From Ignavibacteriota bacterium (GTDB taxonomy: Bacteria; Bacteroidota; Ignavibacteria; UBA10030), in the NCBI GenBank assembly GCA_003155495.1, contig PMDB01000074.1:58177-93658 (forward strand): a stretch of DNA of 35,482 bases, written 5' to 3'. How positions within the stretch are numbered: position 1 is the stretch's first letter; each line of letters starts with the position of its first letter. A program made the position numbers and the translations under genes. The notes beneath the pieces are model-generated. The model did not search any database. It saw only the letters and a program-made list of their open reading frames with translations, and had not been told where the DNA came from. This document shows positions 1-35,482 of the stretch, in pieces.

Positions 1-186
1 GAGTTTGATCCTTTCGGAGATTTTGATCTCATCTTCGGAGCGGCAAAGCAGAACATGAAGATTGTCGAGATGCCAATCCGTTATGCTGAACGTACATATG
101 GCGAGACTAACATCCAACGCTGGCGACATGGTTTATTGTTGCTGAAAATGGTTTTCGTTGCAGCACGTCGATTGAAGTTTGTATAA
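1..186 (+). CDS. Family 2 glycosyltransferase, C-terminal fragment
   Basis: The reading frame is open from the window edge and gives 61 residues before TAA at 184-186. The piece contains AERTYGETN followed by a basic and hydrophobic segment (RWRHGLLLLKM). This is typical of the C-terminus of GT2 enzymes of the polyprenyl-phosphate/dolichol-phosphate sugar transferase type, where the YGETN region follows the catalytic GT-A domain. The catalytic domain lies outside the window, so donor and acceptor cannot be inferred. It is followed 14 nt later by a membrane GT-C gene on the same strand, consistent with one glycan operon. Family assignment is fairly good; specificity is unknown. Confidence 0.65.
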   Translation, partial: EFDPFGDFDLIFGAAKQNMKIVEMPIRYAERTYGETNIQRWRHGLLLLKMVFVAARRLKFV

Positions 187-200
187 ACCGGGTGTTCGTT

Positions 201-1907
201 ATGTCAAAAAAAGTGCATATCAAAAAGAACCCAGAATATCAGCACTCCAAACCAACGATATACGACCGATTGACACGATGGTTTGAAAAGAAACATCGAT
301 GGTGGATTATTGGTGTACTTGCCATCGGGTTGATCAATGGCATTTTGACATTCGATATAAAACCAAGTGTCGATGGCGATGACACTTCGTACGTGCTCTC
401 GGCAATGAAGATTGTTACCTCCGGCCAGGTTCCGTTTGGATTCAAAACACCCGGTTATCCAATCATATTGGCATTGTTTATCTGGATCTTCGGAGTAAAT
501 CTGATAATTCTAAAAATGACCTCGTTACTCTTTTTCTTGGGAACAATCATTTCGCTCTATTTCGTATTTCGCAAACACCTACAGCCAATGGTTCTCTACC
601 CGTTGTTATTATTTGTTGCCATCAATTCGCAGATGCTTAAATATTCGCACCAGACATTCAGCGAGATGCTCTTCACACTTCTTCTCATCTGGACAATCCA
701 TTATATACTTCTCGCAAGCGAAAATAAATCAATGCAATCTGCTTTTCTAGCTGCTGTTTTAACAATGGCATCTTTTTATATCCGTATCCCAGGTGCAACC
801 GTTGCCGGTGTTGCTCTGATATTTTTCGCTTGGCAGCAGCGTTGGAAACAACTGGGGGTCTTTGTCCTTACATGTGTTGTACTCTACAGCCCGTTAAAAA
901 TATATGAATGGACGTCCGGCTCGGCTGCGTTCGGGCAAACATCTATTCTCATATTGAAAAATCCTTACAATGCAACAGAAGGAATAGAAACTGTAAGCGG
1001 ATTCATCGAGCGTTTTACGAATAATATAATCAGTTATGTGAACTATCATTTTCCTTCTGCGCTTGGCGTTCCGATGCCGCTGGAAAATTCTTTTGCAGAT
1101 GGGCGTTTCATATCAAATATGCCTGCATTCTTCGGTATTCTTATTTCTGTTATTTTACTGATTGGATGCATTGTCCCAATTATTACCAAGCCAAAGTCCG
1201 CAGTAGCGTTTCTTGGTTTTTTTGTACTAGCGTACGTTGCATTCCTCTCGTTGGTGCTGCAGAATATTTATACTTCAACGCGCTTTCTCGTTCCTGTCAT
1301 CCCGTTCATTTTTATTGGAACGATGGAAGGAATATATTGGCTTGGCAACCGATGGGTAAAAGCGAAGGACGCACATGTGGTTACGCCCCGTGCAAAGACG
1401 CTTATATTTATTGCGGTACTCGGATTGACATTTGCAAACATGGCCGAGATCAAAAAGGCTATCGACGAAAATTATCCAATTCTCAAAGCGAATCTTGGCG
1501 GTAACGAATTTGCAGGCTTCACTGAAGACTGGGTAAATTACCTACGCGCATCGCTATGGCTGAAAACCAATCTCCCCAGGCAAACAACACATGTTATTTG
1601 CCGTAAGCCTGAGTTGTTCCTGCTCTATGCAGGAGATTATGATGTCTACGGCACATATAAAATTGATCAGACAAATCCGGATTCAATTGTTGCAAAGTGG
1701 AAGTCGCTCAATATGACACACCTTCTGTACGACAACTTCCAGTGGTCATCCACGCTGCGCCGATACGTGCAGCCGGTTGCAGATAAGTACCCGCAGATGT
1801 TTGAACTCGTACATCAAGAAGGCTCGCAATTCCCCAGTTACATTTTACGTCTTAATTATTTGGCAGCGATCGACTCTGCCGTGCTGCAAAAAGGACGGAT
1901 GCGTTGA
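201..1907 (+). CDS. PMT/ArnT-like (GT-C) integral membrane glycosyltransferase
   Basis: A polytopic membrane protein of about 568 residues. A basic N-terminus precedes the first membrane helix (about residues 34-51). The first extracytoplasmic loop carries an acidic pair (Asp60-Asp61 in DGDDTSYV), then TPGYP at about 83-87. This is the arrangement of GT39/PMT_2 enzymes, which take a sugar from a polyprenyl-phosphate donor and transfer it on the periplasmic side. About ten hydrophobic segments follow, then a soluble tail of about 150 residues. ATG at 201 is preferred because GGGTG lies 5-9 nt upstream; a GTG at 192 in the same frame would add three residues. The neighbouring GT2 fragment could make the lipid-linked donor (inference). 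Confidence 0.8.
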   Translation: MSKKVHIKKNPEYQHSKPTIYDRLTRWFEKKHRWWIIGVLAIGLINGILTFDIKPSVDGDDTSYVLSAMKIVTSGQVPFGFKTPGYPIILALFIWIFGVNLIILKMTSLLFFLGTIISLYFVFRKHLQPMVLYPLLLFVAINSQMLKYSHQTFSEMLFTLLLIWTIHYILLASENKSMQSAFLAAVLTMASFYIRIPGATVAGVALIFFAWQQRWKQLGVFVLTCVVLYSPLKIYEWTSGSAAFGQTSILILKNPYNATEGIETVSGFIERFTNNIISYVNYHFPSALGVPMPLENSFADGRFISNMPAFFGILISVILLIGCIVPIITKPKSAVAFLGFFVLAYVAFLSLVLQNIYTSTRFLVPVIPFIFIGTMEGIYWLGNRWVKAKDAHVVTPRAKTLIFIAVLGLTFANMAEIKKAIDENYPILKANLGGNEFAGFTEDWVNYLRASLWLKTNLPRQTTHVICRKPELFLLYAGDYDVYGTYKIDQTNPDSIVAKWKSLNMTHLLYDNFQWSSTLRRYVQPVADKYPQMFELVHQEGSQFPSYILRLNYLAAIDSAVLQKGRMR

Positions 1908-3031
1908 AAATCGTTATCGTTGGTCCAGCCTATCCTCTACGGGGAGCAATGGCACAATTAAATATTATACTCGGATGGTATTTATCCAAGAACCATGACG
2001 TGCAAATTGTTTCATTTACGAAGCAGTATCCTTCGTTGCTTTTTCCAGGCAAGTCACAGATAGATCCGGGGAAACCATTGTTCAATGTTCCCACTGTTTC
2101 ATTGATAGATTCCATTAATCCAATCTCGTGGTACCGCGCCGCTCGATATATTACAAATCAAAAGCCAGACGTAATCATCTTTCGGTACTGGATGCCATTC
2201 TTTGCACCATGCTTTGGTTCGATTGCCCGACTGGTAAAACGTAAAATCAACGCACAAGTGATTTTCATTTGCGACAATATCATCCCGCATGAAAAACGTC
2301 CTGGCGATGCAGCGTTGACGAAATACGCATTCCATTCTGTCGATGCGTTTATCGTGTTATCTAAAACAGTAGAAGAAGATCTTCATCGGTTTCTTCCAAA
2401 AGCGCGATATGTTTTATCACCTCTTCCATTGTTCAATGTTTTCGGGGAACTTCTGCCAAAAAGAGAATCACGAATGAAGCTTGGAATTACCAACGATCAT
2501 GTAATGCTTTTCTTTGGCTATGTGCGGGCTTACAAAGGGCTCGGTGTATTACTCGATGCCATGCCGATCATTCTAAAAAATATATCCGGGTTGCTTCTCA
2601 TTGCGGGAGAATTTTATGAGGATGAAGAAAAATATTGGAAAAAAATTCGACAGCTTGGGTTAGAAGAACATATTCAATTGCATTCCGATTATATCCCTAA
2701 TGAAGAAATTTCGACATATTTTTCTGCTGCCGATGTCGTTGTTCTTCCTTATGTTTCTGCGACACAAAGTGCAATTGTACCGATTGCCTATCATTTTAAT
2801 AAACCGGTGATTGTTACGAATGTTGGCGGTTTAGCCGAAGTGGTTGCAAACGGGCGCACAGGATTCATCGTTCCCCCACAGAATCCCAAAGCATTTGCGG
2901 ACGCTGTCGTGAAGTTTTATCAGGAGAATTGTGAGAGCGGGTTCGCATTAAACATACAAAAAGAAAAGAAACAATACGGATGGGATACATTCGTCGAGCG
3001 ACTCGAAAGTTTATTTGATCAAAAAATTTAA
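1904..3031 (+). CDS. GT4 family glycosyltransferase
   Basis: This 375-aa protein has a GT-B architecture. The N-terminal Rossmann half begins KIVIVGPAYPLRGA, a glycine-rich first loop typical of acceptor domains. The C-terminal GT1-type half has a YVRAYKGLGVLLDAM segment, a donor-site region around DVVVLPYVSATQSAIVPIAY, then KPVIVTNVGGLAEVV and GRTGFIVPP. The family transfers sugars from nucleotide-sugar donors in the cytoplasm. The start is TTG at 1904, overlapping the previous stop by 4 nt; AGGA at 1892-1895 is well spaced, supporting the TTG and translational coupling. The acceptor is unknown; context indicates surface glycan assembly. Confidence 0.85.
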   Translation: MKIVIVGPAYPLRGAMAQLNIILGWYLSKNHDVQIVSFTKQYPSLLFPGKSQIDPGKPLFNVPTVSLIDSINPISWYRAARYITNQKPDVIIFRYWMPFFAPCFGSIARLVKRKINAQVIFICDNIIPHEKRPGDAALTKYAFHSVDAFIVLSKTVEEDLHRFLPKARYVLSPLPLFNVFGELLPKRESRMKLGITNDHVMLFFGYVRAYKGLGVLLDAMPIILKNISGLLLIAGEFYEDEEKYWKKIRQLGLEEHIQLHSDYIPNEEISTYFSAADVVVLPYVSATQSAIVPIAYHFNKPVIVTNVGGLAEVVANGRTGFIVPPQNPKAFADAVVKFYQENCESGFALNIQKEKKQYGWDTFVERLESLFDQKI

Positions 3032-3033
3032 TT

Positions 3034-3843
3034 ATGCAATACGATCCAATTAAAAAGATTTTTGGCAATGCAGCACGGAACAAACCATGGCTGCGAATTC
3101 TGTTCTACAAACTGCTCGGTGTGATGTTCCTACGAGAGTGGTATGTGAAGCGCGAACTCCATCGACAACTGGACAATCGTCGTGAACCATTCACCATATA
3201 TGATGCCGGCAGCGGCTTTGGGCAATATTCGTACTTTATTGCGAAACAATTTCCGCTTGCGACTATCTATAGTATTGATGTTAAGGAAGAGCAAATTGCC
3301 GACTGCAACCAATTCTTCCGCTCGATTGGTTTTCTGCGGTGCTCCTTCGCTGTTGAAGATTTAACGCAGATTCAGCATAAAGATAAATTTGATGTTATTC
3401 TTTCGGTGGATGTAATGGAGCATATTCCGGATGATGTCGGAGTTTTCCAGAATTTTTATCGCGCACTCAAGAATAATGGACAACTTTTCATCAATACCCC
3501 ATCTAACTTGGGGGGGTCCGATGTACATTCGGAAGACGACCGCAGCTTTGTCGAAGAACATGCTCGTAACGGCTATGGTATGGAGGAGATACGGAGCAAA
3601 TTGGAGGCTGCCGGTTTTCGCGTGGAGATGATACGCTATACCTATGGACATTGGGGCACCTTTGCATGGCGATTGGGCATCAAATTCCCGCTGCTGCTTT
3701 TAAATACCTCAAAGGGATTTTTTATATTGCTGCCACTCTACTACATCATCGTATTACCGTTGGTTTTGCCGATGATGTGGTTGGATTACATTACAGACAA
3801 CAAAACCGGTACAGGATTGAATGTCGTGGCAAAGAAAGTGTGA
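3034..3843 (+). CDS. Class I SAM-dependent methyltransferase
   Basis: A 269-aa protein with the SAM-binding loop DAGSGFGQ at residues 57-64, an acidic residue ending beta-2 (YSIDVKEEQ), and FDVILSVDVMEHIPDD as motif IV/post-I. This is the Methyltransf_11/25 type. A hydrophobic C-terminal stretch from about residue 212 (LLLL, then ILLPLYYIIVLPLVLPMM) suggests membrane association, unusual for a simple soluble methylase. It starts 3 nt after the preceding glycosyltransferase stop. By position it probably methylates a lipid-linked or nascent glycan; the substrate is not determined. Confidence 0.8.
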   Translation: MQYDPIKKIFGNAARNKPWLRILFYKLLGVMFLREWYVKRELHRQLDNRREPFTIYDAGSGFGQYSYFIAKQFPLATIYSIDVKEEQIADCNQFFRSIGFLRCSFAVEDLTQIQHKDKFDVILSVDVMEHIPDDVGVFQNFYRALKNNGQLFINTPSNLGGSDVHSEDDRSFVEEHARNGYGMEEIRSKLEAAGFRVEMIRYTYGHWGTFAWRLGIKFPLLLLNTSKGFFILLPLYYIIVLPLVLPMMWLDYITDNKTGTGLNVVAKKV

Positions 3844-3866
3844 TGTTGTGTGTGCCGATGAGTTTG

Positions 3867-3895
3867 TTGAAAGTAACTCCTTTTCTCTGTATTAT
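3867..3895 (+). promoter_or_regulatory. Sigma70-type promoter upstream of the YfhO-like gene
   Basis: A -35 element TTGAAA (3867-3872) and a -10 element TATTAT (3890-3895) are separated by exactly 17 nt. They lie in the 129-nt gap before the membrane protein gene starting at 3973. No other close promoter match was seen in this gap. Confidence 0.55.
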
Positions 3896-3972
3896 ATTTT
3901 CAGGAGAGAATCGAAGAAAACTTCTCATCGCTAAAAATTTCTCACAATATTCATGAGGGATTAAAATTACTT

Positions 3973-6582
3973 ATGGCTAAGAATGCAATAGAACAAACTC
4001 GTAACATAAAAGCAACGACGGCAGATCATCCACTTATTCCATTAAAACTTCAGCATCCTGCAGCAATGTTTTTTCTTTATCTCTGCCTGTTGATCTTCTT
4101 TCATTCAATCGTTTTCGACGGGAAAACATATCAATCAGCTGACACGATTGCATCACATAGCTGGGAAACTTTATTAAAAGATGCCAAAGCAGAGGGAATT
4201 TATCCGTTATGGAATCCGTACATTTTTTGCGGGATGCCCGGATATGCAAGTATGACTATTGCTGTTTTGCCAGACTGGAAGCATCAGCCTATAATAAGTA
4301 TCTGGTGGGTAATACGAAAGCACATAGGTAAGATTATTTTCCTTGGACAAGAAGATGGTGCATCGCTGTTTCTATATCTGGTATTTGGAATTGGTGTCTA
4401 CCTTCTTGCTTATAAACTATTCAAGAATAAACCCATTGCACTCTTGGTATCATTAATGGCGACATTTCAAACCGATGTTGCCTTGTATATTATGTTAGGT
4501 CATGGTACAAAAATTGCTGTCCTCGCCTGGTTTCCATATGTATTTTTGCTTGTGGAAAAACTGAGAGAGAGATTTAATCTCATCTTTGCACTCTTGCTTG
4601 CAATTATTGTTCGCTTGATGATTGAACCGGGTCATGTGCAATTTATCTACTATATTTATCTTGCCTTGGGATTCTATTTACTTTTCTTTTTTATCCGTGC
4701 CTTGATAAAAAAAGAAAACTGGAAAGGAATCCTTATCAGTGGAGCATCGCTGGTCATTGCAACAGCCTTCGCTTTATTGATGGGTGCTGACTTACACCTC
4801 TCGACACTTGAATACAATCCTTTTTCCATGCGCGGTTCTAATGCTATTACCAACACTTCGCCGGCATCACAGACGAAAACCGTCGAAGGCGGGCTTGATT
4901 ATGATTATGCGACAAACTGGTCGTTGAGCCCCGGTGAGATGATGACATTTTTCATTCCATCATGGTATGGATTTGGGTGGCATTCCTACCAAGGCCCTTT
5001 AACACAAAATCGGGAAGTAAAGTTAAACACATATTGGGGTCCGCAACCTCAACCCGTTGATAATCCGCACTATATGGGTATTATTGTTATAGTGCTTGCA
5101 ATTATCGGTTTTGTTAAAAATCGAAAAGAGCCATTTGTCCAATATATGGGAATTACAATTCTTATTTCATTATTCGTCGCATTTGGAAAAGAATTTTCCT
5201 TCATATACGATTTATTGTATCGGTACCTGCCGATGTTCAACAAGTTCAGAATTCCACTGATGATTCTTATGCTCGTCCAGTTCTTTACACCATTTCTTGC
5301 CGGATATGGAATTATATCATTCGTGACGGAATTAAAAAAAATAAGTCCATCTCAAGAAAGACAATGGAAATATACTCTTGGATTCCTTGCTCTCTGCTTC
5401 GTGGTAACACTCATAGGAAAAGGTATCCTGAAAGACATATACTCTTCGTTCTTTCCCGTTCAAGAAGTCAGTAAAGTGCTGGCGCAGTACTATGGTCAGG
5501 ATCCAAGAGTTCTTACAATGTTGTATGATTTTGTTTTTTCTTCTGTCATAACAGACATACTAGTGGGTTGTGCTTTCCTCATAGTCGTGTTCGGAGCATT
5601 TTACTATTATCAAAAAAGGAAACTGAAATCTGCAACTCTGTATGGTCTCCTCATCATTGCTGTCCTTTTTGATCTCTGGCGTGTTGCATCAAAACCATCA
5701 GAACCAAGGCCTAAACAGGAAAGTATACAAGTAATGGCAACACCGGATTTCATTAAAGTATTGCAGCAAGATACCACACAGTTTCGTGTTTTAAAATTGG
5801 ATAATGGGCAGCCTGTGTACGGTGATAACTCATATGCGTACTGGAGAATCCAGAATGCTTTTGGATATCAAGGCGCAAAGATGCGGATATTTCAAGATAT
5901 GGCTGATGTCGCTGGAATGGGTAATCCACTCGTCTGGCAGCTTATGAATGTTAAGTATCTTATCAGTAATAGAGATGAATTAAGTCCGGCATTAACTCAA
6001 GTGTACAATAGTCCGGATACAAAGGTCTATGGAGTTCATTTCTGGCTGCCCAGAATATTCTTTGTGAACAGATATGAAGTGAGCGATAATCTTGCGATGC
6101 TCAAGAAAATAGCTGATCGTTCATTTGACCCACGTGACATCGCCTACGTATCGGAAGATATTAAAACCAAAATCGATCCGCCGCTTCAAGGTGCAGAAGC
6201 TGCAGTCGTGCATTATGGAATTCAGGATCTTAAAGTGCAAACGACAGCAACAGGTAACAACCTTTTATTCCTCAGTGAGGCCTATTATCCCAAAGGATGG
6301 AAGGCATTCATAGATGGAAAAGAAGTTGAAATTCTCCGGCTTAATTATCTCTTTCGCGGCGTGATTGTTCCACAAGGGAAGCATACTATAGAAATGAAAT
6401 TTGAACCGGCGAGTTTTTCCACAGGCAGGCAGATAAGTCTTGTATCAAATATTGTGGTGCTTATCGGAATTGTTGTGCCTATCGGAAAAAAAGCATTCGA
6501 TTGGTATAGAAAGCGAACACAAAGACAAAATAGTGTCAAAAATGCGGTGCACACAACCGAACCAAAGAAAACAGAAGTATAA
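3973..6582 (+). CDS. YfhO-family polytopic membrane protein
   Basis: This 869-aa protein has a short hydrophilic N-terminus, a large polytopic region with about a dozen hydrophobic segments, and a soluble extracytoplasmic C-terminal domain. The C-terminal part carries the YfhO-like signature: YYPKGWKAFIDGKE, then FRGVIVPQGKHTIEMKFEP, then a last membrane helix and a basic tail. YfhO proteins are GT-C-related membrane proteins linked to glycosylation of cell-surface polymers; the reaction here is unknown. An acidic loop after the first helix (SADTIASHSWE) and the CGMPGY segment fit the GT-C fold. GAGGGA lies 13 nt upstream of the ATG, and a good promoter starts about 105 nt upstream. Confidence 0.85.
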   Translation: MAKNAIEQTRNIKATTADHPLIPLKLQHPAAMFFLYLCLLIFFHSIVFDGKTYQSADTIASHSWETLLKDAKAEGIYPLWNPYIFCGMPGYASMTIAVLPDWKHQPIISIWWVIRKHIGKIIFLGQEDGASLFLYLVFGIGVYLLAYKLFKNKPIALLVSLMATFQTDVALYIMLGHGTKIAVLAWFPYVFLLVEKLRERFNLIFALLLAIIVRLMIEPGHVQFIYYIYLALGFYLLFFFIRALIKKENWKGILISGASLVIATAFALLMGADLHLSTLEYNPFSMRGSNAITNTSPASQTKTVEGGLDYDYATNWSLSPGEMMTFFIPSWYGFGWHSYQGPLTQNREVKLNTYWGPQPQPVDNPHYMGIIVIVLAIIGFVKNRKEPFVQYMGITILISLFVAFGKEFSFIYDLLYRYLPMFNKFRIPLMILMLVQFFTPFLAGYGIISFVTELKKISPSQERQWKYTLGFLALCFVVTLIGKGILKDIYSSFFPVQEVSKVLAQYYGQDPRVLTMLYDFVFSSVITDILVGCAFLIVVFGAFYYYQKRKLKSATLYGLLIIAVLFDLWRVASKPSEPRPKQESIQVMATPDFIKVLQQDTTQFRVLKLDNGQPVYGDNSYAYWRIQNAFGYQGAKMRIFQDMADVAGMGNPLVWQLMNVKYLISNRDELSPALTQVYNSPDTKVYGVHFWLPRIFFVNRYEVSDNLAMLKKIADRSFDPRDIAYVSEDIKTKIDPPLQGAEAAVVHYGIQDLKVQTTATGNNLLFLSEAYYPKGWKAFIDGKEVEILRLNYLFRGVIVPQGKHTIEMKFEPASFSTGRQISLVSNIVVLIGIVVPIGKKAFDWYRKRTQRQNSVKNAVHTTEPKKTEV

Positions 6583-6644
6583 TTGAAAGGCAACAATGAA
6601 GAACTTTGCATGAACCGGTGCGGGAGGATAGATCGCAAGCCTAT

Positions 6645-8438
6645 TCACTCTGATGTTACTACACCAACAATTGTATCGTTCCATTCGACGCAGGTATATG
6701 CATATGGAATGTGAGCCCAAAGTTTAACAAGAATTAAATTGAGAATTATTAATGCTCTATTAGAAGTTCTCCAAGTATTTTCTATATAGCCTTCTCTATT
6801 GAGATAGAAAAATCTAAAGAAAAGAGGAAAATAAGATCCGGTAACATTATTTTTACGAAAGAATAATGTATTTCCCCTTTTTGTCACAATCCATTTATGC
6901 GACTTTGTCGGCATCAAATATTCTGTTAGAGGTCCCGGCGTTTCAATATACCCCCCCTTTCCCACCCTGCTCATTTCACGACAGAACTGCTCTGGATCTT
7001 CAATATGTTCGGCAATATGAGATGCTATGATAAAATCAAATGATTTATCTGGAAACGGCATTGCTAAAGCATCACCAACAAAAAATTCCTTTCCATCTGG
7101 TATCACAATCTGCTGTGTCGTTCGATGTATCGTTTCTTCCGGATACTTATCAAGCAAAACATTTGCGCGTCTATTTGGTTGATGTCCACTTCCAACATCC
7201 AAAACACGTGCGTTCGGTGGAATTGAAACCATTCGTGAAGTGTTTCCAGCTGTCCATGTTGTTTTGGCTTTCCAATACAGATCTAATGTTTGCCGGGCAA
7301 CAACCTCCGGAGCGAATCGGGCACATGCGTCTGTGCTTATTTGTTTATGAGCATACTTACATGCCGTGTCCAGCATTTTTTCAATCGCCATGGTCAGTCC
7401 ATCAAGATCTCTTCGCTTGATAATGATTCCATTTTTCTCAGTGACAAAATCTTCGGGACCACCGCAATCCGTTGTAATCACTGGAATACCATAACACAAC
7501 GATTCTGCCGCAGCAACTGAGAACCCTTCTTCGTCGCTATTCAGTAAGTGAAAATCCGATCGAGTGATTAACTCCAGCTTTTTTTCTTCAATAAGGTATC
7601 CATGAAAAAAAACCGACTTATCAAGAACATTAAGATTCCGAGCAAGTTCTATAAGTTGATCTTTTTGTTCGCCGTTTCCTACAATGTGGATTTCAAAATC
7701 ATTTCGCGACGCAGATAACCGAGCCGCTGCCTGAATAATATCACGGACATTCTTTCGTTCATTGAGAATAGAAATATGTACGCCAATTTTTTTAGAGTTT
7801 CCCATCGAGGGCTTCGTTATTGGCAATTTGGAGTGATCAACATTGACAACGTTCGGAATGACACAAATTTTACTTGAAATTCCTATCTTTTCCAGAAATT
7901 TCAAAGATGTTGATGAATCCACCGAACCACCAGAACTATATCGCCAAATTAAACGTTTCAACCACCTTTTTGGGAATATAGGTTTTAGGCGTTCCCCTTT
8001 TGTATATGCAACATCTGGTGTCGAATGTTCCGTAATGACATAAGGTATGTTTCTTAACCATTTGAAGAAGAGTGCGGGAACACCTGCCCGGTCGACTACA
8101 TTTACATGAATCAGATCGGGTACTCCCCATTGTACTTTTATTATTTTCCATGCTTTGTAATAGGCTTGGAGAAATCTAATATTATAAAGTAATGCATCGA
8201 AAAATGTATTGGATGAAGTGCGAAAATAGACCCTCACAGTAAAGATAGCCCCTTCATATGAGGTTTCAATGTCAAAAATGTTTTGGGCTGCAGGATCCTT
8301 CATAGCGTAGATTACCGCTACATCACTTAGAGAAGATATGGCTTGCGCCTTATTTCTGATAAATATCCCCAAGACATTATCGTATCTATTGGGATACCAG
8401 CTTGCGAAATAGAGTATTTTTAATCGAACATTGTTCAT
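6645..8438 (-). CDS. Bifunctional GT4 glycosyltransferase-SAM methyltransferase fusion
   Basis: The protein is 597 aa from the preferred ATG at 8438 (MNNVRLKILYFASWYPN); a GTG at 8513 would add 25 unlikely residues. Residues about 5-390 form a GT4 enzyme: an N-terminal acceptor domain, GVHISILNERKN at the domain switch, then SDFHLLNSDEEGFSVAAAES and PVITTDCGGPEDFV at the donor site. A separate Methyltransf_11 domain follows from about residue 409, with LDVGSGHQPN, FPDKSFDFIIASHIAEHIED and YIETPGP. The fusion implies that one chain adds a sugar and methylates it or its neighbour (inference). The gene runs against its neighbours, converging on the YfhO gene (62-nt gap) and diverging from the flippase gene. 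Confidence 0.85.
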   Translation of the reverse strand: MNNVRLKILYFASWYPNRYDNVLGIFIRNKAQAISSLSDVAVIYAMKDPAAQNIFDIETSYEGAIFTVRVYFRTSSNTFFDALLYNIRFLQAYYKAWKIIKVQWGVPDLIHVNVVDRAGVPALFFKWLRNIPYVITEHSTPDVAYTKGERLKPIFPKRWLKRLIWRYSSGGSVDSSTSLKFLEKIGISSKICVIPNVVNVDHSKLPITKPSMGNSKKIGVHISILNERKNVRDIIQAAARLSASRNDFEIHIVGNGEQKDQLIELARNLNVLDKSVFFHGYLIEEKKLELITRSDFHLLNSDEEGFSVAAAESLCYGIPVITTDCGGPEDFVTEKNGIIIKRRDLDGLTMAIEKMLDTACKYAHKQISTDACARFAPEVVARQTLDLYWKAKTTWTAGNTSRMVSIPPNARVLDVGSGHQPNRRANVLLDKYPEETIHRTTQQIVIPDGKEFFVGDALAMPFPDKSFDFIIASHIAEHIEDPEQFCREMSRVGKGGYIETPGPLTEYLMPTKSHKWIVTKRGNTLFFRKNNVTGSYFPLFFRFFYLNREGYIENTWRTSNRALIILNLILVKLWAHIPYAYTCVEWNDTIVGVVTSE

Positions 8439-8453
8439 GAAACTTTTGTAACT

Positions 8454-8483
8454 TTCACAATTAAGTATAGATGCTTCTTTAAT
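8454..8483 (+). promoter_or_regulatory. Possible promoter for the flippase gene
   Basis: TTCACA (8454-8459) and TTTAAT (8478-8483) are separated by 18 nt in the divergent gap between the GT4-methyltransferase gene and the flippase gene. Each is one mismatch from the sigma70 consensus. Weak evidence from sequence alone. Confidence 0.3.
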
Positions 8484-8513
8484 ATAAGAAGAAGAGAGGA
8501 GCAGGAAAAGCAC

Positions 8514-8541
8514 TATTGTTGCCGGTTTGTCGGCAATAATA
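8514..8541 (+). promoter_or_regulatory. 11-bp hairpin just upstream of the flippase start
   Basis: TATTGTTGCCG (8514-8524) and CGGCAATAATA (8531-8541) form an 11-bp inverted repeat with one G-T pair and a 6-nt loop. It ends 8 nt before the ATG at 8550, where no clear Shine-Dalgarno is present. It could affect translation of the flippase or act as a protein-binding site. It is not followed by a T-run, so it is not a plus-strand terminator. Confidence 0.4.
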
Positions 8542-8549
8542 TAGACACT

Positions 8550-10037
8550 ATGGGAATTGTTCGACGATCCGGGTATACAGCACTATTATCATATATTGGT
8601 TTTTTTATTGGATATGGTAATATGCTTTGGTTGTTTCCCTATGCATTTAGGCCCGAAGAAATCGGGCTTATCAGATTATTGCTTGCAGTTGCCGCTTTGT
8701 TTGCTACATTATTCTCCTTGGGAGGGTCGCAAGTTGCGATAAAGTTTTTTCCATATTTTTCAAATACAATTCAACGTCGTTCTGCATTTTTTAAATTTTT
8801 ATGCGGTCTTGCTCTCGCAGGAGTAATAATATTTACTGCAGTTTTTGCAGGTCTCCACAATAGTATCATTGGCATTTATTCTCGAAAATCACCTCTTCTT
8901 ATAGCTTATCTATGGTATCTTCTTCCATTGACAGCCAGTCTTATCTTCTATGGCATCATCGAAGCTTTCGTCGTTGTTCAAAGCTATCCTCTTATCCCAA
9001 CATTGCTTCGGGAAATCTATACGCGTGCATTGTTCACGATTGTATCACTTGCATTTCTTGCCGCGTTGATTTCATTTTCAGGATTCGTCGGACTTGTATG
9101 CTTTCTGTATTGCATAGCACCCATCCTACTTTTATTTTATGCGCGTACCAAAGAACTTGTTCCTTTCACTGGAACGGTACGAGATATTAATAGAAAAGAA
9201 ATACGCGAAATATCACAATTTGGCACGTTTGTTTTTCTTGGAAATGCCGGTGCCGCTCTATTAGCAAACATTGATAGTGTTGTCTTGAGTGCATACTCTG
9301 GATTAGCCAGCACAGGTATTTATGGAATAGCTCTTTTCATCGCAGTAATTATTGAAGTACCCAAGCGTTCATTATCGCAAGTATTGATACCTCTCGTCGT
9401 ACAAGCGAATAAAGATCATGATGTTAAAATACTTGATGTGGTCTACAAAAAATCTTCGATCAATCAATTTCTCATTGGTACGGTTATCTTTCTCGTCGTT
9501 TGGTTGAATATCGACAGTATATTCTCGCTGATTCCTCATGGTGATATATATCGGGAAGGGAAATGGGTTGTTTTCTTGATCTCGCTTGCAAAACTGTTTG
9601 ATATGCTTACAGGTATCAATGCAGAAATTATTGGTACATCAAGATATTATAAAAAGGATCTTCTATTCTTTTGGATCATCAGTCTCGTTGGAATTTGTTT
9701 AAATTTTTATCTCATCCCGCTTTATGGAATTATCGGTGCGGCGCTTGCGGTATTGGCATCAACTGTTTTGTATAATACTACCCGATTTATATTCATTGCA
9801 ATTGTTATGAAGATTCAACCTTTTACAAAGAATACTTTTATTGCCGTGATCTGCACATTATTAACGTACGGAGTTCTATCCATGATTCCTCCGTTTCAAG
9901 GTGTGATGATCAATATAAGTCTTCGAACGGTATTTATTGTGTCGATCTTTGGAGGATTGATTTTGGGTTTGCATGTTTCGGAAGATATTTCACAAACATT
10001 TCATAAAATTGTCGTGCGTTTTTATTCACACGGATAA
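8550..10037 (+). CDS. Wzx-like polysaccharide flippase (MOP superfamily)
   Basis: This 495-aa protein is hydrophobic almost throughout, with about 14 predicted membrane segments, the usual length and topology for MOP-superfamily O-antigen/lipid-linked oligosaccharide translocases. The N-terminal YIGFFIGYGNMLWLFP and FRPEEIGLIRLLLAVA resemble the first helices and loop of polysaccharide biosynthesis proteins (G.YxFrP.eiGl.rl). Such proteins move undecaprenyl-linked repeat units across the inner membrane. The start ATG at 8550 follows a hairpin and has no good ribosome binding site. A matching Wzy polymerase and ligase are not obvious, although the GT-C-like proteins nearby could cover one of these roles (inference). 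Confidence 0.8.
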   Translation: MGIVRRSGYTALLSYIGFFIGYGNMLWLFPYAFRPEEIGLIRLLLAVAALFATLFSLGGSQVAIKFFPYFSNTIQRRSAFFKFLCGLALAGVIIFTAVFAGLHNSIIGIYSRKSPLLIAYLWYLLPLTASLIFYGIIEAFVVVQSYPLIPTLLREIYTRALFTIVSLAFLAALISFSGFVGLVCFLYCIAPILLLFYARTKELVPFTGTVRDINRKEIREISQFGTFVFLGNAGAALLANIDSVVLSAYSGLASTGIYGIALFIAVIIEVPKRSLSQVLIPLVVQANKDHDVKILDVVYKKSSINQFLIGTVIFLVVWLNIDSIFSLIPHGDIYREGKWVVFLISLAKLFDMLTGINAEIIGTSRYYKKDLLFFWIISLVGICLNFYLIPLYGIIGAALAVLASTVLYNTTRFIFIAIVMKIQPFTKNTFIAVICTLLTYGVLSMIPPFQGVMINISLRTVFIVSIFGGLILGLHVSEDISQTFHKIVVRFYSHG

Positions 10038-10102
10038 TCATATATGCTTTTGCAAAGTATAATCAACCCGTACGGTACCTTGAAAAAAAATGTTCAGGGA
10101 AG

Positions 10103-11329
10103 ATGATGAGTTACCGCTTTGTTAAAGTGACTTCTTTCTACAGAGATTTTCTGTGGCAATACTATGCTGCTCATCCGCAGGTTATCGGACAAACTTATGA
10201 AAATCAATATCGGCATTTGATGAATCAAGCCTTTGGATGGTCGGATTTTTATGCGCGCCATTTGCGAATACTGGGCGTAGAGAGCTATGAAATTGTATTC
10301 AATGCGGAACACTTGCAGCAAGCCTGGGCTCGTGAGCATGGTGTCACAGGATCGTTCAAGGAGATATTGTCTGCCCAATTGCAGGTGCTGCAGCCCGATG
10401 TTGTTTATTTTCAGGAGAGTTACAAGCTTAACGGGGAATGGATATCCCATCTTCGCGAAAGAATTCCTTCGATTAAACAAGCCATTGGATATTGCTGTGC
10501 GCCGTATAGTTTAGAAAATGTAAAACAATTTAAAGTTTTTGATTACATGATAGTATGCTCTCCGCTATTCTATCAGGAACTTCAAAAAAAAGGTTTACAG
10601 GTTTATCAAATGTATCATGGATTCGAAGCCTCTCTCATTCCGCTCATCACATCAGGAAATCAGTACCCGTTTGTGGATTTCCTTTTTACCGGTTCACTTG
10701 TTCCTGGCTCAGAATATCACGACACACGTCAGCGAGTATTACAGCATTTGATCAACTCAAATGTAGCGATGGATGTTTACGCGAACATTATTACCATCAA
10801 GAAGGAAGATCTTTTCCTTCGTCAGCTTGCATATATGAGTGCAGCTTTGCTTAAGAAGACTGGACTTGGTTCACTTGCACAATCGTTGCCCCATATCAAC
10901 AAAGCATATGCACTGCATGAAATGCCGAGAAATTTGAAAAACCTGGAGGATATCCAAAAAAGAGCAAAGCCCCCTTTGTTTGGTCTCGAAATGTTCAAAG
11001 CACTTGCTCATGCAAAAGTCAGTTTTAATATTCATGGCGATGTTGCCGGGGAATATGCGGCAAATGTTCGTCTGTTTGAGGTCACAGGGGCTGGTTCCTG
11101 TCTTCTTACGGACTGGAAAAAAAATATCCATGAGCTTTTTGAGCCTGATACTGAAATTGTTACATATAGATCGCCGGATGAATGTATTGAAAAAGTGCGA
11201 TGGTTATTAGATCATAAGGAAGAATGTTCTGCTATTGCAAAGAAAGGTCAGAAACGCACATTACGTGATCATAACTATAATAATCGAGCTGCACAGCTGC
11301 ATGAAATAATACTGAAGCATCTTCGATAG
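10103..11329 (+). CDS. CgeB-like glycosyltransferase (GT-B)
   Basis: A 408-aa protein. The C-terminal third has the signature of the CgeB/Glyco_trans_1_2 family: SFNIHGDVAGEYAANVRLFE then VTGAGSCLLTDWKKNIHELF at about residues 308-350, followed by a spore-maturation-type tail (SPDECIEKVRWLLDHKEE). The N-terminal half is a Rossmann-like acceptor domain with PDVVYFQESY. These are cytoplasmic nucleotide-sugar-dependent transferases. ATG codons occur at 10103 and 10106; AGGGA at 10096-10100 is better spaced for the second, so two start residues are uncertain. It sits between the flippase and the amino-sugar pair. Confidence 0.75.
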   Translation: MMSYRFVKVTSFYRDFLWQYYAAHPQVIGQTYENQYRHLMNQAFGWSDFYARHLRILGVESYEIVFNAEHLQQAWAREHGVTGSFKEILSAQLQVLQPDVVYFQESYKLNGEWISHLRERIPSIKQAIGYCCAPYSLENVKQFKVFDYMIVCSPLFYQELQKKGLQVYQMYHGFEASLIPLITSGNQYPFVDFLFTGSLVPGSEYHDTRQRVLQHLINSNVAMDVYANIITIKKEDLFLRQLAYMSAALLKKTGLGSLAQSLPHINKAYALHEMPRNLKNLEDIQKRAKPPLFGLEMFKALAHAKVSFNIHGDVAGEYAANVRLFEVTGAGSCLLTDWKKNIHELFEPDTEIVTYRSPDECIEKVRWLLDHKEECSAIAKKGQKRTLRDHNYNNRAAQLHEIILKHLR

Positions 11330-11366
11330 AATGATTTCACGTCCTACTCTATATTAACGAGGTCCT

Positions 11367-11735
11367 GTGGCACATTTAATAAATCTCAAAACCTTTTGCG
11401 ATCAACGCGGCAATTTAACGGTTATAGAAAAGGTTATTCCTTTTAATATTAAAAGAATATTCTATATTTACGGTGTTGACAGTTCCGTGCGTGGAAAACA
11501 CAGGCATAAAACAACTATACAGGCTGCAATATGTATTCAGGGAAAATGTACGATCTGGAATAACGACAGTAAGAAAAGGGAAGAGTTTATCTTGGACTCG
11601 CCGGATAAATGTTTGATCTTAGAACCGGCCGATTGGCATAAAATGTACCATTTCTCGTCTGATGCCATTCTCATGGTTCTTGCATCCGAATATTTCGATT
11701 ACAACGACTATATCTTCGAGGAGTATGCCGAATGA
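11367..11735 (+). CDS. WxcM/FdtA-type sugar 3,4-ketoisomerase (cupin)
   Basis: This 122-aa single-domain cupin matches the length and pattern of FdtA/QdtA enzymes, which isomerise dTDP-4-keto-6-deoxyglucose to the 3-keto sugar. The metal-free active-site histidines appear as His45 and His47 in GKHRHK, with QAAICIQGKCTIWNND and LILEPADWHKMYHFS as flanking barrel strands. GTG at 11367 is chosen because GAGG at 11359-11362 is 4 nt upstream. The gene overlaps the aminotransferase gene by 4 nt (ATGA), the classic fdtA/fdtB pairing. Whether the product is the Fuc3N or the Qui3N precursor cannot be told by eye. rmlA and rmlB are not in the window. Confidence 0.85.
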   Translation: MAHLINLKTFCDQRGNLTVIEKVIPFNIKRIFYIYGVDSSVRGKHRHKTTIQAAICIQGKCTIWNNDSKKREEFILDSPDKCLILEPADWHKMYHFSSDAILMVLASEYFDYNDYIFEEYAE

Positions 11736-12817
11736 TCGAGTACGAAAATCTTGCAAAAGCAAACCAGAAGTTTTTCGAAGAGTATGAGCAAGATTTTAAA
11801 GATACGCTGCAGAACGGATGGTTCATTCTAGGCTCAAAAGTTGAAAGGTTTGAACGCTCTTTTGCAGAATATTGCGGTGCAAAGTTTTGTATCGGTGTTG
11901 CCTCCGGTTTGGACGCGCTGATGCTTTCGCTCCACGCATGTCATTTCCAACCGGGAGATGAAATTCTTGTCCCTTCAAACACATATATTGCGACCATTCT
12001 CTCCATATTTCAATGTCAGTTGACACCGGTGCTGGTAGAACCCGATATCCGAACATACAACATGGACCCGTCGAAACTGGAAGCACATATAACTTCACGT
12101 ACACGGGCTATTATGCTTGTTCATTTGTACGGAAAATCGTGCGATATGGATCCAATTTTAGCAATAGCAAAAAGACACAATGTACGCATTATTGAAGATT
12201 GTGCTCAAGCACATGGTGCGATGTATAAAGGAAACATGGTTGGAGGTTTTGGCGAGTATGGTGCATTCAGCTTCTATCCGACAAAAAATCTCGGCTGTCT
12301 TGGTGACGGCGGTGCGATTCTTGTTCAGACACCGGAAAAAGCGGAGACTCTCCGAAAACTTCGAAATTATGGTTCTAACAAAAAATATTACAATGATGTC
12401 GTTGGCTTTAATTCACGGCTTGATGAAGTACAGGCAGGGTTTCTTTCCATTAAATTGAAACATCTGGATGAAATTAATACTCACAAGCGAAAGTTGGCAC
12501 AATTGTACCATGAAGGATTGAAAAGCGATTTTATCAAGCCGGCAATTCATAAAGATTATTACGATGTTTATCATATTTTTAATGTCCGCCACGAACGGCG
12601 GGATGAATTGAAAGAACACCTCTTGCGCAACGAAATTAAAACCGATATTCATTATCCGGTACCTCCGCATGCTCAGCAAGCAATGCAGGGTTTGATCAAA
12701 GGCGGCCCTTTTCCTATCTCGGAAAAAATTCACCGGACGACGTTAAGTCTTCCCATTTCCTTTTTTCATACGGAACAAGATATCGAGCAGGTTATTGAAA
12801 TCGCAAATAAATTCTAA
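11732..12817 (+). CDS. DegT/DnrJ/EryC1/StrS family dTDP-sugar 3-aminotransferase
   Basis: A 361-aa PLP-dependent aminotransferase of normal family length. ASGLDALMLSLHAC (58-71) is the cofactor phosphate-binding region. RIIEDCAQAHGA (152-163) supplies the aspartate that contacts the PLP pyridine nitrogen. FYPTKNLGCLGDGGA contains the Schiff-base lysine Lys185, and SRLDEVQAGFL is the dimer-interface motif. It would transaminate the 3-keto sugar made by the overlapping upstream ketoisomerase to give a 3-amino-3,6-dideoxyhexose (FdtB/QdtB role). An N-acetyltransferase (FdtC/QdtC) normally comes next but is absent here. Confidence 0.9.
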   Translation: MIEYENLAKANQKFFEEYEQDFKDTLQNGWFILGSKVERFERSFAEYCGAKFCIGVASGLDALMLSLHACHFQPGDEILVPSNTYIATILSIFQCQLTPVLVEPDIRTYNMDPSKLEAHITSRTRAIMLVHLYGKSCDMDPILAIAKRHNVRIIEDCAQAHGAMYKGNMVGGFGEYGAFSFYPTKNLGCLGDGGAILVQTPEKAETLRKLRNYGSNKKYYNDVVGFNSRLDEVQAGFLSIKLKHLDEINTHKRKLAQLYHEGLKSDFIKPAIHKDYYDVYHIFNVRHERRDELKEHLLRNEIKTDIHYPVPPHAQQAMQGLIKGGPFPISEKIHRTTLSLPISFFHTEQDIEQVIEIANKF

Positions 12818-12843
12818 TACTGCTGAAGAAAAGAGAATATAAC

Positions 12844-13509
12844 GTGAGTATTGACGATCCATTCAAGAATGATAACCGGCAGTATGATTTTACGCGCCAC
12901 CCGGATGAGCATCGGCAGGAATTCCCTGTAATATCGAAGCTCATTCCGCATGGTTCAAAAGTCATTGATCTTGGATGCGGCAATGGAACATTGCTCTGGC
13001 ACTTGCAAAAAGAACGAAACGCTTCTGTCAAAGGCATAGAACTTGCTGTAAGCGGAGTAAAGATGTGCCGTAAAAAGAAGCTGGATGTCGTTCAAGGCCG
13101 CATCGACGAACATCTTCCGTTTAAAGACAACAGTTTTGATTATGCGGTCTGTAATGTTACGTTTCAAATGGTGATGTATCCGGAAATTCTCTTAAGCGAG
13201 ATGAAACGTATCGCCCGTTTTCAAATTGTTTCTTTTCCGAACTTTGCATTTTATCGCAATCGTATTCAATTGATGCTTTGGGGAACAATGCCGACACATA
13301 TGCTCTTCGATTATCAATGGTACAGCACCGGGCATATTCACCAATTATCATTGAAAGATTTTAAAGACTTGGTATCTGCTGTCGGTGGATTGACAATAAG
13401 GGAACTACATTGTGTTGAGCCAGATAATTTCTTTAAAAAGTTTTTCATGCAGAAATTCCCTAATTTGTTTATGCATATTCCCATTATACTCCTCGAGAAA
13501 AAAGGTTAA
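12844..13509 (+). CDS. MetW-like SAM-dependent methyltransferase
   Basis: A 221-aa protein with the SAM-binding motif VIDLGCGNGT (40-49), GIELA at the end of beta-2 and NSFDYAVCNVTFQMV as motif IV. The downstream block VSFPNFAFYRNRIQLMLWG, then MPTHMLFDYQWYSTGHIH, is the hallmark of the MetW family rather than a generic methylase. MetW is best known as the partner of homoserine O-acetyltransferase in methionine synthesis, but no met gene is nearby. Here a glycan-related methylation is more likely (inference). GTG is the start; a purine-rich stretch precedes it without a strong Shine-Dalgarno. Confidence 0.75.
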   Translation: MSIDDPFKNDNRQYDFTRHPDEHRQEFPVISKLIPHGSKVIDLGCGNGTLLWHLQKERNASVKGIELAVSGVKMCRKKKLDVVQGRIDEHLPFKDNSFDYAVCNVTFQMVMYPEILLSEMKRIARFQIVSFPNFAFYRNRIQLMLWGTMPTHMLFDYQWYSTGHIHQLSLKDFKDLVSAVGGLTIRELHCVEPDNFFKKFFMQKFPNLFMHIPIILLEKKG

Positions 13510-13557
13510 AAAACCGCTTTTGCTGAAAGCAGAAATGCTTTTATCTAAAGGATTTGT

Positions 13558-14286
13558 ATGCTGAAAAAAATTGCGAAGATCGTAAAGAAAGAACAATTTC
13601 AGCCGGGTTTTATTGCTCTGTTTACAAATCCGTTTTATTTTTCAAGGCGCGGATTATATCACGGTATTATCGAATACGGGCATTGTATTACGGGAAAAAC
13701 ACTTGATGTGGGATGCGGCCAGCGGCCGTATGAAAATCTTGTTGCGTGCACAAAATATGTCGGACTTGAACTTGATACTCCCGCAGCGCGTAAGATGAAT
13801 AAAGCTGATCTCTACTATAAGGGGAAACGATTTCCTTTTCGGAAAGAATCTTTTGATTCGGTTATGATCAATCAAGTATTTGAGCATGTGTTTAATCCGG
13901 ACGAGTTTCTTCAGGAAGTAAATCGGGTTCTGAAACAGGGCGGCCGTCTTCTTATGACAGTTCCATTTGTCTGGGATGAACATGAACAGCCGCATGACTA
14001 TGCGCGATACTCATCGTTTGGGCTTGCTTGGGTTTTAAACAAAAACGGATTTAAAATTGTGAAGCAGAAAAAAAGTGTCAATGATATCGGCATTCTCTTT
14101 CAGTTGGTGAATGGATTCATCTATAAAAAGGTCGAAACGCGATTCCTTTTGCTCAATCATCTCTTCTTTCTTTTCTTGATTGCACCGTTCAATATCCTCG
14201 GTGCTCTCTTAACAATGATCACGCCGAAGAGTAGTGATTTGTATCTTGACAATATTATTTTAGCTGAAAAGATTCGGAATGTATAA
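13558..14286 (+). CDS. Class I SAM-dependent methyltransferase (Methyltransf_11)
   Basis: A 242-aa protein with SAM-binding TLDVGCGQRPYEN at about residues 48-60, an acidic residue after beta-2 (YVGLELDTP), the post-I motif FRKESFDSVMINQVFEHVFN, and a long DEFLQEVNRVLKQGGRLLMT segment. A hydrophobic C-terminal region (LLLNHLFFLFLIAPFNILGA) suggests the membrane, as in the first methylase of the cluster. AAGGA about 6 nt upstream supports the ATG. The last 8 nt overlap the next gene, indicating coupling. The substrate is probably a surface glycan or lipid-linked intermediate (context only). Confidence 0.8.
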   Translation: MLKKIAKIVKKEQFQPGFIALFTNPFYFSRRGLYHGIIEYGHCITGKTLDVGCGQRPYENLVACTKYVGLELDTPAARKMNKADLYYKGKRFPFRKESFDSVMINQVFEHVFNPDEFLQEVNRVLKQGGRLLMTVPFVWDEHEQPHDYARYSSFGLAWVLNKNGFKIVKQKKSVNDIGILFQLVNGFIYKKVETRFLLLNHLFFLFLIAPFNILGALLTMITPKSSDLYLDNIILAEKIRNV

Positions 14287-15265
14287 TTTCTGCACACTGT
14301 TTGATTCGCACTATTTTTCTCGTGGCATTGCGATGTACGAATCACTTGCGGATGTTTGCGATGATTTTCATATATATGTTTTTGCATTTGATGATGCAAG
14401 TTTACAGGCATTACGGTCTCTGCGGTATCCCCATATGACGGTCATTTCATTAGCAGAATTCGAGGACGATGAATTATTGCGTGTAAAACCGACTCGTTCT
14501 ATCGCAGAATATTGCTGGACGTGCACGTCCTCAACCATTTTGTATGTGCTAGAAAAATATTATGTCAATCAATGCACATATCTTGATGCAGATTTGTTTT
14601 TCTTTAACTCTCCTGAAGTTCTTTTGGAAGAAATGGGAGATCCATCCATTCTGATTACCGGGCATCGATATACACCCAAGTACGACAAAGCAAAGAAAAG
14701 TGGGACATACTGTGTCCAGTTTATTTCTTTTAAAAAGGACAAGCGCGGACTTGCAGCGTTACACTGGTGGCGTGAACGATGCTTGGAATGGTGCTATGCA
14801 CGGCTTGAGGATGGTAAATTTGGTGATCAGCTTTATTTAGAAGATTGGACGACAAGATTTGAAGGGGTTCATGTTCTGCAGCATCTCGGCGGAGGGTTGG
14901 CGCCATGGAATATTCAGCAGTACGAACTTATGATACAAAACGGCAAATTGAGAGGCAGAGAGCGCTCTACCGGAAAAGATTTTTCTGTTGTTTTCTACCA
15001 TTTTCATTATGTGCGCTTATTTCGAAATGGCTTCATCGAATTGGGAAGACGAGAGCTTTCTTCTGTTGTTCTGGATCTTCTCTATCGACCCTATATTCAG
15101 ATTCTTAAAGATCTCGGTAATCTGTTCAAGAACCTTTCTCTCTCGTTCGACCCGCATGGTATGTCTGACTATCAGAAAACCTGGAAAACACCTATACTAT
15201 TTCTGTACCGCAAGCTAACAAACGGCTACCACATCTATACGATGGATTCTTTCCTAAAGAAATAA
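14279..15265 (+). CDS. GT-A fold glycosyltransferase (GT8-like, DAD motif)
   Basis: This 328-aa protein begins MYNFCTLFDSHYFSRGIAMY, an opening seen in nucleotide-diphospho-sugar transferases. It has the metal-binding DxD motif as DAD (103-105) in TYLDADLFFFNSPEV. A later GKFGDQLYLEDW and HLGGGLAPWN resemble the acceptor-side D-Q/GGLAPWN features of GT8-like enzymes. It should be a cytoplasmic, metal-dependent retaining transferase; donor unknown. The start ATG overlaps the previous gene by 8 nt, so the two are probably translated together. It is the last plus-strand gene of the glycan cluster and converges on a GT4 gene 23 nt away. Confidence 0.75.
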   Translation: MYNFCTLFDSHYFSRGIAMYESLADVCDDFHIYVFAFDDASLQALRSLRYPHMTVISLAEFEDDELLRVKPTRSIAEYCWTCTSSTILYVLEKYYVNQCTYLDADLFFFNSPEVLLEEMGDPSILITGHRYTPKYDKAKKSGTYCVQFISFKKDKRGLAALHWWRERCLEWCYARLEDGKFGDQLYLEDWTTRFEGVHVLQHLGGGLAPWNIQQYELMIQNGKLRGRERSTGKDFSVVFYHFHYVRLFRNGFIELGRRELSSVVLDLLYRPYIQILKDLGNLFKNLSLSFDPHGMSDYQKTWKTPILFLYRKLTNGYHIYTMDSFLKK

Positions 15266-15288
15266 TCAGAGAGCGGCGGAACGAAGCA

Positions 15289-16560
15289 TTATTGTACAAC
15301 AGCTTTGTTAAGAATTTGAGCAAGCTTCCCGGCAATTATTTTTCTATCAAACCGCTCTACACTATCCAGTTTTGTTTGAAAAGTGTGCACGCGGTCAAAG
15401 AATTCTTGACCGAGTGAGGTATAAGGAAAAATCATTCCTGCTTTTGTTTCGTCAAGGATCCTCTGTATTTCTTCATTATCATCTCCGAACGCAAGGATAG
15501 GTTTGCCGGAACGAAGATATTCGAAGAGTTTTCCTGGTACATGTCGTTTCTCCGATGCGCATACCATGACATATGATGCAGCGCTTAATTCTTCAATCAT
15601 TTTTTGATACGGGAGAAATCCTTTAAATTCGGTCCGGCCGCTTAGTCCCGCTTCCATTATTGATTGCCGAATACCTGGACTGACAGTTCCGATAAAAACA
15701 ATCTTGAGATTTCTTCCTTTGTCAATTTCCTTACGAAGAGTTGCCCAGAGTGTTTTTGGATTTTGATAATCGAAAATATTCCCTGCATGCAAAAGAATTT
15801 CTATTGCCGGTATGCTCTTTGGAGTATAATCATGAAACGACTCTTCGTTATATCCCCAATACAGAACTTGTGATTTATTTTGGATAGCTGGATATCGCCG
15901 TGCATAATCTTCTCTCATGCTTTCCGTAACAAACACTATGTGTGATGCTTTTTCTAAGACAGATTGTTCTAAGTGACGATCGAGTGCAAGCGTTGGTTTG
16001 CTACGCTTGAAATCACGATAATATGTGATATCAACCCACGGATCGATGAGTACAGGAATATGCGGAATATTGAATTGTTTGCTGAGTTTCTTTCCGACTA
16101 AGAGAGTCGTATGCGGCGGGCCGATGGATACAATTGCCTGAATGTTTTCGGAACGAAGAATTTGTTTCCCTTTGCGAACGGCGTTCCAGTACCAGCCGAT
16201 TCGTGCATCCGGGACAAAGAGATTCATCCGTATCCATATAGCAAGCCGATGCCGCAGCCCGCGATTGGTCGTAGATATTGTTTCCGACGAAGTCAATGGC
16301 GCGTTCTTTTCTTTTCCTAATAAGCGGCGGTAGAGATCGAACGGTTCGAGTGCCCGCGCTTTGAAGACCTTCAAATTGGGATCAACTTCCTTGAGCAAAG
16401 ATTCATCTTGGGAAGAAAATGTGTCTTCATCTGCAGTGAGAACAAGCGGCTGCCAACCAAAACCCGGCAGATGCTGGATCATTCTCAGCGGCCAATGCAC
16501 TGTTGCTTTGCCGGACGGAGGCCAGAAATATGTAATGAAGAGAACCTTTTGCATAATCAT
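15289..16560 (-). CDS. GT4 family glycosyltransferase
   Basis: A 423-aa GT-B enzyme. KVLFITYFWPPSGKATVHW near the N-terminus is typical of glycan-cluster GT4 proteins, followed by an acceptor-domain region with AIVSIGPPHTTLLVGKKL and HIPVLIDPWVD. The C-terminal domain has LLHAGNIFDYQNP, then FKGFLPYQKMIEEL and KRHVPGKLFEYLRSGKPILA, the donor-binding EX7E-type region. It transfers a sugar from a nucleotide donor on the cytoplasmic side. ATG at 16560 has no obvious ribosome binding site; a second ATG at 16554 is possible. It belongs functionally to the plus-strand glycan genes it faces, although it lies downstream of the defence-like operon on the same strand. Confidence 0.85.
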   Translation of the reverse strand: MIMQKVLFITYFWPPSGKATVHWPLRMIQHLPGFGWQPLVLTADEDTFSSQDESLLKEVDPNLKVFKARALEPFDLYRRLLGKEKNAPLTSSETISTTNRGLRHRLAIWIRMNLFVPDARIGWYWNAVRKGKQILRSENIQAIVSIGPPHTTLLVGKKLSKQFNIPHIPVLIDPWVDITYYRDFKRSKPTLALDRHLEQSVLEKASHIVFVTESMREDYARRYPAIQNKSQVLYWGYNEESFHDYTPKSIPAIEILLHAGNIFDYQNPKTLWATLRKEIDKGRNLKIVFIGTVSPGIRQSIMEAGLSGRTEFKGFLPYQKMIEELSAASYVMVCASEKRHVPGKLFEYLRSGKPILAFGDDNEEIQRILDETKAGMIFPYTSLGQEFFDRVHTFQTKLDSVERFDRKIIAGKLAQILNKAVVQ

Positions 16561-16602
16561 TTTGATGTATTACATTATTGCCTCGTTAATTTACATTGAA
16601 TC

Positions 16603-16722
16603 TCATGGAATGTCAAAATAAGAGAGGAAATTATAACCCATCCAAAGAATAGCTGCTATCAATACTACTGTTGCCATGCCCGCAGATTTTGCCAAAGGCA
16701 TCGCTTTGCGATTAGCGGGCAT
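16603..16722 (-). CDS. Possible small single-pass membrane protein (39 aa)
   Basis: The short frame starts with ATG 15 nt after the stop of the DUF5131 gene and ends 42 nt before the GT4 gene. It has a basic N-terminus (MPANRKAMPLAKSAG) and one hydrophobic helix (MATVVLIAAILWMGYNF), consistent with a positive-inside membrane peptide. There is no strong Shine-Dalgarno. The first 8 nt form one arm of an 8-bp inverted repeat (16674-16681 with 16715-16722). I do not recognise it, and it may be a chance frame. Confidence 0.3.
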   Translation of the reverse strand: MPANRKAMPLAKSAGMATVVLIAAILWMGYNFLSYFDIP

Positions 16723-16737
16723 CCAGGTCTCAGTTAA

Positions 16738-17529
16738 TCAAGGTTCTGGATTCCCGACTACAACATTCGGGAATGACAATATATTTTCGAGAGGCAGCGG
16801 CACATTCTTCTGTCTGAGCTGCGCTATCGGCATTTCATCGAAGGTTCTTCCGGAAAGTTCGCGGCCGGCTGCTTTCTTGCGGACACCGCCCCATTGTTTA
16901 AAGAAGAACGGGACACTCATTTCGCGGCAGCGGCGTTTAATCTGTGTTACCCAATCACGTTCCATAGGACGCGCTCCCGGTCCGGATTCGCCGCCGACAA
17001 TAACCCAATCGATTCCTCTCAGCGGAAGTTTTGGGATAGGACCAAGTAATGGTTCTAATGAAAGAAAACGTATGGCAGCAGGTACTTTGACCAGTTCATG
17101 GATCCGGTCTGTATATTTTTGCGATTCGACACTCACGCCCATCCAGACATTTTCCGGCCACGGGAGATACGGCGCAATTTGTACTAACCGATCCGATCTT
17201 TTTGTGAGAATCTGAAAAGTATGCCAATGTGCCCGCTTCATGGTATCAAAGATTTTTACGATGAAATCGCAGGGAACATCTTTATGCAATAAATCGCTCA
17301 TGGAATTGGTAAAAATGACGCGAGGTTGTTTCCATTCGAGCGGCAATTCGACAATATCTTCCTGGAGCGTCACTTTAAATCCATTCCGGTAGCGAGAAGA
17401 CCCCATCGCCTGAAGTCGCATAGCCATCCGCTCTGCGTAGCAGTTCTTGCAGCCCGGACTGATTTTACTGCAGCCGGTTACTGGGTTCCATGTGGATTCA
17501 GTCCATTCTATAGAGGATTTTTGTGCCAA
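16738..17529 (-). CDS. DUF5131 (phage Gp37/Gp68) three-cysteine protein
   Basis: This 263-aa protein matches the Gp37/Gp68 family. [20 protein letters not shown] leads into a Cys20-x6-Cys27-x2-Cys30 cluster, followed by [54 protein letters not shown] and FFKQWGG, all in family order. The layout recalls a TIM-barrel metal or Fe-S protein related to radical SAM enzymes, but the function is unknown. Family members are common in phages and mobile islands. TTG at 17529 is the start, with GGAG about 11 nt upstream, 54 nt after the HerA-like gene. The last residues are encoded in a dispersed-type palindrome (16747-16778) and may be a foreign tail. Confidence 0.8.
16747..16778. repeat. REP-like palindrome overlapping a gene end
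   Basis: ATTCCCGA (16750-16757) and TCGGGAAT (16767-16774) form a perfect 8-bp inverted repeat, flanked by TGG on one side and GACA on the other. The TGGATTCCCG...CGGGAATGACA layout is that of a class of short dispersed palindromes found in many genomes. Here it lies inside the 3' end of the DUF5131 gene. Confidence 0.5.
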
Positions 17530-17583
17530 TATTTGAAAAGCTCCAATTCAAATAGCAGCATTTATTACAAACAAAAGAAACAT

Positions 17584-19245
17584 TCAGTCCTGTTTGTATG
17601 CAGGCATCGGAAAAATAATCTTTACTGGCTGACGAAAGACAGCGTGTTGCACCAATAACTCTCCTTTCGAGAGTCTCGTGACCGACAACTTCAAATCTTG
17701 ATCGAGAAATCTGTAGTCCGGCTGCATGACCTCGCTTGATGTGCTTCGTCCTAGAATTTTTGTTGCCGAGTTTCCCGTGACTCTTGGATGAACAGCGCTC
17801 AGAAATTGCTGCGCCGACAGGAGAATGACCCCAAGTGAACGACCCCTCTCTGAGATATCAAGAATCTGCTCGATCAATGGGGAGTCTTTTACACCAGCAG
17901 GTGCATACTTGTTTAACTCGTCTACAAAGATGAGAACTTTCTTCGGGAGGTTAAGCGTTTCGTCTGACTCAGCAAACATCTCGTATACTGTTCTGATAAT
18001 GTCTCCAAAAACGAACGCTTGTTCATGATCTTGGAGTTTCGCTATATCCACGACGTAGGTATGACCGCCTTCGATTTTCTGAATCGCATCAGCAAGATGA
18101 TCTTCGTTTCGCCCACGACGATCTGTGAAAATACCGGTCGATCTGGTCTTGACCATCCTGCGAAGATGGCGACGAAATTTCCCAACAGAACTGGCTTTCA
18201 CATCCCCGATAGGTTTCGATTTGCCAGCGTCGGCAAGTGGTTCACCATCAAGTAGACTTAGCCAATCTTGAACTTTTACCCATGGTGACTTTGCTGTTTT
18301 GTTTGCCAACCCGTTCGCAATCTCACCAACTAATGAATCTATTGTTTCCGTTGGATCGGGTATACTTGAAAAGAGGAGATCAAGTTTCTCTGCACAATCA
18401 TTTAATTCGTATGCGTACAGTCGGGATTGTCTCGGTCGGACGAAGCTATTTGCTTCACCATTTTTACCTCGTGGTAAATAATAGTGAACATTTTGAAATG
18501 GCCTCGGCTCAAGACCAAGCTTCAGCCAAAGCGCTTTCTGTCCTTCGTCTAACTTTGCTGGCGGCTCGTCAACTTTCAGGAGGTCGCCGTGCTTGACGTT
18601 CATGATTATGACAGCAACCTCGGTGGGATCAATCTTCTGGAGAATAGATTGAAGCAGAAACATCGCATAGCTTGTCTTGGTTGCTAAACCACTGATGCCC
18701 GAGATGTTCACGTGGGCGGATTCAGGTCCTATAACATAGGATTTGTCGAGATACACGACCGCTTCAACTTCATTGCTCATTTTGATGAGACCTGCCGGGA
18801 TGCGATTCTCTTCCTTCATTGTGTCAATGCCGAGGGCAGCGTGGATGCCGGATTCTTCAGCAAACCTGACATTCTTCTCGTTCTCGATTGGCATATAGAT
18901 GCCGTCTTTGTATGTGCCGTCTGGTTTCTTCCCGCCTCCGTCATTCATCATCACGTTGACTTTTGCCAGTGTTGCACCAACTCTTGGCGTGTTAGGGTCT
19001 TCGGAAACCGAGCCAAAGTTGTTGGAGACGAAATTTGCAAGATGGCTAGCAGCGTCTGTCCGATGCTCGAGGTTCGTGACAAGACCGTATGTCTTGCTGT
19101 CTTTGAAATGTTCGGACTCGACGATGTCGAACGGATTTACAATAACATTGGATGTGATCCAATAGTTGAATTTGTCCGCAGTGTTTGCGTCACGTTCCGT
19201 TGCAGAAGTTCTGCCGATAACCGGATTTTCTTTTTTATCGCTCAT
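17584..19245 (-). CDS. HerA-like ATPase (DNA translocase/helicase family)
   Basis: The protein is 553 aa from ATG 19245, which overlaps the previous stop as ATGA and has AGGAG upstream; an earlier in-frame ATG at 19278 lies inside the previous gene. HVNISGISGLATKTS (178-192) sits where HerA proteins have HxxxxGxTGxGKT; the lysine and threonine remain but the preceding glycine is Thr. Walker B is KVLIFVDELN (about 436-445). A RGRSLGVILLSAQQ segment supplies an arginine-finger-like region and sensor Gln. HerA hexamers pump DNA and work with NurA nuclease; the gene just upstream is NurA-like, supporting both calls. Confidence 0.75.
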   Translation of the reverse strand: MSDKKENPVIGRTSATERDANTADKFNYWITSNVIVNPFDIVESEHFKDSKTYGLVTNLEHRTDAASHLANFVSNNFGSVSEDPNTPRVGATLAKVNVMMNDGGGKKPDGTYKDGIYMPIENEKNVRFAEESGIHAALGIDTMKEENRIPAGLIKMSNEVEAVVYLDKSYVIGPESAHVNISGISGLATKTSYAMFLLQSILQKIDPTEVAVIIMNVKHGDLLKVDEPPAKLDEGQKALWLKLGLEPRPFQNVHYYLPRGKNGEANSFVRPRQSRLYAYELNDCAEKLDLLFSSIPDPTETIDSLVGEIANGLANKTAKSPWVKVQDWLSLLDGEPLADAGKSKPIGDVKASSVGKFRRHLRRMVKTRSTGIFTDRRGRNEDHLADAIQKIEGGHTYVVDIAKLQDHEQAFVFGDIIRTVYEMFAESDETLNLPKKVLIFVDELNKYAPAGVKDSPLIEQILDISERGRSLGVILLSAQQFLSAVHPRVTGNSATKILGRSTSSEVMQPDYRFLDQDLKLSVTRLSKGELLVQHAVFRQPVKIIFPMPAYKQD

Positions 19246-20384
19246 TTGCGCTGACTCCTTAATGCGTTGTTGATGCAACCTTGAATAACATCAGTGGAAT
19301 AGAATCGCTGCTTTGAAGCGTGTTCTGCCTGATAAATTGGATAGAGGTGTGAATGCCACCGGTCATCCGAGCCGTATGGTGTAACGAATCTCTCTGCCAG
19401 CAATGCACCAGAAATCTCGTCTAAGAGTTCCGTCGTGAGTGGCTGCTCAGGAAGAATCGGAATCTCAACTTTAATAACGCCGAAAAGAGGATAGAGGACT
19501 TGTTGAGATTGCCGAAGGCGAAGATACCAGAATGCTGTCTTCCCTCCGTAGCCCTCGTATGCGGTGGTGCGGTGGTATGGTGGAAGCTCGCCTAACAGCG
19601 AGACCACACTTTGCTTTTCTTTTGCCTTACCCCCGTGAGAGTAAAACTTCTGCACACTTGTGAAATTCTTTGCAACGCCGATAACCTTCGTACTTTGCAT
19701 TCCCCCGCCATACTTGCCAAACGAAACAAGTCCATCTTTTATCATCCAGTGATCCGGTAACTTTTCCTTGAACTCCTTCACGATGTCGAACTCCATCGTG
19801 CTCATGAGGTGGCGGGTCTTGCTGCGTCCACGCTCCCGTAAGTCTTGGGCATCGCTGAAGTCGCCGCTAAATGCATCCATCTCCGCTAAATCTCTGATGA
19901 TAATGTTTACCTTGGCTTCCTTCGTTGATTCTTGGATCCGCTCCCACGTAGCGTCAGAAATTCTGCATTTGGCAAGGAGAAGAAACCATTGATGGCGTTT
20001 GAAATCCGGAACAATGCTGAGTTTTCCGTCTTTGTCCCGCTCAAGAATGACAATGGCAATCTGAGCAAGAAAAATAGGTGTTGCTCTATCGTGTTCAAGA
20101 CCCGTAGCAAGGAAGTAGTGACGATACGAGCCATCAAGAAAATATCTGAAGAAATGATTCGTGCTTCTCTCAATAGGTTCAACGGGGCGATACTTCCATG
20201 TTGGCTTAGGAATTTCAAGCGAGTTTTCAATCAGAAGATTATCGCCCGAAAGTTTCGTGTCGTCTCGTTCTTCTTCGCCAACGAAGGTCATCTCTTCAAC
20301 GGCGCCCTCGCTTGCTGGCAGGAGTTCGAGTTGGTTCGAAACAACAGACATTATCTTCTGGAGCGTAGCAGTTAACTCTCTCAT
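19242..20384 (-). CDS. NurA-like nuclease
   Basis: The protein is 380 aa from ATG 20384, which has a near-perfect GGAGGAG 6 nt upstream and overlaps the previous stop as ATGA. RYFLDGSYR (Asp84) matches the DGS motif near the N-terminus of NurA nucleases. A central WMIKDGLVSFGK could be the second acidic site. The C-terminal HSHLYPIYQAEHASKQRFYS resembles the conserved His-containing HlYPi.lAe end of the family. NurA is a Mn-dependent 5'-3' exo/endonuclease acting with HerA in DNA end resection. The call rests on motif layout plus the adjacent HerA-like gene; overall similarity is distant. Confidence 0.6.
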   Translation of the reverse strand: MRELTATLQKIMSVVSNQLELLPASEGAVEEMTFVGEEERDDTKLSGDNLLIENSLEIPKPTWKYRPVEPIERSTNHFFRYFLDGSYRHYFLATGLEHDRATPIFLAQIAIVILERDKDGKLSIVPDFKRHQWFLLLAKCRISDATWERIQESTKEAKVNIIIRDLAEMDAFSGDFSDAQDLRERGRSKTRHLMSTMEFDIVKEFKEKLPDHWMIKDGLVSFGKYGGGMQSTKVIGVAKNFTSVQKFYSHGGKAKEKQSVVSLLGELPPYHRTTAYEGYGGKTAFWYLRLRQSQQVLYPLFGVIKVEIPILPEQPLTTELLDEISGALLAERFVTPYGSDDRWHSHLYPIYQAEHASKQRFYSTDVIQGCINNALRSQRK

Positions 20385-23300
20385 TGCATCTCCTCCAAAC
20401 TCTCTTTGATATCCTTGAGTTCTTCTTTGCTCAGCTCCCAAAGTTCTGCAACAAGTTCGTCAAGCTGTTCTTCGAGATCACTTACACTGATGCCATCAGC
20501 GACTTTATTGTGGCACAGTTTAGAGAGATGGGCTAGCTCTTTATGTCTGCCATTGTTTTGATCATATTTGGGAATTTTTATTCTCTCAAGAACAAACCCT
20601 GTCAATCTAATTGCTGATGTCGTTTTAGTTATGAATGATGACGGGCTAGAATTAAGCATTGAACATACAAAGTGGGCTTCTTCTTCATCATCAAAAGGTA
20701 TAAAAGTAATGTTATCGTGCGGTATTACAGGTTTTTTTTCATCGCCGACAAGGCCTTGAGACACAACTGCACAGATTAATCGACCATCTGAAATGCCTTT
20801 CCAAATGACTTTAAATGGTGAGAAAGTATAGGGGCCGACGTTATATTGTGACCAAAAAGTTGAAGTCTCTTGGTACTTTTTATAAGCGGGTCGAGATCTG
20901 AGAGGTGTCTCAAATTCTTTAAAGTAATCAAGGGTTTTGGGACAGTTAATTTCCATCCATTTAGCTTCATAACCTTTTCTTGTCCTTGGATCCTGTGGGA
21001 TGATTTGCCAAAACTGTGTCATTGACCTCCATCTATTCATATCTCTTCCTCGAAGCAAGGGAAATATAAGACGTGTTTCAATTTCTGCTGTGACAGGTTT
21101 GAATTCTTTCTTGCTTGCTTCGGGAAGATTTTCAATCTTCGCCCCTGTCTTAGTTATTTCCTGAATGTTTATCCAGTAGACAGCGTTAGCACCACCTGTA
21201 TTTGCTCCTTCATATCCACGGTAAATAGACTTACCGACGATTTTCTGAATAGCCATCAAGGCTTTTGGTCCTGCCGAAATCCACGGGGAAGTATCGCTAT
21301 CACCAACGGGTTGAGCTTTAAAGTTTAATCGCACCGTAGCTGCACTCGCTTCCTCAAATGTATAGTCCATTGCGATCTTACCTTTTTCTTTCTTCCGCCA
21401 AAGCGTATATGGCAATGGATACTTCGTCTTCTCACCTTTCAAAGTAAGAATCAATGCTGTGCGATTTGCCGCACCTTCAAAGGGTTGGAGTTCGACCATA
21501 TCGTCGAGTTGCTCCACTTTGAAGAATGTTCCAGTCTGTCCTAGTCGAAATCTTCTGAATCCATCTCCCGCACCCTCCGTTTTGAAAAGGGTTTGAGTAA
21601 TAACAAAACATAATTTTGACCTATCTTTCAAATACTTATCAATAGCAACATACATCATCAGCATCGAAATGTCTTTCTTCCCACCGCCCATTCTTGCTTC
21701 CTGTCCACTAAGCGAAAATAAACCGTAGTTCTGCCAAAGCACTTTTGTTTGGTCACGATAACTCTGTGGTAAATCTTCCCAATTCACCCACGGTGGATTG
21801 CCAACGATGAAATCGAACTGTCCGACAAACAGAGGAGCAAAGGCGTTCTTGATAATCCTCGCCCAAATACCGTTGATGCCTTTCTGCTCTAGCTCAACAA
21901 GCTTCTCGTATGTCTCGCCAAGGACAAGGTCGAACTTCTTCATGTCCTTTGGTTCAGTTTTTAGCTCTGTGTGCACACGGTCGAGGAACAGCTTGGTCGT
22001 CTGCTTCTTCTTCACGCTCTCTTCCAGCATCACGGTTACTTTTTGAATCAATGCTTTTTGCACAAGCGCTTCAGGGAAACGGAAGAGTCCCACGCTGGTG
22101 GAAATCTGATAGTGTCCGGCTTCCTTATCGAATAGATCATCCTGATGCTTTGCGCTCGGCGGGTTGATGCTGTCGCAGAGATAAATGGGGATAGTGATTT
22201 CACCCTTCTTGTACTTCAACAAGTCCGCAATAGCTAACAAATAGTTAGTTCGTGCTGAGATAACAGCAAGCGGGTTAAGATCGAAACCAACGATGTTCTT
22301 TGTGATCAAATCCAGTGTTTCAGCGGGATCAATACCGTATAGGCGTGCGTGCTCCTTTGCTCGCTTGATCGCCAGGATGTCGAATGTGCCAGAGCCGCAT
22401 CCCGGATCGAGCAGCCTTTTCTTGAGAAGGTCTTTTTCCTTCACACCATATCCAACCTGATTGAGCGTGCGTTCGGCAAGCCAGTCTGGTGTGTAATATT
22501 CTCCGAGATCGTGTCGAATCTGTTTCGGTACGAGGAACTGGTAGAGCTTCTTGAGAATGTCACGGGTCTCGTCGGGCACCAATTCCATTGTTTCAGGGTC
22601 GTACTGGTTGAGCCGTTCAATGATGCCACGGATTGCTTTCTCGATTGGGTCATTCCAGTCGTTCAAATACCATGAGAGCAAATCCCCTTCAAGGAAGTTT
22701 CGGATACCGAGCGAACGGAAAATTCCACCTTCCTCAAGTTCTGCCAGCTTTTCCTTCAGGACAGCGGAGTCTAGTTTTTCCCATTCAGCAAGTACTAGCC
22801 CTGAGATGTTTTTGAGAGTATAGAATCCGACAACCTGATAAGCGAGTAGCTTCATCAACAAGCCGTAATAGGTGTCGAGCGCAAAGAAGAAGGCAAGGAA
22901 ATCGAAATCCTTCTGCTCATCCTTCTTGAAGCCGTACGATTTGAAAAGAGTTTCTGCATCGAACTTTTTATTCTCGATGGCGCCATGAACCTCGGCAAAC
23001 TGGAGCGCCCACTGCTCGAAGAAGACTTTGACCTTCGCATCTACGTTCTTGGTGAGGGCAAAGTAGAATGCCTTGATTGTGTTGGAAGCAATGTAATTGA
23101 GTGAGCCTGCACCGACAGCGAAATCACGGATGAGATTGTCGGGAACGAGGGCAGCTTTGGTAGTAAGCTTCTCAAGTGTAAGAAGGAACCGCTCGACACT
23201 CTCAACAGAGACCGGAATGGGCTCCTCTTCAATCCAGCGTCCGACCTTTCGGACGAACAGGAAGTAATGGCCATCGAAAACAACTCCGAGAAGGCGCTCT

Positions 23301-23626
23301 TCCTTCCAACGCTCTTCTTTGGCAAGGTCTTCGATGTAGTGCTTTACCTGATCAATGAGCTTGCGATTCTTTTCGTTGTTCCCTCTGATGGCACCGGGTT
23401 TCTTGTATTCCAAAATCAACTGATTAAAGACAGTGTCCGCTCTACCGTTGGCTAATTGTCGTTCATCTCTTGATTGGAAGTTGAGATTAATTCGGTTTGA
23501 CCGGAGGTACTCATCCCAGAGAGGTGCAACATGCTCACGCAGTTTGGCTTCTGGATTTCCTGATGTTTTTGAAGCGTTTGTAGCTGCCTTGGCAATCTCT
23601 GAAACAATACTGTCGTAGTTGCTCAT
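20381..23626 (-). CDS. Type IIG-like restriction enzyme: PD-(D/E)XK plus N6-adenine methyltransferase
   Basis: A 1081-aa multidomain protein. The N-terminus has a PD-(D/E)XK-like motif: Asp64 in GRADTVFNQ, then LEYKKPG with Glu73 and Lys75. A helical linker follows to about residue 380. The methyltransferase has LLDPGCGSGTFD (SAM motif I, from about 405), VGFDLNPLAV, and catalytic NPPW at 610-613. The last 300-400 residues have the low-similarity look of a target-recognition domain, ending in a coiled-coil-like acidic tail. The domain order matches single-chain IIG/IIL enzymes such as MmeI. ATG 23626 overlaps the preceding stop (ATGA) and has GGAGGGG upstream. The NurA and HerA partners are unusual for this class. 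Confidence 0.85.
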   Translation of the reverse strand: MSNYDSIVSEIAKAATNASKTSGNPEAKLREHVAPLWDEYLRSNRINLNFQSRDERQLANGRADTVFNQLILEYKKPGAIRGNNEKNRKLIDQVKHYIEDLAKEERWKEERLLGVVFDGHYFLFVRKVGRWIEEEPIPVSVESVERFLLTLEKLTTKAALVPDNLIRDFAVGAGSLNYIASNTIKAFYFALTKNVDAKVKVFFEQWALQFAEVHGAIENKKFDAETLFKSYGFKKDEQKDFDFLAFFFALDTYYGLLMKLLAYQVVGFYTLKNISGLVLAEWEKLDSAVLKEKLAELEEGGIFRSLGIRNFLEGDLLSWYLNDWNDPIEKAIRGIIERLNQYDPETMELVPDETRDILKKLYQFLVPKQIRHDLGEYYTPDWLAERTLNQVGYGVKEKDLLKKRLLDPGCGSGTFDILAIKRAKEHARLYGIDPAETLDLITKNIVGFDLNPLAVISARTNYLLAIADLLKYKKGEITIPIYLCDSINPPSAKHQDDLFDKEAGHYQISTSVGLFRFPEALVQKALIQKVTVMLEESVKKKQTTKLFLDRVHTELKTEPKDMKKFDLVLGETYEKLVELEQKGINGIWARIIKNAFAPLFVGQFDFIVGNPPWVNWEDLPQSYRDQTKVLWQNYGLFSLSGQEARMGGGKKDISMLMMYVAIDKYLKDRSKLCFVITQTLFKTEGAGDGFRRFRLGQTGTFFKVEQLDDMVELQPFEGAANRTALILTLKGEKTKYPLPYTLWRKKEKGKIAMDYTFEEASAATVRLNFKAQPVGDSDTSPWISAGPKALMAIQKIVGKSIYRGYEGANTGGANAVYWINIQEITKTGAKIENLPEASKKEFKPVTAEIETRLIFPLLRGRDMNRWRSMTQFWQIIPQDPRTRKGYEAKWMEINCPKTLDYFKEFETPLRSRPAYKKYQETSTFWSQYNVGPYTFSPFKVIWKGISDGRLICAVVSQGLVGDEKKPVIPHDNITFIPFDDEEEAHFVCSMLNSSPSSFITKTTSAIRLTGFVLERIKIPKYDQNNGRHKELAHLSKLCHNKVADGISVSDLEEQLDELVAELWELSKEELKDIKESLEEMQ

Positions 23627-23997
23627 TGCGCCCCTCCACCAATTGCTTCCCTTATCGCCCTCACCTTCTTTTTCACATCATTCTCCCGCTTAATACGTAC
23701 AAGCGTCACAGTGTCTACTTGTTTTGCATCAATGGAATCAAGCAGAGAGGCGAGAACAGAACCAAGGCGTTGGTATTCTTCCGGCGTGAGTTTGTCCGGT
23801 ATTGGAGTTTCGAAGTAGGTCTTTGTCGTAGCGACGATGCAGCCCTCCGGCGTTACACCGACTTTGAGGTCGTCTTTGGTGAAGCCGCACTCGTAGTGAG
23901 AGATCACATTTGCTGCGACAGCCTCAGCAACGCGCTGGATGAATTCTGCATTTGAAAGTAAGCGACCGTGCTGGTCGTAACGGTGAGATTGAGGCAT
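23623..23997 (-). CDS. Unrecognised 124-aa protein, first gene of the methylase-NurA-HerA operon
   Basis: I do not recognise this family. It begins MPQSHRYDQHGRLLSNAEFI, then an alpha-helical stretch, a short beta-rich centre (KVGVTPEGCIVATTKTYFET) and a C-terminal helix rich in Arg/Lys (RIKRENDVKKKVRAIREAI) that could bind nucleic acid. There is no signal peptide or membrane segment. The stop overlaps the methylase start by 4 nt, so it is almost certainly part of the same translation unit and could be a small subunit or regulator (inference). The GGAG of its ribosome binding site lies 3 nt before the ATG and inside a hairpin. Confidence 0.75.
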   Translation of the reverse strand: MPQSHRYDQHGRLLSNAEFIQRVAEAVAANVISHYECGFTKDDLKVGVTPEGCIVATTKTYFETPIPDKLTPEEYQRLGSVLASLLDSIDAKQVDTVTLVRIKRENDVKKKVRAIREAIGGGAQ

Positions 23998-23999
23998 AA

Positions 24000-24018
24000 G
24001 CTCCGTTGAAATCGGAGC
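24000..24018 (-). promoter_or_regulatory. Hairpin sequestering the operon's Shine-Dalgarno
   Basis: GCTCCG and CGGAGC (24000-24005 and 24013-24018) pair around a 7-nt loop. On the minus strand the 3' arm carries the GGAG ribosome binding site, 3 nt before the ATG at 23997. Opening the hairpin would be needed for initiation, so translational control is plausible. A second CTCCG copy (near 24021) could pair instead. Confidence 0.4.
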
Positions 24019-24031
24019 CTCGGAGTGTCTC

Positions 24032-24060
24032 TGTAGGGACGTTCAATTGAACGTCCTACA
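24032..24060. repeat. 29-bp near-perfect palindrome
   Basis: Arms TGTAGGGACGTTCAA and TTGAACGTCCTACA are complementary except for one unpaired G. Palindromes with this GTAGGGACGTTCAA core are dispersed in several bacterial genomes (recalled, not checked). It lies inside the operon leader, 35 nt upstream of the first gene. Confidence 0.5.
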
Positions 24061-24095
24061 ACGAAAACAAGATTGGCTGATCAATTGCGGCGGGC

Positions 24096-24156
24096 AAAAA
24101 AGAAGTGCCTCAGAAAACAAAGGGCGTGAAACCGATAACCCTCTGAACTGAGGCAC
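24096..24156 (-). terminator. Rho-independent terminator-like hairpin
   Basis: On the minus strand a perfect 9-bp stem (GTGCCTCAG with CTGAGGCAC; 24148-24156 and 24105-24113) is followed directly by TTCTTTTTT (24104-24096). The loop is 34 nt with an internal AGGG/CCCT pair. It could end transcription of the repressor gene or act as an attenuator in front of the operon. Confidence 0.55.
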
Positions 24157-24231
24157 GTGGATGCCTGCACACAAAGGAATCACCAGCCCACGCCCCTTTC
24201 GGGGCGCAGTCTGGCTTCCATCTCATGTGCA
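24096..24231 (-). ncRNA. Candidate structured RNA or attenuator leader
   Basis: A nested hairpin at 24166-24231 stacks TGCACA/TGTGCA, GGAA/TTCC, CCAG/CTGG and CGCCCC/GGGGCG around a tetraloop that reads GAAA on the minus strand. It is followed by the terminator-like hairpin. The terminator loop (24122-24128) is also complementary over 7 nt to 24189-24195 in the first hairpin, so the two folds can exclude each other or form a pseudoknot. I match it to no known riboswitch. It could be a cis leader of the defence-like operon or an independent small RNA. Confidence 0.4.
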
Positions 24232-24400
24232 TGAAAATTTCCACGTTTTCAGTTCAAGACAGCAGCCGAAGCTACGCTATTAAAAAAGTATTTGAGTTAT
24301 GAGTTCTTGAGTAAAAGATTCCTTGTTTGTGAATAGTCTGGCTTGCTGATTGTAAAACTACAGAAAAGCCAGGAGAGAAACAAATCTTTAAAATCTCCTC

Positions 24401-25051
24401 TCACACACTCTTAATCACTTTGATCACTCGCCACATGAAGGTCACGTCCTTTTTGCGCACGACCATCGGCTCATATTCAGGATTGAGCGGAATCAAGTGT
24501 ACAAATTGTTCGTCAATTTTTATTCGCTTCACGGTGTCTTCCTCATCCACGCGCACCACGCAGATATCACCGCTTCTCACTTCTAATTTTGGCGTTACCA
24601 CAATGATGTCGCCGTTCTCAATGCGGGGCGCCATGCTGTTTCCCTTAACTTCGAGTGCGAACGCATTCGGGTCGCGCACATCGTCTACTGTGATGTATCG
24701 GTCAGCTTGATCGGAATGAAACCGCTGACTCAATGCGCCGGCCGGCACCGATGCAAGCAAGGGAAGTGAAACGAGTTCTACTTTTTTATAACGGCTTGTC
24801 GGCAATGGTATGATCTTGGATTTGACCTGTTCAGCGGGGGCCATCTCTCCGTCTCCGCTCAGCAGCCAGTGAGCCGTTATGCCGGTTGCCTTGGCAATGC
24901 GCATGAGATAATTACTGTCAGGCACCTGATCGCCTTTTTCCCAGCGTTGAACGGTGCGTGTTGCAATATCAATCTTCGCGGCAAGGTCAGCTTGATCAAG
25001 TTGTTTTGACAACCGCGCTTCGCGAATGCGTTGTGCAATTGTAGATTTCAT
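24401..25051 (-). CDS. LexA/CI-like repressor (XRE helix-turn-helix plus S24 peptidase)
   Basis: The protein is 216 aa from ATG 25051. An N-terminal HTH_3 domain (IAQRIREARLSKQLDQADLA, then TRTVQRWEKGDQVP) is joined to a C-terminal S24 domain. The self-cleavage site appears as PAGA (Ala104-Gly105). The Ser-Lys dyad is Ser139 in GNSMAPRIENGD and Lys175 in DTVKRI. Such repressors cleave themselves when stimulated by RecA filaments after DNA damage. GTG codons at 25087 and 25084 would extend the protein into a palindromic repeat and are less likely. It probably binds the ACGACA-N4-TGTC(G/A)T sites at 25532 and 25641 and so controls the divergent polymerase operon. Confidence 0.85.
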   Translation of the reverse strand: MKSTIAQRIREARLSKQLDQADLAAKIDIATRTVQRWEKGDQVPDSNYLMRIAKATGITAHWLLSGDGEMAPAEQVKSKIIPLPTSRYKKVELVSLPLLASVPAGALSQRFHSDQADRYITVDDVRDPNAFALEVKGNSMAPRIENGDIIVVTPKLEVRSGDICVVRVDEEDTVKRIKIDEQFVHLIPLNPEYEPMVVRKKDVTFMWRVIKVIKSV

Positions 25052-25095
25052 AGAATTATTCGCTTTCTTCGGAATTTTTTTCACCACCCCTTTAT

Positions 25096-25116
25096 CCCCT
25101 CCTCATAGAGGAGGGG
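25096..25116. repeat. Perfect GC-rich hairpin repeat
   Basis: CCCCTCCTC and GAGGAGGGG pair perfectly around a 3-nt loop, with further CCACCCC and GGGGAGGAG blocks on either side. Repeats of this kind occur in many copies in some Bacteroidota-related genomes (recalled, not checked). It separates the DUF559 gene from the repressor gene. Confidence 0.5.
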
Positions 25117-25165
25117 ACATGGGGAGGAGTACTTTTCTCGTTGCATCTTGTTGTCCATTCGTAAA

Positions 25166-25498
25166 TCATTTGAAGAACACCATATTGTTGGAAACATCAT
25201 CGTTGGTAAAGCGCATAAAATGAATACCGAAAGATTCAATATACTTCTGCCGTTCGTTGTCATATTTTTCGGAGAGATAGCCATAGTGACTATCTCCATC
25301 AATTTCGATAGCGAGCTTAAGTTCTGGACAATAGAAATCAATGACATACTGATTCACACTATATTGCCGGCGAAATTTGAATCCATTCATTTGCTTTCGT
25401 GAAAGATGCAACCATATAACCGCTTCCGCCTTCGAAAGTGATCGACGTAATGCTTTACGTCGTGCTGTATACGCTTTGTTATTAAAGACAATCGACAT
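25166..25498 (-). CDS. DUF559 endonuclease-like protein (Vsr/PD-(D/E)XK fold)
   Basis: This 110-aa protein matches the DUF559 pattern: ARRKALRRSLSKAEAVIWLH, GFKFRRQYSV, then YVIDFYCPELKLAIEIDGDS with Asp54, Glu65 and Asp67, and His71. The fold is that of very-short-patch-repair and restriction endonucleases; biological roles of DUF559 proteins are mostly unknown. Family members usually run about 10 residues further, so the C-terminus looks slightly cut (ends NNMVFFK). A promoter and an operator-like repeat lie just upstream. It sits between the divergent promoter and the repressor and is followed by a GC-rich palindrome, so it may be an insertion. Confidence 0.8.
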   Translation of the reverse strand: MSIVFNNKAYTARRKALRRSLSKAEAVIWLHLSRKQMNGFKFRRQYSVNQYVIDFYCPELKLAIEIDGDSHYGYLSEKYDNERQKYIESFGIHFMRFTNDDVSNNMVFFK

Positions 25499-25531
25499 AG
25501 TGTCTTTCCATTCACAGCGGCTTAGGCCTAT

Positions 25532-25547
25532 ACGACATAAATGTCAT
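25532..25547. promoter_or_regulatory. Operator-like inverted repeat 1
   Basis: ACGACA-TAAA-TGTCAT, matching site 2 in ten of the twelve-position half-site pairs or better with only the last half-site differing by one base. It lies just downstream of the minus-strand -10 candidate and 34 nt before the DUF559 start, where a repressor would block transcription of DUF559 and the repressor gene (autoregulation). Confidence 0.6.
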
Positions 25548-25552
25548 AACCA

Positions 25553-25581
25553 AAATAATGCTTTTTATCCCATATTGTCAA
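25553..25581 (-). promoter_or_regulatory. Promoter for DUF559-repressor transcript
   Basis: On the minus strand TTGACA (25581-25576) is followed after 17 nt by TTATTT (25558-25553), or after 18 nt by TATTTT. The -35 is a perfect consensus; the -10 is moderate. Operator-like site 1 would overlap the start of transcription. Confidence 0.5.
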
Positions 25582-25632
25582 TAGCTTTATAATAAAGCAG
25601 AAAACGACGGCGGATCGCGCCAAAATCACTTC

Positions 25633-25661
25633 TTGACAAGACGACAAAAATGTCGTATTCT
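25633..25661 (+). promoter_or_regulatory. Promoter of the RecA-like/PolB operon
   Basis: TTGACA (25633-25638) and TATTCT (25656-25661) are separated by 17 nt, and the gene starts at 25673. Operator-like site 2 fills the spacer and touches the -10, as expected for a repressible SOS-type promoter. The leader is therefore only a few bases long, and no clear Shine-Dalgarno is present. Confidence 0.65.
25641..25656. promoter_or_regulatory. Operator-like inverted repeat 2
   Basis: A perfect inverted repeat, ACGACA-AAAA-TGTCGT, located between the -35 and -10 elements of the plus-strand promoter. Together with site 1 it defines the motif ACGACA-N4-TGTC(G/A)T. The S24 repressor encoded next door is the obvious candidate ligand (inference). 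Confidence 0.65.
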
Positions 25662-25672
25662 TTTTTAGAGTC

Positions 25673-26464
25673 ATGAGCAAAACGAGACCCATATCTCCCG
25701 CCCAACATCACCGCCGGTATCCTGCTCCGCCGCCAACCATGGATATACACGATAATGCAGTGCCTATTCGTTCTGAGCGGATGATTCATGCCTTTGCAGA
25801 CATGCCCGGCAAAGTATTTCTGCTGTACGGCGAGCGGGCTATTTTTCAACTGTCGCTTCAGATGGCCGCGCACGCAATGCTTCATGGAAATCCTATTGCC
25901 GTTGTAGACGGCTGCAACCGTTTCGATGTGCACGCGCTTTCACGATTTGCCCGCACGCGGAAGATCGACCCAAATAAATTTCTCAATCATATTTTCATCT
26001 CGCGCGGCTTCACGTGTTATCAGATGGAGCAGGCCATTGCGCACAAACTGCCGGCGTTTCTTGCAACCATCCATTCGAACACTGCATTGGTCTTTGGACT
26101 GCTCGATACCTTCTACGACGAACAGGCATCTCTGCGTGAGGTGCGGCAGATACTTCAGAGACTGCTCGGTTCGTTTCAGGAAATGAAATCGAAAGGAGTC
26201 TCGCTCTTACTGGTGTGTTTAGAAAGAACCGTCGCACCGAAGGAACGCAATCAGTTGTTTACCACACTTAAAAACGGTGTAGATCGCGTGTATAAACTCG
26301 ATACCAATGAACACGGATCACTTCAGCTCTATTTAGAATCTCAACAACCCGTGGACGAAAAAATAAAAGGAGTATTGAATTATGGGACGAACCGTACCAA
26401 CCTTCACCAACCTGATCGATGCGGAACTGGCAAGCTGGTCAAAGTTCCGCCGCGGACTGCGTAA
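25673..26464 (+). CDS. RecA-fold protein without a Walker A lysine (ImuA-like role proposed)
   Basis: A 263-aa protein with a RecA/RadB-like core. KVFLLYGERAIFQLSLQMAA (47-66) aligns with the P-loop strand and helix, but GERAIFQL replaces GxxxxGKT, so ATP binding is doubtful. AVVDGCNRFDVHALSRFAR then HIFISRGFTCYQMEQAI resembles the NxFD and isRaFTxyQ segments of Rad51/RadB-type proteins. KGVSLLLVCLERT is the Walker B-like strand, without an acidic end. It may bind RecA or the polymerase as ImuA does in DnaE2 mutasomes (inference). The first gene of an operon with a 16-bp operator-like repeat in its promoter; its end overlaps the next gene by 83 nt. Confidence 0.65.
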   Translation: MSKTRPISPAQHHRRYPAPPPTMDIHDNAVPIRSERMIHAFADMPGKVFLLYGERAIFQLSLQMAAHAMLHGNPIAVVDGCNRFDVHALSRFARTRKIDPNKFLNHIFISRGFTCYQMEQAIAHKLPAFLATIHSNTALVFGLLDTFYDEQASLREVRQILQRLLGSFQEMKSKGVSLLLVCLERTVAPKERNQLFTTLKNGVDRVYKLDTNEHGSLQLYLESQQPVDEKIKGVLNYGTNRTNLHQPDRCGTGKLVKVPPRTA

Positions 26465-26636
26465 AGACGATCAGGAAGTCTTCGACGAAATATTCCGCGC
26501 CGCAAAATTGCACCTGGCGGAAAACTTTTATGCGATGCGTGCAATTCCATTTGAAAGCATGATGATGTCGATCGTCGTGGAACAGCAGAAAGCTATACAG
26601 AAACTGGAAAAAGAAGTTGAGAAATTAAGACGTTGA
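26382..26636 (+). CDS. Unrecognised 84-aa protein with C-terminal coiled coil
   Basis: The frame starts with ATG 26382, preceded by AAAAGGAGT at a suitable distance, a much better ribosome binding site than its neighbours have. It overlaps the upstream gene by 83 nt in another frame. The protein is all-helical in appearance: RRGLRKDDQEVFDEIFRAAK in the centre and VVEQQKAIQKLEKEVEKLRR, a heptad-like coiled coil, at the end. I do not recognise the family. Sitting between the RecA-like protein and the polymerase, it could be an adaptor subunit (inference). Confidence 0.7.
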   Translation: MGRTVPTFTNLIDAELASWSKFRRGLRKDDQEVFDEIFRAAKLHLAENFYAMRAIPFESMMMSIVVEQQKAIQKLEKEVEKLRR

Positions 26637-26671
26637 GATAGGAAGGATTGTTAATCTGTGAGCCATTGAAC

Positions 26672-29005
26672 ATGAAAAAAACGAATCTTTCATCTGAAAT
26701 CTCTCATCTCTCATCTCCTATCTCTGCTTGGTTATTCGATGTCTATCCATCTGAACGCGGCGTCACACTCTGGTTTATCGACAGGAACGGTGCACGGCTG
26801 CGCTGTTTCCGAAAATTTACGCCGTCGTTCTTTCTTCATCTGAACGATTCCGACGTTAAACGTGCAGCGGTTCTTGCTCACCAGTGCCCTGTTCCGATTT
26901 CACTTTCGCCTGCGACGCGCACAGAAATATATTCCGGTGATTCCATTGACGTGCTGCAAGTCTTTGTTCATGATCCGATGCGGTTCAAGGAAATTGTATG
27001 GTACTTCGAGAAATTTTTTCCGCATTTTGCGTTTTTCAATTCTGATGTTTCCGTAGAGCAGCAATTTCTGTATGAAACGCAGTTGTTTCCGCTGGCACTT
27101 GGCGAGTATGAGGTCAGTAAGGAAGGTGAACTTCTCTCCTGGCATCTCAATGATAACCGTGAAGCGCCGGAATATGAGTTGCCGCCGTTTTCCATTATGC
27201 AGCTTCGCAACAGCAATGATTTTGTGCCGTCGAAGTACCAGAAATTTCTGCAACTAGAAATCAGTTATGACAACCGGACGTATGCCTTAGAACAGGATTC
27301 GCCGCGCGAATTGCTCGAGGCGTTCAACTGGCATCTGCATCATTGCGATCCCGACTTGCTCGTCACCGATTACGGCGACGCGGTTCTTCTTCCGAAGATG
27401 ATGCAGCTTTCCAAACAGTTCAACATTCCTTTGCTTCTCAATCGAGACACCGAGGCACAGCACCGCACGACGAAGGAATCCAGTTTCTTTCAGTACGGAA
27501 AGATTGTCCACAAAGACGGCGCATTCACGCTCGCTGGCCGCTGGCATGTGGATGCGCATAATTCTTTCACCGTGAGCGAAGCAGATCTTGACGGTCTCTT
27601 CGAGATGACGCGTCTGACACAAATGTGCGGACAACGACAGGGACGCGCGAGTATCGGTACATCGATGTCATCCATGCAGCTTTCGTGGGCTTACCGCAAC
27701 AACGTGCTTATTCCGTCGAAGAAGCGCGAACCGGAGGAATTCAAATCGGCTGCAACTCTTCTGCTTGCCGACCGCGGCGGACTTATCTTTAATCCCCCGC
27801 TTGGCTACCACGAAGATGTTGCCGAACTCGATTTCGTCTCGATGTACCCAAGCATTATGGTGAACAACAATGTTTCACCGGAAACAATCAACTGTCGATG
27901 CTGTCGCAACGAAGCAGTGCCGGAACTTGGATACACGATCTGCGAGAAACGTAAAGGTGTGGTTCCGGAAACACTTCGTGCTGTTGTGGCAAAACGTGCG
28001 CACTACAAGCGGAAGAAAAAAGAATTCAAGGGAAAAGATGAAGTGCTCTTTAAGCGGTACGATTGCCGGCAAAGCGCTCTCAAGTGGATGCTGGTAAGCT
28101 GCTTCGGCTATCTTGGTTACAAGAACGCGCGTTTCGGACGCATCGAAGCACACGAATCAGTCAATGCCTTTTCGCGGGACGCCCTTCTCACTGCAAAAGA
28201 AATTGCCGAGAGCCGCGGCTACAAGCTTCTCCACGCCATCGTCGATTGTGTGTGGCTGAAAAAGTCAGGCGCGACACAGAACGATTACGAAGAACTTGCG
28301 CGTGAAATTTCCACACGTGTCGGTATCGATATTTCGCTGGAAGGCATGTACAACTGGATTCTTTTTCCCGCTTCCAAAACAGATCCGCAGATTACTACCG
28401 CAAATCATTATGTGGGATGGTACCGGCATGGCGAAATCAAAATGCGCGGTATCGAGGCGCGGCGGCGCGATACGCCGAAGTTTATCAAGAACATGCAGAA
28501 AGCAATGCTGGATAAAATGTCCGCCGCAAAGAATGTCGAGGAAGTATCAGCACTCGTGCCGGAGGTGTTGGAGATCGCACGTGGCTTCATGGTGCTCCTC
28601 CAAAGTGGACGTGCAAATCCGATGGAGCTTGTTCTCAAACGCCACATCACGCGCGAGGCCGATGAATATCTCAATAACAGCATCAGCGCGGTTGTCTCCA
28701 AAATGGTAGAAGAAATGGGAGTGCACCTCTCAGCAGGCGAGTCGATCGAGTTCATTATTCTCGATCAATCCGGCAAGAAAAAGCCTGAAAAAGCTAAGCC
28801 TATTGCGTTGTATGCATTCGAAGATGGCTACGATATTGAGCAGTATACTGAGCTTGCCTTGCGGGCAGTGGAAACGCTTCTCCTTCCCTTCGGCTACGAT
28901 GGAGAACGGTTGAAAGAACATTTTAGAATTGGCATGCCAAAACAAAAGCGTCTGCAGGTACCCCAAAAAAATCAGGAACTCCCGTTATTCCAAATCCAGA
29001 TCTAA
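26672..29005 (+). CDS. Family B DNA polymerase with degenerate exonuclease domain
   Basis: A 777-aa family B polymerase. Motif A is ELDFVSMYPSIM with catalytic Asp387. Motif B is RQSALKWMLVSCFGYLGY. Motif C is HAIVDCVWLKK, where the usual DTDS reads IVDC; the second, essential Asp (525) is kept. In the exonuclease domain the expected DxE of ExoI reads QLE (194-196), so proofreading is probably lost. ATG 26672 is preferred; TTG 26648 lies too close to GGAAGG. The N-terminal codons include six heptamer repeats. With a LexA-like repressor and a RecA-like partner upstream, a translesion or mutagenic polymerase is likely (inference). Confidence 0.85.
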   Translation: MKKTNLSSEISHLSSPISAWLFDVYPSERGVTLWFIDRNGARLRCFRKFTPSFFLHLNDSDVKRAAVLAHQCPVPISLSPATRTEIYSGDSIDVLQVFVHDPMRFKEIVWYFEKFFPHFAFFNSDVSVEQQFLYETQLFPLALGEYEVSKEGELLSWHLNDNREAPEYELPPFSIMQLRNSNDFVPSKYQKFLQLEISYDNRTYALEQDSPRELLEAFNWHLHHCDPDLLVTDYGDAVLLPKMMQLSKQFNIPLLLNRDTEAQHRTTKESSFFQYGKIVHKDGAFTLAGRWHVDAHNSFTVSEADLDGLFEMTRLTQMCGQRQGRASIGTSMSSMQLSWAYRNNVLIPSKKREPEEFKSAATLLLADRGGLIFNPPLGYHEDVAELDFVSMYPSIMVNNNVSPETINCRCCRNEAVPELGYTICEKRKGVVPETLRAVVAKRAHYKRKKKEFKGKDEVLFKRYDCRQSALKWMLVSCFGYLGYKNARFGRIEAHESVNAFSRDALLTAKEIAESRGYKLLHAIVDCVWLKKSGATQNDYEELAREISTRVGIDISLEGMYNWILFPASKTDPQITTANHYVGWYRHGEIKMRGIEARRRDTPKFIKNMQKAMLDKMSAAKNVEEVSALVPEVLEIARGFMVLLQSGRANPMELVLKRHITREADEYLNNSISAVVSKMVEEMGVHLSAGESIEFIILDQSGKKKPEKAKPIALYAFEDGYDIEQYTELALRAVETLLLPFGYDGERLKEHFRIGMPKQKRLQVPQKNQELPLFQIQI
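26685..26726 (+). repeat. Six tandem heptanucleotide units at the 5' end of the polymerase gene
   Basis: Six consecutive 7-nt units all begin ATCT: ATCTTTC, ATCTGAA, ATCTCTC, ATCTCTC, ATCTCCT, ATCTCTG. They lie 13 nt into the gene and encode two copies of a seven-residue unit (xLSSxIS). Seven is not a multiple of three, so gain or loss of one unit would shift the frame. Confidence 0.55.
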
Positions 29006-29164
29006 TTCCGAGAAGATATTCTGTTTCTCTGAGATGATTATGCAAAACAAAATTTGAATTTCAGCTGATCTCAGGCTATCTTCCAGAGTAACAAATTATG
29101 TAACTTTAACACTTTACACACCGTAATGTTGCATAAGGTCATTTCAAGAACTAAAGGTGACTTC
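29006..29164. other. Intergenic region between polymerase and Omp85-type gene
   Basis: This stretch of 159 nt is AT-rich and holds no credible gene. A weak GAGAA/TTCTC inverted repeat near 29011-29032 has no T-tract. A Shine-Dalgarno (AAAGGTGA) sits at its end for the next gene. No clear terminator or promoter was seen. Confidence 0.4.
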
Positions 29165-30583
29165 ATGAAGAATTTCGTTGTATTTCTTTCTGCAACTCTT
29201 GTACTTACGCCTTTTCTCTTTGCAGATGCACAGACTGTCAAAGAAGATACGGTACTCTCCCGATCGCAAAAAATGCCGGAGAATACTGCCAACAGCATCG
29301 ACAGAAATGTACCGATATTTTCCGGTGATAAGAATGTTCGAGATTCGGATACACTCAACGTGAGTGGTGTTGCAGGATATGAAGATACAATAATAACGGA
29401 AACAAAAAGTTACCGCGAAACGCGTAAAAAGTTTTCGCAATCAAGTCGAACCTTTGATGTCTTATGGCGAAGCGAGCAAACCAATTGGGATAATTTTATT
29501 TTTCGGTATAACCGAGTAGAAAGTGTTTTTCTTGGCCTCGGGACGGAAAAAAAATATTATTGGGATGGTGAAAAAGTTTGGAACGCATACGGTTCCATCG
29601 GCTGGGGATTTAAATCGCATACGTGGCGCAGCAATTTGGGATTAGTGCGGCAGTTTGCACTTCTTTCCGACGAAGGATCTGGAATTATTGAACTTGGAGC
29701 AGAAGGATATACTCTCACCGACACGAAAGATCAATGGATTATTTCACAGAACGAAAACACAGCATCAGCCTTACTGATTCATGAAGATTTTCGGAATTAC
29801 TTTGAGCGCAAAGGTTTCACAATCCATACGGCGTACTATTTGAAGCATGATTATTGGAAGGGTGAATTGACGCTGGCATATCTGGCGGATTCTTATGATT
29901 CTCTTGCGAACAAAACCGATTGGGCATTATTTGGAGGAAATAAAAAGTTTCGTGCAAATCCTGCCATTGACCCGGGCAAGATGCGCAGCGTAATGTTGAG
30001 TGGCGGAATCAGTACCGTAACAAAAACAAGCCGGGCACAAGAAGGATGGAGTTTGTTTGGTTCTGCCGAGTTTGCTAAAAAGAACTGGGGAAGCGAATTT
30101 GAATTCTATCAATATATCTTCGATTTGCGTCGTTTCCAACCGTTGGGACGATATGAGAATTTTAATGTGCGCGTGCGCGTAGGCACTGCAAGCGGTGCGC
30201 TCCCGCCTCAGAAGGAATACGAGTTGGGCGGATTAGGAACGATGAATGCATTTCCCTTCAAGTCAGACATTGGCAACCGAATGATGCTCGTAAATATGGA
30301 ATTCATTTTGAACGGCAATGTTCTGGATGACCTGAATTTTTGGCCGACGTGGATTTTTCAGCATGTGAATATTATCCTCACCTCGGATGCTGGATTCACA
30401 CGTACTGCTCGTCCGTGTGCTGGTGCGGCCCAGGCATTCGGCGGAATGAAGTTGAACGAATTTCAACATAACTTTGGTATAGCATTGGGGAACCGGACCG
30501 GCTCCTACAGGATCGGATTTGCATGGCGAACCGACCGGCCAGCACCGGTACAATTTCTTCTCAGGTTCAACAGGCCATTCTAA
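29165..30583 (+). CDS. Outer-membrane Omp85-type (BamA/TamA-like) beta-barrel protein without POTRA domains
   Basis: The protein is 472 aa from ATG 29165, which has AGGTGA 5 nt upstream. A signal peptide is evident (MKNFVVFLSATLVLTPFLFA, cleavage near ADAQ). About 60 polar residues follow, then alternating aromatic/polar strands to the C-terminal Phe. The segment GTASGALPPQKEYELGGLGT, then NAFPFKSDIGNRMMLVNMEF, resembles the bacterial surface antigen (Omp85) barrel with its lid-loop region, but the usual RGF/RGY reads NAF. POTRA repeats are absent. Function unknown; outer-membrane location is well supported. Confidence 0.65.
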   Translation: MKNFVVFLSATLVLTPFLFADAQTVKEDTVLSRSQKMPENTANSIDRNVPIFSGDKNVRDSDTLNVSGVAGYEDTIITETKSYRETRKKFSQSSRTFDVLWRSEQTNWDNFIFRYNRVESVFLGLGTEKKYYWDGEKVWNAYGSIGWGFKSHTWRSNLGLVRQFALLSDEGSGIIELGAEGYTLTDTKDQWIISQNENTASALLIHEDFRNYFERKGFTIHTAYYLKHDYWKGELTLAYLADSYDSLANKTDWALFGGNKKFRANPAIDPGKMRSVMLSGGISTVTKTSRAQEGWSLFGSAEFAKKNWGSEFEFYQYIFDLRRFQPLGRYENFNVRVRVGTASGALPPQKEYELGGLGTMNAFPFKSDIGNRMMLVNMEFILNGNVLDDLNFWPTWIFQHVNIILTSDAGFTRTARPCAGAAQAFGGMKLNEFQHNFGIALGNRTGSYRIGFAWRTDRPAPVQFLLRFNRPF

Positions 30584-30656
30584 AAAGATAATCGTCCTAC
30601 ATCTATCTGCAAGAAGCAGGGTGTAGCGAATCAACCAATAATTATGTGTTTTTTAC

Positions 30657-30685
30657 TTGCATAATTATCCATATTATTGTATATT
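30657..30685 (+). promoter_or_regulatory. Promoter of the arginine operon
   Basis: TTGCAT (30657-30662) and TATATT (30680-30685) are separated by exactly 17 nt, 47 nt upstream of argC. The rest of the 30584-30731 gap is AT-rich and empty of genes. Confidence 0.55.
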
Positions 30686-30692
30686 CATACAA
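30677..30692. promoter_or_regulatory. ARG-box candidate over the -10 element
   Basis: TTGTATATTCATACAA is a 6-bp-arm palindrome with a 4-nt centre that covers the -10. Its AT-rich core with TGTATATTCATA resembles known ArgR operators. A weaker ATAAT/ATTAT pair lies just upstream (30661-30677). ArgR itself is encoded in the operon. Confidence 0.5.
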
Positions 30693-30731
30693 GCAACAAG
30701 AGCAAGATCTTGAAAGGATAATACTCAAACG

Positions 30732-31748
30732 ATGATTTCCGTTTCTGTGATTGGCGCGTCTGGATACTCCGGCGCAGAACTTATAAAACTTCTCGTCAAG
30801 CATCCCGGTGTGCGGATCGATAAGCTTTTCGCGCATACTTCTGCGGGGAAGAAGCTTGCCGATATCATGCCGTCATTCAACAAAACGCTGGATGTTGTTC
30901 TTGAATCGTACTCCGTTGAGTCGATCACCAAGAGTGATCTGGTCTTTATTGCTCTGCCGTCTGGCGAGGCAATGAATCTTGTCCCAGGCATACTATCGGC
31001 AGGAAAACGAGTGATCGATCTCGGCGGTGACTTCCGATTGCAAGATACTTCACTCTATGAGCGGTATTACAAACGTACTCACTCAGCAAGCACAATACTG
31101 AAACAAGCAGTGTACGGTTTGCCTGAATGGAATTTTAGTCAAATCAAGTCAGCTGCTCTCATTGCAAATCCCGGTTGTTACCCGACAAGCGCTATCCTTC
31201 CGCTTGCTCCATTGTTGAAGGAAGGTGTTATTAAACCGAAAGGAATTGCTGTGAGTTCGCTCTCAGGTGTCTCCGGTGCCGGAAAGAGCACGTCTGTCGA
31301 TATGTCGTTCGCGGAAGTAAACGAGTCGGTTCGAGCATATAAAGTTGGTGTGCATCAGCATCTTCCGGAAATTCGTACGATTTTAAAGATGCTCTCGGGC
31401 GTACCGCCTTCGCTCTCGTTTGTGCCACATCTTCTTCCGATAACGCGCGGCATCTATACGACCATCTACGCGACGCTGTTGAAACAACTTGATGATCAAG
31501 CGATACTTGCTATCTATGAAAAGTATTATGGAAAAGCGCCGTTCGTTCGCATCTCGGCTTCAGCAATTCCAGAAATAAAAAATGTTAATTATACAAATTT
31601 TATCGATATCGGATTCCGTGTTAATCAGGAAGACGGACAGATCGTCGTTCTTTCCGCTATCGATAACCTGATCAAGGGTGCAGCGGGACAGGCAGTACAA
31701 AATATGAATATCATGTTTGGATTTGGCGAAACAGAAGGATTGAAGTAA
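30732..31748 (+). CDS. argC: N-acetyl-gamma-glutamyl-phosphate reductase
   Basis: A 338-aa protein of normal ArgC length. SVIGASGYSGAELIKLL at the N-terminus is the NADP-binding loop. IANPGCYPTSAI contains the catalytic Cys149. GVSGAGKSTS and HQHLPEI are further family signatures. It reduces N-acetylglutamyl phosphate to the semialdehyde, the third step of arginine synthesis. It is the first gene of the arg operon, downstream of a promoter with an ARG-box candidate. The stop overlaps the argJ start by one base. Confidence 0.97.
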   Translation: MISVSVIGASGYSGAELIKLLVKHPGVRIDKLFAHTSAGKKLADIMPSFNKTLDVVLESYSVESITKSDLVFIALPSGEAMNLVPGILSAGKRVIDLGGDFRLQDTSLYERYYKRTHSASTILKQAVYGLPEWNFSQIKSAALIANPGCYPTSAILPLAPLLKEGVIKPKGIAVSSLSGVSGAGKSTSVDMSFAEVNESVRAYKVGVHQHLPEIRTILKMLSGVPPSLSFVPHLLPITRGIYTTIYATLLKQLDDQAILAIYEKYYGKAPFVRISASAIPEIKNVNYTNFIDIGFRVNQEDGQIVVLSAIDNLIKGAAGQAVQNMNIMFGFGETEGLK

Positions 31749-32965
31749 TGGAACTTGAAACAATTCGGGAATGTGACGGCGGTGTGACTGCTGCTCAAGG
31801 ATTCATTGCCGGCGGCTTGTACTGTGGTATACGAAAAGTAAAAAAAGATATCGCACTTGTTCAATCGGCAAAACCTGCACGTACTGCCGGTGTGTTCACG
31901 TTGAACAAAGTTGTCGCTGCTCCGCTGCTTGTGGATAAATGTCAGCTTCAGAAATCAAACCTGTGTTCTGCTATCGTTGTGAACAGCGGTAATGCGAATG
32001 CATGCACGGGCGAACAGGGAATGAAGGATGCATGGACGATGGTCGATATGACGGCGAACGCTCTTCATCTGCCGCGAGAACAAGTGCTTGTCTCTTCCAC
32101 CGGAGTGATCGGACAATATCTCCCAATAGAAAAAATCATAGAAGGAATTCGTGAGCTTTCCACTAAACTTTCAACGGATGGGAACAAAGACGCTGCTGAA
32201 GCGATCATGACAACAGATCTTTTTTCGAAAGAGTGTGCTGTTTGTTTCACATACGGTTCATCTGTTATCACGATGGGCGGTATGGCGAAAGGGTCCGGAA
32301 TGATTGCGCCGAACATGGCTACGATGCTGGCGTTTGTTACGACTGATGCTGTCATTGCACCTTCAGCACTGCAGGCGGCTCTGAATGCTGCGAACAATCA
32401 TTCTTTTAACTGTATTTCTGTCGATGGCGATATGAGTACGAACGATATGGTGCTCGTGCTCGCCAATGGATTGGCAAAGAACGAAGAGATACGGCAAAAC
32501 ACTCCTGCATTCCGGCAATTTCTAACTGCTTTGGAATATGTTCTTATCAAACTTGCCAAGATGATTGTACGCGACGGCGAAGGTGCGACAAAGTTTGTAG
32601 AGATTGTTGTCCAAGGTGCGCGAAGCGAAGAAGAAGCAATGCAAGCGGCACGTTCAGTGGCAAATTCTAATTTGGTAAAAACTGCACTTCACGGTGCGGA
32701 TGCAAATTGGGGACGTATTCTTGCCGCTGTTGGGTACTCCGGTATTGAATTTAATCCGGCGAACATATCGATCAGTTTTAACGGCTTGCCGGTCCTCAAA
32801 CCGAATTACGAAATTGTCCTCGATGAAGAAAAAGCAAAAGCTGCACTATCACAGGAAAACATCTCTGTGCTGATCAACCTGAATCAAGGTTCCGCTGAAG
32901 CGCACTTCTGGACATGTGACTTGACAAAAGAATATGTGCATATTAATGCGAGTTACAGATCATAA
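31748..32965 (+). CDS. argJ: Bifunctional glutamate N-acetyltransferase / amino-acid acetyltransferase (ArgJ)
   Basis: A 405-aa protein matching ArgJ. KGSGMIAPNMATMLAFVTTD contains the autocleavage site, with Thr192 as the nucleophile. VNSGNANACTG and SSTGVIGQYLPIEKI are family motifs. It recycles the acetyl group from N-acetylornithine to glutamate, and in bifunctional forms uses acetyl-CoA as well. No argA is visible, so ArgJ may supply the first step. The translation start overlaps the argC stop (TAATG). The C-terminus AHFWTCDLTKEYVHINASYRS is complete. Confidence 0.96.
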   Translation: MELETIRECDGGVTAAQGFIAGGLYCGIRKVKKDIALVQSAKPARTAGVFTLNKVVAAPLLVDKCQLQKSNLCSAIVVNSGNANACTGEQGMKDAWTMVDMTANALHLPREQVLVSSTGVIGQYLPIEKIIEGIRELSTKLSTDGNKDAAEAIMTTDLFSKECAVCFTYGSSVITMGGMAKGSGMIAPNMATMLAFVTTDAVIAPSALQAALNAANNHSFNCISVDGDMSTNDMVLVLANGLAKNEEIRQNTPAFRQFLTALEYVLIKLAKMIVRDGEGATKFVEIVVQGARSEEEAMQAARSVANSNLVKTALHGADANWGRILAAVGYSGIEFNPANISISFNGLPVLKPNYEIVLDEEKAKAALSQENISVLINLNQGSAEAHFWTCDLTKEYVHINASYRS

Positions 32966-33046
32966 AGTTGCGGTATTTAGAAGAATTAAATGATAATGCT
33001 AAAAGATTATAACTCTTAACTCAAAACCGATTACTGAAAAAATAAT

Positions 33047-33895
33047 ATGATCGACACTCAAACAAAAGAAGAAGTGCTCATTAAGGCGTTACCGTACATT
33101 CAAACGTACGAAGGCAAAACATTCGTTATCAAGTACGGCGGAGCGGCAATGAGGGATGACCGTCTCAAGGTGACATTCGCTCAGGATGTGACGATTCTAC
33201 GGAAGATAGGCATCAACATCATCATTGTGCATGGCGGTGGAAAAGATATTACCGATCTTGCAGCCGCACTGAATATTGAATCGCGATTTGTCGATGGCCA
33301 ACGCTATACTGATGAACACATGGTGGATGTGGTACTGATGGTACTTGCAGGGAAGCTGAATAAAGAAATCGTGAATCTTATTAATTCGAACGGTGGGAAT
33401 GCAATTGGATTGTGCGGTGTGGATAACGGATTGCTGAAGGCAAAACGGAATTCAGAAAAAGATCTTGGTTTAGTGGGAGAAGTAAATTTTGTGAACGTAT
33501 CTTTTCTCAACTTACTTCTTACCAACGGAATGATGCCGGTGATCGCTCCGCTTGCCGTAGGAGAGGACGGTAAAATTCTTAACATTAATGCCGATCTCGC
33601 GGCCGGTGCCATTGCAGCGGAATTAAAAGCGGAAAAATTGGTATACCTGAGCGATATTGAAGGTGTGCTCGTGGATCAAAAGCTTATTTCATCGCTCACG
33701 CATTCGGAAGCGGAATCTCATATCGAACGCGGTGCTATTCACGGCGGAATGATTCCAAAAGTACGCTCGGCATTCACAACACTTAATCTCGGAGTTCGTA
33801 AGATTCACATCATCGACGGACGAATCAAGCATTCACTGCTGCTTGAAATTTTTACCGACGAAGGAATCGGAACACAGATGATACACGAATCATAG
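33047..33895 (+). CDS. argB: N-acetylglutamate kinase
   Basis: A 282-aa amino-acid kinase. The N-terminal KTFVIKYGGAAMRDD holds the nucleotide-binding lysine and glycine loop, and IIIVHGGGKDI the second glycine-rich loop that binds acetylglutamate. KLVYLSDIEGVL and IHGGMIPKV complete the family pattern. It phosphorylates N-acetylglutamate, the step before ArgC. The 81-nt gap from argJ has no obvious regulatory signal, and no strong Shine-Dalgarno was seen for the ATG. Arginine feedback control is common in the family but cannot be read here. Confidence 0.96.
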   Translation: MIDTQTKEEVLIKALPYIQTYEGKTFVIKYGGAAMRDDRLKVTFAQDVTILRKIGINIIIVHGGGKDITDLAAALNIESRFVDGQRYTDEHMVDVVLMVLAGKLNKEIVNLINSNGGNAIGLCGVDNGLLKAKRNSEKDLGLVGEVNFVNVSFLNLLLTNGMMPVIAPLAVGEDGKILNINADLAAGAIAAELKAEKLVYLSDIEGVLVDQKLISSLTHSEAESHIERGAIHGGMIPKVRSAFTTLNLGVRKIHIIDGRIKHSLLLEIFTDEGIGTQMIHES

Positions 33896-33906
33896 GGAAC
33901 ACACAT

Positions 33907-34362
33907 ATGGAAAAACAGCTACGCCATCTGACAATCAAACAAATCATTGCCAACAGTACCATTAACACACAAAGCGAGTTAGCATCGGCTATGCGGAAAG
34001 AAGGATTTAAAACAACTCAAGCGACGCTCTCGCGTGATATGAAGGAGCTTGGTATTGCTTGGGTGTATACCCCGAGTGGTGCAAAGTACATGCTCAATCC
34101 GGAACAGGAAGAAGAACGGCTGACAACGCTCATCGGAATGGAAGTGGAAAATATTGAAGCAAATGAGACCGTGGTAGTTGTCAAAACACTTCCCGGTCGT
34201 GCACAGGGTGTTGCAGAAATTATTGACCATCTTCGGTTGCCATCTGTGCTTGGCACACTTGCCGGCGATAATACAGTGTTCATATTGCCGCGTTCTATCA
34301 AGAAGATCAAAACAACTATTCAAGCACTGCGCGATGTGCTCGCAAAGACAAAACTACGGTAA
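33907..34362 (+). CDS. argR: Arginine repressor
   Basis: A 151-aa protein of normal ArgR length. The N-terminal winged helix-turn-helix ends in TQATLSRDMKELG, whose Ser-Arg contacts the ARG box. The C-terminal oligomerisation and arginine-binding domain has TLPGRAQGVAEIIDHL and VLGTLAGDNTVFIL, with the Gly-Asp pair that binds arginine. It starts 11 nt after argB with GGGA upstream. Encoding the repressor within its own target operon suggests autoregulation through the palindrome near 30677. Confidence 0.95.
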   Translation: MEKQLRHLTIKQIIANSTINTQSELASAMRKEGFKTTQATLSRDMKELGIAWVYTPSGAKYMLNPEQEEERLTTLIGMEVENIEANETVVVVKTLPGRAQGVAEIIDHLRLPSVLGTLAGDNTVFILPRSIKKIKTTIQALRDVLAKTKLR

Positions 34363-34401
34363 CCGTCTTTGCCATGCACGGTTTCAGAGGATAATACTTT
34401 C

Positions 34402-34740
34402 ATGGTTATTCGTACAATTGACATTGCGCATCCACCTCTGAAGTCTGATGATGCTGAACAAATGTTGGAAAATGAATTGCGAAGTGCTCGCTTGTCAAAA
34501 GAACAATGTGTGTTGAAAATGATCCATGGCTACGGTAGTCAAGAAAGGCCCGGTGTGTTAAAGGAAGTTGTTCGCAATTGGACGTATCGAAATCGTGCGA
34601 AGCTGTTGGCAGTTATTCCTGGAGAAGAGTATCACATGTTTGATGCGAAGACGATCGAAATGCGGAAGGCGTGTGGACAAATATCCGATCCCGATCTCGG
34701 CGCTAGCAATCCCGGCATTACATTGATTTGGATGAAATGA
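34402..34740 (+). CDS. Smr-domain protein
   Basis: The protein is 112 aa from ATG 34402, which has AGAGGA about 10 nt upstream; an earlier in-frame ATG at 34369 is less well placed. The body carries an Smr fold: an N-terminal I-DIAHPPLKSDDAEQML helix-strand unit in place of the usual DLHG, then CVLKMIHGYGSQERPGVLK, the HGxGxG-type loop, and the helix EVVRNWTYRN. Smr domains bind or cleave branched or structured nucleic acids, and also act in ribosome rescue. Here the gene is tucked between argR and argG, probably by operon packing; a link to arginine is not evident. Confidence 0.8.
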   Translation: MVIRTIDIAHPPLKSDDAEQMLENELRSARLSKEQCVLKMIHGYGSQERPGVLKEVVRNWTYRNRAKLLAVIPGEEYHMFDAKTIEMRKACGQISDPDLGASNPGITLIWMK

Positions 34741-34877
34741 GTATTTGTGAAGTTTCCGCCAGCTTGTCCGCTGTCTTTTTGTCGGAAGGTGGATGCGCCT
34801 ATGGTATAGAGTAGAAAAACCTTTAGAAAAAATGTTAACACTTGGAATAGCAAAAAATAATTCTTAGGAGAATGGAT

Positions 34878-35482
34878 GTGAAGAAAGAACGCATTGCCGT
34901 CGCATACTCCGGCGGTCTCGATACCTCGGTCATTGTGAAATGGCTGCAGGAAAAATACAACGCAGAAATTATCACGGTCACAGGAAATCTGGGACAGAAA
35001 AAAGAACTGATCGGCGTAAAAGAAAAAGCATTGAAGACTGGTGCGAAGAAAGCATACGTCCAGGATCTTCGTAAGGAATTTGTAGAAGAGTATATTTATC
35101 CTGCACTCAAGGCCGGTGCATTGTACGAATACAGCTATCCAATGGCAACAGCAATAGGGCGCCCTTTGCTTGCAAAATCTTTGGTAGAAGTTGCATTGAA
35201 AGAAGGATGCACGGCGGTTGCACACGGTTGTACTGGAAAAGGAAACGATCAAGTCCGCTTTGAAGTCGCCGTGGCAGCGCTTGCTCCGGAGTTGAAAGTG
35301 TTGGCTCCCGTCCGTGAGTGGGAATTCAAATCGCGCGAAGAAGAGATTGCGTATTGTGAAAAGCACGGCATTCCTGTTTCTGCAACGAAACAGAATCCTT
35401 ACTCCATCGATGAAAATCTCTGGGGCACTGCCATCGAGTGCGGTGTGTTGGAAGATCCGATGGTCGAGCCGCCTGCCGATGC
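34878..35482 (+). CDS. argG: Argininosuccinate synthase, N-terminal part
   Basis: The gene is open to the window edge (about 201 residues). [20 protein letters not shown] contains the ATP-binding SGGxD P-loop. Downstream, [30 protein letters not shown] and [11 protein letters not shown] are ArgG signatures for citrulline and aspartate binding. The enzyme joins citrulline and aspartate using ATP. The start is GTG 34878 by spacing from AGGAG (34866-34870); ATG 34872 in the same frame is too close to it. A 137-nt gap follows the Smr gene, so a separate promoter is possible. The C-terminal half is missing only because the window ends. Confidence 0.95.

Follow-up and report, generated by a model that had tools for sequence, protein, structure and literature searches.

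What controls a bacterial operon that encodes a RecA-fold protein, an 84-aa protein and a B-family DNA polymerase, and that lies divergent to the gene of an S24 repressor? The locus that raises this question occupies positions 24,401-29,005 of the window, by which we mean the whole 35,482 nt stretch analysed here (Ignavibacteriota bacterium, GCA_003155495.1, contig PMDB01000074.1, positions 58,177-93,658; GTDB lineage Bacteria; Bacteroidota; Ignavibacteria; UBA10030). All four open frames were confirmed. A previous sequence-only reading had taken them for a B-family SOS mutasome under a LexA-type repressor, by analogy with the LexA-ImuA-ImuB-DnaE2 cassette. This was right in outline, as the operon is a PolB2 mutasome, while the comparisons with LexA and ImuB did not hold. 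From comparative sequence analysis we consider it probable, at roughly 0.8, that the locus is a DNA-damage-inducible translesion operon under the control of a CI-type S24 repressor.

The operon encodes a bacterial PolB2 mutasome

Three genes follow one another on the forward strand: iRadA, a catalytically dead RadA/Rad51 paralogue (25,673-26,464, although its start may be the ATG at 25,739), PPB2, the partner of PolB2 (26,382-26,636, 84 aa), and PolB2, a B-family polymerase (26,672-29,005, starting at ATG 26,672 or at TTG 26,648). The adjacent order iRadA-PPB2-PolB2 is the sole gene order reported in bacteria (PMC11791011). The operon is a bacterial PolB2 mutasome, a machine of archaeal origin and of a kind that is already known: the bacterial form was first put forward as a prediction in 2014, and a model followed in 2025 (PMC4104785, PMC11791011). 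Its archaeal counterpart is damage-induced and is needed for targeted mutagenesis (PMC11791011).

The polymerase matches Pfam DNA_pol_B (2e-35), and its highest scores are with B polymerases of the archaeal type. Each of the nine aligned rows has I-V/I-D at motif C, against SDTD in the best solved match; this loss of the first Asp of DxD is the mark of PolB2. In the exonuclease region LND stands opposite DIE in the alignment with the solved polymerase, within a segment that scores only 10.5 bits. The C-terminus, QELPLF, is a beta-clamp motif with similar endings in several relatives, and by eye none was seen in iRadA, which fits the published either-or pattern of clamp motifs. A structure model of PolB2 was discarded (pLDDT 59, pTM 0.40).

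The 84-aa protein had been suggested to stand in for ImuB. It carries the published signature of PPB2 (arCOG07300), a small helical protein with N-terminal MGRT (PMC11791011, PMC4104785), and these four residues are invariant in 14 aligned sequences. PPB2 is already in print and has been modelled as a trimer that bridges PolB2 and iRadA (PMC11791011), a role other than that of a substitute for ImuB.

The RecA-fold gene gave no significant Pfam match. Its family profile matches archaeal RadA (2.5e-5), and its structure model, which has a mean pLDDT of 80 and about 90 or more in the core, resembles RadA/Rad51 chains (Foldseek 1e-8 to 1e-9, TM 0.5-0.7). The Walker A motif GxxxxGK[ST] is absent from the iRadA alignment. 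We conclude that this protein is iRadA, an inactive RadA/Rad51 paralogue, and not ImuA. The reading frame of its C-terminal tail runs into PPB2 in a different frame. A programmed iRadA-PPB2 fusion was considered and dropped, and we treat the overlap as incidental, because its length ranges from none to 107 nt and the tail is both unconserved and disordered in the model.

The repressor is of the CI type, and LexA is largely refuted as the regulator

The repressor gene (24,401-25,051, reverse strand, 216 aa) encodes an S24 domain (Pfam, E 2e-26) behind a CI/Cro-type helix-turn-helix (HTH_3, 5e-12). Here the LexA-type assignment failed: the LexA_DNA_bind domain (PF01726) is absent from the protein, and TIGR00498 scores 65 bits, short of its cut-off of 111, two tests that rule out its identity as LexA. 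No other S24 protein was found in the source genome, which is 97% complete, and LexA_DNA_bind has no match there either. The catalytic features that had been read from the sequence, a Ser-Lys dyad and an Ala-Gly site, are present as S139, K175 and Ala104-Gly105. Among 15 aligned repressor sequences S139, K175 and Gly105 are invariant, and residue 104 is Ala in 10 and Gly in five. A CI-type helix-turn-helix joined to an S24 domain with Ser-Lys and Ala-Gly is also what defines the non-canonical LexA of Bacteroidetes.

An S24 domain with intact catalytic residues beside a RecA-fold gene and a polymerase is what a canonical LexA SOS operon would present, whether of the LexA-ImuA-ImuB-DnaE2 type or as part of an ordinary LexA regulon, and lexA has already been noted as a neighbour of bacterial polB2 (PMC4104785, PMC11791011). 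However, besides the domain content of the repressor and of its genome, the operon contains neither a Y-family-like ImuB nor a C-family DnaE2, and a genome-wide search for Y-family polymerases gave a single match, a 402-aa frame elsewhere. We regard a canonical LexA operon as very improbable.

The CI-type repressor is widespread in the order. At a threshold of at least 200 bits, a full-length copy was called in 59 of 98 genomes, and its gene is usually unlinked from the mutasome operon. The best match outside the order, within the sampled phylum, scored about 62 bits. We surveyed LexA in 17 PolB2-bearing genomes, comprising 11 of families f1, f2, f4 and f5 and six of families f3 and f9. The LexA DNA-binding family was unmatched in nine of the 11; in G228 it matched within an 851-aa frame and in G337 below the cut-off, in both cases away from the S24 gene. 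Canonical LexA is present in the six f3 and f9 genomes.

The operator fills the spacer of the mutasome promoter

The operator-like repeats described in the sequence-only reading were borne out. The first, O1 (25,641-25,656), is a perfect palindrome, ACGACA-AAAA-TGTCGT, and the second, O2 (25,532-25,547; ACGACATAAATGTCAT), departs from ACGACA-N4-TGTCGT by one mismatch. With up to two mismatches the window holds six sites, against 1.3 +/- 1.0 expected, and none of 100 shuffles reached six. The genes and operators of the proposed divergent set are likewise real, but a gene between the repressor and both operators had been overlooked, a DUF559 gene (25,166-25,498, reverse strand, 110 aa; PF04480, E 1e-29). 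In a congener the operator is flanked on its opposite side by another DUF559 gene, with 34% identity to this one. We conclude that the DUF559 gene is an insertion and is not part of the conserved system.

O1 occupies the spacer of a sigma70-like promoter ahead of the mutasome (25,633-25,661, forward strand), which we read from the sequence as TTGACA at 25,633-25,638 and TATTCT at 25,656-25,661, separated by 17 bp. The same arrangement was found in 55 homologous sites. Across these the 4-bp operator spacer consists of A/T with a single exception, and about 50 of them have TATnnT as the -10 box, both being positions left free in the search pattern. It is from these aligned positions that we take the operator to fill the 17-bp promoter spacer. 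The palindrome recurs upstream of iRadA in relatives, where the trio iRadA-PPB2-PolB2 is kept behind it, and the gene set is conserved.

O2 lies upstream of the DUF559 and repressor genes, and in relatives the same operator precedes the repressor gene, also where this gene lies elsewhere in the genome: exact in G251, G055 and G014, with one mismatch in G228, and with two in G004, G097, G337 and G240. An autoregulatory role for O2 is thus possible. The motif is neither of the known Bacteroidetes operators, GGA-N5-TCC and CTAA-N5-TTAG.

The operator accompanies the repressor and marks a small predicted regulon

We scanned 98 genomes of the order for TTGACA-N3-CGACA-N4-TGTCGTA with up to one mismatch and found the promoter-embedded operator in 55 of them, while the reversed pattern gave no sites in any of the 98. 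The operator was present in 51 of the 59 genomes with the CI-type repressor versus four of the 39 without it (Fisher p 2e-14, with genomes treated as independent, an independence that the test overstates because they are related). Eight repressor-bearing genomes had no operator at the stringency used. Four genomes had the operator and no repressor, three of these being 61-91% complete. In family f3 the operator was found in none of 22 genomes.

In a scan of named genomes most matches fell in Ignavibacteria, and 52 of 80 sites adjoin mutasome, repressor and/or DUF72 genes. A site stands ahead of iRadA-PPB2-PolB2, in some cases with a dinB-like gene leading the operon, or else in the interval that separates the repressor gene from a divergent DUF72 gene. 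The leftover Ignavibacteria sites that we inspected include three that lead into a dinB-like gene, and at one of these (L204) iRadA and PPB2 follow further on. At the G240 and G228 sites SRAP comes directly after DUF72. Clostridial sites with a similar 25-mer were set aside as look-alikes: where inspected, several stand before TetR-type genes and have no A/T spacer.

Within 400 nt upstream of recA and of stand-alone dinB, no site with two or fewer mismatches was found, several of these regions having been taken from an uncertain start or the wrong frame. The regulon would therefore be narrower than that of canonical SOS, a network that includes recA; sites occur mainly at the mutasome, DUF72 and the repressor. 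The predicted regulon is small. Besides the repressor itself it would take in the mutasome, in some genomes extended by a dinB-like gene, and DUF72, which is joined by SRAP in at least two genomes.

This distribution also bears on the idea that the locus is a prophage or plasmid module in which a CI repressor silences a lytic operon with a phage replicative polymerase. The best PHROG of the repressor is indeed a phage transcriptional repressor, iRadA and PPB2 have PHROG matches of their own, and both PolB2 and PPB2 occur in Leptospira LE1 phages, the one inspected having an iRadA-like gene upstream. However, a homologue occurs in only four of 50,697 phage records, and the one inspected carried the same trio, and on this search we rejected a phage replicase, in line with the earlier reading. 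Moreover, PolB2 has lost a catalytic Asp, the operon is conserved across families of the order and the repressor gene mostly lies apart from it, arginine-biosynthesis-like genes stand on the flanks of the locus, and none of the window frames that were read encodes a phage structural protein. A mobile module of this kind is highly unlikely.

A proposed mechanism

The operator within the promoter, the autoregulatory sites, the catalytic residues and the conserved gene set are established at the level of sequence, and the steps below are built on them. A dimer of the CI-type repressor would bind ACGACA-N4-TGTCGT between the -35 and -10 boxes and block RNA polymerase; the comparative evidence for this step is strong, and occlusion of the promoter is proposed because the operator fills the -35/-10 spacer. 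The repressor would presumably also bind upstream of its own gene. Upon damage, filaments of the genome's ordinary RecA on ssDNA would trigger autocleavage, as the Ser-Lys dyad and Ala-Gly bond suggest, and so bring about derepression. By homology to the archaeal PolB2 system, for which others have experimental results (PMC11791011), iRadA, PPB2 and PolB2 would then assemble into the mutasome, with the MGRT arm of PPB2 between PolB2 and iRadA. PolB2 would dock on the beta clamp through QELPLF and extend primers beyond lesions, with mutations as the price.

The trigger could be another one. The S24 repressor IrvR of S. mutans is reported to answer a signal other than RecA filaments (PMC7101444), and if the repressor studied here did so too, the operon would be under stress control but not damage control. 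That recA has no clear operator and that the Ala of the cleavage site is not kept in all relatives would agree with such a signal. On the other hand, the linked genes (PolB2 mutasome, dinB-like gene, SRAP and DUF72) are damage-related, and CI-type S24 SOS repressor systems of Bacteroidetes are induced by mitomycin C (PMC8565304). We consider a non-RecA signal unlikely and favor damage-induced autocleavage.

A contrast of regulators within one order

In G093, an f3 genome that has LexA, CTGT-N8-ACAG boxes stand before both lexA and the mutasome. Their difference from ACGACA-N4-TGTCGT is a further argument against LexA at our locus. The box was absent from the other LexA-bearing genomes tested, and we claim no general LexA box because it was found in G093 only. 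The PolB2 of another f3 genome, G120, nests within f1 in the polymerase tree (support 95/95 for this group of seven rows), and it has no CI operator upstream. This one tree is suggestive of a transfer followed by a change of regulator.

We infer that the CI-type repressor holds in this Ignavibacteria clade the place that LexA holds in another family. It also seems reasonably likely, if less so than damage control of the locus itself, that LexA has given way to a phage-type S24 repressor as regulator of the damage response across a large clade of Ignavibacteria, in a recruitment separate from those published. This repressor would have its own spacer-embedded operator and a compact regulon centred on the archaeal-derived B-family mutasome, together with DUF72 and SRAP.

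Relation to known systems

The locus shares with the published PolB2 mutasomes (PMC4104785, PMC11791011) the gene order, the MGRT arm, a dead iRadA, the missing first Asp, a beta-clamp motif in one component, a nearby S24 regulator and the association with SRAP/DUF72. It differs in that the regulator is of the CI type and not LexA, and in that SRAP/DUF72 are tied in by a common operator at separate loci. With the CI-type LexA of Bacteroidetes (PMC8565304) it has in common a CI-type helix-turn-helix with an S24 domain that carries the residues for autocleavage, a single palindrome of fixed spacing and, as predicted here, autoregulation and polymerase targets, whereas the motif is ACGACA-N4-TGTCGT instead of GGA-N5-TCC or CTAA-N5-TTAG and the regulon is compact and without recA. 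HdiR of Streptococcaceae and UmuDAb of Moraxellaceae (PMC8565304) are likewise non-LexA S24 repressors with a minimal error-prone polymerase regulon, but they belong to another lineage, have another operator and govern Y-family polymerases rather than a B-family one. The LexA-ImuA-ImuB-DnaE2 cassette also combines an S24 repressor, a RecA-fold accessory protein and a damage-tolerance polymerase; the three mutasome components here come from other families.

Thus the PolB2 mutasome is already known, as are CI-type SOS repressors with other motifs in Bacteroidetes. What appears to be new is the lineage, the operator motif and the link to PolB2, for which we found no precedent in the papers examined; a full-text search, limited to literature outside subscription titles, for Ignavibacteria with LexA and the SOS response gave no match, and the word Ignavibacter is absent from PMC8565304.

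These results link bacterial PolB2 mutasomes, CI-type SOS repressors and DUF72/SRAP proteins. Regulation of the bacterial PolB2 mutasome had previously been guessed from lexA neighbours only, CI-type SOS repressors had so far been described from Bacteroidetes and Streptococcaceae in the literature examined, and DUF72/SRAP are here connected to the mutasome through the common operator. With an exact operator and promoter in hand, a single purified protein and a reporter are enough to test the prediction. LexA and a CI-type repressor over the same operon in one order would make a natural case of a swap of the SOS master regulator. If true, a phage-type repressor has been recruited to SOS control in this clade, in contrast to f3, which kept LexA and includes G120, whose PolB2 groups with the CI clade but has no CI operator upstream.

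Operator sites and mutasome genes at other loci

The predicted operator of the CI-type repressor, ACGACA-N4-TGTCGT, was also found in other Ignavibacteria. In genome G228 of the same order, it lies immediately 5' of PolB2 (L052 7983-10214), near which neither iRadA nor PPB2 was detected; a second operator, on another contig (L120 1899), lies upstream of DUF72-SRAP. One Ignavibacteria operator (L257 123-147) lies upstream of a gene whose product, judged by eye, resembles the three-Cys-motif partner protein TcmP. Consecutive iRadA-like, PPB2 and PolB2 genes are present in the LE1-type Leptospira phage Bejolso9 (L328 4207-7259).

A near-identical 25-mer (e.g. TTGACAAAGCGACAC..GTGTCGTATAAT) is located directly upstream of TetR-type genes in clostridial genomes (L191, L206, L213, L224, L237), where it is probably a separate TetR autoregulatory operator.

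Genes flanking the operator in the window

The DUF559 gene at 25166-25498 of the window and that of a second species of the same genus (L049 6541-6831) are 34% identical and occupy opposite flanks of the same operator, as if a small mobile cassette had inserted independently in each species. Hairpin-forming repeats were seen near each gene. The region 16741-23997, upstream of the repressor, resembles a defence cluster: besides a Type IIG restriction-modification gene (PADLOC REase_MTase_IIG) it encodes a HerA-like ATPase and a DUF5131 protein, and it includes one unassigned gene.

Further sites in the window genome

Part of a second PolB2-like gene, on contig C112 (L065 6968-7418), shows 65% identity across about 75 aa, followed by an interrupted stretch, and is probably a decayed copy. 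The only other combined promoter-operator site in this genome (G000:C55:5409) lies upstream of a 310-aa gene (L066 4462-5391), which has no Pfam match and adjoins a gene similar to peptide-chain release factor 3. The 310-aa gene is a possible third member of the regulon.
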